64,000 nt of DNA from NCBI RefSeq assembly GCF_014295415.1, contig NZ_CP052909.1, forward strand, positions 1,426,001-1,490,000, read 5' to 3'. This DNA comes from Constantimarinum furrinae (GTDB lineage: Bacteria; Bacteroidota; Bacteroidia; Flavobacteriales; Flavobacteriaceae). The notes beneath the pieces were generated by a model. That model searched no databases. It was not told the origin of the DNA and saw only the letters and a list, made by a program, of their open reading frames with translations. Position 1 is the first letter of the stretch. Each line of letters starts with the position of its first letter. A program made the translations under genes and the position numbers. Of the stretch, positions 1 through 64,000 are shown in pieces.

Positions 1-1
1 T

Positions 2-2941
2 AATCCTCAGACGATTCATATTGTTGTTGAGGATATTGCTAATGGGTGCCAGGGTCTCACGACGGTGGAACTTATTGTGAATTTACCTCCTTCCCTTGTT
101 GCTCCTACGCCTTTGGAGCTTTGTGATGTTAACAATCCCGGGGATGAGATGGAGGCCTTTAATTTAGAGAGTAAGACCTTTGAGATCACCGGTGGTGATC
201 CTACCATTGTTATCACCTATCATGAGACGCAAGGGGATGCCGATGCGGGTATTAATGCGCTCAATAGTCCTTATGTGAATACGGTTCCTCAGCCTCAGAC
301 GATCTATATACGTGCTGTTGGTGGGGGTACGGGTTGTGTGGTGAGTCAGGGCTTTACTCTGGATCTGGTTGTGAATCCTTTGCCTTCTCCTGTCACGCCG
401 ACTCCTTTGGAGGTTTGTGATGTGAACAATGATGGATTTGCGATGTTCGATCTCACGAGTAAGGATGCTGAGATCATTGCGGGTGAGCCGGGTGTTATTT
501 TAAGTTATCATGAGACACTTTCGGATGCGAATTTGGGTATTTTTCCTTTGAGTAGTCCGTATCAGAATATAGTTGCAGGTATGCAGACGGTGTATGCGCG
601 TGCGGAGTATGGTGTGTCTAATCCCCCTCCCAACAATACGGGCTGTTTTAGGGTTGTTGAGTTGGATCTTATTGTGTTGCCTACCCCTGTTGTTCCGTTG
701 AATTTGGATCCGCTTATCCTCTGTGATGTGGATGGCAATGGCAGTGAGGTTTTTGATCTCACCCAGCGTGCGGCAGATATTTACGGCACTCAGGATCCCT
801 CCCTGTATAGTCTTACCTACCATGAGAGTTTGGCAGCTGCTCAGGCGGGTACTCCCTTTATAGGCAGTCCCCAGTCCTATACGAATTTGAGCAATCCACA
901 GACGATCTATGTTCGTTTAGAGGATAATTCCTCGGGATGTTTTAAGATCGGTCAGTTTGAGTTGCAGACCCCTTCGGGTCCTGCGGTGACTCAGCCTACG
1001 CCTTTGAGTGTTTGTGATGATGTTGGTGAGCCCTGGGATGGTATTTCGGTATTTGATCTTACGGTAAAGAACGATGAGATCACCGGTGGTGCTTTGGGTG
1101 TTGGGGTGCGATACTATGAGACGTTGGCCGATGCTCAGAATGATGAGAATGTTATCGATCCCGATACGGCCTATACGAATTTGACCAATCCACAGACCTT
1201 GTATGTTCGTGTGAGTGATGGTAATACGGGATGTGTCAATACCACTACGACCTTAACGCTTCGCGTGAGTGCCAATCCGGACCCCGAGGCTCCCGATGCC
1301 TTATCGCTTTGTGATGTGAATGACCCGGGTGATGGGGTAGAGGTGTTCGATCTAACGGTTGTTGAGGCACAGATCTTAGATGGTGAGACCTGGGATGTTA
1401 GTTATCATGAGAGTTATGATGATGCCTTTGCGGGGGTCAATGCTATTGTTGATCCTACCCTGTACAGCAATTTAAGCAATCCACAGACGATCTACATTCG
1501 TGTGACCAACAATACGATCCCTGAGGCTTGTTTTGAGATCGTTACCTTGGAGCTTATTGTAAATCCGCTTCCTGATGCGAGTGTTGTTATAAGTGATTAT
1601 ATCATTTGTGAGGTTCCTTCCAATGGTATGGCCTTGTTTGATCTAAGCAGTAAGATCCCTGAGATCTTAGGGGGTCAGGATCCTTCAGTTTTTGTGGTTA
1701 GTTTCTATGAGAGTCAGGTTGAGGCCCAGGGGATGCTCAATCCGATACAAAATACTACGGCCTATCCCAATAGTACGAATCCACAGACGATCTATGTTGG
1801 GATCTTAAACAGTCAGACGGGTTGTTATGTTGCTACCCAGAGTTTTGACATAGAGGAGCGTGAGGGTGCTGTTGCCAATACTCCTGCTGCACCGTATGAG
1901 ATATGTGATAATCTGGGAGATAACGATGGCATCGGGGAGTTTACCTTAGATGGCAGCACTGTGGAATCTCAGGCGCTTATCGATGAGATCCTGGCGGGTC
2001 AGGATCCTTCGGTGTACTTGCTTAGTTTCTATGAGAGTCTCTCCAATGCTCAGACGGCCACAGATCCTTTGGCTGGCACCTATGTGAATGTTATCAATCC
2101 CCAGGTGATCTATGCCCGTGTTGACAATAGTGATACGGAGTGTTTTGAGATCACTCAGGTGATCTTAAAGGTGGAGCAGCTTCCCGAGCTTACCCTGGAG
2201 GAGAGTTATCGTTTGTGTGTGGATGCCAATGGGAATCCTATTCCAGAGGAAGAGGGTGCTTTGTCACCTCCTGTGATCGATACGGGACTTGATGCTTCGC
2301 TCTACAGTTTTGAGTGGTATTTCAACGGTGAGATCATCTTGGGTCAGAGTGATCCGTTTATCACGGCCCTAGAAGGGGGTACCTATAGTGTGATAGTGAC
2401 CGAGTTGGATAGTGGATGTAGTACAGAGGGTGTTACCACGGTGGTGCTTTCTTCGCCTCCTTTGGAATATGAGGTATTGGTCTCTGAGGCATTTTCATCG
2501 AGTCATACCATCACGGTGAATGTGACCCAAGGCTTGGGTGAATGGGTGTATCAATTGGATGATGGTGTCTTTCAGGTGGAGAATGTCTTTGATGGGGTAT
2601 TACCGGGGACACATCTGGTGACCATCAAGGATGCCAATGGGTGTGGTAGTGTAACCGTTGAAGTTGGGATCGTTGATTATCCAAGGTTTGTCACACCCAA
2701 TCAGGATGGCTATCACGATACGTGGAACATCATTGGTATTGCCGATAGTGACCCTACGGCAAAAATTTATATATTTGACAGGTTTGGAAAATTGTTAAAG
2801 CAGATCAGTCCCCTTGGCGAGGGCTGGGATGGTACCTATAACGGGAATCCATTACCGTCGAGTGATTACTGGTTCCTGGTGGAATACAAAGAAGACGACA
2901 CCACCAAAGAGTTCAGAGGTCATTTTACCCTAAAACGATAG
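2..2941 (+). CDS. Repeat-built surface protein with T9SS type B sorting domain (5' partial)
   Basis: The reading frame is open from the first in-frame codon, so the start lies upstream of the window; about 979 residues are visible. Seven units of about 100 residues follow one another, each starting near a (L/V/I)C(D/E) motif followed by an acidic Asn/Gly-rich stretch, then (V/A)FDL, YHES or FYES, and NPQTIYVR followed by a second Cys (TGC). An eighth, divergent unit follows, then a C-terminal block of about 90 residues (from about 2690) with TPNQDGYHDTWNI, IFDRFGKLL, WDGTYNG and FRGHFTLKR. This is the CHU_C / type B sorting domain used for export by the type IX secretion system. The two Cys per unit suggest a disulfide in each module. 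The protein is inferred to be a secreted or cell-surface adhesin-like protein; the ligand is unknown. The PorP/SprF gene follows after 12 bases, the usual partner arrangement. Confidence 0.9.
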   Translation, partial: NPQTIHIVVEDIANGCQGLTTVELIVNLPPSLVAPTPLELCDVNNPGDEMEAFNLESKTFEITGGDPTIVITYHETQGDADAGINALNSPYVNTVPQPQTIYIRAVGGGTGCVVSQGFTLDLVVNPLPSPVTPTPLEVCDVNNDGFAMFDLTSKDAEIIAGEPGVILSYHETLSDANLGIFPLSSPYQNIVAGMQTVYARAEYGVSNPPPNNTGCFRVVELDLIVLPTPVVPLNLDPLILCDVDGNGSEVFDLTQRAADIYGTQDPSLYSLTYHESLAAAQAGTPFIGSPQSYTNLSNPQTIYVRLEDNSSGCFKIGQFELQTPSGPAVTQPTPLSVCDDVGEPWDGISVFDLTVKNDEITGGALGVGVRYYETLADAQNDENVIDPDTAYTNLTNPQTLYVRVSDGNTGCVNTTTTLTLRVSANPDPEAPDALSLCDVNDPGDGVEVFDLTVVEAQILDGETWDVSYHESYDDAFAGVNAIVDPTLYSNLSNPQTIYIRVTNNTIPEACFEIVTLELIVNPLPDASVVISDYIICEVPSNGMALFDLSSKIPEILGGQDPSVFVVSFYESQVEAQGMLNPIQNTTAYPNSTNPQTIYVGILNSQTGCYVATQSFDIEEREGAVANTPAAPYEICDNLGDNDGIGEFTLDGSTVESQALIDEILAGQDPSVYLLSFYESLSNAQTATDPLAGTYVNVINPQVIYARVDNSDTECFEITQVILKVEQLPELTLEESYRLCVDANGNPIPEEEGALSPPVIDTGLDASLYSFEWYFNGEIILGQSDPFITALEGGTYSVIVTELDSGCSTEGVTTVVLSSPPLEYEVLVSEAFSSSHTITVNVTQGLGEWVYQLDDGVFQVENVFDGVLPGTHLVTIKDANGCGSVTVEVGIVDYPRFVTPNQDGYHDTWNIIGIADSDPTAKIYIFDRFGKLLKQISPLGEGWDGTYNGNPLPSSDYWFLVEYKEDDTTKEFRGHFTLKR
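98..2210 (+). repeat. Seven tandem coding repeats of about 300 bp
   Basis: The TGTGAT/TGTGAG codon pair for the Cys-Asp or Cys-Glu motif recurs near 118, 412, 718, 1009, 1304, 1602 and 1902, a spacing of 291 to 306 bases. The stretch CCACAGACGATCTA recurs nearly unchanged near 897, 1481 and 1783, and as CCTCAGACGATCTA near 293. The DNA in this part is markedly G/T-rich on the plus strand compared with the A-rich style of the following genes. Confidence 0.85.
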
Positions 2942-2953
2942 AATAAAAAAAAT

Positions 2954-3955
2954 ATGAAGCTTAGAAAAACCTACTTTATACTACTGTTGTTAGTAACACC
3001 ATTTGCATTTTCACAGGACGGTATACCAATATATTCCGATTATTTATCAGATAACCTTTATTTACTTCACCCATCAATGGCAGGAGCGGCGACACATAAT
3101 CAGATTCGCTTAACAGCCAGGCAACAATGGTTCGATCAGGAGGAAGCCCCTAATCTTCAAACACTTAGTTTTAATGCTCGTTTAGGAGAACAATCTGGAG
3201 TTGGAGCCATAGTATTTAGCGACCGTAACGGATATCATTCTCAAACCGGAGGATATTTAACCTATGCGCACCATATTATGTTTTCAAGAAGCGAGGCCGA
3301 TCTAAATCAGTTGTCATTTGGATTGAGTGCCGGACTTATTCAATCTAAGCTTGACGAAACACAATTCGATCCGAATGACTTCGACCCGATTATTGCCGGA
3401 ATTATTCAGAGTTCATCTTACTTTAATGTAGATGCCGGATTATCATATAACTTTCTAAACTTTTCAGGGCATTTCACGGTAAAGAATATCATCTTTCAGA
3501 ATAGAAGTCTTTTTTCAGAAAAATTTGAGCCTAATAACCAAAGACAATATCTGTTTTCGGCAGCGTATGCAATTGGAAAGTATGGGTCTACATGGACTTA
3601 TGAGCCTTCTCTGCTATTTCAGTGGAAGGAACGAACAGGCGAACAGTCTGTGGATATAAATTTTAAAGCATACCGCGAAATGGATTTCGGTCAGTTATGG
3701 GGAGCTTTATCTTATAGAAGAAGCTTAGACGGTGCCGAATTTTTGAATGGTCAGGAAATTAAAACACAAAAACTACAATACGTTACTCCTGTGGTTGGAA
3801 TTAATTATAAGCAATTCATGTTCGCTTATACCTATTCATACCAGGCAGGAAATGTAAGATTTCAAAGCGGTGGTTTTCACCAAATCACTCTTGGATACGA
3901 TTTTCTTGGAAGCAGACCGGAACCTTACGATTGTAATTGTCCCGCGATCAACTAA
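2954..3955 (+). CDS. PorP/SprF family type IX secretion membrane protein
   Basis: 333 residues. An N-terminal signal peptide ends at FAFSQ (about residue 20), followed by the family's opening pattern SDNLYLLHPSMAGAA, which resembles the usual 'NPAYAG' region of PorP/SprF proteins, and then by beta-rich segments expected of an outer-membrane barrel. Family members assist secretion or surface attachment of particular T9SS type B substrates; SprF for SprB in Flavobacterium johnsoniae is the known case. The gene starts 12 bases after the repeat protein, so it is most likely the dedicated partner of that protein and co-transcribed with it. A strong terminator follows. Function in attachment is inferred from family and context. 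Confidence 0.9.
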   Translation: MKLRKTYFILLLLVTPFAFSQDGIPIYSDYLSDNLYLLHPSMAGAATHNQIRLTARQQWFDQEEAPNLQTLSFNARLGEQSGVGAIVFSDRNGYHSQTGGYLTYAHHIMFSRSEADLNQLSFGLSAGLIQSKLDETQFDPNDFDPIIAGIIQSSSYFNVDAGLSYNFLNFSGHFTVKNIIFQNRSLFSEKFEPNNQRQYLFSAAYAIGKYGSTWTYEPSLLFQWKERTGEQSVDINFKAYREMDFGQLWGALSYRRSLDGAEFLNGQEIKTQKLQYVTPVVGINYKQFMFAYTYSYQAGNVRFQSGGFHQITLGYDFLGSRPEPYDCNCPAIN

Positions 3956-3956
3956 T

Positions 3957-3988
3957 AAAAAAAGCCCCTGTTTAGGGGCTTTTTTTTA
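3957..3988. terminator. Bidirectional intrinsic terminator
   Basis: Stem AAGCCCCT / AGGGGCTT with loop GTTT, preceded by an A-run and followed by eight T residues. It ends the PorP/SprF transcript on the plus strand and, on the other strand, sits at the stop codon of the VWA lipoprotein. Confidence 0.85.
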
Positions 3989-5137
3989 CTGCCAGGTATA
4001 CTTCTTTTTTTCTGCCTGTTTTTTTAAAGCATTGATCATGGCGCTCTCCAAACCATTTTCAGATTTGGGTTTATTCTTAACCAGATACTGTCGTCTTTTT
4101 TCATTTAGTCTTGCAATCTCAACTTGAATTTCATCACGCTCTTTCCGCTGTTGTGCTACGTATTTTTTGATCTCTGCGGTTGACTTTCCTTTTAGATTTT
4201 CAGGAAGTTCCTCCTTCTTCAATTCCTCATAACTAAAGCCGGCCTTTTTTTCAGCATCCACCAGATCCCAGGTACTGTTATCATACATATGTGAACTTTT
4301 GGTAACCGTTCTACTCACTGCATTTGCAGTTCCATAGCCTTTTGCATTCATGTCCTGGGTTTCCTGATTCGCTAATTTGTTTCTTCCACTACGACCATAA
4401 GGAACATAGGTGCTGTTAAGGCGAATGTTGAGTTGTAGAATTAGATCGTCATAGGGCGATGCAATATGTATGGTTTGTTGATTGTGATTAATCGCAATAT
4501 AGTCACCATAAGTAAGATTTGCGCCTTCTTGCCATTTTGACGAAACGCCATGATTAAAATCACCACAGAAAATCGTGTTTACTACGATGTCTTTTTCTTT
4601 TGCTTCAAGAGCTGCATCCCTGTAGTTGATCTTTCCTTGAGTAAACGGTTCATTACCCGCAATAAAGATCATTTTTAGGTCATCGGCATCATTTCCCCAA
4701 TCTAGCTGCTTGATGGAAGACATGATTACTGTCCCACAATATTCGGATCCGCCATTGGTGGTGAGTGAAAATAATTCCTTTGAGACTTCATCGAGATCGG
4801 AAGTAAACGATAGGATCTGTCTAATAAAACCGTCGCGATCGCTAAGACCATCGTTTCCGTACTCATATAAGGCGATCTCTAGTTTGGGGCGCTCATTCCT
4901 GCATCTTGCATACGAAAGTTCATTTACGATCTCCCAAAGTTGTGCTTTGGCCTGATCAATAAGACCGTCCATACTATTGCTGGTATCCAACAGCAATGCT
5001 ACTTTTATGTAGTGCCCTTTGGTTATGGGGGCAGTATCTGCTAAATTATTTTTAGCCGATTCGTTTGATCCTTCTGCTTTACATGCGAAGGCTGTGATCA
5101 TGGTAAGCCCTAATAGTGTTTTCTTGATAATTTTCAT
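3986..5137 (-). CDS. VWA domain lipoprotein
   Basis: 383 residues. The N-terminus is a lipoprotein signal with lipobox ITAFAC at about residue 19. A von Willebrand factor A domain follows (about 40 to 250): VALLLDTSNSMDG carries the DxSxS metal-ion adhesion motif, and LTTNGGSEYCG supplies the conserved Thr. The expected downstream Asp is replaced in FIAGNEP, so metal binding may be altered. The C-terminal 100 residues are charged and helical (KKEELPENLKGKS, QQRKERDEIQVEIARLNEKRR), probably a coiled coil. It is probably anchored in the periplasm or on the surface and binds another protein. No operon partner is evident; the neighbouring gene on the left is convergent and that on the right divergent. 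Confidence 0.75.
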   Translation of the reverse strand: MKIIKKTLLGLTMITAFACKAEGSNESAKNNLADTAPITKGHYIKVALLLDTSNSMDGLIDQAKAQLWEIVNELSYARCRNERPKLEIALYEYGNDGLSDRDGFIRQILSFTSDLDEVSKELFSLTTNGGSEYCGTVIMSSIKQLDWGNDADDLKMIFIAGNEPFTQGKINYRDAALEAKEKDIVVNTIFCGDFNHGVSSKWQEGANLTYGDYIAINHNQQTIHIASPYDDLILQLNIRLNSTYVPYGRSGRNKLANQETQDMNAKGYGTANAVSRTVTKSSHMYDNSTWDLVDAEKKAGFSYEELKKEELPENLKGKSTAEIKKYVAQQRKERDEIQVEIARLNEKRRQYLVKNKPKSENGLESAMINALKKQAEKKKYTWQ

Positions 5138-5439
5138 GATTTATTGATCTTGTGTTTAGTCATTCATTGAATCAGTAGACGAAATAAGTATTGCTGTTAT
5201 CAGATTAGACATAAGTGGTTAAACCATCTACAATTGTCGTTTCTGTCACTTTAATCGTCGGGTAAACTTATGTTCATATTTCTGGTTAAAAAACACGGGA
5301 TGAGTTAACAGCGCGAGTGAATGAGGAAAAGGATGTTTTTGGTTAGGGAAGTACATTTAATCCGGTAAAAATGGCTTAATAGTTGAGGAAGGCTATTTCA
5401 TTAAGTGGGGTAAAGTGCGTATGTTTACTTTAAATAATT
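5138..5439. other. Intergenic region between divergent genes
   Basis: About 300 bases with no convincing gene or RNA. It must hold the promoters of the VWA lipoprotein and the histidine kinase. TATGTTTA at 5418-5425, close to the TAnnTTTG -7 consensus and about 15 bases before the kinase ATG, is the only candidate I can name. Confidence 0.4.
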
Positions 5440-7647
5440 ATGAAGCACCTCTTTTCTATATCAATCTTAATAGTCGTATTGCTGGGTAGTTCCTTTGTAT
5501 CCGGTCAAACAAGACGTACATCACCTAATAGTTTTATACTAAAAGGAAAGGTGGTTGAAGCAGAAAGCAACAGCCCAATAAATCGTGTTAATATTGAAAT
5601 TTTAGGAGGAGATTATGCTACAACCAATGCCGACGGACAGTTTAGAATTGAAGCTGAGATAGGTGATGAGCTCATCATCAAGAGTGACGACTTCGAAACA
5701 GTTTATTACAAAATTAAAGATCAACAATTTGTTACAGTTCGGGTAAAGAACAATACCGAAGAAGAATCGGTTGAAACACTTAGCGCTAATAAGAATAAGT
5801 CTTCCGACCTTTTTAAAACCTACATAGATTCTTCGCGATTCTATTTAAAAAAAGATGCTAAAAGGAGTATCGAATATATTACCCGGGCACTGGAATCGGT
5901 TCCCGGTAAAACAGCCAGCCCAACCCAAAACAGTATCGCGTTTGAGACTCTCGGAGATATAAATTCATTTTGGGGACAGGACGATCTGGCCATTTCAAAT
6001 TACAAGCGAAGTATTTCTAACAAGATCACCATTAGTGCTCGTATCAAGCTTGCTTCGGCCTTCCGAAGAAATAATAACTACCAAGAAGGAATAACTCTGT
6101 ACAAGAATCTTTTGGCGGAGAACCTCACCGAGTATCAAAAAGTGGAAGTCTATGAAGGCTTAGGTGATAGTTACAAAGCGATAAATAACTTGAATGAAAG
6201 TGTTTCAAATTACCAGAAGGCCCTCAATCTTGCCGAAAAACACAGGATCACTCCCAAGATCACAGATCTTAATTCGAAAATGGGCAGTGTGTACGCAGAA
6301 AGCGGTTCGGTGGTTCGAGCTGAAGAGTATTTCGATAATTCATTGAACCTTGCGCAAAAGGAAAATAAGAAAAGAGCCGTTGAGGAAAAAGATAAGGTAG
6401 CGGATTTTTATAATCAGAATCAAGATTTTGATAAAGAGATCCAGCTTAGAAATGAAACACTAAATGAGATACAATCGCTGGATGATTTTGGAACCAGTGG
6501 CGTGGTTGAAAACAGCAGTCCGTTGACACCACAGCGTCAAAATTATAAAATTGCAAATGCTTATGTAGCCCAACAAAAGTTTACGGAAGCTATCCCTTTC
6601 TTGGAAAAAAGCATTAGAGAGGCAAGTAAGAATGAGGATCTGGTAGTGGAGAAAGATGCGACCAGAAAATTGTCTGAAGTTTACAGGGACATCGGGGATT
6701 TTGATAAAGCAGCCGAAAGCTACGAGCGCTATGTGGAAGTTGTGGACGAACTTTATATTAAAAAAGAACAGGAAATCTCACAGGCCGCCAGGTTTAGTAA
6801 GGACATCGCATTAAAGCAAAATAGAATTACCAATCTGGAAAGCGAACGTGAACTAAACGAAAGCAGATATAAACTAGCTTTTGAAAATCAGGAACTGGTT
6901 GAGAAGAACAACAGGATCCAAAAGTGGATCATTGGGTCTTTGATCCTTATTGCGCTATTATTATTGTTTACGGCCTATATTCAGTATAAAAATGTGCGTC
7001 AGCAAAAATACGCCAACAACCTGCTTGCTTTAAAGTCGTTGCGAACGCAAATGAACCCACATTTTATATTTAATGCGCTCAATTCGGTAAACAGTTTTAT
7101 TGCTTCCAACGATGAACGCACAGCGAACAAATACCTGAGTGATTTTTCTCAGTTAATGCGTGCCGTACTGGAAAACAGCGAAGAGGATTTTATTTCGTTG
7201 GAAAAGGAGATCGAGCTATTGCAGCTGTATGTAAAACTGGAGCATTTCAGGTTTAAGGATAAATTTGATTATACCATTGATGTAGATCCCAACATAGCCG
7301 TAAACGAATTTGTGATCCCACCCATGCTGCTTCAGCCGTATGTGGAGAATGCGGTGTGGCACGGACTTAGATACAAAGAAGAAAAAGGCAATTTGACTAT
7401 TCAGTTTCAGCAAATAAATTCAGAAACCGTAAAAATAAGGATCAGTGATGACGGTATAGGCAGAAAAAAGTCTAAGGAGTTAAAGACCGATCACCAGAAG
7501 AAACAAAACTCAAAAGGAATGGGTAACATCGAAAAGCGAATTGCTATTTTGAATGAGATGTATAAGGACAAGGTAGATGTGACTGTGACCAATATATTTG
7601 AAAATGAAGAAGGGACCCTGGTGGAACTTATTTTAAAGAAAGACTAA
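5440..7647 (+). CDS. LytS-type sensor histidine kinase with CarboxypepD_reg and TPR domains
   Basis: 735 residues. Order: signal peptide (to about 22, SGQT); a carboxypeptidase-regulatory-like beta domain (about 33 to 105; LKGKVVEAESNSPINRVNIEI, TTNADGQFRI); tetratricopeptide repeats (about 120 to 440); one membrane helix (about 495 to 515, IIGSLILIALLLLFTAYI); a His_kinase domain with LRTQMNPHFIFNALNSVN, whose His near 540 is the phosphorylated residue; and a HATPase domain with PYVENAVWHGL (N box) and ISDDGIGRKKS (G box). The periplasmic TPR sensor plus LytS-like kinase is common in Bacteroidota. Its stop TAA overlaps the ATG of the regulator (TAATG), which indicates translational coupling. 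The signal sensed is unknown. Confidence 0.9.
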   Translation: MKHLFSISILIVVLLGSSFVSGQTRRTSPNSFILKGKVVEAESNSPINRVNIEILGGDYATTNADGQFRIEAEIGDELIIKSDDFETVYYKIKDQQFVTVRVKNNTEEESVETLSANKNKSSDLFKTYIDSSRFYLKKDAKRSIEYITRALESVPGKTASPTQNSIAFETLGDINSFWGQDDLAISNYKRSISNKITISARIKLASAFRRNNNYQEGITLYKNLLAENLTEYQKVEVYEGLGDSYKAINNLNESVSNYQKALNLAEKHRITPKITDLNSKMGSVYAESGSVVRAEEYFDNSLNLAQKENKKRAVEEKDKVADFYNQNQDFDKEIQLRNETLNEIQSLDDFGTSGVVENSSPLTPQRQNYKIANAYVAQQKFTEAIPFLEKSIREASKNEDLVVEKDATRKLSEVYRDIGDFDKAAESYERYVEVVDELYIKKEQEISQAARFSKDIALKQNRITNLESERELNESRYKLAFENQELVEKNNRIQKWIIGSLILIALLLLFTAYIQYKNVRQQKYANNLLALKSLRTQMNPHFIFNALNSVNSFIASNDERTANKYLSDFSQLMRAVLENSEEDFISLEKEIELLQLYVKLEHFRFKDKFDYTIDVDPNIAVNEFVIPPMLLQPYVENAVWHGLRYKEEKGNLTIQFQQINSETVKIRISDDGIGRKKSKELKTDHQKKQNSKGMGNIEKRIAILNEMYKDKVDVTVTNIFENEEGTLVELILKKD

Positions 7648-8378
7648 TGGAATTACGAGCAATCATAGTAGAAGATGAAGAAACCAGTAGAGAAATTCTG
7701 AAGAGTTATCTCGGTAAATACTGTCCTTCCGTTTTGGTAAAAGGCGAAGCAGCCAATGTGGAGGAGGCATTGGTGTTAATTCGGAATAACGATCTGGATA
7801 TTGTGTTTCTCGATGTGGAAATGCCCTACGGAAATGCATTCGATCTGCTCGACACGGTGGGTGACCGTCAATTCGAAACCGTATTTGTAACCGCGTATAA
7901 TCACTATGCAATTGATGCCTTAAATGCGCATGCTTCCTATTATTTACTGAAGCCTATTTCTATCGACAAATTAATAGAAGCCGTGGATTATGTAACTGAG
8001 ATCAAGGAAAAGGAAAACAGTCTTCAAAATACTATATTGCAGCCTAAGAACGCTCAGGTCACCGGGAAGATCACCATTCCGCTTCAAAACGGTTTTGAGG
8101 TTCTTGAGATCGAGAATATTCTGTATTGTCAAGCAGATGATAATTACACTCAGATCTATTTAAAGGAAGGGAAAAAGTTGGTGAGCAAGACATTAAAGTA
8201 TTTCGAACAATCTCTTGCCGAGAGTGGCTTTGCACGAGTTCATAAATCATATCTCGTAAACGTAAACGCCATTAAGGAATACAAAAAAGGTAAGGGTGGA
8301 AGCGTGGTCCTTTCCAGCGGAAAGCAAATTATGGTGAGTCCGTCGCGGAAAAAGGAACTGCTGGCGTATTTTAGTTAA
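7647..8378 (+). CDS. LytTR-family response regulator
   Basis: 243 residues. The receiver domain has the acidic pocket VEDEE (residues 8 to 12), phospho-acceptor Asp56 in IVFLDVEMP, Thr in VFVTAYN and Lys in YYLLKPI. The C-terminal part (about 140 to 243; NGFEVLEIENILYCQADDNY, FARVHKSYLVNVNAI) is a LytTR DNA-binding domain. It pairs with the kinase that overlaps it at the start codon. It overlaps the convergent murI by four bases at the 3' end. Target genes cannot be told from the sequence. Confidence 0.93.
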   Translation: MELRAIIVEDEETSREILKSYLGKYCPSVLVKGEAANVEEALVLIRNNDLDIVFLDVEMPYGNAFDLLDTVGDRQFETVFVTAYNHYAIDALNAHASYYLLKPISIDKLIEAVDYVTEIKEKENSLQNTILQPKNAQVTGKITIPLQNGFEVLEIENILYCQADDNYTQIYLKEGKKLVSKTLKYFEQSLAESGFARVHKSYLVNVNAIKEYKKGKGGSVVLSSGKQIMVSPSRKKELLAYFS

Positions 8379-9166
8379 AAGTCTTTCTTCTCTACCGAGA
8401 TTTCTTCAGAAAAATCCTTGAGCAGGAATTTAAGGGTCTTAACCTCCGAATTCGTATAAAATTTCAAGGTTGGTTTTGAAACATCCGTCCGAAGCAACTG
8501 AAGTCGTTCCAGTATACTTTTCGTTTGTCGTGCTACTGCCATTCCCGAATCGATGATCACGATATCATTTGGAATCAAGTTCCTGATCTGTGGAATGAGG
8601 TAAGGATAGTGACTACAGCCCAATACAAGGTAATCTACTTTTGCCTTCACCATGGGCGTAAGGTATTTTTGAAGCAGTTTTATCATTTTAGGGCTGTCCA
8701 GAGTCCCGGCTTCTATAAGGGGTACTAGGCCTTCACCTACGATTTCTACTACGTTTATATCTTGGGTAAACTCGGTTGCCGTTTTGTGAAACAGATCACT
8801 GGTTAAAGTTCCTTTAGTTGCCAGAATTCCGATACTCTTAGTGCTGGTGTTTAATGCAGCGGGTTTAATGGCAGGTTCAATCCCGATGATAGGGACTTTA
8901 AAGCGCTCCCTCATTTCAGAGATTGAATTGGTTGTTGCGGTATTACAGGCTACTACTATGATCTTGGCGCCCATTTCCAGCAAAACCTCGGTGTTTTTTA
9001 TGCTGAGCCGGGTGATCTCTTCTTTGGATTTGTTGCCGTAGGGTGCATTTTTGCTATCTGCGAGATAGATTGTGTGTTCGTAAGGAAGTAAGGCATGAAT
9101 TTCCTGCCAGATCGACGAACCGCCTACTCCGGAATCGAAAACACCTATGGGACGTTGCTCATTCAC
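8375..9166 (-). CDS. murI: Glutamate racemase
   Basis: 263 residues, normal length. MurI interconverts L- and D-glutamate for peptidoglycan using two Cys residues and no cofactor. Visible are the opening GVFDSGVGG (catalytic Asp-Ser), VACNTATT with the first catalytic Cys near residue 74, and LGCSHYPYL with the second Cys and catalytic His. It lies downstream of the envelope operon bamA-ompH-ompH on the same strand, but a perfect terminator hairpin separates it, so it is probably transcribed separately. Confidence 0.95.
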   Translation of the reverse strand: MNEQRPIGVFDSGVGGSSIWQEIHALLPYEHTIYLADSKNAPYGNKSKEEITRLSIKNTEVLLEMGAKIIVVACNTATTNSISEMRERFKVPIIGIEPAIKPAALNTSTKSIGILATKGTLTSDLFHKTATEFTQDINVVEIVGEGLVPLIEAGTLDSPKMIKLLQKYLTPMVKAKVDYLVLGCSHYPYLIPQIRNLIPNDIVIIDSGMAVARQTKSILERLQLLRTDVSKPTLKFYTNSEVKTLKFLLKDFSEEISVEKKDF

Positions 9167-9202
9167 GAGTATAAATGTAAAGAAACTTGTAGGTATTATA
9201 AT

Positions 9203-9234
9203 AAAAACTGCCCGTCAATTGACGGGCAGTTTTT
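9203..9234. terminator. Perfect bidirectional terminator
   Basis: A perfect 32-base inverted repeat: AAAAACTGCCCGTCAA and its reverse complement, ending in five T residues on either strand. It closes the minus-strand operon ending with ompH at 9261. Confidence 0.88.
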
Positions 9235-9260
9235 AAATATTTTAAAAAAGTGATGAGCTA

Positions 9261-9770
9261 TTAAATTCCCAATTCCTTTTTCACTTCTGCCAGAAGATCC
9301 TTACCATCTGCTACCAGTAATCCGCCACCTTGTGTAGCATCAATAACATACTGATACCCTTGAGCTCTTGCCACTTTTTGAATAGCCACACGAGCTTTCT
9401 CTAGGATGGGTTGAAGAATATCAACTTCTTTTTGTTGAAGATCCTGCAATGCTTGCTGACGGTATGCGCCAATATTATTTTGCATTCCCTGAACTTCTTC
9501 TGCACGCTTCTGATTTTCGTCATCGGTCTTAGACTCCGCTTCGGCACTATACTGCTTGATCTTTGTATCAAGTTCTCTTGCCATTGCCTTGATCTCGGTA
9601 TCGTAGGTCTTTTTAAGTTTCTCAAGCTGACTTTGAGCCGCTTTCATTTCAGGCATAGCTTCCACTAAAGCCTGAGTATCGATATGCGCCACCTTAGACT
9701 GTGCATTGGCAACTGTCGTTGCTCCCATGAACAATATTACGGCTACAAATAATAATTTTACTCTTTTCAT
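9261..9770 (-). CDS. OmpH/Skp family periplasmic chaperone
   Basis: 169 residues. The signal peptide ends at NAQS (about residue 24). KVAHIDTQALVEAMPEM is the typical OmpH/Skp opening, followed by a long charged coiled coil (about 40 to 125) and a C-terminal strand region VARAQGYQYVIDATQGGGLL that closes the small beta core. Skp-like trimers hold unfolded outer-membrane proteins in the periplasm. It is the last gene of the envelope operon, next to a longer paralogue and bamA, which fits a role in delivering outer-membrane proteins to the Bam machine. Confidence 0.92.
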   Translation of the reverse strand: MKRVKLLFVAVILFMGATTVANAQSKVAHIDTQALVEAMPEMKAAQSQLEKLKKTYDTEIKAMARELDTKIKQYSAEAESKTDDENQKRAEEVQGMQNNIGAYRQQALQDLQQKEVDILQPILEKARVAIQKVARAQGYQYVIDATQGGGLLVADGKDLLAEVKKELGI

Positions 9771-9813
9771 TGTAATTGTATTTAATTTAAGTGTTATACT
9801 AATTTGGATTTAT

Positions 9814-10701
9814 TTATTCTTCTAATTTTCCTTGATTGTTTCCACCATTTCCTTCTCCTTCTCCTTCTCCTTCGCCTTCACCTTCACCGGCATTAGGTGG
9901 GTTTCCATTGTTTCCTCTAGCCTGAGCTATGGAATCTTTTCTGGCCTGACGTTCGTCCAACAAACGTTGTCTACGTTCTTCGAATTCCCGTTTCTTCACT
10001 TCACGAATGGAATCACGAATACGTTTTCTTTCAGCCATTAAGGCTTCACGTTCATTTTTCTTATCTTCAACAGCTTTCTCACGTTCTGTAACAGCTTCTT
10101 CCTCTTCTTCAGAAAGTTCTTCTCGCGCTTCTATTTCTCGCTTTTCTTTTTTATTGGTGGCCTCGGTTCGCTTGGCAGCGCGATTAATACTTCGTAGCAC
10201 CTGGTCACTAATGTCGTTTCTTTCCGCAGCAAAAAGCATTACAATATCGGCAGATTTGTCGAATATAAAATCATACTTCTTGGCTTCGGCAATTTCCTGA
10301 ACAATATTAAAGACTTGATCCTGAATAGGTTGAACCAATTGTCTTCGTTGTATCATAAGATCGCCATTGGGACCAAATCGATCTTGCTGATATTTTATTG
10401 CTTCGTCTTCCTTGATCTTAATTTCTTCTTCCCGTTCTTCGATCAGTTCTTTGGTTAGTAGTACACGTTCGTTACTAAGATCTAATTTCATTTGATCGAT
10501 CTCATTCTGTTTTTTCTCAAGATCTTGTTTCCAACGTTGCACTTTTCCATCCAACTGTGTTTGAGATTCACGGTATTCAGGTACATTTTCAAGAATATAT
10601 TCCATATCAATATATCCTATTCTAGCTCCTCTTTGTGCGTTTGCCATAAATGAAAAGCAGAAAAATGCAAGCGCTAAAAAAAGTAAATTTTTTGTTTTCA
10701 T
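9814..10701 (-). CDS. Long OmpH/Skp-like protein with charged C-terminal extension
   Basis: 295 residues using the ATG at 10701, which gives a proper signal peptide (MKTKNLLFLALAFFCFSFMA, then NAQ). The first 160 residues match OmpH/Skp: ARIGYIDMEYILENVPEY, coiled coil, then AEAKKYDFIFDKSADIVML. Residues from about 170 on form an unusual, highly charged extension (EEEEEAVTEREKAVEDKK, MAERKRIRDSIREVKKRE) that ends in an alternating Gly-Glu tract and GNGGNNQGKLEE. Skp proteins normally stop near 170 residues. It lies between bamA and the short ompH and presumably acts in outer-membrane protein assembly; the role of the extension is unknown. Confidence 0.88.
   Translation of the reverse strand: MKTKNLLFLALAFFCFSFMANAQRGARIGYIDMEYILENVPEYRESQTQLDGKVQRWKQDLEKKQNEIDQMKLDLSNERVLLTKELIEEREEEIKIKEDEAIKYQQDRFGPNGDLMIQRRQLVQPIQDQVFNIVQEIAEAKKYDFIFDKSADIVMLFAAERNDISDQVLRSINRAAKRTEATNKKEKREIEAREELSEEEEEAVTEREKAVEDKKNEREALMAERKRIRDSIREVKKREFEERRQRLLDERQARKDSIAQARGNNGNPPNAGEGEGEGEGEGEGNGGNNQGKLEE
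9850..9891. repeat. 6-bp microsatellite CTTCTC/CTTCGC in ompH-like gene
   Basis: Consecutive copies of CCTTCT or a close variant encode the alternating Gly-Glu tract on the minus strand. Because the unit is six bases, copy-number change would lengthen or shorten the tract without a frameshift. Confidence 0.75.
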
Positions 10702-10736
10702 AATTGTTGGTTGTTTAAGAAAATATCGTGCCAAGA

Positions 10737-13325
10737 TTAAAACTGTTGTCCAATAATAAAATGGGTTTCCCATCCATTTGGTTCACTTCCGCCAAGAATT
10801 GGGTCGAATCCATAACCAAAATCGATTCCCAATAATCCAAATGCCGGCATAAATATACGCAATCCGGCACCGGCAGACCTATTAATACTGAATGGATTAT
10901 AGTTTCTGAATCCATCGTAAGAACCTCCCCCTTCGGCAAAAGTAAGCACATAAATGGATGCTAACTGCTTTAAAGTGATAGGATACCTCAATTCTAACGA
11001 AAATTTATTGTAAATGGTATTTCCGTCGTTACTAGAAAGTGATTGATTGGGATATCCTCTTAGCTGAATAACCTCCCGGCCGTCCAGACTAAACGCACCC
11101 AGACCGTCACCCCCAACAAAGAATCGTTCAAAAGGAGGAACTCCTCTATCCTTGTTATAAGCCCCTAAAAACCCGAATTCTGTATTAGTTCGGAGCACTA
11201 ATTTATCAATTATTCTCGTATACCAGGATCCATTGAACTTTATTTTATAATATTCGAGCCATTTAAATCGTTCCTGATCGATTTCTGCTATGCGCTCCCG
11301 GCCGTCGACCGTGGTAATATCCAATTCGGCGCGTTCGGCTGCCAGACCTTCATAATCCACACTGTTAAATGCGGAATATGGTGGTGTCAATTTAGCGGTA
11401 ATACTAAACTCTGAACCTGTAATAGGATAAATTGGGTTGGTAGCCGTGTTGTTTCTGCTAAGTCCAACCGTATATGCAAGGTTATTGGCATAACCATCAC
11501 CGAAGGTAAACAAACCGGTGTTGTAGTTCTTTAAATTATAATGCTGAAAGCTTATCGCCTGAGAAAACTGAAAATAATCGTCCGGCCATTTTAATCTTTT
11601 GGCAAGTCCAACAGATCCACCGGTGATGAGGAATCTTCGGTCTTTATCGACATCTCTTGTCGAGAAATCGTAGAAATACTGTACCGTATGAGAAAATGAG
11701 GTGCTTAACTGAATCGGCTTTTTACCCCCTAACCAGGGTTCGGTAAGTGAAATACTATAGGTTTGATAAAAACTACTGGCCTGAGCCCTAAGGGATAATT
11801 TTTGTCCATCACCCATAGGCAAGGGTTTGTAGGCCGATCCATTAAAAATATTTCGCAAAGAAAAGTTGTTGAACGAAAGTCCTAACGTACCAACAAATCC
11901 ACCCCCACCATAACCACCTTGTAGTTCAATTTGGCTGGAACCTTTTTCTACTACCGAATATTCCATATCCAAAGTTCCATTATTCGGATCAACGTTCTTA
12001 AAATTAGGGGAAAGCTGTTCGGGATCAAAAAACCCTAGCTGACCTAATTCACGAATTGTTCTTACTACGTTTCTGCGGCTGTATTTTTGTCCCGGACGAG
12101 TACGGATCTCACGGTAAATCACATGATCGTTGGTTTTGGTATTTCCCACAACAGAAATGTGATCGAAATAAGCCAGTTTTCCTTCAATGATCCTGATCTC
12201 GAAGTCCAGAGTGTCATTTCTAACTCCAACTTCTACAGGATTGATCCTGGAGAACAAATACCCGTTGTTTTGATAAAGGTTAGTGAGGTCGTCGGCATCG
12301 GGTTCCGAATCATCTGCAATACGTTCCTGTAGTAGCGTTCCATTATAGGTTTCACCTTTTGCGATTCCTAGTAATTGTCGGAGTTGGGAATCGGTATAAA
12401 CACTGTTCCCTATAAAATCAATATCCCCGAAATAGTATTTTTTTCCTTCTTCAACATTCAATTTTAGTGTTACATTTTTCTCGTCTTTTACGACTAGTGT
12501 ATCACTTAATATCCGGGCATCCCTGTATCCGTTTTCTTTGTATTTTTTAATGACATTGGCCTTATCTTCTTCAAAGGAACTCTCGGTATACTTCGAGCGC
12601 TTCCAGAATCTGATAATATTCTTGCGCTTTACATTTTTCATTGCGCGACGAAGTTTTTTATCAGATAATCTTTCGTTTCCTTCAAAAGTAATCTTGCTAA
12701 CTTTTACGCGTTCGCCTTTATCGACCGCGATGCGCATGTTCTTAGCAATCTCTGTTCCGGTAGAATCTAAATGGGGTGTAGTGCTTATGATCACTTCGGT
12801 ATTAAAAAACCCGTCTTCCCTAAATTTATTTGTAATATAGTTCTTTGTAGTGGTAACCAGGTTCTTTGTGATCTTCACACCGGGTTTTAGGTTGTTGTCC
12901 TTTAATATTTCCTTTCTCTTTCCCTTTCGAACACCGTCTATGGTTACCTCGTTCATTTTAGGCAGTTCGACAATATAGAGCTCAAGATCAATAAGATCCC
13001 CATCAATATTTGTGACATAGAAGGCGATGTCGCTAAAAAGATTTTGCTCCCAAAGTTTTTTGGTTACAGCACTCAACTTTTCACCGGGAACAAAGATACG
13101 ATCGCCTTTTCTTAAACCGGTAAATGCGATAACTGTTTGTTCGTTAAAACTCTGAGCCCCTGTTACTGTTAAATTGTTGATGGTGTATTTTCTGCTGCTG
13201 TTGAGATCTTTTTGCTGAGCAGTAACACTAAAAACCAATAGTATTGTAAAAAGAAACGTACAATAAAACTTTTTAAAGGTATGCAATGGCAGGCTATTTT
13301 TTAAGTTGCTCACTTGTTTTTCCAA
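10737..13325 (-). CDS. bamA: Outer membrane assembly factor BamA (Omp85)
   Basis: 862 residues. A signal peptide (to about 36) precedes tandem POTRA domains (about 45 to 430; YTINNLTVTGAQSFNEQTVI, VSKITFEGNERLSDKKLRR, YYFGDIDFIGNSVYTDSQLR, AYFDHISVVGNTKTNDHVI) and a C-terminal 16-strand barrel with GGDGLGAFSLDGREVIQLRGYP (the conserved (V/I)RG(Y/F) lid-lock motif) and a terminal Phe (IIGQQF). BamA is the central pore-forming subunit that inserts beta-barrel proteins in the outer membrane. The 5' end overlaps uppS by 32 bases. The ompH-type chaperones follow immediately. This order is widespread in Flavobacteriia. Confidence 0.96.
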   Translation of the reverse strand: MEKQVSNLKNSLPLHTFKKFYCTFLFTILLVFSVTAQQKDLNSSRKYTINNLTVTGAQSFNEQTVIAFTGLRKGDRIFVPGEKLSAVTKKLWEQNLFSDIAFYVTNIDGDLIDLELYIVELPKMNEVTIDGVRKGKRKEILKDNNLKPGVKITKNLVTTTKNYITNKFREDGFFNTEVIISTTPHLDSTGTEIAKNMRIAVDKGERVKVSKITFEGNERLSDKKLRRAMKNVKRKNIIRFWKRSKYTESSFEEDKANVIKKYKENGYRDARILSDTLVVKDEKNVTLKLNVEEGKKYYFGDIDFIGNSVYTDSQLRQLLGIAKGETYNGTLLQERIADDSEPDADDLTNLYQNNGYLFSRINPVEVGVRNDTLDFEIRIIEGKLAYFDHISVVGNTKTNDHVIYREIRTRPGQKYSRRNVVRTIRELGQLGFFDPEQLSPNFKNVDPNNGTLDMEYSVVEKGSSQIELQGGYGGGGFVGTLGLSFNNFSLRNIFNGSAYKPLPMGDGQKLSLRAQASSFYQTYSISLTEPWLGGKKPIQLSTSFSHTVQYFYDFSTRDVDKDRRFLITGGSVGLAKRLKWPDDYFQFSQAISFQHYNLKNYNTGLFTFGDGYANNLAYTVGLSRNNTATNPIYPITGSEFSITAKLTPPYSAFNSVDYEGLAAERAELDITTVDGRERIAEIDQERFKWLEYYKIKFNGSWYTRIIDKLVLRTNTEFGFLGAYNKDRGVPPFERFFVGGDGLGAFSLDGREVIQLRGYPNQSLSSNDGNTIYNKFSLELRYPITLKQLASIYVLTFAEGGGSYDGFRNYNPFSINRSAGAGLRIFMPAFGLLGIDFGYGFDPILGGSEPNGWETHFIIGQQF

Positions 13326-14037
13326 ATCTTCTTTCTCTGTTTTGATAATTTAATATTGCCTCAAAAAGATGGTTTTTTGTATAATCGGGCCAAAGTGTTT
13401 CGGTAAAATACAATTCGGCGTATGCTAATTGCCATAATAGAAAATTACTAATACGTTGTTCACCGCTAGTGCGGATTAACAGATCTACGTCTGGCAAATT
13501 TTGCGTGTAAAGATGATTATTTATAACCGATTCATCAATATTATCGGGCGAAATTAGGTTATTTTTAACTTTATGACTAATCTCTCGAACAGTTTTTGTC
13601 AATTCTTCTCTCGAGCCATAGCTTAGCGCAAGAGTTAAGGTTAACCTATCGTTATTTTTTGTCTTTTCGATCACCGCCAATAGCTCATTTTTGGCCTTTT
13701 TGGGAAGTGTTTCTAAATTGCCGATGGCATTCAGTTTTATGTTGTTCTTTTGAAGCGTATCAATTTCTTTTTTCAGGCTATTAACTAAAAGCTTCATTAA
13801 AAGATCTACTTCCATTTGGGGTCGGTTCCAATTTTCTGTAGAAAATGCATATAAGGTGAGAAATGAAATATTGATCTCGGCACAGGCTTCAACGATCTCT
13901 CGCACTGCTTTTGTTCCGTTTTCATGCCCTATGCTTCTAAATAACCCTTTTTGTTTAGCCCACCTGCCATTTCCATCCATGATCACCGCGAGGTGCTTGG
14001 GTAATCTTTCCAGGTCTATTTGGGATTCTAAGGACAT
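13294..14037 (-). CDS. uppS: Isoprenyl (undecaprenyl) diphosphate synthase
   Basis: 247 residues from the ATG at 14037, chosen because it follows the DUF6089 stop after one base (TAA-T-ATG). A longer frame exists but would add 11 unlikely residues. HLAVIMDGNGRWAKQKG carries the catalytic Asp and diphosphate-binding residues; FLTLYAFSTENWNRP and LLIRTSGEQRISNFLLWQ are the other cis-prenyltransferase signatures. The enzyme makes the C55 lipid carrier used for peptidoglycan and surface polysaccharide synthesis. It sits in the envelope operon ahead of bamA. Confidence 0.95.
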   Translation of the reverse strand: MSLESQIDLERLPKHLAVIMDGNGRWAKQKGLFRSIGHENGTKAVREIVEACAEINISFLTLYAFSTENWNRPQMEVDLLMKLLVNSLKKEIDTLQKNNIKLNAIGNLETLPKKAKNELLAVIEKTKNNDRLTLTLALSYGSREELTKTVREISHKVKNNLISPDNIDESVINNHLYTQNLPDVDLLIRTSGEQRISNFLLWQLAYAELYFTETLWPDYTKNHLFEAILNYQNRERRFGKTSEQLKK

Positions 14038-14038
14038 A

Positions 14039-14731
14039 TTAAAAGTTGCAATAGCAGGGTCTTCTACCAAAGGTGAATGTTAAAGTAATTCCGGTAAACA
14101 CATACCAGTCATCACTGTTTAGATTTCCAAATTTAAGGCTTTCTTCGTTTGCTAGTTCATTTACAGGATTACTACCGTCCAAATCGTCGGTAAAGGTATA
14201 TCGTGCTCCAATTTCAAAGCCAAGGACCATTTTTGTACCTACCGTAGTTTTAAATCCTACCACCATTGGAATCGCAACTGCACCATCTCTGTCGTAATCC
14301 ACTATTACATTATCTGGCCTTTTATAAAGTGCATTGTAACCAAAATACGTAAGTCCTGTGTATAAATAAGGCGTGGATACGGGTTGTCCGCTGTACATAT
14401 TGAACTCCCAAAATGTATATTCGATCCCAATAGATAATTCTGTGATCGTATTTTCGAACGAATACCCTCTTTGCTGACGCCTACTTTCGTTAGAATCATT
14501 GTCATCACCTTTAATATTCGCAATGAGTACAGAACCTCTAAAAGAGTGACGCTCACTTCGGTTCCATTTAAAGATTCCTCCAAACGCCAGACTATTGGGG
14601 GAAATGTAATTGGTTTTGCCAACATCTCCTATATAGTTAGTACCACCGAGTATTCCACCTATCTCATAGGTTTGAGAATGTCCGATAAAAGTGACTGTTA
14701 TAAAAAAAAGTACGGTTGCGAAATACCTCAT
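14039..14731 (-). CDS. DUF6089 family outer-membrane-like protein
   Basis: 230 residues. The signal peptide ends near residue 19 (GHSQ). The mature part is beta-rich: YEIGGILGGTNYIGDVG, SIGIEYTFWEFNMY, VVGFKTTVGTKMVLGFEIGA and the end WYVFTGITLTFTFGRRPCYC, as expected for a small outer-membrane barrel. This family is found between nadK and uppS in many Flavobacteriia. Function is not known; the operon suggests an envelope role. Confidence 0.85.
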   Translation of the reverse strand: MRYFATVLFFITVTFIGHSQTYEIGGILGGTNYIGDVGKTNYISPNSLAFGGIFKWNRSERHSFRGSVLIANIKGDDNDSNESRRQQRGYSFENTITELSIGIEYTFWEFNMYSGQPVSTPYLYTGLTYFGYNALYKRPDNVIVDYDRDGAVAIPMVVGFKTTVGTKMVLGFEIGARYTFTDDLDGSNPVNELANEESLKFGNLNSDDWYVFTGITLTFTFGRRPCYCNF

Positions 14732-14830
14732 ATACCTTAAAAGTTTGCAAATATAATAATAAACTTCGCTTATGCGTCTTATAAGCGAATTAGTCTCTGT
14801 TGATTAACAAAATTTCGGGTAATTTATTGT

Positions 14831-15715
14831 TTAGTTGCGTTTGTCTTCACCCCATAGTAATTTTTCACGTAGCGTTTTAATAAAACTATCGTTGGGAAGT
14901 TGTACTAATTTAATAGTGAATGGGGCTTTTTTAATAAAGATAAGGGTGTTGTCCTCTAAAGTTGCAATACGTGAATCCAAAGAGATCAGGTAACTTTTTT
15001 CCCTTCCTGAAACCTTCAGGGTTAATTCACTGTTATCGGGAATTACAAAGGGTCTGGCATTTAAATTATGGGGAGCAATTGGGGTTAATACCATACTGTT
15101 AGTGGCAGGATCTAAAACCGGGCCTCCGCAACTTAAACTGTAACCCGTAGAACCGGTAGGTGTTGCGATAATTAAGCCGTCTGACCAGTAGGAAGTAAGA
15201 TACTTTTCGTTTATTCTGGTCTCTACCTTAATCATGGAGGTAGTATTCTTTCGGTTAATGGCAACTTCGTTCAGCGCAAAGTTTAGTGGGGTGATCTCAC
15301 CGGATTCAGGTAGAGTGCTAATAGAAAGCAAACTTCTTTCAGATAAAATATAATCGTTATGGAGGATCTGATCTATGCTCTCCGTGATTCGTTCCTTCTG
15401 AATGGTTGCCAAAAACCCTAGACGGCCTGTATTAATACCCACAATAGGTATTCCAAGGTCACCTACAAATGTTACCGACTTTAAAATTGTACCATCCCCG
15501 CCAATACTGAAAAACAGATCGTAACTCTTATCGAGCTTTGTAAAGGTTTTGTAATCATTGAAACTATTCCCGATCTCATCATTTTCATTGAGAATTCGCA
15601 AAAAATTCTTTTCAATTACGATCTCCGCCTCGTGCTTAATAAGCGCTTCGAGTATGCGCTCTATATAGGTTTCTGAATTTTTATGATAAAACTGACCGTA
15701 GATACCTATCTTCAT
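14831..15715 (-). CDS. nadK: NAD kinase
   Basis: 294 residues. Phosphorylates NAD to NADP. SIGGDGTILKSV holds the GGDG phosphate-binding motif, INTGRLGFLA the NAD-site segment, and TPTGSTGYSLSCGGPVLDP the second conserved block; APHNLNARPFVI is also typical. It starts five bases after the CBS-domain gene and is probably co-transcribed with it and the downstream envelope genes, though a gap of about 100 bases precedes DUF6089 and could hold an internal promoter. Confidence 0.96.
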   Translation of the reverse strand: MKIGIYGQFYHKNSETYIERILEALIKHEAEIVIEKNFLRILNENDEIGNSFNDYKTFTKLDKSYDLFFSIGGDGTILKSVTFVGDLGIPIVGINTGRLGFLATIQKERITESIDQILHNDYILSERSLLSISTLPESGEITPLNFALNEVAINRKNTTSMIKVETRINEKYLTSYWSDGLIIATPTGSTGYSLSCGGPVLDPATNSMVLTPIAPHNLNARPFVIPDNSELTLKVSGREKSYLISLDSRIATLEDNTLIFIKKAPFTIKLVQLPNDSFIKTLREKLLWGEDKRN

Positions 15716-15719
15716 AACA

Positions 15720-16376
15720 TTATATATTTAGGTATTTATCCAGATAGTTAGACCGATTTCGAAGATCATCCAGAAATTTATCCTCGTCGTGGTTTGAAAC
15801 CACTTCGTAGTTGTATCTTCTGAAGGTTTGAACAATGGCATTCATTCCGGTATGGCCTATTTTTAAGGTAGCCTGCATGATACCGTTCTCAATTTTTGAA
15901 ATAAAAACACCCAGAATTTTTGCGTCATTCGACTCCACGATCTGGCAGATCTCAGAAAATGAGTATTCACGCATTCCCTTTTCAATTACTATAATTCCTC
16001 CGGCTTCATTTAAGAAAGGAGTATTGTTAAATAAACTCATAATATCGGCAAGCTCATAATAACCCATATAGCGATTATCGGGTCCCAGGACCGGCATTAT
16101 GTTGCTATTGTGAAGTGCAAAGGCTTCTAATATGTCTAGCCAGTTTGCCGAATCCCGAACATAAAAAGGTTCTAATGCATAAGAGTACTCACTTATCTCC
16201 TTATTGCCTTCAAAACAATGCGCATCCGTTTCAGAGATGCAGCCGGCATAGCGTCCATCTTTGGTGACCGGTATATGAGAATATGTGAGCTGATTAAAAG
16301 AAGTTTGAACTTCACCTATCTTCGATCCGATGTCGAACGGGCCAATATCGTTTATAATGTATTGTGCAGTTTTCAC
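15720..16376 (-). CDS. CBS domain protein
   Basis: 218 residues. Two CBS motifs fill residues 1 to 135 (TYSHIPVTKDGRYAGCISETD; NIMPVLGPDNRYMGYYELADI). The remaining 80 residues look like an ACT-like or ferredoxin-fold segment (GIIVIEKGMREYSFSEICQI, AILGVFISKIENGIMQATLKI). CBS pairs usually bind adenine nucleotides and regulate a partner. It is first in the minus-strand operon, directly ahead of nadK, so a link to nucleotide cofactor levels is conceivable but not shown. Confidence 0.85.
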   Translation of the reverse strand: MKTAQYIINDIGPFDIGSKIGEVQTSFNQLTYSHIPVTKDGRYAGCISETDAHCFEGNKEISEYSYALEPFYVRDSANWLDILEAFALHNSNIMPVLGPDNRYMGYYELADIMSLFNNTPFLNEAGGIIVIEKGMREYSFSEICQIVESNDAKILGVFISKIENGIMQATLKIGHTGMNAIVQTFRRYNYEVVSNHDEDKFLDDLRNRSNYLDKYLNI

Positions 16377-16435
16377 AGCTGTAATTTTTATGCAAAATAC
16401 TTAAAATAAAGATTTAATTAGGAAGCTAAGCTTTG

Positions 16436-16443
16436 TATTTTTG
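16436..16443 (+). promoter_or_regulatory. -7 box of pdxJ promoter
   Basis: TATTTTTG matches the Bacteroidota TAnnTTTG consensus exactly and lies 19 bases before the pdxJ ATG, which would give a very short leader. I see no clear TTG at -33. Confidence 0.55.
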
Positions 16444-16462
16444 TTAATTCCAAAAATGAAAG

Positions 16463-17176
16463 ATGACAAAGTTAAGTGTGAACATTAATAAAATAGCAAC
16501 GCTGCGCAATGCAAGAGGGGGTGATGTGCCTAACGTGATTGATGCAGCGATCAATATTCAAAAATTTGGTGCACAGGGTATCACGATCCACCCCAGGCCC
16601 GACGAACGACATATACGCTATAAGGATGCCTATGATCTGAAATCTGTGGTTTCTACCGAATTTAATATAGAAGGTAACCCCAATGAAAAATTTATTAAAA
16701 TGGTGCTTGAGATAAAGCCAGATCAGGTTACCCTGGTTCCTGATGCTGTAGACGCCATTACTTCTAATGCGGGTTGGGACACTCATAAGCACGGTGAGTA
16801 TTTAAAGGAGATCATTTCAGAGTTTAAAAGAAATGGAATTCGGACCTCGATTTTTGTCGATCCCGAAATATCAATGATCGAAGGTGCCGCAGCATCAGGT
16901 ACGGATAGAATAGAACTGTACACCGAGGAATTTGCCACACAATTTGAAAAAGGCAATCAAAACGCTATCCGGCCTTATACAAAATGTGCAATGAAGGCGT
17001 CGGAATTAGGTTTGGGTATTAATGCCGGTCATGATCTTTCGCTCAACAATATTCGATTTTTTAAAGAGAACATCCCCAATTTGCTCGAAGTATCCATTGG
17101 GCACGCCCTAATCTGTGAATCATTATATCTGGGACTGGAAAAAGTAATAAAGGAATACCTGAAAAAATTAGCCTGA
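16463..17176 (+). CDS. pdxJ: Pyridoxine 5'-phosphate synthase
   Basis: 237 residues. Condenses 3-amino-2-oxopropyl phosphate with deoxyxylulose 5-phosphate in vitamin B6 synthesis. Visible motifs are LSVNINKIATLRNARGG, GITIHPRPDERHI, FNIEGNP, VTLVPD, SIFVDPE and GINAGHDL, all typical of PdxJ TIM barrels. It is divergent from the CBS gene and is followed after two bases by an alpha/beta hydrolase, so the two form an operon. Confidence 0.96.
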   Translation: MTKLSVNINKIATLRNARGGDVPNVIDAAINIQKFGAQGITIHPRPDERHIRYKDAYDLKSVVSTEFNIEGNPNEKFIKMVLEIKPDQVTLVPDAVDAITSNAGWDTHKHGEYLKEIISEFKRNGIRTSIFVDPEISMIEGAAASGTDRIELYTEEFATQFEKGNQNAIRPYTKCAMKASELGLGINAGHDLSLNNIRFFKENIPNLLEVSIGHALICESLYLGLEKVIKEYLKKLA

Positions 17177-17178
17177 TC

Positions 17179-17940
17179 ATGACGTTATATTCACAAATTA
17201 TTGGAGAAGGAACCCCCTTTGTAATTTTGCACGGATTTTTAGGAATGGGTGACAACTGGAAGACTTTAGGAAAAAAATTCTCTGAATTAGGATACCAAGT
17301 GCATTTAGTCGACCAGCGAAACCACGGGAGAAGCTTTCACAGCGATGCATTCAATTATGGTATTATGGCTAAGGACCTCCGCGAATATTTTGAACATCAC
17401 AAGCTCGATTCTGCTGTACTGCTGGGGCATTCCATGGGAGGGAAGACAGCCATGCAATTTGCGGTAGACCATCCCGAAAAAGTATCGAAACTGATAGTGG
17501 CAGATATTGCTCCTAAAGAATATCCTCAGCATCATCAGGATATTTTGAAGGCCCTCCAATCACTCGATTTTGAACAAATTAGTAGCAGAGGAGAAGCCGA
17601 AGAGGTGCTTTCGAGCTATATTGAGGAAGAAGGAACAAAACTTTTTCTGCTGAAAAACCTATATTGGAGAGAGAAGGGGAAGTTGGGATTGCGGATGAAC
17701 CTGAAGGTATTAGCCGAAAAGATTGAAGCTGTTGGAGAATCATTGCCAAGAACTACCGTATTTAAGGGAGAAACTCTTTTTTTAAGAGGCGGTAGATCGG
17801 GTTATATAAGCGAATATGACGAAGTTTTAATTCGAAAACATTTTCCAAAAGCTCAAATTAGAACTATTTCTAATGCCGGACATTGGTTACATGCCGAAAA
17901 TCCTTCCGAATTTTACCAAAATGTTAAGGATTTTTTATAA
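17179..17940 (+). CDS. Alpha/beta hydrolase (YbfF-like esterase)
   Basis: 253 residues. The fold shows FVILHGFLGMGDNWK (oxyanion loop), VDQRNHGRS, nucleophile Ser in LLGHSMGG, and the catalytic His in ISNAGHWLHAENP. These match the YbfF/acyl-CoA-type esterase group. It starts two bases after pdxJ. The substrate is unknown; the link to vitamin B6 synthesis is conserved in Flavobacteriia but may only reflect co-transcription. Confidence 0.88.
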   Translation: MTLYSQIIGEGTPFVILHGFLGMGDNWKTLGKKFSELGYQVHLVDQRNHGRSFHSDAFNYGIMAKDLREYFEHHKLDSAVLLGHSMGGKTAMQFAVDHPEKVSKLIVADIAPKEYPQHHQDILKALQSLDFEQISSRGEAEEVLSSYIEEEGTKLFLLKNLYWREKGKLGLRMNLKVLAEKIEAVGESLPRTTVFKGETLFLRGGRSGYISEYDEVLIRKHFPKAQIRTISNAGHWLHAENPSEFYQNVKDFL

Positions 17941-17954
17941 CATTGCAATACATA

Positions 17955-17976
17955 TTTATTATGTATGCATAGTAAA
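17955..17976. promoter_or_regulatory. Palindromic operator candidate upstream of fadL
   Basis: A 22-base near-palindrome: left half TTTATTATGTA, right half TGCATAGTAAA. It differs at two positions from the core of the perfect palindrome upstream of etfB at 60587-60610. It lies about 83 bases before the fadL ATG. Probably the site of a fatty-acid-responsive repressor; the identity of the protein is inference. Confidence 0.6.
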
Positions 17977-18058
17977 TTGAGATTCAGTCCAGTAGATTAT
18001 GCATTAAACATTAAAATATACATCTTTAAATAAACCTTTAATCTAAACTTAATCTATT

Positions 18059-19309
18059 ATGAAGAAAGTAGTACTATTGGTTGTGATTACTCTAATTACA
18101 GCCGTAACGTATGCCGGAGGCTATCGGGTGAGTCTGCAGGGAAATAAATCTCTGGCAATGGGCCATACCGGGGTTGCCGTGGTTAACAGTACCGAAAGTG
18201 TCTTTTTTAACCCAGCCGGACTCGTATACCTTGAAAATAAATTTAGTGTGACCGGTGGAGCATTCGGAGTATTTTCGAATGTTACTTACCAAAACGAAAG
18301 CACAGGTGAATCTGCGGTGACAGATAGCCCGGTTGGAACCCCATTATATCTTTACGCCGCGTATCAGGCTACCGATTGGTTGGCGTTTGGGCTTGGAGTA
18401 TACACCCCATATGGAAGTACCGTAGAATACGAAGACGATTGGGCAGGTTCTCACCTGGTAAACAACATCGACCTTCAGGCTATTTTTATACAACCCACGG
18501 TATCGATAAAATTAAGCGAGCACTTTAGTGTTGGTGGTGGTCCTATATATGTTACCGGATCGGTTAATTTTAACCGAAACCTGAACAGAACGCTTTCAGA
18601 TCTTGACGGAAACAGAAGTGAAGTTACTCTCGATGCAACCGGAGTAAGCGAATGGGGTTGGACCGTTGGAGCGATGTTCTCTCCAACCGAGAATTTTAGA
18701 ATTGGCGCAAATTATCGTTCACAGATTCGTTTGAATGCTGAAGACGGCGATGCCGACTTCGAAAATGTTCCCAATTCACCATTGGTTCCTTTTGCAGATA
18801 CTACTTTCGATGCACAACTCCCGCTTCCAGCGGAGATGACCGTTGGACTATCTTATCAATTCTGTGACAAGTGGTTATTTGCTTTCGATTATAACAGAGC
18901 TTTTTGGGATATTTACGAGTCATTAGACATCGATTTTGCCGATGAAAATATTCCAGATTCATTTAATGCACGAAACTATAAAAACGCGTCTACCTATCGA
19001 TTCGGACTGCAATATGAGGCGACCAGTATGTTCACTTTACGTGCAGGGTATTATTTCGACGAATCTCCGGTTCAGGAAGGATTCTTTGCACCAGAAACAC
19101 CACGTAACGACAGTAATGGTTATACTGCCGGACTTACAGTAAACCTTAGTGAGCGTTTTCAGATCGATGCTTCATTCCTATATCTGCACTTTAAAGAAGT
19201 TGAAGCATCTTACGATGCGTACTTCGAAAATGGAGTGGCAGTACCTTTTGGCGGAAGATATAAATCCAATGCTTTTGTACCGGGATTAGGTGTTACTTAT
19301 AAAATGTAA
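18059..19309 (+). CDS. OmpP1/FadL family outer membrane transporter
   Basis: 416 residues. The signal peptide ends near residue 19 (TYAGG). The N-terminus GGYRVSLQGNKSLAMGHTGVA and SVFFNPAGLVYL is the typical FadL plug segment with the NPA motif; the rest is a 14-strand barrel. FadL proteins take up long-chain fatty acids and other hydrophobic compounds across the outer membrane. A GDSL lipoprotein follows 20 bases later, which could release fatty acids from esters; the shared palindrome with etfBA fits a fatty-acid use module. Confidence 0.93.
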   Translation: MKKVVLLVVITLITAVTYAGGYRVSLQGNKSLAMGHTGVAVVNSTESVFFNPAGLVYLENKFSVTGGAFGVFSNVTYQNESTGESAVTDSPVGTPLYLYAAYQATDWLAFGLGVYTPYGSTVEYEDDWAGSHLVNNIDLQAIFIQPTVSIKLSEHFSVGGGPIYVTGSVNFNRNLNRTLSDLDGNRSEVTLDATGVSEWGWTVGAMFSPTENFRIGANYRSQIRLNAEDGDADFENVPNSPLVPFADTTFDAQLPLPAEMTVGLSYQFCDKWLFAFDYNRAFWDIYESLDIDFADENIPDSFNARNYKNASTYRFGLQYEATSMFTLRAGYYFDESPVQEGFFAPETPRNDSNGYTAGLTVNLSERFQIDASFLYLHFKEVEASYDAYFENGVAVPFGGRYKSNAFVPGLGVTYKM

Positions 19310-19329
19310 TTGAAAAAAATTCAGAAAAA

Positions 19330-20868
19330 ATGAAAAATACTATTAAAATATTTATTGGCTTACTGGCAATTGGCTTTGTGAGCTGTGAGCCTGAGTTTGA
19401 AAACTCAGTAACAGATAGCGGATTCTATTCCAGTGGAGATGCAGATGTTTCTAATTATGTAGCTGTAGGGAACTCCTTAACGGCAGGATATGCAGATGGA
19501 GCTCTTTATATCGACGGACAGGAAAACTCATTTCCAAATATAATGGCACAACAATTTTCATTTGTTGGCGGTGGAGAATTTACCCAACCATTAATGTCTG
19601 ATAATCTTGGGGGATTACTATTGAATGGGACTCAGATCGCGAATAATCGTTTTGTATTGGCTGCAGATGCTACCGGTACTCCGTTAGGACCGGTTATTCT
19701 CGACGGCACCCCAACTACCGAAGTAACGACAAGTGCAACGGGACCATTCAACAACATGGGTGTTCCCGGAGCTAAGAGTTATCATTTAGTAGCACCGGGC
19801 TACGGAAATGTTTCAGGTGTTGCAACCGGACAGGCCAATCCTTACTATGCGCGTTTTGCGACTAGTGGAAATGCAACTGTCATTGCAGATGCCACTTCTC
19901 TAAATCCAACATTCTTTAGTTTGTGGATAGGAAATAATGATATCCTTGGTTATGCGACTACCGGAGGATCTGGTGTAGATCAAACCGGAAATTTAGATCC
20001 TTCAACGTATGCCTCTAACGATATTACCGATCCTAATGTTTTTGCTGCCGCTTACAGTGCACAGGTGGATGCGTTAACTGCCGGTGGGGCGCAGGGTGTT
20101 TTAATCAACATTCCCGATGTTACCTCAATACCTTATTTTACTACAGTTCCACAGCGCTCCATTCCTTTGGATGCTGCTACTGCTGCTGCTTTAAATGCAC
20201 AGTTTAGTCAGTATAATACGGTATTATTACCCACTTTGGTGCAGTTTGGAGTTATTACCCAGCAAGAAGCAGATCTAAGAATGATTAACTTCTCTGCAGG
20301 ACAAAATTTCCCTATCACCACAGATGACGATCTTACCGATGTGAGTCAGGTGCTACAAGGACCTCCGGCGAACTTACCTGCAGCCCTTGCTAATTTACTC
20401 GGGCAGCTTCGTCAGGTAAACAATGACGATCTTGTTATATTAACGGCATCTTCTGTTTTAGGTTCGGTGCCCGATCCTGGCAATCCTTCGGGAGTGATTG
20501 GAGTAAGTATTCCAATTGGGGAAGAATTCGTTCTTTCGGCGGTTGAGCAGGAAAGAGTTTCTGTTGCTGCTAATTCGTATAACGCCACGATCAAGGCACT
20601 TGCCGACGCTAACGGTTTAGGGTTTGTTGATGCCCGTGCTGCCTTGGCACAGGTTGCAAATGGAGGCGTTTCTTATGATGCCGGCTTATTGACTTCGGCT
20701 TTCGTGACGGGAGGAGCATTTTCGCTGGATGGCGTACACCCAACACCGAGAGGATACGCATATACGGCGAACCTGATCATCGATAAGATAAATAGTTTGT
20801 ATAATGCCAATATTCCTAAAGTGAACATTGGAAACTATCGAACTGTAACCATATCGAATAATCTTTAA
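19330..20868 (+). CDS. SGNH/GDSL hydrolase lipoprotein
   Basis: 512 residues. Lipobox IGFVSC at about residue 19. Block I is VAVGNSLTAGYADG with the nucleophile Ser, block III is LWIGNNDILGY with the conserved Asn, and block V is LDGVHPTPRGYAY with the catalytic Asp and His. Such enzymes cleave lipid or other esters. Anchored by lipid in the outer membrane, it is well placed to supply fatty acids to the FadL-type porin encoded just upstream. The specific substrate is unknown. A strong terminator follows. Confidence 0.9.
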   Translation: MKNTIKIFIGLLAIGFVSCEPEFENSVTDSGFYSSGDADVSNYVAVGNSLTAGYADGALYIDGQENSFPNIMAQQFSFVGGGEFTQPLMSDNLGGLLLNGTQIANNRFVLAADATGTPLGPVILDGTPTTEVTTSATGPFNNMGVPGAKSYHLVAPGYGNVSGVATGQANPYYARFATSGNATVIADATSLNPTFFSLWIGNNDILGYATTGGSGVDQTGNLDPSTYASNDITDPNVFAAAYSAQVDALTAGGAQGVLINIPDVTSIPYFTTVPQRSIPLDAATAAALNAQFSQYNTVLLPTLVQFGVITQQEADLRMINFSAGQNFPITTDDDLTDVSQVLQGPPANLPAALANLLGQLRQVNNDDLVILTASSVLGSVPDPGNPSGVIGVSIPIGEEFVLSAVEQERVSVAANSYNATIKALADANGLGFVDARAALAQVANGGVSYDAGLLTSAFVTGGAFSLDGVHPTPRGYAYTANLIIDKINSLYNANIPKVNIGNYRTVTISNNL

Positions 20869-20890
20869 AAAAAGATTTAATAATTTATTC

Positions 20891-20921
20891 AACCGTCTTC
20901 ATTTCGAAGACGGTTTTTTTT
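20891..20921 (+). terminator. Intrinsic terminator after fadL-lipase
   Basis: Stem AACCGTCTTC / GAAGACGGTT with loop ATTTC, followed by a run of eight to nine T residues. Confidence 0.85.
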
Positions 20922-20941
20922 ATCTTTATAAAAAACAGAGG

Positions 20942-21283
20942 ATGCGACTAATTATTAAACTCTTACTCACGGCTCTAGCTGTGGTTATTTTGGCTAAAAT
21001 ACTGCCGGGAGTGGCAGTAGAAGGATATCTTTCGGCTATTATTGTTGCTGTAGTTGTGGCCTTATTACGGTTTATTGTAAAACCGATCCTCGTTATTCTA
21101 ACACTCCCCATTACCATTCTTACCCTTGGGTTGTTTCTGCTAATTATCAATGCCTTTATTATCCTTTTGGCAGATTATTTTATCGACGGATTTGCGGTGA
21201 CTAATATTTGGTGGGCATTGCTCTTCAGTCTGCTCTTATCGCTCCTTCAATCTATCTTATATTCAATTTTCGATAAGAAATAA
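20942..21283 (+). CDS. Phage holin family 4-like membrane protein (PF04020 type)
   Basis: 113 residues, nearly all hydrophobic, with four membrane helices (LLLTALAVVILAKILPGVAV; AIIVAVVVALLRFIVKPI; LTLPITILTLGLFLLIINAF; WWALLFSLLLSLLQSILY). The P-I-L-V-I-L-T-L-P segment is typical of the family that databases call phage holin family 4. It is a chromosomal inner-membrane protein here; no phage genes surround it. Real function unknown. Confidence 0.85.
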   Translation: MRLIIKLLLTALAVVILAKILPGVAVEGYLSAIIVAVVVALLRFIVKPILVILTLPITILTLGLFLLIINAFIILLADYFIDGFAVTNIWWALLFSLLLSLLQSILYSIFDKK

Positions 21284-21312
21284 TACCCATCTGTTTTCCA
21301 ACGTATAAAAGC

Positions 21313-21343
21313 TTGTTGGGTTCTTCAAATTATCGTACTTTTG
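21313..21343 (+). promoter_or_regulatory. Promoter of trigger factor gene
   Basis: TTG at 21313-21315 and a perfect -7 box TACTTTTG at 21336-21343, 20 bases apart, matching the Bacteroidota TTG-N(19-20)-TAnnTTTG layout. The predicted leader before the ATG at 21401 is about 50 bases. Confidence 0.7.
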
Positions 21344-21400
21344 CACCCGCCTTCAGAAGAAATTAACAGGCGATATTTTCACGGAAAATTTTTCAGAAAA

Positions 21401-22723
21401 ATGAACATTACAAAAAAAGACATTGACAGTTTAAATGCTGTGGTGACAGTAGAAATTTCGAAAGAGGATTATTCAGAAAAAGTGAATACTATTCTCACTA
21501 ACTATCGAAAGAATGCAAATATTCCCGGATTCAGAAAGGGTCATGTTCCCATGGGAATGGTGAAGAAGCAATACGGAACAGCTGTTTTGGTAGAGGAAGT
21601 TAATAAATTGCTTCAGGAAGCGCTTCACAAATTCCTTACTGAAGAGAAGTTGGATGTGCTTGGAAATCCACTTCCGAAGAACGAAACGGAAATCGATTGG
21701 AAAGCCGAAGATTTCACGTTTGAGTTTGACCTAGGATTGGCACCTCAGTTCGATGTTGATGTGAAGGGGAGGAAAGCTGTTACTCAGTACAAAATTGTTG
21801 CCGATGAGAAAATGTTGAACAACCAAGTGAAAACGATTCGTAAACAATACGGGAAACTCATTGCCAAGGATGCTGTGGAAAAAGGTGATGAAATTACCGG
21901 AACCTTTACTTCAGAAGAAAAGGAAATATCTCAAAAAACCACCTTTTCCACTGAAGAAATTAAAGGAAAAAAACAACTTACCGCACTACTTGGAGCAAAA
22001 GTTGGGGATACTGTTAGCTTAAAGACCAAAGGACTTTTTAATGACGATCACGATAACCAGAAATATCTTGGAGTTTCTCATGACGATGCTCATGGTTTGG
22101 ATATTGAAGTTACCCTTACGATCGAAGAAGTGAATGCCCGGGAGATGGCAGAACTCAATCAGGAATTGTTCGATAAATTGTTCGGTCCGGGTGTGGTGTC
22201 TTCAGAAAAAGAATTAAAAGAGAAGATCAAGGAAGATGCAGAGAAACAATTTGAGCAGCAGAGTGATCAAAAGCTATTGAACGATATAGTGGAATCGCTA
22301 ATCGAAAATACAAAATTCGATCTGCCCGATGCGTTTTTGGAGCGATGGATACAGGTTAGCGGTGAAAAACCCTTATCGGAAGAAGCGGCGAAGGAAGAAT
22401 ACGCCCGAAGCGAAAAAGGGTTGCGTTATCAGTTGATTGAAGGAAAAATACGTGCCGAGAACAATTTGCAGGTCACCATGGACGAACTAAAGGACTATGC
22501 GAAGGATATGATCAAGGTTCAGATGGCTCAATTTGGTCAGGCAAACCCGAGTGAAGAAGAATTGGATGGTATTGCTGCTCGTATCTTATCAAATGAAGAC
22601 GAGGTAAAGCGTATAGGGGAGCAATTGAATACCAACAAGTTGCTAAATTTCTTTAAGGAAAATGCAAAATTAAAGACTAAAGAAGTTACTTACGATGCTT
22701 TCATTAAGGAGGCTTACGCATAA
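21401..22723 (+). CDS. tig: Trigger factor
   Basis: 440 residues from the ATG at 21401. The frame is open further upstream, but MNITKKDIDSLNAVVTVEI is the expected N-terminus. The ribosome-binding domain has the signature NANIPGFRKGHVPMGMVKKQ. The middle PPIase (FKBP) domain is divergent, as usual in Bacteroidota (QLTALLGAKVGDTVSLKTKG), and the C-terminal chaperone domain follows. It binds nascent chains at the ribosome exit. The gene precedes clpP and clpX, the classic order, but a terminator separates it from clpP. Confidence 0.95.
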   Translation: MNITKKDIDSLNAVVTVEISKEDYSEKVNTILTNYRKNANIPGFRKGHVPMGMVKKQYGTAVLVEEVNKLLQEALHKFLTEEKLDVLGNPLPKNETEIDWKAEDFTFEFDLGLAPQFDVDVKGRKAVTQYKIVADEKMLNNQVKTIRKQYGKLIAKDAVEKGDEITGTFTSEEKEISQKTTFSTEEIKGKKQLTALLGAKVGDTVSLKTKGLFNDDHDNQKYLGVSHDDAHGLDIEVTLTIEEVNAREMAELNQELFDKLFGPGVVSSEKELKEKIKEDAEKQFEQQSDQKLLNDIVESLIENTKFDLPDAFLERWIQVSGEKPLSEEAAKEEYARSEKGLRYQLIEGKIRAENNLQVTMDELKDYAKDMIKVQMAQFGQANPSEEELDGIAARILSNEDEVKRIGEQLNTNKLLNFFKENAKLKTKEVTYDAFIKEAYA

Positions 22724-22749
22724 TTCAGCAATAAAATAGTTATATTTAG

Positions 22750-22780
22750 GCGTTGAATTCTTGGATTCAACGCTTTTTTT
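22750..22780 (+). terminator. Intrinsic terminator between tig and clpP
   Basis: Stem GCGTTGAAT / ATTCAACGC followed by seven T residues, 27 bases after the tig stop. It implies that clpP-clpX has its own promoter or depends on read-through. Confidence 0.8.
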
Positions 22781-22830
22781 ATGCTATTTGTACAGGGCAT
22801 TTAATAACTGAAAACAGATTTAAGAAATTT

Positions 22831-23505
22831 ATGAATTACGGAAAAGAATTTAAAGATTTTGCAATTAAGGATCAGGGGATCAGCAGTACTTATTATGATA
22901 CCATTATGAGTACAATGTATCCTATGGCTTTTACTCCAAATATTATTGAAGAGCGACAGATGAACGCAGTGGCTATGGATGTGTTTTCGCGTCTTATGAT
23001 GGATCGTATCATATTTCTGGGAACAGGGATTAGCGATCAGATTGCCAATGTAATTCAGGCACAGATGCTTTTTCTCGAAAGCACAGATGCTTCAAAGGAT
23101 ATTCAGATTTATATTAATTCGCCCGGCGGAAGTGTTTATGCAGGGTTGGGGATTTACGATACGATGCAATTCATTAAGCCCGATGTAGCGACCATCTGTA
23201 CAGGAATGGCAGCTTCTATGGCTGCAGTGCTTCTTTGTGCCGGTGAAAAAGGAAAGCGAAGTGGTTTAACCCATTCACGGGTTATGATCCACCAACCTAT
23301 GGGAGGTGCGCAGGGGCAGGCAAGTGATATAGAAATCACTGCCAAGGAAATTCTAACGCTTAAAGAAGAATTATATAGGATCATTGCGAAGCATAGCGGA
23401 CAAACTTACGAGAAGGTATTTGAAGACAGTGATCGTGATTACTGGATGAAGGCTGAAAAAGCTCTTGAATACGGGATGATAGATGAAATTCTGTCTCGCG
23501 GATAA
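22831..23505 (+). CDS. clpP: ATP-dependent Clp protease proteolytic subunit
   Basis: 224 residues from the ATG at 22831; a longer frame from a TTG inside the preceding terminator is rejected. The catalytic Ser lies in [12 protein letters not shown], His in [10 protein letters not shown] and Asp in [28 protein letters not shown] is the oxyanion-hole region. ClpP forms the double-ring protease chamber fed by ClpX, encoded 30 bases downstream. Confidence 0.96.
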
Positions 23506-23535
23506 CGATTTACAGACAAAGAAAAGGAAGATATT

Positions 23536-24768
23536 ATGTCGAAAGAAGATTTAGAATGTTCATTTTGCGGTCGTAAAAAGGCCGAAACCAACCTGCTTAT
23601 TGCCGGGCTGGATGCTCATATCTGTGATCGCTGTATCGAGCAGGCTCACGGTATTGTGGTTGAAGAGGCATTGCACTCTAATAACAGTGAGATAAGCAAG
23701 GATTTAATGCTGAAAAAGCCCAAGTCGATCAAAGAATTTCTTGACGATTATGTTATAGGGCAAGATCATACCAAAAAGGTTATGTCTGTTGCTGTTTACA
23801 ATCATTATAAGCGTTTGTTGCAGCCCAAGAATGACGAGGATATTGAAATTCAGAAGAGTAATATTATTATTGTAGGTCAGACCGGAACAGGGAAGACCTT
23901 AGTGGCCAAAACTATTGCGCGAATGCTCAACGTTCCGCTTGCCATTGTAGATGCAACCGTACTCACGGAAGCAGGCTATGTAGGGGAGGATGTTGAAAGT
24001 ATTTTGACACGTTTATTACAGGCTGCCGATTACAACGTTGAAAAGGCACAAAACGGGATCGTTTTTATCGATGAGATCGATAAGATCGCACGAAAAAGTG
24101 ACAACCCTTCCATTACACGTGATGTTAGTGGGGAGGGAGTACAGCAGGCATTGCTCAAATTATTGGAAGGAACAGTGGTAAATGTACCGCCGAAGGGAGG
24201 AAGGAAGCATCCCGATCAGAAATTTATAGAGGTAAATACAGAGAATATTTTGTTTATCGCGGGAGGTGCATTCGATGGAATAGATCGTCATATTTCCAAG
24301 CGATTGAATTTACAGGCCGTTGGTTTTAGTGCTTCTAAAAAGGAAGATACGATGGAGCGGGATAATATGCTTAAATATATAATTCCGAAGGATCTTAAAG
24401 ACTACGGACTCATTCCCGAGATCATTGGAAGGCTGCCGGTGCTCACCTACATGAATCCGTTGGATAAAGGAACTTTGCGAGCTATACTTACCGAACCCAA
24501 AAATGCAATCATCAAGCAGTACAAGAAACTGTTCGAAATGGACGATATAGAGTTTGTAATTACTGAAGAAGCTTTAGACTTTATCGTGGAGCAGGCCATA
24601 GAATACAAGCTGGGGGCACGAGGATTGCGATCCTTATGTGAAGCCGTTCTCACGGATGCGATGTATGAATTGCCGGGTAGTGGTGAGCGCAAGCTGAGAG
24701 TTAATAAGGAATATGCAGTCAATAAGCTGAATAAATCGACTATAAAAAAATTAAAAGCGGTCTCCTAA
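23536..24768 (+). CDS. clpX: ATP-dependent Clp protease ATP-binding subunit ClpX
   Basis: 410 residues. An N-terminal zinc-binding domain ([19 protein letters not shown]) is followed by the AAA+ module with Walker A GQTGTGKT, Walker [12 protein letters not shown], the pore loop GYVGED, and the sensor/C-terminal region [13 protein letters not shown]. It unfolds substrates and threads them into ClpP. Co-transcribed with clpP. Confidence 0.97.
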
Positions 24769-24780
24769 GTTGTAAAACAT

Positions 24781-24806
24781 AAAAAAAACCGCAACTAATG
24801 TTGCGG
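24781..24806 (-). terminator. Terminator of the small lipoprotein gene
   Basis: Stem CCGCAAC / GTTGCGG with loop TAAT. The run of eight A residues on its left is a T-run on the minus strand, so it acts mainly on the minus strand; it could also slow plus-strand transcription past clpX. Confidence 0.7.
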
Positions 24807-24841
24807 CTTTCCTCTCCTAAAAACTTAACCTAACTTAAATA

Positions 24842-25027
24842 CTACGGTTGAACAATTACCGTTTTTACTTCCTTATGTAATATCTTCTGTTGAAATTGTT
24901 CTTTCTTATTCTTTAGCGTATACCCTGCAACTTCTGTACTTTGTTTCTTCACAGAAATTGCGGTTCCGCAGGAGGTGAATGCTACGCCCAATAGCACTAC
25001 CATACTTATATATATACTTCTTTTCAT
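24842..25027 (-). CDS. Small lipoprotein, function unknown
   Basis: 61 residues from the ATG at 25027. The signal MKRSIYISMVVLLGVAFTSC ends in a clear lipobox (FTSC), giving a mature part of about 42 residues (GTAISVKKQSTEVAGYTLKN and a Lys/Gln-rich tail). A good terminator follows, which supports a real transcription unit. I do not recognise the family. Confidence 0.7.
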   Translation of the reverse strand: MKRSIYISMVVLLGVAFTSCGTAISVKKQSTEVAGYTLKNKKEQFQQKILHKEVKTVIVQP

Positions 25028-25174
25028 TTTGCCCCAATTCAATATTATATATCAAATGTATGCTGTAAGAAAAGGACTACCAAAAATTTTAGCCGAACGG
25101 GAAAACTATTCGATAAACTGCAGTTTTAAAACTAAAATAATGTTAAACGCCTTAAAATCAGAGAAATAAAGATT

Positions 25175-26689
25175 TTATTGATTTAAGGACAGCAAATCTT
25201 CAAGATATTCCCTTGAATTTGAAAGTCTTGGAACTTTGTGTTGTCCTCCCAGTTTGTTCTTCAGTTTTAACCAATCGTAGAATAATCGTTCTCTTGCGCA
25301 GTGGATCTTAGGTGCTTTTAGCGTGGTATTATTAAAACGCTTGGCTTCATAGTCACTGTTCACTTCTTGAAGCGACTTATCCAAAAGCGTTGAAAATGTT
25401 TTAAAATCGGTTGGTGGTGTTTTAAACTCAATGATCCATTCGTGTGCTCCTTTTTCTTTTCCCTCCATAAAAATTGGGGCCGCAGTATAATCTACGATCT
25501 CGGTATTCGTGAGTTCGGTGGTTTTTCGCAGTGCAGCTTCGGCATTTTCAATAATAAGCTCTTCCCCAAAGGCATTTATATGGTGTTTGGTGCGACCGGT
25601 TACTTTTATTCTGTACGGATCTACCGAGGTAAAACGCACCGTATCCCCAACTTTATAACGCCAGAGTCCAGCATTTGTCGTAATTATTATGGCGTAATTT
25701 TGCCCTTCTTCCACCTCACTTAGCGGTATTATTTTTTCTTCTGAAGTACCATAGCCATCCATAGGAATAAATTCGTAAAATATCCCATAATCGAGCATGA
25801 GTAGGAGTTCGTTGTTGTCATTCTGATCTTGAATGGCAAAGAATCCTTCTGAAGCATTGTAGATCTCATAGTATTTAAACTCATCTTTTGGGAGTAATTT
25901 TTTGTACTGAGCCACATAAGGATCGAAACTCACCCCACCATGGAAATACACTTCGAGATTAGGCCAGATCTCAAAGAGATTGTTTTTTCCGGTAGTTTCC
26001 GACACGTTATTTAGCAACACCAGCATCCAAGAGGGAACACCCGCCAGACTGGTAACATTCTCTTTGATCGTTTCGTTTACGATGGCCTGCATTTTCGATT
26101 CCCAGTCACTCATCAGCGAAACTTCATTGCTGGGAGTACTGCTAAATTCGGCCCAGAAGGGCATATTATCAATTAAAATAGCCGAAAGGTCTCCAAATAC
26201 GGTCCCATTTTCCTGATAAAGCTCTTTACTGCCACCTAGTCTGAGACTTTTCCCCACAAACAACTGGGAATTGGGGTTGTTGTTCAAGTACATACAAAGC
26301 AGATCCTTGCTGGCTGCGTAATGACAATCTTCTAAGGAATCGGAACTTACCGGGATGAATTTACTCTTGGCGTTGGTGGTTCCACTGGATTTAGCGAACC
26401 ATTTTATTTGAGAAGGCCAAAAGATATTGTTTTCCCCTTTTCTGGAGCGCTCTATCCGTGCTTCGTTCTCTTCATAAGTGGTAACCGGTATTCTTCTTGC
26501 AAATTCTTCATAGCTTCGAATAGTCGCAAAATCATACTCTTTTCCAATTTCAGTGTTTTTTGCTTTTATAATTAAGTTTTGCAATAGCTCGTTCTGTACC
26601 TCAATGGGATATTTTAAAAACAGCTCGATCTGGTGAAACCGTTTTTTTAGAAACCACGATGCAATAGAATTCACTATGGGTATTGGCAT
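25175..26689 (-). CDS. GH3 auxin-responsive promoter family protein (acyl-adenylating enzyme)
   Basis: 504 residues, full length. RIPVTTYEENEARIERSRKGE, IKWFAKSSGTTNAKSKFIPVS (ATP-binding Ser/Thr-rich motif), YEIYNASEGFFAIQDQ and GLWRYKVGDTVRFTSVDPYR are the GH3/firefly-luciferase-type signatures. Plant GH3 enzymes join amino acids to hormone acids via acyl-AMP; the bacterial substrates are unknown. It stands alone and is divergent from the DUF2797 gene. Confidence 0.9.
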   Translation of the reverse strand: MPIPIVNSIASWFLKKRFHQIELFLKYPIEVQNELLQNLIIKAKNTEIGKEYDFATIRSYEEFARRIPVTTYEENEARIERSRKGENNIFWPSQIKWFAKSSGTTNAKSKFIPVSSDSLEDCHYAASKDLLCMYLNNNPNSQLFVGKSLRLGGSKELYQENGTVFGDLSAILIDNMPFWAEFSSTPSNEVSLMSDWESKMQAIVNETIKENVTSLAGVPSWMLVLLNNVSETTGKNNLFEIWPNLEVYFHGGVSFDPYVAQYKKLLPKDEFKYYEIYNASEGFFAIQDQNDNNELLLMLDYGIFYEFIPMDGYGTSEEKIIPLSEVEEGQNYAIIITTNAGLWRYKVGDTVRFTSVDPYRIKVTGRTKHHINAFGEELIIENAEAALRKTTELTNTEIVDYTAAPIFMEGKEKGAHEWIIEFKTPPTDFKTFSTLLDKSLQEVNSDYEAKRFNNTTLKAPKIHCARERLFYDWLKLKNKLGGQHKVPRLSNSREYLEDLLSLNQ

Positions 26690-26734
26690 ATTTTTGAGCT
26701 ATCTTTATGCTTTAAAAATAGCAATTTTCTTCCA

Positions 26735-27529
26735 ATGAATTACGAAGGGGTCTTAACAAAAATGCAGACAGAGAACGGTTCACCTATTCAATACTACCTT
26801 ATTTTCGAAAACGATTTTCTCAATATGAATCAATTGTTAGACAAAAAGCTGTCCATTAAGTTCTTAGGCTACCAATGTCTCAATTGTAAATTACAGAAGA
26901 AGATCTACCGTCAAGGGTTTTGTTATGATTGTTTTTTTCTAATTCCGCAGGCTGCAGACTGGGTAATGCGTCCTGAATTGAGCACGGCGCATTTGGATAA
27001 GGAAGACAGAGACCTCGAATACGAGAAAAAAGTTCAGCTTCAGCCTCATATAGTGTATCTGGCAAATAGCAGTAACGTAAAGGTTGGAGTAACCAGGAAG
27101 GCTCAGATTCCCACAAGATGGATCGATCAAGGGGCTCATGAAGCCATAGAGATCGTTGAAGTTCCAAACCGGTATCTCGCCGGTATCACCGAGGTTGCAC
27201 TAAAGGAGCATGTAAGTGATAAGACCAATTGGCGTACCATGCTTAAGAATGAGATCGAGGACGAAGATCTAGTGGATTGGCGAAACAGATTAAAACAGTA
27301 TATCCCGGAGGAAGCTCAACCGTATTTTATAGAACGTAATACCGAGACAAATCTGGAATTCCCTGTGCTGCGCTTTCCGAAGAAATTAAAAAGCCTGAAC
27401 CTTGAAAAATCCCCATCCTATGAAGGAGTATTAAAAGGAATAAAAGGACAGTACTTGCTATTTGAAGACGATACGGTTTTTAATGTCCGCGGCAGTGAAG
27501 GTTATGTGGTAGGCCTTACCATAAATTAA
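26735..27529 (+). CDS. DUF2797 domain protein
   Basis: 264 residues. It has a four-Cys probable zinc site, YQCLNCKLQKKIYRQGFCYDC, then the DUF2797 body with HIVYLANSSNVKVGVTRKAQ and PTRWIDQGA, a segment resembling the GIY-YIG nuclease fold. Function is not established. It overlaps the convergent AsmA-like gene by four bases. Confidence 0.85.
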   Translation: MNYEGVLTKMQTENGSPIQYYLIFENDFLNMNQLLDKKLSIKFLGYQCLNCKLQKKIYRQGFCYDCFFLIPQAADWVMRPELSTAHLDKEDRDLEYEKKVQLQPHIVYLANSSNVKVGVTRKAQIPTRWIDQGAHEAIEIVEVPNRYLAGITEVALKEHVSDKTNWRTMLKNEIEDEDLVDWRNRLKQYIPEEAQPYFIERNTETNLEFPVLRFPKKLKSLNLEKSPSYEGVLKGIKGQYLLFEDDTVFNVRGSEGYVVGLTIN

Positions 27530-30177
27530 CCTCCCTTTCCGGTAGAATCGGTTTCTTTCTTATTTTTTCCGAACAATCCTCCAAGAATATCCTTTACTAC
27601 CTGCGTCGTATTTTGCTGAGTTCCCTTTGGATCCGGATTTGACGCATTGGTAGAGTCCTTCGGTTTTGTAGTGTTATTTCCTTGTCCGATTAGATCTTCA
27701 AGAATATTGGTTCCTTTGTCTTTTAATTCCTGTTTTTGCTTATAAATAAGTTTTTGAGTAAGTGTTTTTACAGCCGCTTCAGTATTTACTGAAATGTTAG
27801 GGCTGCTAAGCGTTCCTTTTATCCCAATGGGAAGTGCTACCGACATGTTTTCGGCATCCCCCGGATCCAACTTGGACAATAGTTTGGTTACCTCACCACC
27901 CAAATAACGTGCAGGCACATCCATTGAAAGATTATAATCGATGGTTTTGTCCAGTCCGTGACTCCCCGAAGCCGTAATTTTTACTCCTTTTACATTAAAA
28001 TCGAATGGTTTTACTTCGATCTTTCCATTGTTAAAGGTTAAGGCCGTGCTTACATCTCGCAAACTTAATCTGTCGATATTCAGAAAAGCAACCTTATCTC
28101 CAAGCTTGGAGAGCAGCGGTGCTTTTTGTGGATCCACTTCGGCAGTAATTATACGCGCCAGACCACTTCCCACGAGCGATGATAATTTTGGGGTGAGATT
28201 TTCGTTAAGCTCTCCATTTAATTTAAGCGTGGTGTTGATATCGCCGTTGAGTGCATTCGCTATGGGTGCGATATACTTCAGAATTTCTAACTGAGTAAAG
28301 GATTGTGCGATATCAATTTTGCTAAGATCAAGGTCCATAGCAAAGGTTGGTGTAACGTTTTTCGTGGAAACATTCCCCGATAGTGCAATGTTTCCGCCAA
28401 ATATATCTGAAGTTACATTATTAAGAGAAGCAGTTTCTTCCCTTACCCTGGCAGTGCCTTTTACATTGTTCAGTGTAATATTATCGTACACTACCTTATT
28501 GGCTGTAAAATTAAGCGTGGCGTCGAGAAAATCGGGAATCTTAATGGCATCTTCTTTTTTAGCAGCAGTTTTTGAGGCTGAAGTGTTGGTTTCTGAAAGG
28601 CTTGATTCGGGTTCTTTAAAATCATTTAGATTAAAAGTGTTGGACTGTACGTTAAAACTTCCTTTTAGATCCTGCTTTGCCATGATCCAGGGAATGAGAT
28701 TTACAATATCCCCGGTCGCCTGAAGATCTGTAGTGCCTGTGGTTGCCGCCAAATTTGTGAGTTTGATGTTGTTTCCGGGACTCATGGTAATATTGGCCGA
28801 GGAGACTTTGATCTCGTCTTTGAAGGAAGCATCCTTATAACTGAAATGTGTAATGGAAGCAGAACCAGTTGTTTTAATATTCTGGTATTGTTCGTTTTCT
28901 ACCGAATTCATATCAAAATTCGTATTTACATCGGCCTTGAAGATCCCGCTGAGTTGTTGTTCCATTTCCAGGGGAAGCACTTTTTCAATGTTTGCCAGGT
29001 TGATAGTGCCTTTGAGCGCTAAATTCACCAAAGCATTTTCGGTAAGATTTCGTATGCTTCCGTTGGCAGTAAAGAGTTCCTCGTCGATTTTAAAACTTAG
29101 ATCGCCTATAGTAATAAATGTGTCTTTCAAAAGACCTGTTTCATTTTTGAGACTGGCATCGATAGAAATATTTCGTACCGCTTTGGGTAGATCGGGGTAT
29201 TTAAAGGAAGCATTATCACTTTTAATGGCAATGTCCATCTTCGGGATATAGGTGTCGTCTATGATGCCTTTTAACGAACCGTTTACGGTAAAATTTCCAG
29301 TAGTAGTTACTCCGTCCAGTTCCTTTACATAGGTCTTCGGAATAACCGCTAAAAAGTTTTTAAAGTCGGAAGAAGGAGTTTTAAAAGCAAGGTCTATCTC
29401 GTTGTTCTCTTCATTTACTTTTACGAATCCGTCGAAAGTGAGCGGCAGTTCGTTCACTTTAGCTTCATTCTCGAGAAAAGTGTACTTCTGGTTTTCGAGG
29501 TCTAACTGAAAGATCGCGTCCAGGGCCACGCTATTTTCTTTTAGGTATTCGATATCGTCAATACGAAGAGAAACCAATGCATTGGTTTTGGTGTCCAGTT
29601 CAGATTGAGCTAATGAGAAATCACCGGTTCCCTCGTGGTTTACCTCTTTCAACATTAAAAAAGTTTTGGTTTTAGCGTCCAGATAGTTGATACGGGAATT
29701 GGTGATCTCGTATTTTTTCAGATCGAATGTGAATCCCGAATTCCCTTCAATATCGTCGGTTAGTGGTGCATCTTTTTTGATGGCAATGTCGTAGTTAGCA
29801 TTTCCAGTGGAATCTATAAGAATATTGACAAATGTCTTGTCGAATGTTAAGGCATCTACCAGTATGGGATCGTCGCCGCTCTTAAACAATTGAGTGATTC
29901 CCATATCGATCTTTACAAATTCTCCCGCTGCCAGTGTGTCGCCTTCAAATGGTGCTCTGTTGATCACACTGAAATCTTTAATGGTAAGTGCCGCATCGGG
30001 GAAACTTCGGAACAGACTAAGGTCGAAGTCGTTCCAGGCGACCGTCGCATTGAGATTATTGTCTATGGTCTTTTTAACCAGTTTCTCTAATGTTCCTTTT
30101 AGGAATAAGGGTGATAATGCCAATACTACAAGTATGATGGCAAAAAAGATTCCTATTATTTTTAATATTTTTTTCAT
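27526..30177 (-). CDS. AsmA-like protein
   Basis: 883 residues. One N-terminal membrane helix (IIGIFFAIILVVLALSPLFL) is followed by the AsmA N-terminal pattern LEKLVKKTIDNNLNATVAWN and DFDLSLFRSFPDAALTIKDFSV, a long beta-rich repeat region, and the AsmA_2-type C-terminal domain (FNVKGVKITASGSHGLDKTI, PIGIKGTLSSPNISV). The tail is Lys/Asn/Gln-rich and low-complexity. AsmA-like proteins form beta-groove bridges thought to move phospholipids between membranes. The downstream-strand neighbour 11 bases upstream encodes the queuosine precursor transporter, so the two may be co-transcribed. Confidence 0.88.
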   Translation of the reverse strand: MKKILKIIGIFFAIILVVLALSPLFLKGTLEKLVKKTIDNNLNATVAWNDFDLSLFRSFPDAALTIKDFSVINRAPFEGDTLAAGEFVKIDMGITQLFKSGDDPILVDALTFDKTFVNILIDSTGNANYDIAIKKDAPLTDDIEGNSGFTFDLKKYEITNSRINYLDAKTKTFLMLKEVNHEGTGDFSLAQSELDTKTNALVSLRIDDIEYLKENSVALDAIFQLDLENQKYTFLENEAKVNELPLTFDGFVKVNEENNEIDLAFKTPSSDFKNFLAVIPKTYVKELDGVTTTGNFTVNGSLKGIIDDTYIPKMDIAIKSDNASFKYPDLPKAVRNISIDASLKNETGLLKDTFITIGDLSFKIDEELFTANGSIRNLTENALVNLALKGTINLANIEKVLPLEMEQQLSGIFKADVNTNFDMNSVENEQYQNIKTTGSASITHFSYKDASFKDEIKVSSANITMSPGNNIKLTNLAATTGTTDLQATGDIVNLIPWIMAKQDLKGSFNVQSNTFNLNDFKEPESSLSETNTSASKTAAKKEDAIKIPDFLDATLNFTANKVVYDNITLNNVKGTARVREETASLNNVTSDIFGGNIALSGNVSTKNVTPTFAMDLDLSKIDIAQSFTQLEILKYIAPIANALNGDINTTLKLNGELNENLTPKLSSLVGSGLARIITAEVDPQKAPLLSKLGDKVAFLNIDRLSLRDVSTALTFNNGKIEVKPFDFNVKGVKITASGSHGLDKTIDYNLSMDVPARYLGGEVTKLLSKLDPGDAENMSVALPIGIKGTLSSPNISVNTEAAVKTLTQKLIYKQKQELKDKGTNILEDLIGQGNNTTKPKDSTNASNPDPKGTQQNTTQVVKDILGGLFGKNKKETDSTGKGG

Positions 30178-30188
30178 ATTTCAATTTT

Positions 30189-30923
30189 TTATTTTGAATC
30201 TTCTACAGATTCAACTCTCCTTAAATTCAGGCTGTCAATTTCTTCTCCTGTTTTGAGATTAAATCTTTTCCGGAGGGCAAAAACCGCTGCATATAAAAAC
30301 GGAGTGTCGAGTGCGGCAATTAGAACTTTAAATAAGAATCCGCTAAGCAACAATGGCCAAAACAGTGCCCAATCGATCTTTCCGAAGCTGCATAATAAAA
30401 ACAGCACCGTTGAGGTGTCTACCAGCTGTGAGAAAAAGGTGGAAAAATTATTCCGAAGCCACAAATGCCTGCCATTAGTCAGTCGTTTCCAGAAATGGAA
30501 AATATAAATGTCTATATATTGAGCTAGCAGATATGCCATCATGGAAGCGAATACTGCAATAGCTGTTGCGCCGAATACCCTGTTAAACAGAGCGTCGTCT
30601 ATTGGGCTCCAACTGGTAGCAGGGACTTCAGCAGAGGCAAACACGATCAATAAGGAAAAGAACGAGGCAAAAATACCTGCCGTCACAACTTCGTTGGCCT
30701 TTTTCCTTCCGTAGACCTCGCTTATAATGTCTGTTATAAGAAAAGTTATTGGATAGGGCAGAATTCCTACCGAGATCTCGAAGGTGTATATTCCGAAGAA
30801 ATCCCAATAAAAGAATTTCTGAAAGATCAAATTGGAAGCTACTAGTGAAGCTATAAACAGCGCAGCTAAGATGAGATAGATGCGTTGCGCCAACAATTGA
30901 TCCTTTACAGTATGTACAGCCAC
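30189..30923 (-). CDS. Queuosine precursor transporter (VUT family, YhhQ-like)
   Basis: 244 residues with about six membrane helices. VASNLIFQKFFYWDFFGIYT, GILPYPITFLITDIISEVYG (the family signature PxTFxxTDxxxExxG) and RNNFSTFFSQLVDTSTVLFL match the YhhQ/VUT family, which imports 7-cyano- or 7-aminomethyl-7-deazaguanine for tRNA queuosine. I found no preQ1 riboswitch in the short leader. A perfect -7 box lies 19 bases upstream. Confidence 0.9.
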   Translation of the reverse strand: MAVHTVKDQLLAQRIYLILAALFIASLVASNLIFQKFFYWDFFGIYTFEISVGILPYPITFLITDIISEVYGRKKANEVVTAGIFASFFSLLIVFASAEVPATSWSPIDDALFNRVFGATAIAVFASMMAYLLAQYIDIYIFHFWKRLTNGRHLWLRNNFSTFFSQLVDTSTVLFLLCSFGKIDWALFWPLLLSGFLFKVLIAALDTPFLYAAVFALRKRFNLKTGEEIDSLNLRRVESVEDSK

Positions 30924-30941
30924 TTAATTTGGTTAAGTATA

Positions 30942-30949
30942 CAAATTTA
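30942..30949 (-). promoter_or_regulatory. -7 box of queuosine transporter promoter
   Basis: On the minus strand this reads TAAATTTG, an exact TAnnTTTG match, 18 bases before the start codon. No clear -33 TTG. Confidence 0.5.
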
Positions 30950-31004
30950 ATGGTCAATCTTTTTCTTTTCCTTAATTTCGTCTTAAATGTTAAAATAGCC
31001 TTGT

Positions 31005-32147
31005 ATTAAACCAAATCAGCATATATACCTCGCGCTGGGGAGCAACCTCGGAAATAAATTTGAACACCTTCAAACGGCCGTAAACGCTGTATTTGAGAGG
31101 ATTGGTACTATCTTAAAAATATCTTCGGTTTACAGAACTCCCGCCATGGGCTTTGAAGGAGATGATTTTTTGAATTGTGTGTTATGGGTGCAAAGCTCAC
31201 TACCTCCTAAGCAGGTACTGCAAATTGTACATTCCATTGAAACGGAGATGGGACGCATACGTAAAAAAAGCAAGGCATATGAGTCACGGCCTATCGATAT
31301 CGATGTTCTTTTAATAGACGATCTGGAGATAAAGACAAAAGCGTTGACGATCCCTCACCCGGAGATCTCGAACAGAAGGTTTGTATTACAGCCTTTGGCC
31401 GAAGTGAACTCACAGTTGATCCACCCCTTGCTTAATAAGAAGGTGATCAAACTCTTGGCTGAAACTTCCGATAACAGTGAGATAGAAAAACAATCGAAAT
31501 GGCTCCGAAACCCAAGGCAGGATTATGATCTTTCGGCTTTTAATTATATAGCAATAGAAGGTAATATAGGCGCTGGAAAAACTAGTTTGGCAGAACGAAT
31601 TGCCGCTGATTTTAATGCAAAGTTGATCTTGGAGCGATTTAAGGACAATGCGTTTTTGGCCAAATTCTATGAAGACAAAGCGCGATATGCCTTTCCTTTA
31701 GAGATGGCTTTTTTGGCAGATCGCTATCAGCAACTATTGGAGGATATTAATCAGTTTGATCTTTTTAAGGATTGTGTTGTAACCGATTATGATGCTTATA
31801 AATCCTTGATCTTTGCCAAGGTGACACTTCAGGAGGAAGAATTCAACCTGTATAAAAAATTATTTCATCTTATGCATAAAGAATTGGCAAAACCCGATAT
31901 TTATGTATATTTATATCAGCATACAGATCGATTACTGGCAAATATAAAGGCTCGGGGACGGAATTATGAGCAGCGTATTGAGGCCGGATATCTCAAGCAG
32001 ATTCATGAAGGATATTTAGCCTTTGTTAAAGGTCAACCCAGAGACAAGGTAAGGATCATCGATATTTCGGAGATGGATTTTGTGCAGAATAGAAGCGACT
32101 ACCTTAAAATTCTGAAGCAGATCACAGGGGATACAGGCGAACATTAG
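31005..32147 (+). CDS. folK: FolK-deoxynucleoside kinase fusion (probable ATT start)
   Basis: About 380 residues. The first 155 are 6-hydroxymethyl-7,8-dihydropterin pyrophosphokinase: HIYLALGSNLGNKFEHLQ, SSVYRTPAMG, DDFLNCVLWV, SRPIDIDVLLIDD and TIPHPEISNRRFVLQPL. Residues from about 180 form a deoxynucleoside kinase: YIAIEGNIGAGKTSLAERI (P-loop), DRYQQLLEDINQFDLFKD, and the lid region IKARGRNYEQRI. The FolK part makes a folate precursor; the second part phosphorylates deoxynucleosides. The fusion is common in Bacteroidota. The frame runs back to a TAG stop at 30996 without any ATG, GTG or TTG before the conserved HIYLALGSN. ATT at 31005 (then KPNQH) is the best start. An in-frame ATG at 30987 is cut off by that TAG after three codons. 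It overlaps the convergent methyltransferase gene by four bases. Confidence 0.85.
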   Translation: MKPNQHIYLALGSNLGNKFEHLQTAVNAVFERIGTILKISSVYRTPAMGFEGDDFLNCVLWVQSSLPPKQVLQIVHSIETEMGRIRKKSKAYESRPIDIDVLLIDDLEIKTKALTIPHPEISNRRFVLQPLAEVNSQLIHPLLNKKVIKLLAETSDNSEIEKQSKWLRNPRQDYDLSAFNYIAIEGNIGAGKTSLAERIAADFNAKLILERFKDNAFLAKFYEDKARYAFPLEMAFLADRYQQLLEDINQFDLFKDCVVTDYDAYKSLIFAKVTLQEEEFNLYKKLFHLMHKELAKPDIYVYLYQHTDRLLANIKARGRNYEQRIEAGYLKQIHEGYLAFVKGQPRDKVRIIDISEMDFVQNRSDYLKILKQITGDTGEH

Positions 32148-32689
32148 AGTTGAAGTTTTTTCAGTTTACTGAAAAGATCCCAGATCACAACCCCGGCACT
32201 TACAGAGATATTCAACGAATGCTTCGTACCGTATTGGGGGATCTCTAATACTACATCACTTTTTGAAACCACCTGTTGTTGCACTCCTTTTACTTCATTT
32301 CCAAAGATCACGGCATATTTTGTATCCGGTTTAATGGTAAAATTCTGAAGGAACACGGCCTGCTCTGCCTGTTCAACTGCCGCTATTAAAACGCCTTCAT
32401 TTTTAAGTCTTTCTATTACTTCGGAAGTCTCTTTAGCATATTCCCAGGCAACGCTGTCGGTTGCTCCCAAAGCTGTTTTCTGAATATCTTTGTGAGGAGG
32501 TTTAGCTGTAATTCCGCACAGATATATCTTCTCGATCAAAAACGCATCGGCAGTCCTGAAAACTGAACCTATGTTGTTTAAGCTTCTTATATTATCAAGT
32601 ACTATGATGAGAGGTGTTTTTTTTGCGACCTTGTAATCCTCGACTCCAATTCGATCGAGTTCGCTATTTTTTAGCTTCCTGTTCTTCAT
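32144..32689 (-). CDS. TrmH/SpoU-family RNA 2'-O-methyltransferase
   Basis: 181 residues. The three SPOUT motifs are present: LDNIRSLNNIGSVFRTADAF (motif 1), AVIFGNEVKGV (motif 2) and EIPQYGTKHSLNISVSAGV (motif 3, here Thr-Lys-His-Ser-Leu-Asn). It probably methylates a ribose in tRNA or rRNA using S-adenosylmethionine; the target cannot be told. It lacks the N-terminal substrate domain of RlmB. Confidence 0.9.
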   Translation of the reverse strand: MKNRKLKNSELDRIGVEDYKVAKKTPLIIVLDNIRSLNNIGSVFRTADAFLIEKIYLCGITAKPPHKDIQKTALGATDSVAWEYAKETSEVIERLKNEGVLIAAVEQAEQAVFLQNFTIKPDTKYAVIFGNEVKGVQQQVVSKSDVVLEIPQYGTKHSLNISVSAGVVIWDLFSKLKKLQL

Positions 32690-32835
32690 AAGTCAAAATT
32701 AGGGTTTTCAGGATAGAATAATTGTTAATAAAAGTGGATAAATGGACTTTGATTGGTTTCAAAAACCAAGAGAGATTTTTTACATTTACTACATACACAA
32801 AAATGAAATGCAGTCCGTTCTAAAGGACATGGATC

Positions 32836-35451
32836 ATGGCGAAGAAGGTAACTCCATTAATGAAGCAATACAATACGATAAAAACGAAGTATCCCGATGC
32901 TTTGTTGTTGTTCAGGGTGGGGGATTTTTATGAGACTTTCGGAGAAGATGCAGTACGCGCCGCAGCCATTCTTAACATTACACTTACGGCACGAAACAAT
33001 GGAGGAGACCATGTGGAACTGGCCGGCTTTCCGCATCACAGTTTAAATACCTATTTACCAAAACTTGTTATGGCAGGGTGCAGAGTAGCCATTTGCGACC
33101 AGTTGGAGGATCCTAAACAAACAAAGACCATAGTTAAGCGAGGTGTCACCGAATTGGTAACTCCGGGCGTGGCACTTAACGATGATATATTATCTTCAAA
33201 ATCGAATAACTTTCTGGCCAGTGTTCATTTTGGCGAAAAGAATTTGGGAGTATCCTTTCTGGATGTTTCTACGGGCGAGTATCTAACCTCACAAGGCTCG
33301 CCTGAATATATAGACAAATTGCTTCAAAATTTTAATCCTAGCGAAGTACTGTTCAGTAAACAAAAGAGAAATCAATTTACAAAAACGTTTGGGGACAACT
33401 TCCATGTGTTTTATCTTGAAGATTGGGTTTTTCAGCCAGATTATGCCAATGAATTACTTCAAAAGCATTTTAACACCAATACTTTAAAAGGGTTTGGAGT
33501 AGATCACCTGGAAGAGGGCGTTATTGCCGCGGGTGCTGCCTTGCACTATTTAGGGGAAACACGGCATACACAGTTGAAGCATATCGCCAGAATTTCACGA
33601 ATTGCCGAAGATGAGTATGTCTGGATGGATCGGTTTACGATAAGAAATCTGGAATTGTACCATTCTCATCAGCAAAATGCCGTGACCTTGTTAGATGTTA
33701 TCGACAAGACCATCTCCCCAATGGGCGGAAGATTGCTCAAACGTTGGATGGCATTGCCATTAAAGAATGCAGAGAAGATCGTTAGCCGCCATGAAGTGGT
33801 AAGTCATTTTCTAGAGGATTTGGCTGGATTAGAGCGTATGCGTCTTCAAATAAAGAAAATAGGTGATTTAGAGCGATTAATCTCCAAGGTAGCTACAGCC
33901 AGGATCAATCCTAGAGAGGTCGTTCAGTTAAAAAATTCACTTGAAGCCATTGTACCTGTAAAAGCACAGGCACTACACAGTAAGAATAAGTCACTGCAAC
34001 GTTTGGGAGAGCAATTATCAGATTGTGAGGAGCTTCGGAATAAAATAAAGAAAACCCTCAACGAAGTCTCTCCTGTAAATATTGTAAAGGGTAATGCCAT
34101 TGCTACCGGCTTCAATACCGAATTAGATGAATTGCGAAGTATTTCTTCAGGCGGAAAGGAATACCTTGATAATATGCTTCAAAGGGAAGCAGCGCGTACC
34201 GGAATTACATCACTAAAAATTGGTTCCAACAATGTATTTGGTTACTACATTGAGGTAAGAAACACACATAAGGATAAAGTGCCACCCGAATGGACGCGCA
34301 AGCAGACTTTGGTCAGCGCCGAACGCTACATTACCGAAGAGCTTAAAGAATACGAAGCGAAAATTCTTGGCGCAGAAGAAAAGATAAGCACTTTGGAACA
34401 GGAATTGTTTGCATCTTTGGTATCCTGGATGCTTCAATATATTGGCGAAGTGCAGCAAACAGCCTCGGCTGTTGCTCAACTGGATTGCCTGGGATCTTAT
34501 GCCATACTGGCTCAAACCGCAAATTATACCCGTCCGTTGCTCGATGAGAGCTTCGATCTCGATATTAAGGAGGGTCGACACCCGGTAATAGAGCGGCAGT
34601 TACCTCCTGATGCCCCTTATATTGCCAACGATGTCTTTCTCGATAGGGAAAACCAGCAGATCATCATGATCACAGGGCCCAATATGAGTGGTAAATCGGC
34701 TATTTTACGGCAAACAGCACTCATTGTGCTGTTGGCACAGATGGGAAGTTTTGTCCCTGCTAAAGCCGTGAGAATGGGATGTGTGGATAAGATATTTACC
34801 AGAGTGGGTGCTAGTGACAATATTTCGATGGGTGAATCGACCTTTATGGTGGAAATGAACGAAACGGCGAGTATATTGAATAATATTTCGGAACGCAGCC
34901 TGGTATTGCTCGATGAAATAGGGAGAGGGACCAGCACGTATGACGGGATAAGTATTGCTTGGGCAATTAGTGAATATGTACACGAGCATCCTTCCAGAGC
35001 CAAGACCTTATTTGCTACTCATTATCACGAATTGAATGAAATGACCGAGACTTTTTCCAGGATTAAAAATTACAATGTTTCGGTAAAGGAATTAAAAGAC
35101 ACGGTTTTATTTCTGCGGAAACTTGTACCCGGCGGGTCTCAGCACAGTTTCGGGATTCATGTAGCAAAGATGGCCGGAATGCCGCAAGCCGTGTTACAGC
35201 GGGCTAACAAGATCTTAGGTCGGTTGGAAAAATCACATTCTTCGGAAGAACTTACCGACGAGATGAGGGCAATTTCAAAAGATGAGATGCAATTGAGTTT
35301 CTTTAAGCTGGATGACCCATTGCTGGAGGAGCTTAGAGAAGAGATTTTGGATATCGATATCGATACGCTTACTCCGGTGGAGGCGTTAATGAAGCTAAAT
35401 GAAATTAAAAGGATGCTACAACGAAATGCTTCTGTAAAGCTGAAAAAATAG
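32836..35451 (+). CDS. mutS: DNA mismatch repair protein MutS
   Basis: 871 residues. The N-terminus has the mismatch-recognition motif [19 protein letters not shown] (Phe-x-Glu, with FYE). The core clamp follows, then the ATPase with Walker [14 protein letters not shown], signature [17 protein letters not shown], Walker [20 protein letters not shown] and ATHYHEL. A C-terminal segment with a tetramer-type helix ends the protein. It recognises mismatches and recruits MutL. Upstream -7-like TACATTTA near 32780 is a weak promoter candidate. Confidence 0.97.
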
Positions 35452-35488
35452 TGCGTTTATTCACAGAAATATTTTAGTAAAAATATCT

Positions 35489-35517
35489 TTGCTTTTGCTT
35501 TAAAAATTTTAAATTTG
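35489..35517 (+). promoter_or_regulatory. Promoter of the tRNA-Gly/tRNA-Leu unit
   Basis: TTG at 35489-35491, then 18 bases, then the perfect -7 box TAAATTTG at 35510-35517, about 40 bases before tRNA-Gly. Confidence 0.7.
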
Positions 35518-35556
35518 CGTCCGCTTTAGCGATAAAGCCACGTTCTTAATAAATCT

Positions 35557-35629
35557 GCGAAAATAGCTCAGTTGGTAGAGCGCCACCTTGCCAAGGTGGA
35601 GGTCGCGGGTTCGAATCCCGTTTTTCGCT
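35557..35629 (+). tRNA. tRNA-Gly (GCC)
   Basis: A 73-base cloverleaf. The acceptor stem is GCGAAAA / TTTTCGC with discriminator T; D-arm AGCTCAGTTGGTAGAGC; anticodon stem CCACC / GGTGG with loop TTGCCAA, anticodon GCC at 35590-35592; T-arm GCGGGTTCGAATCCCGT. The 3' CCA is not encoded. Confidence 0.97.
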
Positions 35630-35643
35630 CTAAGTGTTACCCT

Positions 35644-35729
35644 GCTGAAGTGGTGGAATTGGTAGACACGCTGGACTTAAAATCCAGTGGACAGAAATGT
35701 CCGTACGGGTTCAAGTCCCGTCTTCAGTA
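35644..35729 (+). tRNA. tRNA-Leu (TAA)
   Basis: An 86-base class II tRNA. Acceptor GCTGAAG / CTTCAGT (first pair G-U) with discriminator A; anticodon stem CTGGA / TCCAG with loop CTTAAAA, anticodon TAA at 35678-35680; long variable arm GGACAGAAATGTCC; T-arm ACGGGTTCAAGTCCCGT. It lies 14 bases after tRNA-Gly, same transcript. Confidence 0.96.
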
Positions 35730-35741
35730 CAGATGAGTAAA

Positions 35742-35768
35742 AACCAAGCCGAAAGGCTTGGTTTTTTT
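35742..35768 (+). terminator. Terminator of the tRNA unit
   Basis: Stem AACCAAGCC / GGCTTGGTT with tetraloop GAAA, followed by seven T residues. Confidence 0.88.
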
Positions 35769-35818
35769 GTTTAAAAAAATTCGGAAGCTTGCTTCAAGAT
35801 ATTTTTTTAAACAAAAAA
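35763..35818. repeat. 18-bp perfect inverted repeat
   Basis: Left arm TTTTTTGTTTAAAAAAAT (35763-35780) and its exact reverse complement (35801-35818) enclose a 20-base spacer that itself holds the small hairpin GAAGC-TT-GCTTC. It starts inside the T-run of the tRNA terminator. Confidence 0.8.
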
Positions 35819-36031
35819 GGCGATTCATGAAATGAATTGGTTTTTATTTTGACGCTGTTGATTTGGGACTCGCCGCAGGCAATTCCCGTTAGATTAAATT
35901 CGGAAGCTTGCTTCAAGATATTTTTTTAAACAAAAAAGGCGATTCATGAAATGAATTGGTTTTTACTTTGACGCTGTTGATTTGGGACTCGCCGCAGGCA
36001 ATTCCCGTTAGATTAAATTCGGAAGCTTGCT
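35777..36031. repeat. 119-bp tandem repeat, two full copies plus a partial third
   Basis: Copy 1 is 35777-35895, copy 2 is 35896-36014, and the first 17 bases start a third copy to 36031. The copies differ at one base (TTTTATTTTG against TTTTACTTTG). Each unit contains three possible hairpins: GAAGC-TT-GCTTC, ATTCAT-GAA-ATGAAT, and a GGGA...TCCC element with GCC-GCA-GGC inside. No reading frame of note. This fills most of the gene-free stretch 35730-36119. Confidence 0.88.
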
Positions 36032-36119
36032 CTAAACTATTTGATCCAGTTACCTATATTAGGTTTTCCAAGATTATCTGAATAATAAGATGCCGGCAGG
36101 TATTCTGAACGAGAACAAT

Positions 36120-36701
36120 TTAACGATCATTCAGCCCCTTACCGTTCAGAATATGTTCCATATATTTTTCAACCCTGGAGGTTCGTGTTTTTGATTGTTT
36201 AGCCCCTGAAAAATAAAGCAGATATCCTCGTTTACGTCCCGGAGTTAACGCTTCAAATGCATTTTTTAAGTCAGGAATCTCTTCTAATTTCGTTTGAAAT
36301 TCGACAGGGATTTCAAATTCTGATGTTTTTTTATAGGCCACTTCCAATCCTGCTTTTTCGACTTCTATAGCTTCATAGATGTAGGATCTAATAACCGCCT
36401 CCAATTTTTTGATTTCCTTTGAATTAGTAAATCGCAACTGACGGGCAGATTGAACGTTTTTTGTTTGTTGCACCAGAATTTTGTTGCCGTCTTTTAATAA
36501 TGCGCCCTTAACAAACAAGAGTGCACAATATGCCTTAAATCCGTGAATTAGTACAATGTTACTATTTTGAAATGTGTAGCAAGGAACACCCCACTTTAAA
36601 GTTTCGGTAAGTCCGCAATCCAAAATAATGGATCGAAGCAGTTGATATTCATGTTGCCAAGGCGTATCTTTTTCAAAGAACCAATCGACTTCAGGATTCA
36701 T
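36120..36701 (-). CDS. YdeI/OmpD-associated family protein (DUF1801 plus Bacteriocin-protection-type tail)
   Basis: 193 residues. The N-terminal part is DUF1801-like (LRSIILDCGLTETLKWGVPCYTFQNSNIVLI, with the conserved ETxKWG). The C-terminal part is the YdeI tail: FEIPVEFQTKLEEIPDLKNAF, EALTPGRKRGYLLYFSGAKQ, KTRTSRVEKYMEHILNGKG. Function unknown; the ordering of both parts is normal for the family. It stands alone. Confidence 0.88.
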   Translation of the reverse strand: MNPEVDWFFEKDTPWQHEYQLLRSIILDCGLTETLKWGVPCYTFQNSNIVLIHGFKAYCALLFVKGALLKDGNKILVQQTKNVQSARQLRFTNSKEIKKLEAVIRSYIYEAIEVEKAGLEVAYKKTSEFEIPVEFQTKLEEIPDLKNAFEALTPGRKRGYLLYFSGAKQSKTRTSRVEKYMEHILNGKGLNDR

Positions 36702-36755
36702 AATTATTTAGTTTTCAGTTGCTGTAGGCACCTCATAAAATTGGAAAGAGAGTTT

Positions 36756-37274
36756 TTACAAATCATCGCTCCAAATCTTTTTGATCTCGTCGTCTACATC
36801 TTTCTTAAGGTCATCACTGCCATCGGACTTTTTGCTGATCATGATAGAGATATAGACTAAAAACAGTAGTATAGGAAGCACTATAGGTAGTGAGTACCAG
36901 AAGTCGAATTCATCTATATATTGGATCTTGTAATTTATAACCCCCGAAAACTGGAATAGGAACATAGTAAACGGGACGAGAATTGCGTATTTCCACCAGT
37001 TCTTTGAAGTTAAGAACCATATCCCGGTGAGCAATACAAATGTAAGTTTGGTGATGGCGGCATGAACATAGATTTGAACATTGTTAAACCCTCCGGATTC
37101 TACAGTTCCCAGAAAAGTATGCCATTCGTTGGAATCTGCCGGAGCATATTTATAGAGGTAGAATAAAAAAGGTGTTGCGATCAATACTATTGAGAGCAAC
37201 ACCCCTTTAACGATATTCAGTTTCCTACCCGTTTGGGGGAATCTCGTACTTGTTCTTGTCGATTTGTTGGTCAT
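36756..37274 (-). CDS. Four-helix membrane protein, function unknown
   Basis: 172 residues from the ATG at 37274. Four membrane helices are visible: GVLLSIVLIATPFLFYLY, VHAAITKLTFVLLTGIWFL, YAILVPFTMFLFQFSGVI and WYSLPIVLPILLFLVYISIM, with a charged tail (KKSDGSDDLKKDVDDEIKK). The start is uncertain. The ATG at 37274 lies inside the preceding small lipoprotein gene in another frame, giving a 50-base overlap. The conserved part seems to begin at KLNIVKGVLL, where only CTG and TTG codons occur. Probably co-transcribed with the lipoprotein. Confidence 0.75.
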   Translation of the reverse strand: MTNKSTRTSTRFPQTGRKLNIVKGVLLSIVLIATPFLFYLYKYAPADSNEWHTFLGTVESGGFNNVQIYVHAAITKLTFVLLTGIWFLTSKNWWKYAILVPFTMFLFQFSGVINYKIQYIDEFDFWYSLPIVLPILLFLVYISIMISKKSDGSDDLKKDVDDEIKKIWSDDL

Positions 37275-37347
37275 TAGATACCAGTGATTCTGGAGTACAG
37301 CTTGCCATAAATGCAAGCACAGCTAAAATAAACATTAGTTTTTTCAT
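37225..37347 (-). CDS. 40-residue lipoprotein
   Basis: The frame reads MKKLMFILAVLAFMASC with a clean lipobox (MASC), then TPESLVSNDQQIDKNKYEIP and PNG before TAG. The mature part is only 24 residues. The start ATG-AAA-AAA, the lipobox and the short acidic/polar tail match a type of tiny lipoprotein seen widely in Flavobacteriaceae. It is immediately upstream of, and overlaps, the membrane protein gene. Function unknown. Confidence 0.75.
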   Translation of the reverse strand: MKKLMFILAVLAFMASCTPESLVSNDQQIDKNKYEIPPNG

Positions 37348-37502
37348 AATAATAAGTATTAAAGGTTTAAAAAAAGTAATCTACTTATTATTAAGAAAAT
37401 TCTTACTTCATAGAATAACTACTTATCAAATAGTTATTTACAATTTAATATTCGTACCGTTCAATATGAATCTGTAAGAAAACCCTTCAAATGTAATCTT
37501 TT

Positions 37503-37931
37503 TTATTTTTTCTGAAAGAGGTACTTATGTAAAAAGTCGATCAATTTGTTACCCAGTGGAAAATACAATGCGAAGAACAGGGTCATAACCAGAGCGAATG
37601 TATATTCACCAAAATATTGAACCAGTATATTGTCGGGGTAAACGTAGGAAGTCTTTAAAGCATATCCGGCAAATTCGAGCAATCCCATGGCGAGAAGGCC
37701 GTAACAGTATTGATTAAAGAATGAATAGTCTCGCAATAGAACAGAAACCGGAACCATATAAAGAATGTAGCAGGTTATTATTTGCCACCAATGTGTAAAT
37801 TTTGCGATTTCGGCATACTGACCAAAAAAATTCATTCCCAGTCCCCATAGAAAATAGATGATCACGTACAAAAGTAGCTTTGAACCGCTTAGACTTTTAA
37901 AATTTTCGATTAGTTTTCTTATGATAATCAT
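37503..37931 (-). CDS. Small integral membrane protein, function unknown
   Basis: 142 residues with four to five hydrophobic segments (LLLYVIIYFLWGLGMNFFG; WWQIITCYILYMVPVSVLL; YCYGLLAMGLLEFAGYAL; YTFALVMTLFFALYFPLG). I do not recognise a family. It ends in a basic tail (HKYLFQKK). It is separated from the lipoprotein gene on its right by a strong terminator. Confidence 0.7.
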   Translation of the reverse strand: MIIIRKLIENFKSLSGSKLLLYVIIYFLWGLGMNFFGQYAEIAKFTHWWQIITCYILYMVPVSVLLRDYSFFNQYCYGLLAMGLLEFAGYALKTSYVYPDNILVQYFGEYTFALVMTLFFALYFPLGNKLIDFLHKYLFQKK

Positions 37932-38010
37932 AGGGAATTAACTGTGGCAAGGTAAAGAATTAGAGCATCATTGAATAATTTGTAAAACTCACTATTTCGC
38001 GATATTGTAT

Positions 38011-38039
38011 AAAAAAACCCTGCATTGCAGGGTTTTTTT
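38011..38039. terminator. Perfect terminator hairpin
   Basis: AAAAAAACCCTGCA and its reverse complement around a single T; seven T residues at the end on each strand. It ends the acidic lipoprotein gene at 38055 on the minus strand. Confidence 0.87.
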
Positions 38040-38054
38040 ATCATGTAACAGCAA

Positions 38055-38270
38055 TTAATTATCGTCGTTACCTTCAATTTCATCTTCCACGTCATTGGCT
38101 GCGTCCTCGATAGCGTCACCCGCATCGTCAACCGCATCTTCAATAGCGTCTCCGGTGTCATCTGCCATTTCTTCTACTTCAACTTCTACTTTTTCCTCTT
38201 TAGTTTCTCTACAAGAGTAGATTGATAGTACTAAGCATAATGATGCAAATGATAAGACTAGTTTTTTCAT
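38055..38270 (-). CDS. Acidic helical lipoprotein, SCRET family (copy 1)
   Basis: 71 residues. The signal ends in the lipobox SIYSC followed by RETKEE. The mature part is extremely acidic with an 11-residue-like pattern (DDTGDAIEDAVDDAGDAIED, AANDVEDEIEGNDDN), predicted as an amphipathic helix similar in style to LEA or apolipoprotein repeats. Four relatives sit nearby (38346, 41620, 41927, 42202). The acidic residues right after Cys resemble a lipoprotein export signal for surface display in Bacteroidota. Function unknown. Confidence 0.8.
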   Translation of the reverse strand: MKKLVLSFASLCLVLSIYSCRETKEEKVEVEVEEMADDTGDAIEDAVDDAGDAIEDAANDVEDEIEGNDDN

Positions 38271-38345
38271 AATAGTTGTGATTAGTGATTATTAAGGGAT
38301 AAAAATATGAAAATTATCAGGGATATTACCTATCCCTTAAAATTT

Positions 38346-38600
38346 TTATGCATCATCTTCTCCTGTCATTTCATCGGTTCCATCAATTTCTTCCTGAATT
38401 TCTTCTCCTGCTTTTTCAAGCGCCTCTCCCGTTTCTTCAGCAGCCTCCTCTATGGCCTCACCGGCTTTTTTCAGGTTATTTTCTGTGTCTTCAGCAGCAG
38501 CTTCAATGGCTTCTTCGGCCTTTTCTCCTGTAGTTTCTCTACACGAATAGAAGGCAAACACCATGCAAATAGCAGCAAAAATTATAAATATTTTCTTCAT
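38346..38600 (-). CDS. Acidic helical lipoprotein, SCRET family (copy 2)
   Basis: 84 residues. Lipobox AFYSC followed by RETTGEKAEEA. The mature part is a Glu/Ala-rich repeated helix (AIEAAAEDTENNLKKAGEAI, EEAAEETGEALEKAGEEIQ) with a clear 11-residue periodicity (AGEAIEEAAEE / TGEALEKAGEE). It is nearest to copy 1 in layout, 75 bases upstream of it, and may be part of the same transcript. Function unknown. Confidence 0.82.
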   Translation of the reverse strand: MKKIFIIFAAICMVFAFYSCRETTGEKAEEAIEAAAEDTENNLKKAGEAIEEAAEETGEALEKAGEEIQEEIDGTDEMTGEDDA

Positions 38601-38647
38601 AAGTAAGGTAGTTTATAGTTTAACAATCCTTAAAGGTAAAAATATTT

Positions 38648-39418
38648 TTAATACAATTCCTTTTCAGTTAGGTATTTCCAATACCTTTTAGGTACATGTT
38701 GAAGGTGAAGTTTCGTATTCTTCCTAGAAACTATATTGGTCATTTTAAAATAACTTTTCCACAAAACTTGGAAGTCACTTTCGTCCCTAGTGTAAAAAAG
38801 AGCTTTGTTTTGGGAGGAAAGGGCATCCTTTTTAAAATCAATCTTCACTATGATTACATGATTTCCGTTATAATAAAGACCATAGTTGCGCTTCTCATCA
38901 TAAATTATCCATTTTTGATCGGCATATCGCTTTTCAAAATGAGAGCAAATTAAAGGAAGTACATTGTAATCGGGAGAAATTGTAGCAAAATAGATATTGT
39001 CTTTAGTTTGTTTAAAACGTACGAAGGCTTCCATTCGATGTTTTTCGCGATGAATCTTTTTTGCAATTTGAGATAATTTTAGAACCACCGGGGAACTGTA
39101 ATCTGATGCGATACACTTCTCCGACTGTAGTGCTATTTCTATAAATTTTAGCATAAGATCTTCTCCTCCGATAATTTCAGATAGATAGGCCTTATAGAGA
39201 AAGCTTAAACCTTTACTTGAACATTTCTGTTTCAGCTTAAGCCACACTCGTTCGGCTTTTTTATCATTCGTTATCACTTCTTCAATGCTATCGAAAAGAT
39301 TTTTGGACGTGAAAGCAGCCTTGCGAATGCGCACTTGCTGCATTTTATATTCATACTTTATGAATACAGCTGATAAGAACCCGTTAAAGGAACCATCATA
39401 CATTAAAATTGTAGTCAT
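38648..39418 (-). CDS. DUF4130 putative DNA repair protein (TIGR03915 type)
   Basis: 256 residues. ILMYDGSFNGFLSAVF is the characteristic opening, followed by IEEVITNDKKAERVWLKLKQ, SPVVLKLSQIAKKIHREKHR, MEAFVRFKQTKDNIYFATIS and FEKRYADQKWIIYDEKRNYG. The family always travels with the radical SAM protein encoded five bases upstream here and is annotated as putative DNA repair; its chemistry has not been settled to my knowledge. It is the second gene of an operon probably controlled by the divergent S24 repressor. Confidence 0.9.
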   Translation of the reverse strand: MTTILMYDGSFNGFLSAVFIKYEYKMQQVRIRKAAFTSKNLFDSIEEVITNDKKAERVWLKLKQKCSSKGLSFLYKAYLSEIIGGEDLMLKFIEIALQSEKCIASDYSSPVVLKLSQIAKKIHREKHRMEAFVRFKQTKDNIYFATISPDYNVLPLICSHFEKRYADQKWIIYDEKRNYGLYYNGNHVIIVKIDFKKDALSSQNKALFYTRDESDFQVLWKSYFKMTNIVSRKNTKLHLQHVPKRYWKYLTEKELY

Positions 39419-39423
39419 CTCAC

Positions 39424-40695
39424 TTAGTTGATGGAGTTAAAGAGGTTGAGCTGTTGGTCGAATGTTTTCCTGAATTTACTAGTGGAATTTTGAAGTATTA
39501 GCCCCTTTATCTGAGCCGCCGTGCGATCCTTCGATTCATATTCACCCGAATTGCAAAGAATAAAATATTTGGCTCTGTTGGATGCTATACCTAGTGCTTT
39601 CAGATGATCCCAATTTAACCTTCTGAATCGGCGAGCCTGAATTATCTTATTTACCGATTTTAAACCCACACCAGGAATTCTGGCAAGCATGAATTTGTCA
39701 GCTTTGTTTATATCTAAGGGAAATAAATCTAAGTGCCGTAGTGCCCAACTTAACTTAGGGTCGATATCGGAATCAAGGTTTGGATGCTCAGGAGTAAGGA
39801 GTTCGCGAATATCAAAGCCATAAAATCTTAAAAGCCAATCGGTTTGATACAACCGATTTTCTCTTAACAAGGGGACTTCGGTCCCAATGGCCGGTAACCT
39901 CTCATCATAGCTTATAGGAATATAGCCCGAATAATAGACACGTTTCAAATTAAATTGTTTGTAAAAATATGCCGAACTGTACATAATTTCTGCGTCTGTT
40001 TCACCCCCTGCTCCGATAATCATTTGGGTACTTTGACCTGCCGGCGCGTATAGCGGGGTATTTTTAAATTTTCTCTTGTCATTCTTATATTGAATTATTT
40101 CGTTTTTCACTTTATTCATGGGCATAATAAAATCTTTCCTGTCTTTATCGGGGGCTAAAAGTTTTAAGCCCTTTTCAGTAGGAATTTCAATATTAACACT
40201 CAATCTGTCCGCGTACAATCCTGCCTCTCTCATAAGTTCATCACTTGCGCCGGGAATAGATTTTAAATGGATATAACCATTAAAATTTTCTTCCAGTCTC
40301 AATTTCTTTGCAACACCTATCAATCGCTCCATAGTATAATCAGGATTCTTAAAAATTCCACTGCTTAGAAACAAGCCTTCAATGTAATTTCGCCGATAAA
40401 ATGCAATGGTAAGATCTACTACCTCCTGCACTTTAAAAGCGGCGCGTTTAATATCATTACTTTTCCTTGTGACGCAATAGGCGCAATTGAATATGCAGTG
40501 ATTGGTCAAGAGTATTTTCAATAAGGATACGCAGCGGCCGTCTTCAGTATACGTGTGGCATATCCCAGAGCTTGAGCTATTGCCCAATCCTTTATTTTTA
40601 TTTGTACGAGTACTGCCGCTTGAGGAACAGGAAACATCATATTTAGCAGCATCGGCCAGGATGTCTAATTTTTCTTTAATTCTTTCGTAATTCAT
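39424..40695 (-). CDS. Putative DNA modification/repair radical SAM protein (TIGR03916 type)
   Basis: 423 residues. The radical SAM cluster is C-x3-C-x2-C in LTNHCIFNCAYCVTRKSND. Further features are VDLTIAFYRRNYIEGLFLSS, SVNIEIPTEKGLKLLAPDKD, TQMIIGAGGETD, and a C-terminal helix-hairpin-helix DNA-binding motif (FMLARIPGVGLKSVNKIIQA). The upstream Cys-Ser-Ser-Ser segment near residue 22 is conserved in the family. The HhH motif and its DUF4130 partner support action on DNA, perhaps photoproduct-lyase-like, but this is inference. Its promoter is bracketed by palindromes that look like operators of the divergent repressor. Confidence 0.92.
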   Translation of the reverse strand: MNYERIKEKLDILADAAKYDVSCSSSGSTRTNKNKGLGNSSSSGICHTYTEDGRCVSLLKILLTNHCIFNCAYCVTRKSNDIKRAAFKVQEVVDLTIAFYRRNYIEGLFLSSGIFKNPDYTMERLIGVAKKLRLEENFNGYIHLKSIPGASDELMREAGLYADRLSVNIEIPTEKGLKLLAPDKDRKDFIMPMNKVKNEIIQYKNDKRKFKNTPLYAPAGQSTQMIIGAGGETDAEIMYSSAYFYKQFNLKRVYYSGYIPISYDERLPAIGTEVPLLRENRLYQTDWLLRFYGFDIRELLTPEHPNLDSDIDPKLSWALRHLDLFPLDINKADKFMLARIPGVGLKSVNKIIQARRFRRLNWDHLKALGIASNRAKYFILCNSGEYESKDRTAAQIKGLILQNSTSKFRKTFDQQLNLFNSIN

Positions 40696-40708
40696 AGCCT
40701 ATAAATTT

Positions 40709-40738
40709 GGAAATATGCCAAAAATATGGAATAAATCC
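40709..40738. promoter_or_regulatory. Two operator-like palindromes flanking the radical SAM promoter
   Basis: GGAAATATGCC at 40709-40719 and GGAATAAATCC at 40728-40738, starts 19 bases apart. Between and overlapping them on the minus strand is TATTTTTG (40726 to 40719), an exact -7 box, 24 bases before the radical SAM start codon. Binding at either site would block this promoter. Confidence 0.6.
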
Positions 40739-40769
40739 ATGTTTTTGAATAAATAATTAAATTTATTTA

Positions 40770-40780
40770 GGAATATTTCC
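40770..40780. promoter_or_regulatory. Third operator-like palindrome, repressor side
   Basis: GGAATATTTCC, the best symmetric version of the motif, 10 bases upstream of the -7 box of the S24 repressor gene, as expected for autoregulation. The next bases AATATTTC repeat a half-site. Confidence 0.55.
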
Positions 40781-40789
40781 AATATTTCT

Positions 40790-40797
40790 TAACTTTG
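40790..40797 (+). promoter_or_regulatory. -7 box directly before the S24 repressor start
   Basis: TAACTTTG is an exact TAnnTTTG match that ends three bases before the ATG at 40801. The transcript would begin at or next to the start codon, i.e. be leaderless or nearly so. Confidence 0.5.
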
Positions 40798-40800
40798 AGT

Positions 40801-41571
40801 ATGGACTCAAAATTATCTGTGGAAGCGAGAAGATTCAAAAAGGTACGGGAAGAGCTTGATCACACCCAACAATCTTTCGCAAAATTACTTGAAATAGGTG
40901 CCAGTACTGCCGACATCGAAAGAGGTAAAACAAAGGTACCCGGAAAAGTTGTAATGAAATTGTTGCAGCTTTTTAACATCAACCCCTTATGGCTTTATGG
41001 GAATAGTTTTGTTCAGTACGTCGATCTAAATGGGGGAGATGTAAGTCCGAAAGTTATCAGCATCGATTCAAATGATAAGGACACTATACTTTTGGTGAAT
41101 CAAAAGGCAGCTGCGGGATATCCTCATAATATTCAGGATGTTGATTGGTACCAGTCTCTACCGGCATTCAATATTCCATTACCCCAATATCGAAATGCAA
41201 CCTATCGCGGATTTCAGGTGGAAGGAGATAGTATGTTGCCTAATATTCGACCTAATGAATGGGTGTTGGGAAAAGCTGTTGCGAGTATTTCAGAGGCCAG
41301 TGACAGCAGGATCTATATTGTTGTGCTTAAAGATTCGGTGTTGGTTAAAAAGCTTCAGAAAATCTTAGGATCTCCGGACAAAGTAAGATTACAATCTCTA
41401 AACCCCAGTTATTTACCGATAGATGTTCCAATCACAGATATTCAGGAATTGTGGATGGTAAACAGCAAGCTAAGTTTTGGCATTGACGAGCCTTCAGATA
41501 GTACGTTGCTACGGCAGCTTCAAGAGTCCATGGAAGAACTTAAAGGTCAGATTAATAACTTAAATACATAA
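40801..41571 (+). CDS. LexA/CI-like self-cleaving repressor (HTH plus S24 peptidase)
   Basis: 256 residues from the ATG at 40801. A helix-turn-helix domain (about 8 to 60; RRFKKVREELDHTQQSFAKL, TADIERGKTKVPGKV) is followed by the cleavage loop NQKAAAGYP with Ala105-Gly106, then an S24 peptidase fold: catalytic Ser144 in FQVEGDSMLPNIRPNEWVLG and Lys183 in SVLVKKLQK. This is the set needed for RecA-stimulated self-cleavage in LexA and lambda CI. A C-terminal coiled coil (LLRQLQESMEELKGQINNL) may aid dimerisation. It is divergent from the radical SAM/DUF4130 repair operon and has palindromes in the shared promoter region, so it most likely represses those genes until DNA damage. Confidence 0.88.
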   Translation: MDSKLSVEARRFKKVREELDHTQQSFAKLLEIGASTADIERGKTKVPGKVVMKLLQLFNINPLWLYGNSFVQYVDLNGGDVSPKVISIDSNDKDTILLVNQKAAAGYPHNIQDVDWYQSLPAFNIPLPQYRNATYRGFQVEGDSMLPNIRPNEWVLGKAVASISEASDSRIYIVVLKDSVLVKKLQKILGSPDKVRLQSLNPSYLPIDVPITDIQELWMVNSKLSFGIDEPSDSTLLRQLQESMEELKGQINNLNT

Positions 41572-41599
41572 AAAAACGACCCCGTTTGAGGTCGTTTTT
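41572..41599. terminator. Bidirectional terminator between repressor and lipoprotein gene
   Basis: Stem AAAAACGACC / GGTCGTTTTT with loop CCGTTTGA; T-runs on both strands. Confidence 0.83.
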
Positions 41600-41619
41600 C
41601 ATGATATTAATGGTAATAA

Positions 41620-41889
41620 TTAGGCGTCGTCGTTTTCGGTTTTCACCTTCATTTTCGATTCGCCATCTTCAGTTTTAATTTTTACTTCCTTATTCTCTGT
41701 TTCCATTTTAATCTTGGTCTCATCGTCATCGGTTTTCACCTTTATATCGGCTCCATCTTCCTTCATTTCTTTAATGATGGCCTCTTCTTGAGTCATCTCT
41801 TCGTCTGCTTCTTTATTAGTATCTCTACATGATGTAAATGATACACTTAGGAAGAGTACTGATAAGAACACAATCGCTACTTTTTTCAT
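41620..41889 (-). CDS. Charged lipoprotein, SCRDT family (copy 3)
   Basis: 89 residues. Lipobox VSFTSC followed by RDTNKEADEE. The mature part differs from copies 1 and 2 by having alternating-charge repeats: IKVKTDDDETKIKMETENK, EVKIKTEDGESKMKVKTEND. This pattern of (K/E)-x-K-x-(E/D) suggests beta strands or a solenoid rather than a helix. It shares the signal and C-R-(E/D)-T motif with the four neighbours. Function unknown. Confidence 0.8.
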   Translation of the reverse strand: MKKVAIVFLSVLFLSVSFTSCRDTNKEADEEMTQEEAIIKEMKEDGADIKVKTDDDETKIKMETENKEVKIKTEDGESKMKVKTENDDA

Positions 41890-41926
41890 AATGTACGTTA
41901 TTTGTGATTAGATTTATTAATGTGGA

Positions 41927-42178
41927 TTAGGCGTCGTCTTCACCACCTAAACCGGTGTTTTCTTGGGCTTCATTAACTCCTTCTTGGATGGTATTTTCCA
42001 CAGGGTCTGAAGCATCGTCATCTACAGCATCTTCCACAGCGTCTTCGGCATCATCCATTGCATCCTCTATATCGTCTGCAACGTCTTCAACGTCGTCGGT
42101 TTTTTTAGTATCCCTACATGACACAAATGCTGTGCTAAATGTAAGAATCATCGCTAAGCTTAAAACTATTTTTTTCAT
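41927..42178 (-). CDS. Acidic helical lipoprotein, SCRDT family (copy 4)
   Basis: 83 residues. Lipobox TAFVSC followed by RDTKKTDDVEDVADDIED. The mature part is Asp/Ala-rich (AMDDAEDAVEDAVDDDASDP) and strongly similar in style to copy 1. It ends in NTGLGGEDDA; copies 2, 3 and 4 all end in Asp-Asp-Ala. Lies 37 bases upstream of copy 3 on the minus strand. Function unknown. Confidence 0.82.
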   Translation of the reverse strand: MKKIVLSLAMILTFSTAFVSCRDTKKTDDVEDVADDIEDAMDDAEDAVEDAVDDDASDPVENTIQEGVNEAQENTGLGGEDDA

Positions 42179-42201
42179 GACAGTTCTTTTTTTAATGTTA
42201 T

Positions 42202-42423
42202 TTAATCGTCGTTACCAATTTTATCGATTTCTTCATTAATTTCTTCATTCACCTCTTTGTCGACCTCTTTGGCAGCTCTTTCCAGAATACCTTCAGCTTC
42301 TTCGGTTGTTGTTTCGGTCTCAACTTTTACTTCTTTGACGACCTCTTTGGTTTCGGTTTCCCTACAAGAGGTAAAAGAAACAGTAGCAATCACAAGGGTT
42401 GCAGTAATAAAAAATCTTTTCAT
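42202..42423 (-). CDS. Acidic lipoprotein, SCRET family (copy 5)
   Basis: 73 residues from the ATG at 42423, giving the usual MKRFFITATLVIATVSFTSC signal. The next residues are RETETKEVVKEVKVETETTT, then a Glu-rich helix (ILERAAKEVDKEVNEEINEE). Copies 3, 4 and 5 lie in a row with gaps of 23 and 37 bases and probably form one transcript that ends at the terminator at 41572. Function unknown. Confidence 0.8.
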   Translation of the reverse strand: MKRFFITATLVIATVSFTSCRETETKEVVKEVKVETETTTEEAEGILERAAKEVDKEVNEEINEEIDKIGNDD

Positions 42424-42511
42424 AATGTTGTGGTTTATTGTTAAATGTAAAGACAAATCTACAGATTTTAACATTTGGCAAATGGTAAAGTTTTACTAAT
42501 AATTTTAACAA

Positions 42512-43759
42512 TTAGCTCATTTTCTCCAATTTTTTAACATAATCCATCGTTTTCTCTGTTGCACCGATATTACTGTTCACAAAATGCTCGGTTATCATTG
42601 CTGTTTTTGATCTGAATTTTCGGTCTTCGATCAACTTGGTAAAGACTTTATTACATTCTTCTGCGTCTGATACAGAAAACAATCCGGCCAATTGCTGAAG
42701 TCTGATCGCTTCAGGAAACTTTTCATAATTTTTTCCAATTATGACCGGCACCCCAAAAGTAGAGGGCTCAAGAATATTGTGTAGTCCTGAAGTGCCCATA
42801 GCGCCTCCCACATAGGCAATATCGGCATAATTGTATATTTTACTCAATAAGCCTATGGTGTCTATAATAAGGATAGGATATTCTAAGAGCGTCTTATCAT
42901 CCATTTCAGAATAAAGCACTGCCGGCTTCTTCAGCCGTTTTTTAAAATTTTCAATTTTTCCGATTTCGATCTTATGTGGTGCGAGAATAAATTTTACATT
43001 TGCCGGAGCAGCATTTATATACTCCAATAATATGGCTTCATCTTCTGGCCAGGTACTTCCGCATACCACGCATAAATTATCCTGCTTAAATTCTTCAATA
43101 AATCCTAGCGTATTATCCCGCTCTATTTGTTGTGAGACTCTGTCGAAGCGCGTATCACCACTCACAGTAACATTATGTATCCCAATACTCTCAAGCAATT
43201 CTTTAGAAGCTTTATCCTGAACGAATAAATGCGTAAAAGTTCTTAAGGCCTTCCGCATAAAACCTCCAAGTGGTTTAAAGAACATTTGCTCCTTTCTGAA
43301 CAAGCCAGAAACCAATAATACGGGTATCTTCTCTCTTTGTAAACAAAACAAAAAATTAGGCCAGAACTCGTATTTCACAAAAAAGACCAGAGATGGGTGT
43401 ACCAACCGGATAAATTTTCTGGCACTGGTCATGGAATCCATGGGTAAATAAGTTACCACATCTGCGACATTTGTATTCTTTTTGATCTCATACCCTGAAG
43501 GTGAAAAGAAGGTAAGGACTAATAAATAATCAGGGTACTCTTTTTTAACTGCTTCCATGATGGGTAAACCTTGTTCGTATTCTCCCAAGGAAGCACAGTG
43601 AAACCAGATGGTCTTGTCGGTTTCTGAAATTTTATTCTGAAGGGTTTCAAAGATTGTTTTACGCCCTTGGACAAAGAGTCTTAATTTTTTACTGAACCAC
43701 TGCGCGATCCACAAAAGGAAGTAAGTAATTCGGGTTAAAAAATTGTATAATATTAGCAT
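42512..43759 (-). CDS. waaA: 3-deoxy-D-manno-octulosonic acid (Kdo) transferase
   Basis: 415 residues from the ATG at 43759; an in-frame TTG nine bases earlier is possible. One N-terminal membrane segment (LILYNFLTRITYFLLWIAQW) anchors it to the inner membrane. Motifs: KTIWFHCASLGEYEQGLPIM (conserved acceptor Glu), FVKYEFWPNFLFCL, VCGSTWPEDEAILL, FILAPHKIEIGKIE, YVGGAMGTSGLHNILEPSTF. It adds Kdo to the lipid A precursor in lipopolysaccharide synthesis. Divergent from the sugar aminotransferase gene. Confidence 0.94.
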   Translation of the reverse strand: MLILYNFLTRITYFLLWIAQWFSKKLRLFVQGRKTIFETLQNKISETDKTIWFHCASLGEYEQGLPIMEAVKKEYPDYLLVLTFFSPSGYEIKKNTNVADVVTYLPMDSMTSARKFIRLVHPSLVFFVKYEFWPNFLFCLQREKIPVLLVSGLFRKEQMFFKPLGGFMRKALRTFTHLFVQDKASKELLESIGIHNVTVSGDTRFDRVSQQIERDNTLGFIEEFKQDNLCVVCGSTWPEDEAILLEYINAAPANVKFILAPHKIEIGKIENFKKRLKKPAVLYSEMDDKTLLEYPILIIDTIGLLSKIYNYADIAYVGGAMGTSGLHNILEPSTFGVPVIIGKNYEKFPEAIRLQQLAGLFSVSDAEECNKVFTKLIEDRKFRSKTAMITEHFVNSNIGATEKTMDYVKKLEKMS

Positions 43760-43873
43760 GAAGATCAACTTAACTGCTAAAATACGCTTCTTTGTTAAAT
43801 TACATTGCTTGCCGTTTTCAATTTTCGTAGTTTTACCTCAAGCTATTCATAACATTTATCCGCCAATACGAAT

Positions 43874-45031
43874 ATGAAAAAGATACAGATGGTTGACCTT
43901 AAAGGTCAGTATGAACATATAAAATCACAGGTAGATACTTCTGTACTCGATGTGATCGAATCCACCGCTTATATTAATGGCCCCGAGGTTCATCAATTTC
44001 AAAAAGAACTTGAAGATTATTTGGGAGTAAAGCATGTTATTCCATGTGCAAACGGTACCGATGCGCTTCAAATTGCGATGATGGGACTTGGATTAAAGCC
44101 GGGCGATGAAGTGATCACTGCCGATTTTACCTTTGCAGCCACAGTGGAAGTGATTGCACTTTTGGGTCTTACTCCAGTGTTGGTGGATGTAGACCCCGTT
44201 ACCTTTAATATCGATGTTGAAGCCATAAGAAGGGCGATCACTCCAAACACAAAAGCGATCGTACCGGTACACCTCTTTGGATTATCGGCAAATATGGATG
44301 AGATCATAGAAATTGCAAAAGAGCACGATTTATATGTAATTGAAGATAATGCTCAGGCTATAGGCGGTACCTACACCAATAAAAATATGCAAAAGGCGAA
44401 AGCAGGAACTATTGGCCATGTAGCTTCTACTTCCTTTTTTCCTTCGAAAAATTTAGGTTGTTACGGTGATGGAGGAGCAATTTTCACCAATGATGATGAT
44501 CTTGCTCACATTATTCGTGGGGTGGTAAATCACGGGATGTATGAAAGGTATCATCACGATGTTGTAGGTGTTAACTCCAGATTGGATTCTATACAGGCAG
44601 CGATTCTTCGGGCTAAATTACCCCATCTAGACAGTTATAACGAAGCCAGAAGAAACGCGGCTCGGAAATATTCTGAAAAGTTAAAAGGAAACCCTAATAT
44701 TATTACACCTACAGGTGCCTGTGATTCGGAGGGGTCGATCTGTGATAATTGCGACTGTCATGTATTTCATCAATATACGCTGCGAATATTAAATGCCGAT
44801 AGAGATGCCTTAGTGAAACATCTTAACGAGAATGGTATTCCCTGTGGTGTGTACTACCCAATTCCCTTGCATCTGCAAAAAGCGTATGCCGATGAACGCT
44901 ACAACGAAGCCGATTTTAAAGTTACCAATCAATTGGTAAAGGAAGTGATTTCATTGCCAATGCATACAGAATTGGACGACGAACAAATTGAATTCATCAC
45001 ACAAACCGTGATAAATTTTGTCAATAGATAA
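43874..45031 (+). CDS. DegT/DnrJ/EryC1/StrS sugar aminotransferase
   Basis: 385 residues. VIPCANGTDALQIAMMGL, VITADFTFAATVEVI, VPVHLFGLSANMDEII, VIEDNAQAIGGTY and the PLP-binding Lys in TSFFPSKNLGCYGDGGAI are family signatures. These enzymes transfer an amino group to a keto-sugar nucleotide for surface polysaccharides. A Cys-rich insertion (CDSEGSICDNCDCHVFHQYT) precedes the conserved HQY segment; four close Cys could bind metal. The stop overlaps the galE start (TAATG), so the two are translationally coupled. Confidence 0.93.
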   Translation: MKKIQMVDLKGQYEHIKSQVDTSVLDVIESTAYINGPEVHQFQKELEDYLGVKHVIPCANGTDALQIAMMGLGLKPGDEVITADFTFAATVEVIALLGLTPVLVDVDPVTFNIDVEAIRRAITPNTKAIVPVHLFGLSANMDEIIEIAKEHDLYVIEDNAQAIGGTYTNKNMQKAKAGTIGHVASTSFFPSKNLGCYGDGGAIFTNDDDLAHIIRGVVNHGMYERYHHDVVGVNSRLDSIQAAILRAKLPHLDSYNEARRNAARKYSEKLKGNPNIITPTGACDSEGSICDNCDCHVFHQYTLRILNADRDALVKHLNENGIPCGVYYPIPLHLQKAYADERYNEADFKVTNQLVKEVISLPMHTELDDEQIEFITQTVINFVNR

Positions 45032-46050
45032 TGAAGAAAATTTTAGTTACCGGAGGATTAGGCTATATAGGCTCTCATACCGTAGTTGAATTGCAACAAT
45101 CTGGGTTTGAAGTTCTAATTATAGACAATCTTTCCAATTCCAGTATTAATGTTCTCGAGGGTATCACAGAAATTACTAAGATCGCACCACAATTTGAACG
45201 TCTTGATCTTCGAATAAAACAGGATGTGATTTCTTACTTTAAAGAGCATAGTGATATCGATGGAGTTATTCATTTTGCGGCCAGTAAGGCAGTCGGTGAA
45301 AGTGTAGAGAATCCATTGCTTTACTACGAAAACAATCTTAACACCTTAATTTTTTTGCTTCAGGAATGTAATGTAAGAGGTATACATAACTTTATTTTCA
45401 GTTCTTCCTGTACGGTTTATGGAGAGCCCGATACGCTGCCCATAACGGAAAACGCACCGGTAAAAGAGGCTATGTCGCCCTATGGGAATACCAAACAAAT
45501 TAGTGAAGAGATCATTTCAGATGCGTGCTCTGTATCCGATCTACGATCCATTGCGCTTCGGTATTTTAATCCTATAGGCGCCCACGAAACCGCCCTAATA
45601 GGAGAATTGCCTTTGGGGGTACCACAAAATCTCGTGCCTTTTATCACACAGACCGCAGCAGGGATCCGGGAACAGCTTTCAGTTTTCGGAGATGATTACG
45701 ATACACCCGACGGAAGTTGCATTAGAGATTATATTCATGTAGTAGATCTAGCGAAGGCCCATGTTGTTGCCATGCAACGCCTGTTATCTGATCTAAATAC
45801 TGATAATTCGGAAGTTTTTAATGTGGGAACAGGAAAAGGAACTTCGGTGCTCGAGGTAGTACATGCCTTTGAGAAGATAACAGGGAAATCTCTCAATTAT
45901 AACATTGTAGAACGACGCCCGGGGGATGTGGCTTCGGTATATGCTCATACAAGAAAGGCCAATGATATCTTAGGATGGAAGGCCGAACGATCTCTCGAGG
46001 ATGCTTTAGAATCGGCATGGCGATGGGAACAACATGTAAGAGGGTTGTGA
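45031..46050 (+). CDS. galE: UDP-glucose 4-epimerase
   Basis: 339 residues. The NAD-binding motif is VTGGLGYIGSHTVVEL; FIFSSSCTVYG and the catalytic YGNTK (Tyr-x3-Lys) follow; ALRYFNPIGAHE, YIHVVDLAKAHV and NVGTGKGTSVLEVV are typical GalE blocks. It interconverts UDP-glucose and UDP-galactose for sugar-nucleotide supply and pairs here with the upstream aminotransferase, presumably for lipopolysaccharide or capsule synthesis. Confidence 0.95.
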   Translation: MKKILVTGGLGYIGSHTVVELQQSGFEVLIIDNLSNSSINVLEGITEITKIAPQFERLDLRIKQDVISYFKEHSDIDGVIHFAASKAVGESVENPLLYYENNLNTLIFLLQECNVRGIHNFIFSSSCTVYGEPDTLPITENAPVKEAMSPYGNTKQISEEIISDACSVSDLRSIALRYFNPIGAHETALIGELPLGVPQNLVPFITQTAAGIREQLSVFGDDYDTPDGSCIRDYIHVVDLAKAHVVAMQRLLSDLNTDNSEVFNVGTGKGTSVLEVVHAFEKITGKSLNYNIVERRPGDVASVYAHTRKANDILGWKAERSLEDALESAWRWEQHVRGL

Positions 46051-46100
46051 TTTCAATTTTTTTACGTTCAAACGCTTCTAATACTTTAAATACAATATAG

Positions 46101-47390
46101 ATGAAAAATATCCTTAAGTCGCTGTTGATTGCTCTGTGTTTTTTGATATCCTTGGGCATTAACTCCCAGGACTTGTTTTTGCATTGTGGAAAGATTATAG
46201 ACACTAAAAATGGTGAAGTACTTACCAATAAGACCATCATAGTTTCCGGAGATAAAATTATTGCCATCGAAGATGGATTTTCATTTCCGAAATCTGAAGG
46301 CTATCAGATCATCGATCTTAAAAGCAAAACGGTGCTACCGGGGCTTATCGATATGCATGTGCATCTGGAAGGGGAAACCGGACCCAACCGCTACTTGGAA
46401 CCCTTCACATTAAATGATGCCGATGTTGCTTTTAACGCTGCCGAAATTGCAAACCGCACGTTAATGGCTGGGTTTACCACTGTTCGAGATCTTGGAGGTA
46501 GCGGTGTTAATGTTTCCCTTCGGAATGCCATCAATCGCGGGAAAATTATTGGTCCCAGAATATATACAGCCGAAAAGGCGCTTGGCACAACCGGAGGCCA
46601 TGCAGATCCAACCAATGGAGTGAAGAAGGAACTCATGGGTGATCCAGGACCTAAGGACGGTGTGGTAAACGGAATTGACGACGCGCGCAAAGCGGTTAGG
46701 CAACGATATAAGAATGGTGCCGATTGGATCAAAATTACAGCTACGGGAGGAGTACTGAGTGTTGCAAAAAGCGGAAAGAATCCACAATTTACTGAAGAAG
46801 AGATCAAAGCAATTGTAGACACGGCGAAGGATTATGGAATGTTTGTCGCAGCCCATGCCCATGGAGATGATGGAATGCAACGTGCAATTCGAGCCGGGGT
46901 GCTAACCATCGAACATGGCACGTTGATGAGTCTGGAGACTATGAATTTAATGAAACAATACGATGCATATCTGGTTCCTACCATTACTGCCGGAAAATAT
47001 GTGACTGAAAAGGCCAAGATCCCAAATTTCTATCCGGCGATCATTGTGCCCAAAGCTCTCGAAATAGGACCCAAGATCCAGGAGATGTTTGGAAAAGCGT
47101 ATACACAGGGAGTAAACATTGCTTTTGGTACCGATGCCGGGGTTTTTCCCCACGGAGAGAACGGAAAAGAGTTTGGTTATATGGTCGAAGCAGGAATGCC
47201 TCCTATGGCGGCAATCCAATCGGCAACTATCACAAATGCTAAGGTGCTTCAGATCGAAAACGAATTGGGACAATTGTCAGCAGGCTTTCTGGCCGATATT
47301 ATTGCGGTAGACGAAGACCCTATTCAGAATATACAAACCCTCGAAAACGTTGTGTTTGTGATGAAAAACGGCGTGATCTACAAGAATTAA
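46101..47390 (+). CDS. Secreted amidohydrolase (imidazolonepropionase/Xaa-Pro dipeptidase-like)
   Basis: 429 residues. The signal peptide ends near residue 23 (GINSQ). Metal ligands: His-x-His in GLIDMHVHLEGE, Lys in GADWIKITATGG, His in FVAAHAHGDDGMQRAIRAG and LTIEHGT, Asp in IAFGTDAGVFPHGENGKEF. This is the amidohydrolase (TIM-barrel metal enzyme) superfamily, subgroup that includes Xaa-Pro dipeptidase-like enzymes. It is probably periplasmic. The substrate cannot be told. Starts 50 bases after galE; a functional link is not evident. Confidence 0.9.
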   Translation: MKNILKSLLIALCFLISLGINSQDLFLHCGKIIDTKNGEVLTNKTIIVSGDKIIAIEDGFSFPKSEGYQIIDLKSKTVLPGLIDMHVHLEGETGPNRYLEPFTLNDADVAFNAAEIANRTLMAGFTTVRDLGGSGVNVSLRNAINRGKIIGPRIYTAEKALGTTGGHADPTNGVKKELMGDPGPKDGVVNGIDDARKAVRQRYKNGADWIKITATGGVLSVAKSGKNPQFTEEEIKAIVDTAKDYGMFVAAHAHGDDGMQRAIRAGVLTIEHGTLMSLETMNLMKQYDAYLVPTITAGKYVTEKAKIPNFYPAIIVPKALEIGPKIQEMFGKAYTQGVNIAFGTDAGVFPHGENGKEFGYMVEAGMPPMAAIQSATITNAKVLQIENELGQLSAGFLADIIAVDEDPIQNIQTLENVVFVMKNGVIYKN

Positions 47391-47472
47391 CTACGGTTTA
47401 ACCAAGGTTTAACAGTCTATACTTGGCTGTGGATCATACCCTTTGTTTCTTTGTGCCCCAAAAAATTGAGTC

Positions 47473-47664
47473 ATGAAGTTGATATCTGTAAAAAGAAGAA
47501 CCAAGAACGAAAAGAGGTTTACCCAAAAGATGGGGATGCTAACCACTAAGGTGGTCTATATTAAAAAGGCTTTTCTTTCCATTCCCTATAAGACCTTGCA
47601 TAAATATCGCGAAACCTATTATGGTGAAATGAAAGATTGCGATGATTGTGCTATAAGCGCTTAA
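47473..47664 (+). CDS. Small basic protein, function unknown
   Basis: 63 residues, rich in Lys and Arg at the start (MKLISVKRRTKNEKRFTQKM) and ending with two Cys pairs nearby (MKDCDDCAISA). No signal peptide. The sequence is not low-complexity and the frame is free of shadowing genes, which suggests a real small protein, possibly nucleic-acid binding. I do not recognise a named family. Confidence 0.6.
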   Translation: MKLISVKRRTKNEKRFTQKMGMLTTKVVYIKKAFLSIPYKTLHKYRETYYGEMKDCDDCAISA

Positions 47665-47674
47665 TTTACCGTAA

Positions 47675-48556
47675 TTAAACCTCAGCTTTAGAGGTATTTG
47701 CATCGCGGTCAATTTTTTTAACTAGACCCTGCAGTACATTTCCCGGACCTACTTCTATAAAATGAGTAGCGCCGTTCGCGATCATATTCTGAACACTTTG
47801 TGTCCATTTTACCGGAGCGGTAAGTTGTGATATAAGATTTTTCCTTATTTCTGAAGGATTAGTTACTGCAGTTGCCGTTACATTCTGATAAATTGGACAG
47901 GCCGGTTCAGTAAATTGTGTATTCTCAATCGCTGCTGCTAATTCTTCTCGCGCCGGTTCCATTAACGGACTATGAAATGCGCCACCTACGGGTAAAACCA
48001 AAGCTCTTCTTGCACCTGCTTGTTTTAAAGCTTCACAGGCCGCATCTATCGCCCGTACATCACCACTAATTACAAGCTGCCCCGGACAATTATAATTTGC
48101 AGCCACTACAACGCCTCCGGTGTTTTTACAGATATCTTCTACAATATGGTCTTCCAATCCAAGTACTGCCGCCATAGTGGAAGGCTCTATTTCACAAGCT
48201 TTTTGCATGGCCAAAGCGCGGGTATGCACCAACTTTAATCCATCGGTAAAGGCAATGGTTCTATTGGCAGTTAAAGCAGAAATCTCTCCTAAAGAATGTC
48301 CTGCAACCATATCGGGAGCGAAGGAATTTCCCATCACTTCTGCAAGAATTGTGGAGTGCAAAAAAATTGCCGGTTGGGTTACATTGGTTTCTTTTAACTC
48401 ATCGGCAGTACCTTCGAACATGATCTTGGTAATGTCGAAACCCAGTACTTCATTGGCATGAGTAAAAAGATCTTTGGCTTTTGCTGAGGACTCATAAAGA
48501 TCCATTCCCATTCCTGTAAATTGGGCTCCCTGGCCCGGAAATATATATGCTTTCAT
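47675..48556 (-). CDS. fabD: Malonyl-CoA:ACP transacylase
   Basis: 293 residues. AYIFPGQGAQFTGMGMDLYE opens the family; the nucleophile Ser is in MVAGHSLGEISAL, and the catalytic His is in LPVGGAFHSPLMEPARE. FIEVGPGNVLQGLVKKI closes it. It loads malonyl groups on acyl carrier protein for fatty acid synthesis. It stands apart from other fab genes here; fructosamine kinase-like, folA and a 2TM gene are upstream on the same strand. Confidence 0.96.
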   Translation of the reverse strand: MKAYIFPGQGAQFTGMGMDLYESSAKAKDLFTHANEVLGFDITKIMFEGTADELKETNVTQPAIFLHSTILAEVMGNSFAPDMVAGHSLGEISALTANRTIAFTDGLKLVHTRALAMQKACEIEPSTMAAVLGLEDHIVEDICKNTGGVVVAANYNCPGQLVISGDVRAIDAACEALKQAGARRALVLPVGGAFHSPLMEPAREELAAAIENTQFTEPACPIYQNVTATAVTNPSEIRKNLISQLTAPVKWTQSVQNMIANGATHFIEVGPGNVLQGLVKKIDRDANTSKAEV

Positions 48557-48591
48557 GTGTTGGTGTTTACATTTACAAAAATATGGTATTT

Positions 48592-49437
48592 CTATGAATA
48601 GCGCCTAACTATTGAAGTTACTTGTGACAAATATCCACTACCAAATAAATTTAAATGCACTAAAAGATAATACAGTTGCCAAACAGGAAGTCGGTCTCGC
48701 CAGTGGGGTTCAAGCGGAAAAATAGTGTGATATTCTTCAAAAAGGCCTGACGGAAATCCACCAAACAGGTGCATCATACCGATATCCATTTCTCTGGGAG
48801 CATAGGCAACAGCAGGGTCTATTAAAACCGCTTCGCTCTTTTCTGAAATGAGGTAATTCCCGTTCCACAGATCACCATGAACAAGAGACGGGGCTTCGGA
48901 AGGGATTTCTTCTGAAATATTCCTGAAAAATCGATCTGAAACTTTTAAGTCAAACCCTTTTTCCAAAGCAAGTTTAAACTGTGGATCCAAACGCGCGGCG
49001 ATATAAAAGTCTGAGGCTGTGTTCGAATAGTTATTTTGCTGCGGAAGACTTCCAATATAATTGGAATGATCCAGTCCAAACCTTTCTGAAGTATTTTGAT
49101 GTAAATGCGCCAGATTTTGAGCAAAATCTGACCAAATATCGTTATCCTGAATCCCGGGTCGGATATACTCCAGCAAAAGATAAGCATAGTCTTTATATTG
49201 ACCTTGAGCGATCACTTCAGGAATTCTGAAACTTCCGGAATTGACTAAAAGCTTCAGCCCGGTGGCTTCAACAACAAACATATCAGGAAATTTTGAAGCA
49301 CTATTCAGTTTTAAAACGAAAACACCTTCAGCACACTTCAGAAGAAAAACATCATTAATATCACCTCCTTGCAGCGGCTTAACTTCATTAAGCTGTAGAT
49401 TTTGCTGTGTTGCGATCTGCTGAAGTACTTCGGTCAT
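48592..49437 (-). CDS. Fructosamine kinase family protein
   Basis: 281 residues. VKPLQGGDINDVFLLKCAEG (nucleotide loop), FVLKLNSASKFPDMFVVEA (Lys), FRIPEVIAQGQYKDYAYLLL, the catalytic LVHGDLWNGNYLI (His-Gly-Asp-x-x-x-x-Asn) and AVLIDPAVAYAPREMDIGM are typical of the FN3K/aminoglycoside phosphotransferase-like group. Family members phosphorylate ketosamines on glycated proteins, starting deglycation. It is 17 bases downstream of folA. Confidence 0.92.
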   Translation of the reverse strand: MTEVLQQIATQQNLQLNEVKPLQGGDINDVFLLKCAEGVFVLKLNSASKFPDMFVVEATGLKLLVNSGSFRIPEVIAQGQYKDYAYLLLEYIRPGIQDNDIWSDFAQNLAHLHQNTSERFGLDHSNYIGSLPQQNNYSNTASDFYIAARLDPQFKLALEKGFDLKVSDRFFRNISEEIPSEAPSLVHGDLWNGNYLISEKSEAVLIDPAVAYAPREMDIGMMHLFGGFPSGLFEEYHTIFPLEPHWRDRLPVWQLYYLLVHLNLFGSGYLSQVTSIVRRYS

Positions 49438-49454
49438 GAGAAAGAATATTCACT

Positions 49455-49937
49455 TTATTTTCTCATCCAGGTCTGATAACTAAATGAGTATTTGTGACGG
49501 TCATCTCGCTCGTGATGCACTTCAGAGACAAGTTCCCATTTCTCGACGGGAATTTCAGGAAAATAAGTGTCTGCCTTAAAACCGCCGTGTACCCGGGTCA
49601 ATTCTATTTTATCGGCTACCGCCATTCCCTGTTTGTAGATCTCTCCTCCGCCTATGATAAAGGGTTGTTCATCGCTGTGAGCTTTGAGAAGTGCTTCGTC
49701 TAAACTATGTACAATAATGGCACCTTCTTTTTGATAGTCGGAATTGCGTGTTATTACAACATGGGTTCTGTTAGGTAAAGGTTTGGGAAAGGATTCGAAG
49801 GTCTTTCGTCCCATGATAATAAAATGGCCGGTAGTAAGTTGTTTAAACCGTTTAAAATCGTCCGGAAGATGCCAGACGAGATCATTGTCTTTTCCCAGTT
49901 CGTTATTTTCGCCGGCGGCGGCTATCATTGTGATCAT
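49455..49937 (-). CDS. folA: Dihydrofolate reductase
   Basis: 160 residues. MITMIAAAGENNELGKDNDL, VWHLPDDFKRFKQLT with the catalytic Asp, FIIMGRKTFESFPKPLPNRT, and QPFIIGGGEIYKQG are DHFR motifs; TYFPEIPVEKWEL closes the domain. It regenerates tetrahydrofolate, needed after thymidylate synthase (thyA at 55354). Its start overlaps the stop of the 2TM gene by four bases (ATGA), indicating coupling. Confidence 0.96.
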   Translation of the reverse strand: MITMIAAAGENNELGKDNDLVWHLPDDFKRFKQLTTGHFIIMGRKTFESFPKPLPNRTHVVITRNSDYQKEGAIIVHSLDEALLKAHSDEQPFIIGGGEIYKQGMAVADKIELTRVHGGFKADTYFPEIPVEKWELVSEVHHERDDRHKYSFSYQTWMRK

Positions 49938-50353
49938 TCTACGTCCGGAGGTAATGGGTTGTGGATTTCGGTTTTTTTTTCGGGTAACTGAATCTCGTCT
50001 TTCATTTTTTCGCTCATTTCCTCGATACGTACCTCCTGTTTGCGCTTCAGCTTTTCAAGTTGCCTGTCTTCCCATTCCTTACCCATAAATTTATTCATAA
50101 TAAAGACATTGAAGATATGGATTAGGAACAGAAATGCCCAGATAAGTATAGCCCAGACAAACCAGTCTTTAATAAAAAAGTCATTCCCAATACCCAGTAC
50201 CGGATTAAGTATAATGAGGAAAACCGAACCTGCCAAAAACACAATGAAGTGCTGCATTAATCTTTTTTTGGCTTTAATTCGCCCACGAGCGTATTCGTAT
50301 TGTTCGCGTTGTTCGGGATCAATTCTGTCGGTTTTTTTAGATTTTGAGAACAT
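49934..50353 (-). CDS. 2TM domain protein
   Basis: 139 residues. A basic N-terminus (ARGRIKAKKRLMQHF) leads into two membrane helices (FIVFLAGSVFLIILNPVLG; WFVWAILIWAFLFLIHIFN), then a charged coiled segment (KEWEDRQLEKLKRKQE). This matches the Flavobacteria-typical 2TM domain, also found on some histidine kinases. Function unknown. Confidence 0.85.
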   Translation of the reverse strand: MFSKSKKTDRIDPEQREQYEYARGRIKAKKRLMQHFIVFLAGSVFLIILNPVLGIGNDFFIKDWFVWAILIWAFLFLIHIFNVFIMNKFMGKEWEDRQLEKLKRKQEVRIEEMSEKMKDEIQLPEKKTEIHNPLPPDVE

Positions 50354-50413
50354 AGTTGGTTACTTTTATGGCTATCGTAAATTTACCGAATTTTCACTGT
50401 TTTATCCACTCTT

Positions 50414-51493
50414 ATGGAAGAATTAAGGAAAGAATTTCCTGTTTTGTCCCGCTATACCTACTTAAACACACCCTCATGCGGACTTATTTCAAAATCACTC
50501 AACGAATGGCGTTCGACGCACGACCGATCTCTTTTGGAAGAAGCAAGTATTTTTAGGGACGCTCATAAAACGCATATCAAAGAGATAAAGTCTACTGTGG
50601 GACGCTTTTTTAATGCTTCTGAAGGGGATGTAGCATTAATTCCAAATTTCACTTTAGGTTTAAATATGCTCTTAGACGGCCTTCCTAAAGGATCCAGAAT
50701 ATTATTGCTCGATAAGGATTATCCTTCAATTAACTGGGCCGTGGAGTATAGGGATTTTGAAATTTTCTACGCTTCCATCGATCAAAACCTTGAGGCAAAT
50801 ATTGAACAAGCTGTTATGCACCATCAACCCGATGTATTTGTTTTTAGCATGGTACAATATCTTAACGGAATTAAGATAGATGCACTTTTTTTAGATCAGT
50901 TGAAGGCCTATCACCCCAATCTCTTGCTCATTGCAGATGGAACCCAGTATCTGGGGACCGAACTGTTTAACTTCTCTGAAAGTGCGTTGGATGTAATGCT
51001 TGCAAGTACCTATAAGTGGTTGATTAGTGGTTATGGCAATGCCTTTATGATCATAAAAGATGATGCTAAACAAAGGATTACTCCCAGAAGCATCGGATTT
51101 AATTCGGCCGATGGAATTTTCGACTCACGGGATGAGATCTCTTATATCAAATATTTTGAACCGGGTCATCAGGATACGCTCAATTTCGGCAGTCTGAAGT
51201 TTTCGCTCGAGTGGATGGAAGGGTGTGGTGTTAAACATATTGCCGAAACCAATGGGGAGTTAATCCGTAATGCAAAGGAAGTATTTTCAGAAATGGGATT
51301 GCTTGAGACTTCGGTACAGAATCGAAAGGAACATTCTACGATCTTCAACTTAAATGCCGGGGAAGTCGTTTTTCAGAAATTAAGGGAGAGAAGGATCATC
51401 TGTTCACAACGTGCCGGCGGAATACGAGTAGGGTTCCATTTTTACAATACAGCAGATGATTTGAACAGGTTAATTGATGCCCTCAGGTCTTAA
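50414..51493 (+). CDS. Class V aminotransferase (cysteine desulfurase-like), possible EgtE role
   Basis: 359 residues. LRKEFPVLSRYTYLNTPSCG is the N-terminal pattern; VALIPNFTLGLNMLLDG, LLIADGTQYLGTELF (PLP Asp) and the PLP Lys in VMLASTYKWLISGYGNAF follow; the C-terminal IRVGFHFYNTADDLNRLIDA is the small domain. This fold includes cysteine desulfurases and EgtE, the C-S lyase that ends ergothioneine synthesis. Since egtD and egtB lie close by (opposite strand), an EgtE-like job is plausible, but the sequence alone does not settle it. Confidence 0.85.
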   Translation: MEELRKEFPVLSRYTYLNTPSCGLISKSLNEWRSTHDRSLLEEASIFRDAHKTHIKEIKSTVGRFFNASEGDVALIPNFTLGLNMLLDGLPKGSRILLLDKDYPSINWAVEYRDFEIFYASIDQNLEANIEQAVMHHQPDVFVFSMVQYLNGIKIDALFLDQLKAYHPNLLLIADGTQYLGTELFNFSESALDVMLASTYKWLISGYGNAFMIIKDDAKQRITPRSIGFNSADGIFDSRDEISYIKYFEPGHQDTLNFGSLKFSLEWMEGCGVKHIAETNGELIRNAKEVFSEMGLLETSVQNRKEHSTIFNLNAGEVVFQKLRERRIICSQRAGGIRVGFHFYNTADDLNRLIDALRS

Positions 51494-51638
51494 TCGACCA
51501 GTGCAACACTCCCAAAGTATAACCATTTGCATTTATGCTAAAGCTCAATTCTTACTTTAACGGTTAGTTGATCTTTAGCTAAAGAATTTGGTGTTGAGAA
51601 ATGAAGATAAATCCGTGGTTTAAGAGTGTTGAATACCA

Positions 51639-52151
51639 CTACTTTTTTCTAATCCCTCGTGTTGTAAAGGAGAGTCCTTGTTGGCCCGTGGTCGATATCA
51701 TTACGGCTTCAAAGAAAGGTTCCAGTGCTTGTTTCTTCATTGCCCATTCAAACACAAAATTTGCTCCTGTTCCGCCCTCTTTATCATCTTCATTTACCAC
51801 GATCTCTATGGTTTCCATTGGCCTTACAAAAACAGGCGTCGTAAGATATTTTCTAATGAGTTCGCCATGGGTGTTGTAATAATTAGCCGATTTCACATAA
51901 ATGGTATCATTTAAGCTAATGTTTCTTATGCTGACAGTAGCAGTTAGGTCGAAGGTAAAATTCTGATTTCGTTGATAGATCTCTGAATACACCGGTAAAT
52001 AAGTACTGCCTTCTTCCAGGCTGTCTTTCATAGGAATAGTAGCTTCACGAGCAGACCAATCGTTATTAGGGGGAAGATTTTTATGTACGGTTAATGGATT
52101 TTCGCATGCTACGATTCCCAGAAGAATAAATAAAAACCCAAAGTATTTCAT
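51639..52151 (-). CDS. DUF3124 lipoprotein
   Basis: 170 residues. Lipobox GIVAC at about residue 16. EGSTYLPVYSEIYQRNQNFT, TATVSIRNISLNDTIYVKSA, YYNTHGELIRKYLTTPVFV and GGTGANFVFEWAMKK fit DUF3124, a beta-rich periplasmic domain of unknown function. It follows egtD on the same strand with a gap of 28 bases on the other side, so may not be in the same operon as egtBD. Confidence 0.85.
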   Translation of the reverse strand: MKYFGFLFILLGIVACENPLTVHKNLPPNNDWSAREATIPMKDSLEEGSTYLPVYSEIYQRNQNFTFDLTATVSIRNISLNDTIYVKSANYYNTHGELIRKYLTTPVFVRPMETIEIVVNEDDKEGGTGANFVFEWAMKKQALEPFFEAVMISTTGQQGLSFTTRGIRKK

Positions 52152-52179
52152 AGTATTGGCTTTAGTTTGCTATAAATTA

Positions 52180-53154
52180 CTACTTTTTTTTCCTAAATAA
52201 ATAATCTTTATAATAATTCTTGGGATCGGCGAAGGTAGTCTCAATTCGCAAACCCGATTCCTCTGCCAGCCACTGCACCACCTTATCATCATATTTCTGC
52301 GAGATCTCGGTATGGATAGTTTCCCAAATATCGAAATGAACCTTAAGGTCTAATGTCTCTATATAAATATCATGGTCTTCTGTAGCTACCAGAAAACTCT
52401 TTGCTGTACCGGTTTCGGGGTCATAACGCTCCCAATGTTTAAATTTTGAAACATCGAAATTTGCGCCTAGCTCTTTATTGATCCTAACCAATAAATTTTT
52501 GTTGAAAGCAGCCGTAACCCCTGTTTTATCGTTATAGGCATCCAGAATTCGTTGTGGATCTTTTTTTTGATCGAAGCCCATAAACAGCATATCCTCATCG
52601 CTCATGGTATCATTTAATTTGCTCAGAAATTCAATGGCCCTGTCGTGCAAGAGGTTTCCGATATTCGAACCCAGCACCATGATCACTTTTTTTCTGGAGG
52701 TAAAGCCTTGTAATCGTTCTAAAACTTCGAAGTATTCTCCTTTTTCTCCATCTACCTGTACTTCCGGTATTTCTTCAGTCAAGGCCTTACTTAGCTTGTC
52801 TATGGCATTCTCACTAATATCAATGGGTTTATAAACAAAATTGAAATTATTTTCCGTGAGATATTTTAGTAGGATTTTAGTTTTTTTTCCATCGCCGGCA
52901 CCTAACTCTATAAGGTCAAAGCCATTTTCATTACCTCTGAATGCATTCGCGATCTCTGCCGTATGCGTTGCGAGAATTTCGAATTCGCACTTAGTGAGAT
53001 AATATTCCGGAAGTTCCATGATCTGTTGAAAGAGCGCGTCCCCAGCTTCATCGTAAATGTATTTAGAATAGAGATATTTGGGATAATGCGTAAGCCCATT
53101 TAGCACATCACGCCTGAAAGCTGAATCTATTATGGGTGGAGTTTGAGAGGTCAT
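52180..53154 (-). CDS. egtD: L-histidine N-alpha-methyltransferase
   Basis: 324 residues. YPKYLYSKYIYDEAGDALFQ, IMELPEYYLTKCEFEIL, FDLIELGAGDGKKTKILLKY (S-adenosylmethionine site), KKVIMVLGSNIGNLLHDRAI and MLFMGFDQKKDPQRILDAYN are EgtD signatures. It trimethylates histidine to hercynine, the first step of ergothioneine synthesis. egtB is 16 bases upstream on the same strand, so they form an operon. Confidence 0.95.
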   Translation of the reverse strand: MTSQTPPIIDSAFRRDVLNGLTHYPKYLYSKYIYDEAGDALFQQIMELPEYYLTKCEFEILATHTAEIANAFRGNENGFDLIELGAGDGKKTKILLKYLTENNFNFVYKPIDISENAIDKLSKALTEEIPEVQVDGEKGEYFEVLERLQGFTSRKKVIMVLGSNIGNLLHDRAIEFLSKLNDTMSDEDMLFMGFDQKKDPQRILDAYNDKTGVTAAFNKNLLVRINKELGANFDVSKFKHWERYDPETGTAKSFLVATEDHDIYIETLDLKVHFDIWETIHTEISQKYDDKVVQWLAEESGLRIETTFADPKNYYKDYLFRKKK

Positions 53155-53170
53155 AGCGAGGTAGTCGTTT

Positions 53171-54334
53171 TTATTTAGCTAACCTTATACCGGTAAATTG
53201 CCAGCGCAAATTTGTTTGAAAGAAATTGCGATAGGTAGGTCTGGTGTGATTTGTTGAAGTGGCTACAGATCCTCCACGAAGTACTTTTTGATTGACCATG
53301 AATTTTCCATTGTATTCTCCCAAAGCACCTTTATCTTTTTTATAACCGGGATAGGGTAGGTAGGCACTTTCTGTCCATTCCCATCTGCTACCCCAATTGA
53401 AATTTTCTTCAGCCGCCTCCCATTCAAATTCGGTGGGCAGTCTGCACTTCTTCCATTGTGAATATGCGAATGCTTCAAAGTAGGATATATGGGTTACCGG
53501 GGCTTCTTTTGTTATTTTCTGAAGGCCTTGAGCTGTATACTGATACCATTGGTTTTCAATTTTATGCCAATACATGGGTTGGTGAATATTATTTTGCTGA
53601 ATCCAATCCCACCCTTCTGCGTGCCAATAATTGAAATCCTTGTAACCGCCCGAATCTATAAATTCAATGAACTCATCATTCGTAACCAGCTTATTGGATA
53701 TCCTATATTCATGCAGATACACTTTATGTCTACCCAGCTCATTGTCGTAGCAAAACGTTTCGGGATCACTATGGCCAATTTCATATATCCCCTCATTCAT
53801 TTCGATCCATTTTTGCTTAACATCCTGAACGGGATTTTCCTGAAATGAATCGTTATATTTTGGAAGTAACGGGTTATTTCCTAGAATATATTTTATATCG
53901 GTGATCAATAATTCCTGATGTTGTTTTTCATGATGTATTCCAATGAGGAGTATTTCTTCTATTTCCGATGAAATTTCAGATTGAAGGAACTCTTTCATCT
54001 CGTTGGTCACATAATGACGATAATCATAAACCTTTGCGACCCCCGGTCGTGAAAGATTTCCTCGATCATTACGAACAACTCTTTTTCCTACATTTTCGTA
54101 ATAACTGTTAAAAACAAATGCAAAATCATCGTCAAACAAACGATAATTAGGCTTGTAAGGTTTTAAAATGAATTCTTCAAAAAACCACGAAGTGTGACCA
54201 AGATGCCATTTAGGAGGGGAAACGTCTACTATGGGTTGCACTACATAATCTTCAATCTCCAGAGGCTTACAAATAGTTTCAGTGTATTGTCTGGTTTCCA
54301 GAAAAAAGGTTACGATGTTCTCGGTTTTGATCAT
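53171..54334 (-). CDS. egtB: Ergothioneine biosynthesis protein EgtB (iron-dependent sulfoxide synthase)
   Basis: 387 residues from the ATG at 54334. The DinB-like N-terminal domain has PPKWHLGHTSWFFEEF and IGIHHEKQHQELLITDI, the three-His iron site. The C-terminal FGE-sulfatase domain has IGHSDPETFCYDNELGRHKV, CRLPTEFEWEAA, GSRWEWTES and RNFFQTNLRWQFTGIRLAK. It joins sulfur to hercynine. An in-frame GTG at 54367 would lengthen it by 11 residues read through the hairpin immediately upstream. That hairpin ends in seven T residues that touch the ATG. Confidence 0.94.
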   Translation of the reverse strand: MIKTENIVTFFLETRQYTETICKPLEIEDYVVQPIVDVSPPKWHLGHTSWFFEEFILKPYKPNYRLFDDDFAFVFNSYYENVGKRVVRNDRGNLSRPGVAKVYDYRHYVTNEMKEFLQSEISSEIEEILLIGIHHEKQHQELLITDIKYILGNNPLLPKYNDSFQENPVQDVKQKWIEMNEGIYEIGHSDPETFCYDNELGRHKVYLHEYRISNKLVTNDEFIEFIDSGGYKDFNYWHAEGWDWIQQNNIHQPMYWHKIENQWYQYTAQGLQKITKEAPVTHISYFEAFAYSQWKKCRLPTEFEWEAAEENFNWGSRWEWTESAYLPYPGYKKDKGALGEYNGKFMVNQKVLRGGSVATSTNHTRPTYRNFFQTNLRWQFTGIRLAK

Positions 54335-54369
54335 AAAAAAAGTGTCAAACCGCTCTTGGTTGGACACTT
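54335..54369 (-). terminator. Terminator-like hairpin abutting the egtB start
   Basis: On the minus strand: AAAGTGTC, mismatch, AACC, loop, GGTT, mismatch, GACACTTT, then TTTT up to the ATG at 54334. It could be the terminator of the TonB-C gene pair or an attenuator/5' leader structure of egtB. Upstream on the same strand TATCTTTA resembles a -7 box. Confidence 0.7.
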
Positions 54370-54417
54370 TAAAGATAAAAATTAAATTTCGGGAAGATGT
54401 TTAGGGAATGTTAAAGC

Positions 54418-54906
54418 CTAGTTTCCCTTAGTGCGCTTTTGCTTATTTGGTCTTTTAGGACCTTCAACTTCAAAAATAATAGGAAGCGCATAGAGAACAT
54501 TTACTTTTTCTCCTCGCTGCTCACCGGCTTCCATTTTTGGTAAAGCCGATACTACTCGTATGGATTCTTCTTCGAGCACAGGATGTGGAGCTCGGGCTCT
54601 TATATCTTTTACGAAACCCTGATTGTCTATTTTAAATTGTACGGCTATACGATGCCTTCCTTTATTCAGATTCAGGGAATCTGCTAAATTTAGGTTGAAA
54701 TTCTCAGCCACAAACGCACTGATCTTTTGAGACATACATGTTTTAAGTTCATTATTCGTGCTTCCTTCACAGCCGGGATATACAGGAACTTTCTCTATGG
54801 TCGCGAATGGAACATCGGCTCCTGTTTTGGTGTTCGAATCGCTTTGTGCGAATCCAATGGTCGATGATAAGATCAGACAAACTACAAACAATGATCGCAT
54901 TATCAT
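54418..54906 (-). CDS. TonB C-terminal domain protein, secreted
   Basis: 162 residues. Signal peptide to about residue 21 (GFAQS). KVPVYPGCEGSTNNELKTCM and the TonB-C fold (RIAVQFKIDNQGFVKDIRAR, EEESIRVVSALPKMEAGEQR) follow. There is no Pro-rich periplasmic spanner and no retained N-terminal anchor, so this is not a classical energy transducer. A basic tail (KRPNKQKRTKGN) ends it. Its ATG overlaps the stop of its paralogue upstream (ATGA). Function unknown. Confidence 0.82.
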   Translation of the reverse strand: MIMRSLFVVCLILSSTIGFAQSDSNTKTGADVPFATIEKVPVYPGCEGSTNNELKTCMSQKISAFVAENFNLNLADSLNLNKGRHRIAVQFKIDNQGFVKDIRARAPHPVLEEESIRVVSALPKMEAGEQRGEKVNVLYALPIIFEVEGPKRPNKQKRTKGN

Positions 54907-55337
54907 TTTCCGGTTTTAAAAGTGAAAGGAACAGAGTATTTTATGGCTCTGGGTTTTCCTCCTAACATTCCGGGTTTTGCCATTTTAGGTATGGCCATGA
55001 TATTTCTTTTGGCTTCCTCCTGAAGTGCTGCAGTACCACCACTTACATTCTTTACTTCCACCATTCCTTTTTCATTGATCACAAAATCTACGATAACCCG
55101 ACCCTGAACATTGTTCTTATATTCGGCCGCAGGGTATTTAAAATTCTTTGCAATATGTGTGGCTAATTTTGTGTTGAAACAATTGTCCCGTTGTGTGGCA
55201 CTCCCTTTTTCACAACCTGGCCAAACTGGTGCGATCTCTTTTAAAGTCACCGTATTTTTTTGTACGTCTCCCCACTCTTGCTGGGCAAACATGGTGGTGC
55301 TAAATATAAGTGTTAGGACAAAAATGGTGTTTTTCAT
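54903..55337 (-). CDS. TonB C-terminal domain protein, secreted (paralogue)
   Basis: 144 residues from the ATG at 55337, chosen because it gives the signal peptide MKNTIFVLTLIFSTTMFAQQ. IAPVWPGCEKGSATQRDNCF and VNEKGMVEVKNVSGGTAAL, EEAKRNIMAIPKMAKPGMLG are the TonB-C features. The P-G-C-E motif is shared with the following gene. Tandem duplication of a short secreted TonB-C protein is likely. It may be a periplasmic partner of receptors or another complex; the role is unknown. Confidence 0.83.
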   Translation of the reverse strand: MKNTIFVLTLIFSTTMFAQQEWGDVQKNTVTLKEIAPVWPGCEKGSATQRDNCFNTKLATHIAKNFKYPAAEYKNNVQGRVIVDFVINEKGMVEVKNVSGGTAALQEEAKRNIMAIPKMAKPGMLGGKPRAIKYSVPFTFKTGK

Positions 55338-55353
55338 AGGTAGGATTATTTTT

Positions 55354-56178
55354 TTAAACGGCAACCGCTCCTTTAATATGCGGATGCGGGTCATAGTTTG
55401 TAAGACTAAAGTCATCAAAATTGAAGCCAAATATATCTTTTACAGATGGATTTAGCAACATTTTTGGTAAAGGACGTGGATCACGAGATAATTGCAGCTC
55501 CACTTGCTCCATATGATTGCTATAGATATGAGCATCACCAAAGGTGTGAACAAAATCTCCGGGTTGATAACCGCAAACCTGTGCCATCATCATCGTAAAC
55601 AACGCGTAAGAGGCAATATTAAAGGGGACTCCTAAAAATATGTCTGCACTTCGTTGATATAACTGACAAGATAATTTTCCATTGGCAACGTAAAATTGAA
55701 AAAATGCGTGACACGGAGGAAGTGCGGCTTTTCCATTCGCTACATTTTCCGAAAAGGGCTTAGAGGTATCGGGCAAAACGCTTGGATTCCACGCGCTCAC
55801 CAACATTCTTCGACTATCGGGGTTGTGCTTTAAGGTCTCAATAACTTCCTTAATTTGATCGATCTCCTCGCTGTTCCAGTTCCTCCATTGGTGACCGTAT
55901 ACCGGTCCAAGATCTCCGTTCTCATCGGCCCACTCATTCCAGATACGCACTCCGTTTTCCTGAAGGTATTGAATGTTTGTATCTCCTTTCAGAAACCAAA
56001 GCAATTCATAAATAATGGACTTTAAATGTAGCTTTTTGGTAGTAACCATCGGAAATCCTTCGCTTAGGTCGAAGCGCATCTGATATCCGAACACACTTTT
56101 TGTGCCGGTACCGGTGCGGTCGTGTTTTTCAACGCCATGTTCGAGGACGTGTTTTAGGAGGTCATGGTATTGTTTCAT
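55354..56178 (-). CDS. thyA: Thymidylate synthase
   Basis: 274 residues from the ATG at 56178; the longer frame adds a hydrophobic stretch not found in Thy[51 protein letters not shown], the catalytic Cys in [30 protein letters not shown] and [12 protein letters not shown] are diagnostic. It makes dTMP from dUMP with methylene-tetrahydrofolate, matched by folA and folK elsewhere in the window. Confidence 0.97.
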
Positions 56179-56288
56179 AGTCGGAAAAATTCTAGCGATA
56201 AATGTAAAAAACGCGACGTATTTAATAAACCACAGAAGTGGGGATTTATTATAAGTTATCAACGATTTTATTCAGAAATGCGTTCAGA

Positions 56289-58013
56289 CTAACCAATGAG
56301 CATTCCTGCAATGGTAGCCGTAAGCAGCGCGGCCACTGTTCCCCCTATAAGGGCTTTTATGCCAAAACGGGCCAGCGTTGTTCGCTGACTCGGTGCCAGT
56401 ACGCCAATTCCTCCGATCTGTATCCCAATAGAAGCGAAATTTGCAAAGCCGCACAAGGCATAGGTGGCAATTACAATGGATCTGTAGTTCGACAAGGTAC
56501 CCGACTGTTTTAATTCACTCAGGGTGGCGTAGGCATAAAATTCGTTGAGTATGGTTTTTTCTCCCAGCAACTGACCCACAATAGTAATATCTTCGGCGGG
56601 CACCCCTATGATCCAGGCCACCGGCGCAAAGATATTGCCGAGGATATACTGCATGGAGAGTCCGTCAAATCTTCCGTCGGTACTGGCAATAATTTTTTCG
56701 TTTAGTCCGGTAGGACCTCCAATCCAATCGACTGTGATCCAGTTAAAGACCGCCATGATCGCAGTAAAAACCAACAGCATGGCACCTACATTAACAGCTA
56801 GTTTAAGGCCTTCAGTAGTTCCTCGAGACACGGCGTCTAATACGTTGCTTCCAATTTTTTCTTTCGAAATATCCAGTTTTCTATCCACTTCTTCAGTTTC
56901 AGGAAATAACATTTTTGCAATCAGAATTGCTGCAGGTGCAGACATGATCGAAGCAGTAAGTAAATGTTTAGTGAACAGGATCTTTTCGGCATCACTGTCT
57001 CCTCCCAGAAATGCTATAAATGCCGCGAGTACTCCACCCGCGATAGTAGCCATACCGCCCACCATTAGGCAAAGGATCTCAGACTTGGTCATCCGATCGA
57101 GATAAGGTTTTACAACCAGCGGGGCTTCAGTTTGACCAATAAATATATTCGCTGCTGCCGCCAGACTTTCGGCACCGGAAAGACGCATGGTTTTGCTCAT
57201 CACCCAGGCAAATCCCTTTACAAATAATTGAAGGATTCCGAGGTAGTACAGCAAGGATGTAAAGGCTGAAAAAAAGACGATCGTTGGCAATACTTTAAAG
57301 GCAAAAATGTATCCGAACGTATCCATATCGGCTACCAGCCCTCCAAATAGAAACTCTGATCCTTTTTCGCTCATATTGAGAAAGGCAACGATCTTATCAC
57401 TAATCCAGTCGAAGGCCAAAGCAACATATTCTACTTTTAGAACGAGCACAGCAAAAATGATCTGTAAAGCCAGCCCGGAAATTACCAGACGCCAGTTTAT
57501 TTTTCTTCTATTGCTGCTTAACAGATAACAAACAAGCAGTAAAAAGGAGATTCCTAGTATCCCTCTAAGGATACTGCTAGTGCTTATTCCAACACCTTCG
57601 TCTGGATCGATGGCTAACTTGGAATTTTCATCTGCAATGACTGTAGAAATTTCTGTTTCGGTAGGTGTTGTGAGTTTGTAGCTCACCCTATTTTCTGAAA
57701 AGACAAGCGTGCTGTCGGTGAGTTCAGAAATACGAAATCTTCGAATAGTATCACTTGGCTTGTTAAAAAAGAGCACCAGCAAATTATTCTGAAAAATATA
57801 ATCCCCGCTGGCCTCTATGGCGTTTTCGTCTTTCAGTTGATAACTAAATGCACCATCTGAAAGTTTAAAATAGTCGGTATGCTCATTTATTTTGAAGAGT
57901 GGTTGACCTTCCGCTGTAGTGACCTCTGAAATCTGCCAGTTTTTTTCGATGCTTTGACCTAAACAAGTTCCGAAGATTGCGATGGTGAAAACTACAAATA
58001 GAAACTTTTGCAT
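56289..58013 (-). CDS. CNT-type nucleoside transporter with extra N-terminal secreted domain
   Basis: 574 residues. Residues about 165 to 574 form a concentrative nucleoside transporter: FAFKVLPTIVFFSAFTSLLY, ESLAAAANIFIGQTEAPLVV, MVGGMATIAGGVLAAFIAFL, EFYAYATLSELKQSG and TYALCGFANFASIGIQIGGI. Before it lie a signal peptide (MQKFLFVVFTIAIFGTCLGQ) and a beta-rich domain of about 130 residues (WQISEVTTAEGQPLFKINEH, SDGAFSYQLKDENAIEASGD, RRFRISELTDSTLVFSENR) that resembles a lipocalin-like fold. Typical NupC proteins have only about 400 residues. The extra domain would face the periplasm and might capture nucleosides; this is inference. Confidence 0.9.
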   Translation of the reverse strand: MQKFLFVVFTIAIFGTCLGQSIEKNWQISEVTTAEGQPLFKINEHTDYFKLSDGAFSYQLKDENAIEASGDYIFQNNLLVLFFNKPSDTIRRFRISELTDSTLVFSENRVSYKLTTPTETEISTVIADENSKLAIDPDEGVGISTSSILRGILGISFLLLVCYLLSSNRRKINWRLVISGLALQIIFAVLVLKVEYVALAFDWISDKIVAFLNMSEKGSEFLFGGLVADMDTFGYIFAFKVLPTIVFFSAFTSLLYYLGILQLFVKGFAWVMSKTMRLSGAESLAAAANIFIGQTEAPLVVKPYLDRMTKSEILCLMVGGMATIAGGVLAAFIAFLGGDSDAEKILFTKHLLTASIMSAPAAILIAKMLFPETEEVDRKLDISKEKIGSNVLDAVSRGTTEGLKLAVNVGAMLLVFTAIMAVFNWITVDWIGGPTGLNEKIIASTDGRFDGLSMQYILGNIFAPVAWIIGVPAEDITIVGQLLGEKTILNEFYAYATLSELKQSGTLSNYRSIVIATYALCGFANFASIGIQIGGIGVLAPSQRTTLARFGIKALIGGTVAALLTATIAGMLIG

Positions 58014-58029
58014 AAAGTTTAGTTAAGGA

Positions 58030-58662
58030 TCACTGTCTTTTTGAAATTTCATCCCGTATGGCCGCCGCTCTTTCATAGTTCTCATTGGCTACAGCCTGAT
58101 CCAGCATTTCATTCAGTTCTTTAATACTGAATTTGGAAAAATCTTCTGTAGAAACCGGTGATACCGATTCTCTATCCTCACCTGTAATCAATTCTTCTAT
58201 GACTGCCTCTTCCTCTTTGGAAATATCCTGCTTCTTTTTCTTTGGAGCTGTTTTGAGATAAATCCCGGCTTTATCGAGTATATTTTTATAAGTAAAAATG
58301 GGAGCTTTAAAGCGAAGCGCCAAAGCAATCGCATCGCTGGTTCGAGCGTCGATGATCTCTTCGATCTTATCCCTCTCGCAAATAATACTGGAATAGAAGA
58401 CTCCGTCCACCAATTTATGAATGATTACCTGCTTTACGATCACATCGAAGCGATCGGCAAAATTTTTAAAAAGATCATGGGTTAAAGGTCTGGGGGGTTT
58501 AATTTCCTTTTCCAATGCGATGGCTATCGATTGAGCCTCAAATGCACCAATAACTATGGGCAGTTTACGCTCCCCGTCAACTTCACTCAAAATAAGGGCA
58601 TAAGCACCATTTTGAGTCTGACTGTAAGAGATTCCTTTTATGTTAAGTCGAACTAAGCTCAT
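58030..58662 (-). CDS. Bifunctional nuclease family protein with UVR motif
   Basis: 210 residues from the ATG at 58662. The N-terminal DUF151/BFN domain (about 1 to 130) has GISYSQTQNGAYALILSEVD, KLPIVIGAFEAQSIAIALE, RPLTHDLFKNFADRF, and ARTSDAIALALRFKAPIFT. A UvrB/UvrC-type motif ends the protein (IKELNEMLDQAVANENYERA, AAIRDEISKRQ). The family is annotated as a bifunctional nuclease from plant and bacterial members; the role in Bacteroidota is unknown. It lies 16 bases ahead of the nucleoside transporter gene on the same strand, a recurring pairing. Confidence 0.9.
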   Translation of the reverse strand: MSLVRLNIKGISYSQTQNGAYALILSEVDGERKLPIVIGAFEAQSIAIALEKEIKPPRPLTHDLFKNFADRFDVIVKQVIIHKLVDGVFYSSIICERDKIEEIIDARTSDAIALALRFKAPIFTYKNILDKAGIYLKTAPKKKKQDISKEEEAVIEELITGEDRESVSPVSTEDFSKFSIKELNEMLDQAVANENYERAAAIRDEISKRQ

Positions 58663-58741
58663 ATATATGTAAAAAGGCTGATTAAACAAGGGATTTACTT
58701 ATCTAAACAGCCCTTTTTTCCGGGCACAAATTACTAAAAAA

Positions 58742-59710
58742 TTATGCGTTTTGCGCCTTAAACTCCTTTAATTTTTCAGTGAGCTGAGGTACAACTTCGA
58801 AGGCATCGCCAACAATTCCGTAGTCTGCCGCTTTAAAAAACGGTGCCTCGGGATCGTTGTTTATTACCACTTTTACCTTAGATGAATTAATTCCTGCCAG
58901 GTGCTGGATCGCACCACTAATTCCTATAGCGATATATAAATTGGACGCTACCGGCTTACCTGTCTGTCCCACGTGCTCGCTATGAGGTCTCCATCCCATA
59001 TCACTAACCGGTTTTGAGCAAGCTGTCGCTGCTCCCAATGTTGCTGCCAGTTCTTCAAGCATTCCCCAGTTTTCAGGACCCTTTAAACCTCGGCCGCCCG
59101 ATACAACGATCTCTGCATCGGCGATGGTCACTTTATCGGTGGCTTTATCGACCGAAAGCACATTAACCGAGAAGTCATCATCGCTAAGTGATGGTGAAAA
59201 ACTTTCGGTATTGACATTAGTATCGTTTTCTTTTACACCGAAGGCATTTTTTGCCAATCCAATTACTTTAACATCTGTTGTAATTTCGGTATTAGAAAAA
59301 GCCTTGTTGGTGAACACGCTGTGTTTTACTTTAAATGGTGCGGTTCCGGTGGGAAGTTCAGTAACGTTAGGCACATATCCTGCTTCCAGATTAACGGCTA
59401 CCAAAGGAGCCATAAATTTGCAGTTCGCACTTGACGTAAGCACTACTACTTTAGCTTCTTCTTTTTTGGCGGCCTGCGCGATCATGTCGGCGTATGCCTC
59501 CGCATTGAATTCCTTTAACTTGTCGTTGGAAACCTCTAAAACCTTGGAAGCCCCATAAGCACCAAGTTGAGCGGAATCTCCACCGTTTACCGACACAGCG
59601 GTCACCGAGGTTCCCATCATATCTGCGATACCTTTGGCGTAGGATACGGCTTCAAACGCGATCTTTTTGAATTTTCCTTCTTCAGATTCTGTATATACTA
59701 AAATTGACAT
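58742..59710 (-). CDS. etfA: Electron transfer flavoprotein alpha subunit
   Basis: 322 residues. FAD-binding C-terminal block: VSGGRGLKGPENWGMLEELA, MGWRPHSEHVGQTGKPVASN, YIAIGISGAIQHLAGINSSK and INNDPEAPFFKAADYGIVGD. The ETF carries electrons from acyl-CoA dehydrogenases to the quinone pool. It starts three bases after etfB, so the pair forms one operon, likely controlled by the palindrome upstream of etfB. Confidence 0.97.
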   Translation of the reverse strand: MSILVYTESEEGKFKKIAFEAVSYAKGIADMMGTSVTAVSVNGGDSAQLGAYGASKVLEVSNDKLKEFNAEAYADMIAQAAKKEEAKVVVLTSSANCKFMAPLVAVNLEAGYVPNVTELPTGTAPFKVKHSVFTNKAFSNTEITTDVKVIGLAKNAFGVKENDTNVNTESFSPSLSDDDFSVNVLSVDKATDKVTIADAEIVVSGGRGLKGPENWGMLEELAATLGAATACSKPVSDMGWRPHSEHVGQTGKPVASNLYIAIGISGAIQHLAGINSSKVKVVINNDPEAPFFKAADYGIVGDAFEVVPQLTEKLKEFKAQNA

Positions 59711-59713
59711 ATC

Positions 59714-60454
59714 TTAAATAACTTTTGCTTCGTTGTGTAATAAATTTACCAGTTCGTCCACACTGTCTACCAGCTTCACAGCTCCTTTTGGAGCAGGTTT
59801 TTCGAAGGTCACAGATTGGGTTTCGGCAGATGCTTCAACAGCTTCCTTTACGTGTAACGGTTTAGAACGCGCCTGCATGATCCCGCGCATATTCGGAATG
59901 CGAAGGTCGCTTTCCTCTACCAGACCTTTTTGTCCTCCTACAACTAAAGGAAGTGTGGTTTTAAGGGTTTCCTTTCCTCCATCGATCTCTCTGATGGCGG
60001 TAACATTTTCTCCTTCGATCTCCAGATTAATACAAGTGTTTACAAAATTTGCACCGGTGAGTTTAGAGATCATTCCAGGGACCATTCCGCCGTTATAATC
60101 GATAGATTCGCGCCCGCCTATCACGAGGTCGTATCCTCCGTCTTTTACAACATTTGCGAGTTGTTTAGCCACAGAATAACCATCTGTTGCCGCGGTATTG
60201 ACACGAATTGCTTCATCGGCGCCAATTGCTAACGCTTTTCTTAAGGTGGGTTCTGTTTCAGGTCCGCCAACGTTCGCCACATGTACGGTTGCGCCTTGCT
60301 TTTCTTTAAACCACATAGCACGGGTAAGACCAAATTCGTCATTCGGGTTAATAACAAACTGTACCCCGTTGGTGTCGAATTTCGTGTCACCATCGGTAAA
60401 ATTGATCTTTGAAGTAGTGTCTGGTACATGACTTATACACACTAATATTTTCAT
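59714..60454 (-). CDS. etfB: Electron transfer flavoprotein beta subunit
   Basis: 246 residues. MKILVCISHVPDTTSKINFT, VINPNDEFGLTRAMWFKEK, ALAIGADEAIRVNTAATDGY and DLVIGGRESIDYNGGMVPGM are ETF-beta signatures. First gene of the etfBA operon. The leader is about 100 bases if the TATCTTCG motif at 60570 to 60563 on the minus strand is the -7 box, and the palindrome at 60587-60610 would then cover the -33 region. Confidence 0.97.
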   Translation of the reverse strand: MKILVCISHVPDTTSKINFTDGDTKFDTNGVQFVINPNDEFGLTRAMWFKEKQGATVHVANVGGPETEPTLRKALAIGADEAIRVNTAATDGYSVAKQLANVVKDGGYDLVIGGRESIDYNGGMVPGMISKLTGANFVNTCINLEIEGENVTAIREIDGGKETLKTTLPLVVGGQKGLVEESDLRIPNMRGIMQARSKPLHVKEAVEASAETQSVTFEKPAPKGAVKLVDSVDELVNLLHNEAKVI

Positions 60455-60586
60455 TGTAGAATTGTATTTGTTTATGTAACTGTTTTCGATGATTTCTAAA
60501 GGCGTTTACCCTCAGTTCTTGCAGAAATTCCTTGGATGATTCCGATTCGGATTTCGCGGCTACGAAGATACATATATATTTCTGAA

Positions 60587-60610
60587 TTTTACTATGCATG
60601 CATAGTAAAA
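60587..60610. promoter_or_regulatory. Perfect 24-bp palindrome upstream of etfB
   Basis: TTTTACTATGCA followed directly by its exact reverse complement. It lies between divergent etfBA and pdhB. It is placed at the -33 region of a possible etfB promoter. A 22-bp near copy is upstream of fadL at 17955. Size and symmetry suit a dimeric TetR-type repressor. Confidence 0.72.
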
Positions 60611-60658
60611 ATTGAAGAAATCCTGTAAAAAAAGTATGAGTACACATATAAATAATAG

Positions 60659-60666
60659 TATTTTTG
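60659..60666 (+). promoter_or_regulatory. -7 box of pdhB promoter
   Basis: TATTTTTG, exact TAnnTTTG match, 47 bases before the pdhB ATG. No clear TTG at -33. Confidence 0.5.
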
Positions 60667-60712
60667 TTTCTTCCGAAGAAAATTGAGAACTACTAATCGA
60701 GATACCTTACAA

Positions 60713-61696
60713 ATGAAGACTTTACAATTCAGAGAAGCCATCCAGGAAGCCATGAGTGAAGAAATGCGTCGCGACGAGAGCATTTATTTAATGGGAGAAG
60801 AAGTTGCCGAATACAACGGTGCATATAAAGCCAGTAAAGGAATGTTGGACGAGTTTGGCGCCAAGCGGGTGATCGATACCCCTATTTCCGAATTGGGATT
60901 TTCGGGTGTCGCCATTGGTTCTGCAATGAACGGGAATCGTCCCATTGTAGAGTTTATGACGTTTAACTTTTCTTTGGTGGGGATCGATCAGATCATAAAT
61001 AATGCTGCAAAAATTAGACAAATGAGTGGCGGACAGTTCAACTGTCCAATCGTTTTTCGCGGGCCCACTGCATCTGCCGGACAATTGGCAGCAACGCATT
61101 CGCAAGCCTTTGAAAGCTGGTACGCCAATACTCCGGGGTTAAAAGTTATCGTGCCCAGTAATCCCGCCGATGCTAAGGGATTATTGAAAAGTGCCATTCG
61201 TGATGACGATCCGGTAATTTTTATGGAAAGTGAACAGATGTATGGTGATAAGGGCGAGGTTCCGGAAGGCGAATATCTAATTCCTATTGGTGTAGCCGAA
61301 ATTAAACGAAAAGGAAAGGATGTGACTATTGTTTCCTTCGGAAAGATCATAAAAGAGGCTTATAAAGCGGCTGAAACACTGGCTGAAGAAGGTATAGAAT
61401 GTGAGATCATCGATCTGCGTACCGTGCGACCAATGGATCATAATGCCATCCTTGAGTCGGTAAAGAAAACCAACCGATTGGTGATTCTTGAAGAAGCATG
61501 GCCTTTTGGAAATGTTGCTACCGAGATAACCTACCAGGTGCAAAGTCAGGCATTTGATTATCTTGATGCACCCATTGTAAAGATCAATACGGCCGACACA
61601 CCGGCACCGTATTCCCCTTCCTTGCTTAAAGAATGGCTACCTAACAGTGAGGATGTGATAAAAGCCGTTAAGAAGGTCATGTACAGGGAGGAATGA
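60713..61696 (+). CDS. pdhB: Pyruvate dehydrogenase E1 component, beta subunit
   Basis: 327 residues from the ATG at 60713. FREAIQEAMSEEMRRDESIY, LMGEEVAEYNGAYKASKGML, RVIDTPISELGFSGVAIGSA, FMTFNFSLVGIDQIINNAAK, HSQAFESWYANTPGLKVIVP and LRTVRPMDHNAILESVKKTN are E1-beta signatures of the pyruvate type. With E1-alpha it decarboxylates pyruvate to feed acetyl-CoA formation. The alpha subunit gene is not in the window. Confidence 0.95.
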   Translation: MKTLQFREAIQEAMSEEMRRDESIYLMGEEVAEYNGAYKASKGMLDEFGAKRVIDTPISELGFSGVAIGSAMNGNRPIVEFMTFNFSLVGIDQIINNAAKIRQMSGGQFNCPIVFRGPTASAGQLAATHSQAFESWYANTPGLKVIVPSNPADAKGLLKSAIRDDDPVIFMESEQMYGDKGEVPEGEYLIPIGVAEIKRKGKDVTIVSFGKIIKEAYKAAETLAEEGIECEIIDLRTVRPMDHNAILESVKKTNRLVILEEAWPFGNVATEITYQVQSQAFDYLDAPIVKINTADTPAPYSPSLLKEWLPNSEDVIKAVKKVMYREE

Positions 61697-61974
61697 AGTC
61701 GGAAGTCTGAAGTAGAAAGACCGAAGTATGGAATGTAATAAACTCAGTAAAAGGGATAAGGCGACGGAAAATTTAGTGCCTGGCCATTAGCATTTAATAA
61801 AGCACATTTTCACAGACTCTTAGGTCGAATTCGTGGGTGTACTCAAAGCATTTTTTTAAGTCGGGAGGCTAAGATTTAAGAGCATTTTAAGGTAATGGCA
61901 CTAAGATTTGTTGTTTATTTGCTTTTCAAAATCTTTAAATTAAAATTTTAAAGTCTCCTTTTCGTTTCCTACTT
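61697..61974. other. Gene-free spacer after pdhB
   Basis: Begins with short degenerate purine-rich repeats (GAAGTCGGAAGTCTGAAGT near 61694-61712, and ACCGAAGTATGG). The rest is AT-rich and shows no coding or RNA feature that I can support. The promoter of the DUF5686 gene must be in the second half. Confidence 0.4.
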
Positions 61975-64000
61975 ATGAAGCACACCTTACTTCTTCTACT
62001 TTTATTTACTTGCTCAATTGGATTTTCACAGACCAAAGTAAGTGGAGTTGTAAACGATGCTTTTGGCGACCCTGTTGCTTTCGCAAACGTTATTTTCAAG
62101 GATTCTAATGAGGGTACTATTACCAACGAAGATGGTCGTTTTTATCTCGAAAGTGACGAAACGTATTCTACCTTATTGTTTTCATTTGTGGGTTATGCCA
62201 CGCAGGAAATGGAGCTAAATCAGCGTGCTACCTACGATATAAAGGTGATACTTGAGGAAGAAGCTGCTTCATTGGATGAGGTGGTGGTGTTTAGCGGAAA
62301 AACGTCAAAAAAGAATAATCCGGCGATAGATATTCTTAAAAAGATCTGGGAAAACCGAAGGGAGAACGGTGTTAAAAAGTTTAAGCAATACCAATACGAC
62401 AAGTACGAAAAACTGGAATTTGATCTAAATACCATCGACTCGGGTCTCATTAAGAGCAGAGTCTTCAAGGGTATGGAGTTTGTTTTCGACCAGGTGGATA
62501 CTTCCAATGTGACTGGAAATACCTATTTACCTATTTTTATTAATGAGGCGTATTCTAAAGTTTATGGAGATAACATTCTCAAGGAAGAAAAAGATGTACT
62601 GGAAGGAAATAAGAATTCAGGGTTCAACAACAACCAAACACTTATTGCCTTTATAAAGGATCTTTATAAAGAATACGATGTGTACGATAATTATTTAAAA
62701 TTCTTCGACAAAGCATTCACCAGCCCATTATCAACAACGGGTGTAGATGTTTACAATTATGTTTTACTGGACAGTGCATACCGGGATAACAAATGGTGTT
62801 ATAATATTGTGTATTATCCCAGGCGTAAGAACGAACTTACCTTTAAGGGCGATTTTTGGGTGAATGACACCACCTGGGCGATCAAAGAGATCAATCTTCA
62901 GGCCTCTAAGAGTGCCAATCTTAACTGGGTCCGTGAGGTTTATATTGAACAGGAATTTGATGTTTTAAATGATTCTATATTCCTAATTACCCGAGATTAT
63001 TTTTTAAGTGATTTCAGTTTCAGAAAAAAAGAAGGAGCCAGAGGAATTTACGGTAAGCGAACCACCCTCTTCGACAATTACGTTTTTGATATTCCTAAGG
63101 ACAAGAGTTTTTATTCTGAACAGGTTGATCCGTACCAATACGAAGTATACAATCGTCCGGATGAGTTCTGGGAGCAGCGGCGAATGGAGCAGCTTAGTAA
63201 GGACGAGAAGGGGGTATATAAGATGTTGGATACGTTAAAAACAGTTCCGCGATTTAAAACACTTTACAATCTGGGGGCAACGCTGGCGAGTGGGTATTAT
63301 GAAATGGGCAATTACGATCTCGGTCCTGTTTTCTCGGTATTTGGGTTTAATGAAGCTGAAGGATTGCGGATTCGTCTGGGAGGTCGAACATACTTCAGTC
63401 AGAATGACCCCTGGCGACTTGAGGTTTTTGGCGCGTACGGATTTAGGGATGAGCGCTTTAAATACGGACTCTCTGCAAAATGGTTGCTGGACCGTAGAAC
63501 ACGCCTAATCGTTTTTGCGGGTAATCGAAAGGACGTAGAACAAACCGGTGCAAGTTTAACCAATAGCAACGATGTTCTTGGAAGGAGCCTGGCGTCTTCT
63601 TCACTTATATCTGTGGGTGCTAACGACAGGCTTACACGAATAAACCTCACTACCGCCGGATTTGAAATGGAACCCTCAAAGAATCTCATCTTTAGAGTTA
63701 CGGGTTCTTACCGCACCTTAAGATCGGCGACAGATACTTTTAGTCTGGATTATTTTGATGAGAACGGCGAGATTCAAAGCAGGATACAGCAACCTGAAAT
63801 CGAATTTAGCGTAAACTTCACTCCGGGAAAGAAGACATCGGGGTACGGTGTAGAACAAACGATCATAAACGATGGCGATTATCCTACCTTCTTTTTGGGG
63901 TATAGCTTAGGACTACAGGGAGTTTTAGGGGGTGATTTTGAGTATAAAAAATTGCAATCCCTTTATACGCAACCATGGAATATTGGCGGATTAGGGCGTT
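61975..64000 (+). CDS. DUF5686 / CarboxypepD_reg outer membrane protein (3' partial)
   Basis: The frame from the ATG at 61975 stays open to the window end, about 675 residues visible. Signal peptide MKHTLLLLLLFTCSIGFSQ. Then a CarboxypepD_reg domain (TKVSGVVNDAFGDPVAFANV, NEDGRFYLESDE, TLLFSFVGYATQEME, EEEAASLDEVVVFSG), the DUF5686 region (AIDILKKIWENRRENGVKKF, QYDKYEKLEFDLNTI, DFWVNDTTWAIKEINLQAS) and beta-strand-rich segments after about residue 420. The family occurs in the outer membrane of Bacteroidota; the role is unknown. Confidence 0.9.
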   Translation, partial: MKHTLLLLLLFTCSIGFSQTKVSGVVNDAFGDPVAFANVIFKDSNEGTITNEDGRFYLESDETYSTLLFSFVGYATQEMELNQRATYDIKVILEEEAASLDEVVVFSGKTSKKNNPAIDILKKIWENRRENGVKKFKQYQYDKYEKLEFDLNTIDSGLIKSRVFKGMEFVFDQVDTSNVTGNTYLPIFINEAYSKVYGDNILKEEKDVLEGNKNSGFNNNQTLIAFIKDLYKEYDVYDNYLKFFDKAFTSPLSTTGVDVYNYVLLDSAYRDNKWCYNIVYYPRRKNELTFKGDFWVNDTTWAIKEINLQASKSANLNWVREVYIEQEFDVLNDSIFLITRDYFLSDFSFRKKEGARGIYGKRTTLFDNYVFDIPKDKSFYSEQVDPYQYEVYNRPDEFWEQRRMEQLSKDEKGVYKMLDTLKTVPRFKTLYNLGATLASGYYEMGNYDLGPVFSVFGFNEAEGLRIRLGGRTYFSQNDPWRLEVFGAYGFRDERFKYGLSAKWLLDRRTRLIVFAGNRKDVEQTGASLTNSNDVLGRSLASSSLISVGANDRLTRINLTTAGFEMEPSKNLIFRVTGSYRTLRSATDTFSLDYFDENGEIQSRIQQPEIEFSVNFTPGKKTSGYGVEQTIINDGDYPTFFLGYSLGLQGVLGGDFEYKKLQSLYTQPWNIGGLGR

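Follow-up and report, generated by a model that had tools for sequence, protein, structure and literature searches.

A recurrent palindrome ahead of fatty-acid catabolic genes in flavobacteria is the probable operator of a MarR-family regulator

The palindrome TTTTACTATGCATGCATAGTAAAA, at positions 60587-60610 of the window (the whole 64,000-nucleotide stretch of Constantimarinum furrinae DNA analyzed here), is very probably the operator of a MarR-family regulator, whose gene heads a marR-fadB-fadA-fadE operon elsewhere in the same genome; lipid-catabolic genes would thereby come under coordinated control. Comparison of genomes indicates that it is a real regulator-binding site, which recurs across flavobacteria ahead of genes for burning fatty acids. 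This provides candidates for the regulator and the operator that govern fatty-acid catabolism in flavobacteria, which are abundant degraders in the sea and in fresh water and whose transcription control is poorly known.

The palindrome is 24 bp long and perfect (12+12), and its core TACTATGCATGCATAGTA (60590-60607, no strand assigned) lies upstream of etfBA. A perfect palindrome ahead of etfB had been claimed in a sequence-only reading of the window, and this was borne out. The same reading placed a second copy, of 22 bp and with two changes, 83 bases before fadL. This copy, TTTATTATGTATGCATAGTAAA (17955-17976, likewise without strand), is as described, except that its distance to the fadL ATG is 82 bases. 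Whole-genome scans for the operator were performed as pattern searches. In the one-contig genome of 2.99 Mb, the 22-mer was found three times at up to three mismatches: at the two window sites and at C1:2142169-2142190, the latter being the only perfect copy besides 60587-60610. The reversed control pattern of the 22-mer gave no match across the 2.99-Mb genome. A weight matrix trained solely on 80 marR operators from other genomes gave 37.4 bits for the window genome's marR site, 34.7 bits for that of etfB, 30.4 bits for that of a 2,4-dienoyl-CoA-reductase-like gene, and 28.8 bits for that of fadL. The third-ranked match inside the window had only -3.8 bits, and 3 Mb of random sequence from a first-order Markov model reached 11.8 bits at most. 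The site at C1:633765 was discarded as weak, its 11.1 bits being at the chance level.

The third copy, outside the window, precedes a MarR-family gene (C1:2141681-2142127 of the window genome, G000; 149 aa) by approximately 42 bp. The protein matches Pfam MarR with 43.3 bits against a cutoff of 24.6; it has a winged-helix domain, and the fold of its model matches MarR structures. No curated NCBIfam MarR subfamily (BilQ, SlyA, OhrR, HpaR, and MarR sensu stricto) was reached, the best score being 37.3 against a cutoff of 125. In the operon, marR comes first, followed by fadB (3-hydroxyacyl-CoA dehydrogenase/enoyl-CoA hydratase, 802 aa), fadA (thiolase, 396 aa), and fadE, whose product is an acyl-CoA dehydrogenase above the NCBIfam cutoff for a FadE model. 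Just upstream of marR is fadD, encoding an AMP-binding acyl-CoA ligase; by inspection, no separate site precedes fadD in the window genome. In most Aquimarina loci (L179-L181, L184-L190, L192, L193, and L197), a second operator is present in the region that precedes fadD, approximately 2.1 kb upstream of marR.

The sequence-only reading had proposed one fatty-acid regulon, to be checked by a genome scan for sites before fad genes. The scan led to the perfect site that heads marR-fadB-fadA-fadE and adjoins fadD, and the etfB site is found at up to two mismatches in 28 of 30 relatives' loci. The idea of a single-motif regulon is strongly supported by these sites: they stand ahead of genes for acyl-CoA dehydrogenase, hydratase/dehydrogenase, thiolase, and ETF, as in a beta-oxidation regulon, and one palindromic operator is at or near the regulator's own promoter, as in the MarR family. 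The reader proposed at that time, a TetR-type repressor, is not supported: the regulator gene with the adjacent conserved operator belongs to the MarR family, and Pfam matched no TetR family on this protein.

The MarR gene was found in 45 of 60 relatives. In all 30 of the relatives' loci that were read, TAYTATGCRYGCATARTA is present at up to two mismatches within 300 bp upstream of marR. Among 80 named loci of the Flavobacteriaceae type, from Cochleicola, Aequorivita, Ulvibacter, Salegentibacter, Aquimarina, Psychroflexus, and others, the site is within 300 bp of marR in 79, the remaining one having three mismatches, and the marR-fadB-fadA-fadE order is kept in 78. In other families, the core TATGCNNGCATA (up to one mismatch) is present in 18 of 20 marR loci, against a shuffle mean of 0.08. 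Three of these 20 loci are from the same order and the rest from other orders of the same class, with MarR identity of 37-48%. In a phylum sample of 297 genomes, the motif (up to one mismatch) is present in 41 of the 55 genomes with MarR (called at E below 1e-20) versus 5 of the 242 without it; the Fisher value for this co-occurrence is 1e-32, with the genomes related and the counts not independent. Genomes having MarR and no motif are mostly from families whose operator is a G variant. Within the family of the window genome, 101 sites were found in this sample versus one for the control pattern.

Natural losses of the regulator point in the same direction. G022, G041, and G054 have kept fadB and lost marR, and no site is found before fadB in any of them; G022 has none before etfB either. 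G015, with a partial fadB match and a fragmented assembly, was set aside as uninformative for this comparison. In two genomes of another order, G269 and G156 (L249 and L250), marR is apart from fadBAE with no site within 200 bp, and four motif sites are present elsewhere in each genome.

In the predicted structure of the MarR protein (mean pLDDT 89), the recognition helix comprises residues 60-72, and residue 61, the second in the helix, co-varies with operator position 3. Proteins with Thr at this residue (as in EATSLSR) go with T or C beside the TATG core in 231 of 232 half-sites, and those with Arg (as in ETRSLTR) go with G there in 19 of 24 half-sites. The pairing of Arg with G is what direct reading predicts. 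Since the sequences are related, the switch between Thr and Arg may reflect one or a few events. This natural covariation offers a ready specificity code for a MarR protein.

The second window site precedes a gene for a FadL/OMPP1/TodX-family outer-membrane protein (18059-19309, plus strand; Pfam Toluene_X, 1.7e-60) and one for a GDSL lipase/esterase (19330-20868, plus strand; Pfam Lipase_GDSL) with a lipobox-like N-terminus, MKNTIKIFIGLLAIGFVSCEPE. That fadL and the lipase belong to the regulon, as the sequence-only reading held, is supported in part: the site in the window is real, and across relatives the branch is only partly conserved, with a site at 10 of 30 lipase loci, either ahead of fadL or directly ahead of the lipase. 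TonB-receptor-like genes (L215, L222, and L218) have the motif about 75-81 bp upstream, and in G017 and G036 the site is followed by a TonB-receptor-like gene and then by a GDSL lipase. In G046 (L013 and L283), two perfect degenerate operator sites lie before genes for secreted or lipase-like hydrolases; this genome is without this MarR and without FadB, although it is near-complete (99%, two contigs).

Further sites were found at other genes. A strong operator-like site (L260:4052-4075, equal to C1:2055051-2055074 of G000) lies approximately 42 bp before the 2,4-dienoyl-CoA-reductase-like SDR gene, whose product scores 301.8 with its best-matching model, slightly under the curated cutoff of 318. 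This gene was rejected as a conserved target and is lineage-specific at best, because none of 17 relatives has the site. In six relatives (L212, L219, L221, L225, L228, and L230), the motif recurs at the gene for a FabK-like/nitronate-monooxygenase-type flavin oxidoreductase, where the -7 box falls at about +22 to +27 relative to the operator; a thioesterase gene is also among the recurrent targets in relatives. The motif is located approximately 30 bp before the start of an M3-family oligopeptidase gene in two genera (L214 and L220). In three genomes, it is upstream of FabH-like beta-ketoacyl synthase genes (L226, L227, L217, and L231), hinting at a link to lipid synthesis.

The flavobacterial sigma-A -7 box, TAnnTTTG, spans -12 to -5, as given in PMC9723704. 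Counted from where the 18-bp operator begins, this box starts at +26/+27 in 27 of 30 marR sites; in 27 of 28 etfB sites it starts at +35 to +38, and at lipase-linked sites it is most often at +53 to +55. From the predicted transcription starts, the operator centers are derived to be near -29 (marR), about -40 (etfB), and about -57 (lipase-linked). In the window, etfB (59714-60454, minus strand; Pfam ETF) has its predicted -7 box, TATCTTCG, at 60563-60570 on the minus strand, and its spacing is kept in relatives. The marR operator lies over the stretch where the -33 element is expected from its spacing to the -7 box. This fits repression, and autorepression of marR-fadBAE is likely from this position. 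The position at etfB is compatible with repression by overlap of the -33 region, and it would also allow activation.

The motif, its positions and conservation, the co-variation with the helix, and the gene content are observed; binding, the sign of control at each promoter, and the ligand are what we infer from them. A MarR dimer would bind TTTAYTATGCRYGCATARTAAA. At its own promoter, with the operator lying over the core promoter, it would repress both itself and fadBAE. The same operator would act on etfBA, whose product takes the electrons of acyl-CoA dehydrogenase onward, and upstream of fadL-lipase; since these genes share it, uptake, lipolysis, beta-oxidation, and electron disposal would be under joint control. 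Uptake of a fatty acid and its activation to acyl-CoA would release MarR and turn on its own operon and the linked lipid genes. By analogy with known lipid regulators, the releasing ligand is probably a fatty acid or acyl-CoA. According to PMC9723704, beta-oxidation genes of Flavobacterium psychrophilum are strongly upregulated with fish mucus or plasma, which is in keeping with lipid derepression; the proposed control is a likely explanation for the lipid response of this fish-pathogenic relative. Several observations count against the MarR model: G046 has its sites in spite of the missing MarR and FadB, G033 has MarR and no etfB site, fadL-lipase sites are seen at only 10 of 30 lipase loci, and at the fadL promoter of the window genome no -7 box stands out close to the operator.

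TetR repressors govern beta-oxidation in other bacteria. An archaeal TetR example is also on record (PMC6449355), and these precedents favor a TetR-type, acyl-CoA-responsive repressor as the reader of the palindrome, with marR merely another of its targets. This seems very unlikely, as marR adjoins the operator in nearly every genome, the site is absent before fadB in the three lineages that lost marR, and the outer base of the operator co-varies with the recognition helix of MarR. AT-rich palindromes are common in such genomes, and the recurrence might be ascribed to chance, or to a mobile or structural palindrome that regulates nothing. Against this, the matrix scores are far above those of random sequence, the control patterns are near zero, and the spacing to the promoter is fixed; the probability of any of these origins is negligible.

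With the MarR protein taken as the reader, its targets and the sign of its action have to be considered. The 60587 site lies between divergent genes, 132 bp from etfB, with etfA beyond it (58742-59710, minus strand; Pfam ETF_alpha), and 102 bp from the ATG of a pdhB-like gene (60713-61696, plus strand; transketolase pyrimidine-binding and C-terminal domains by Pfam), which the sequence-only reading had omitted from its description of the site. This gene is the divergent neighbor of etfB in all 30 relatives examined, and one site could control both promoters, so that the site might govern the divergent pyruvate dehydrogenase gene, alone or jointly with etfBA. Such control of pdhB is quite unlikely in view of the spacing: the distance from operator to -7 box is 35-38 bp toward etfB versus approximately 51 to more than 700 bp toward pdhB in relatives, and in L075 and L089 the site remains at etfB with pdhB more than 700 bp away. 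With the window genome excluded, the motif is ahead of etfB in 27 of 29 relatives, and 300 shuffled palindromes gave no match in the same 29 regions. Because the spacing is constant on the etfB side only, etfBA is the conserved target, and pdhB is probably not one. A dual mode like that of Escherichia coli FadR, with activation instead of repression at etfB (-40) and at fadL/lipase (about -57), would account for three distinct conserved spacings (26-27, 35-38, and 53-55), for upstream placements that look like activator positions, and for the FabH-like synthesis genes among the targets in relatives. It is nevertheless doubtful, since operators near -40 repress too and activation of catabolic genes by the ligand-free form makes little physiological sense. 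An extension of this idea, put forward tentatively and with low confidence, is that a class-wide MarR is the Bacteroidia counterpart of FadR, the operator position setting repression (fadBAE) or activation (upstream sites), and that some genera also include FabH, FabK-like, secreted lipase, and TonB-receptor genes. If true, it would tie lipid scavenging to lipid synthesis.

The proposed MarR regulon for beta-oxidation, as deduced from genome comparison, appears to be widespread among Flavobacteriaceae and to extend to other orders of the class, and would work like the fad regulons of FadR and TetR type. The literature search, with most subscription papers outside its full-text reach, returned no report of a Bacteroidetes MarR fatty-acid regulon or of the motif string. 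As in the case of E. coli FadR (GntR family), one regulator would link fatty-acid uptake, activation, and beta-oxidation, possibly together with synthesis genes; however, the protein family, the operator, and the promoter type are unrelated, the beta-oxidation operon itself includes marR, and etfBA belongs to the conserved targets. The TetR-type regulators of beta-oxidation, FadR of Bacillus and Thermus and PsrA, likewise have palindromic operators before fad and etf genes, and release by acyl-CoA is expected in both cases, whereas here a MarR is linked to the motif and no TetR gene is linked to it in the loci read. CouR and BadR, and FabT for synthesis, are MarR-family regulators responding to acyl thioesters. 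They share the fold and repress pathways that run through CoA or ACP thioesters; their pathways are aromatic degradation or fatty-acid synthesis, whereas the present MarR heads a beta-oxidation operon, and the sequence match to CouR (structure 6c28) is weak (E 1.4e-6 from an alignment profile). OhrR, MepR, and SlyA also share the fold: the best sequence match among MarR structures is OhrR, and superposition of the model on DNA-bound MepR (4lln) gives a TM of 0.84, whereas identity is approximately 20-28% and the operators and signals are different.
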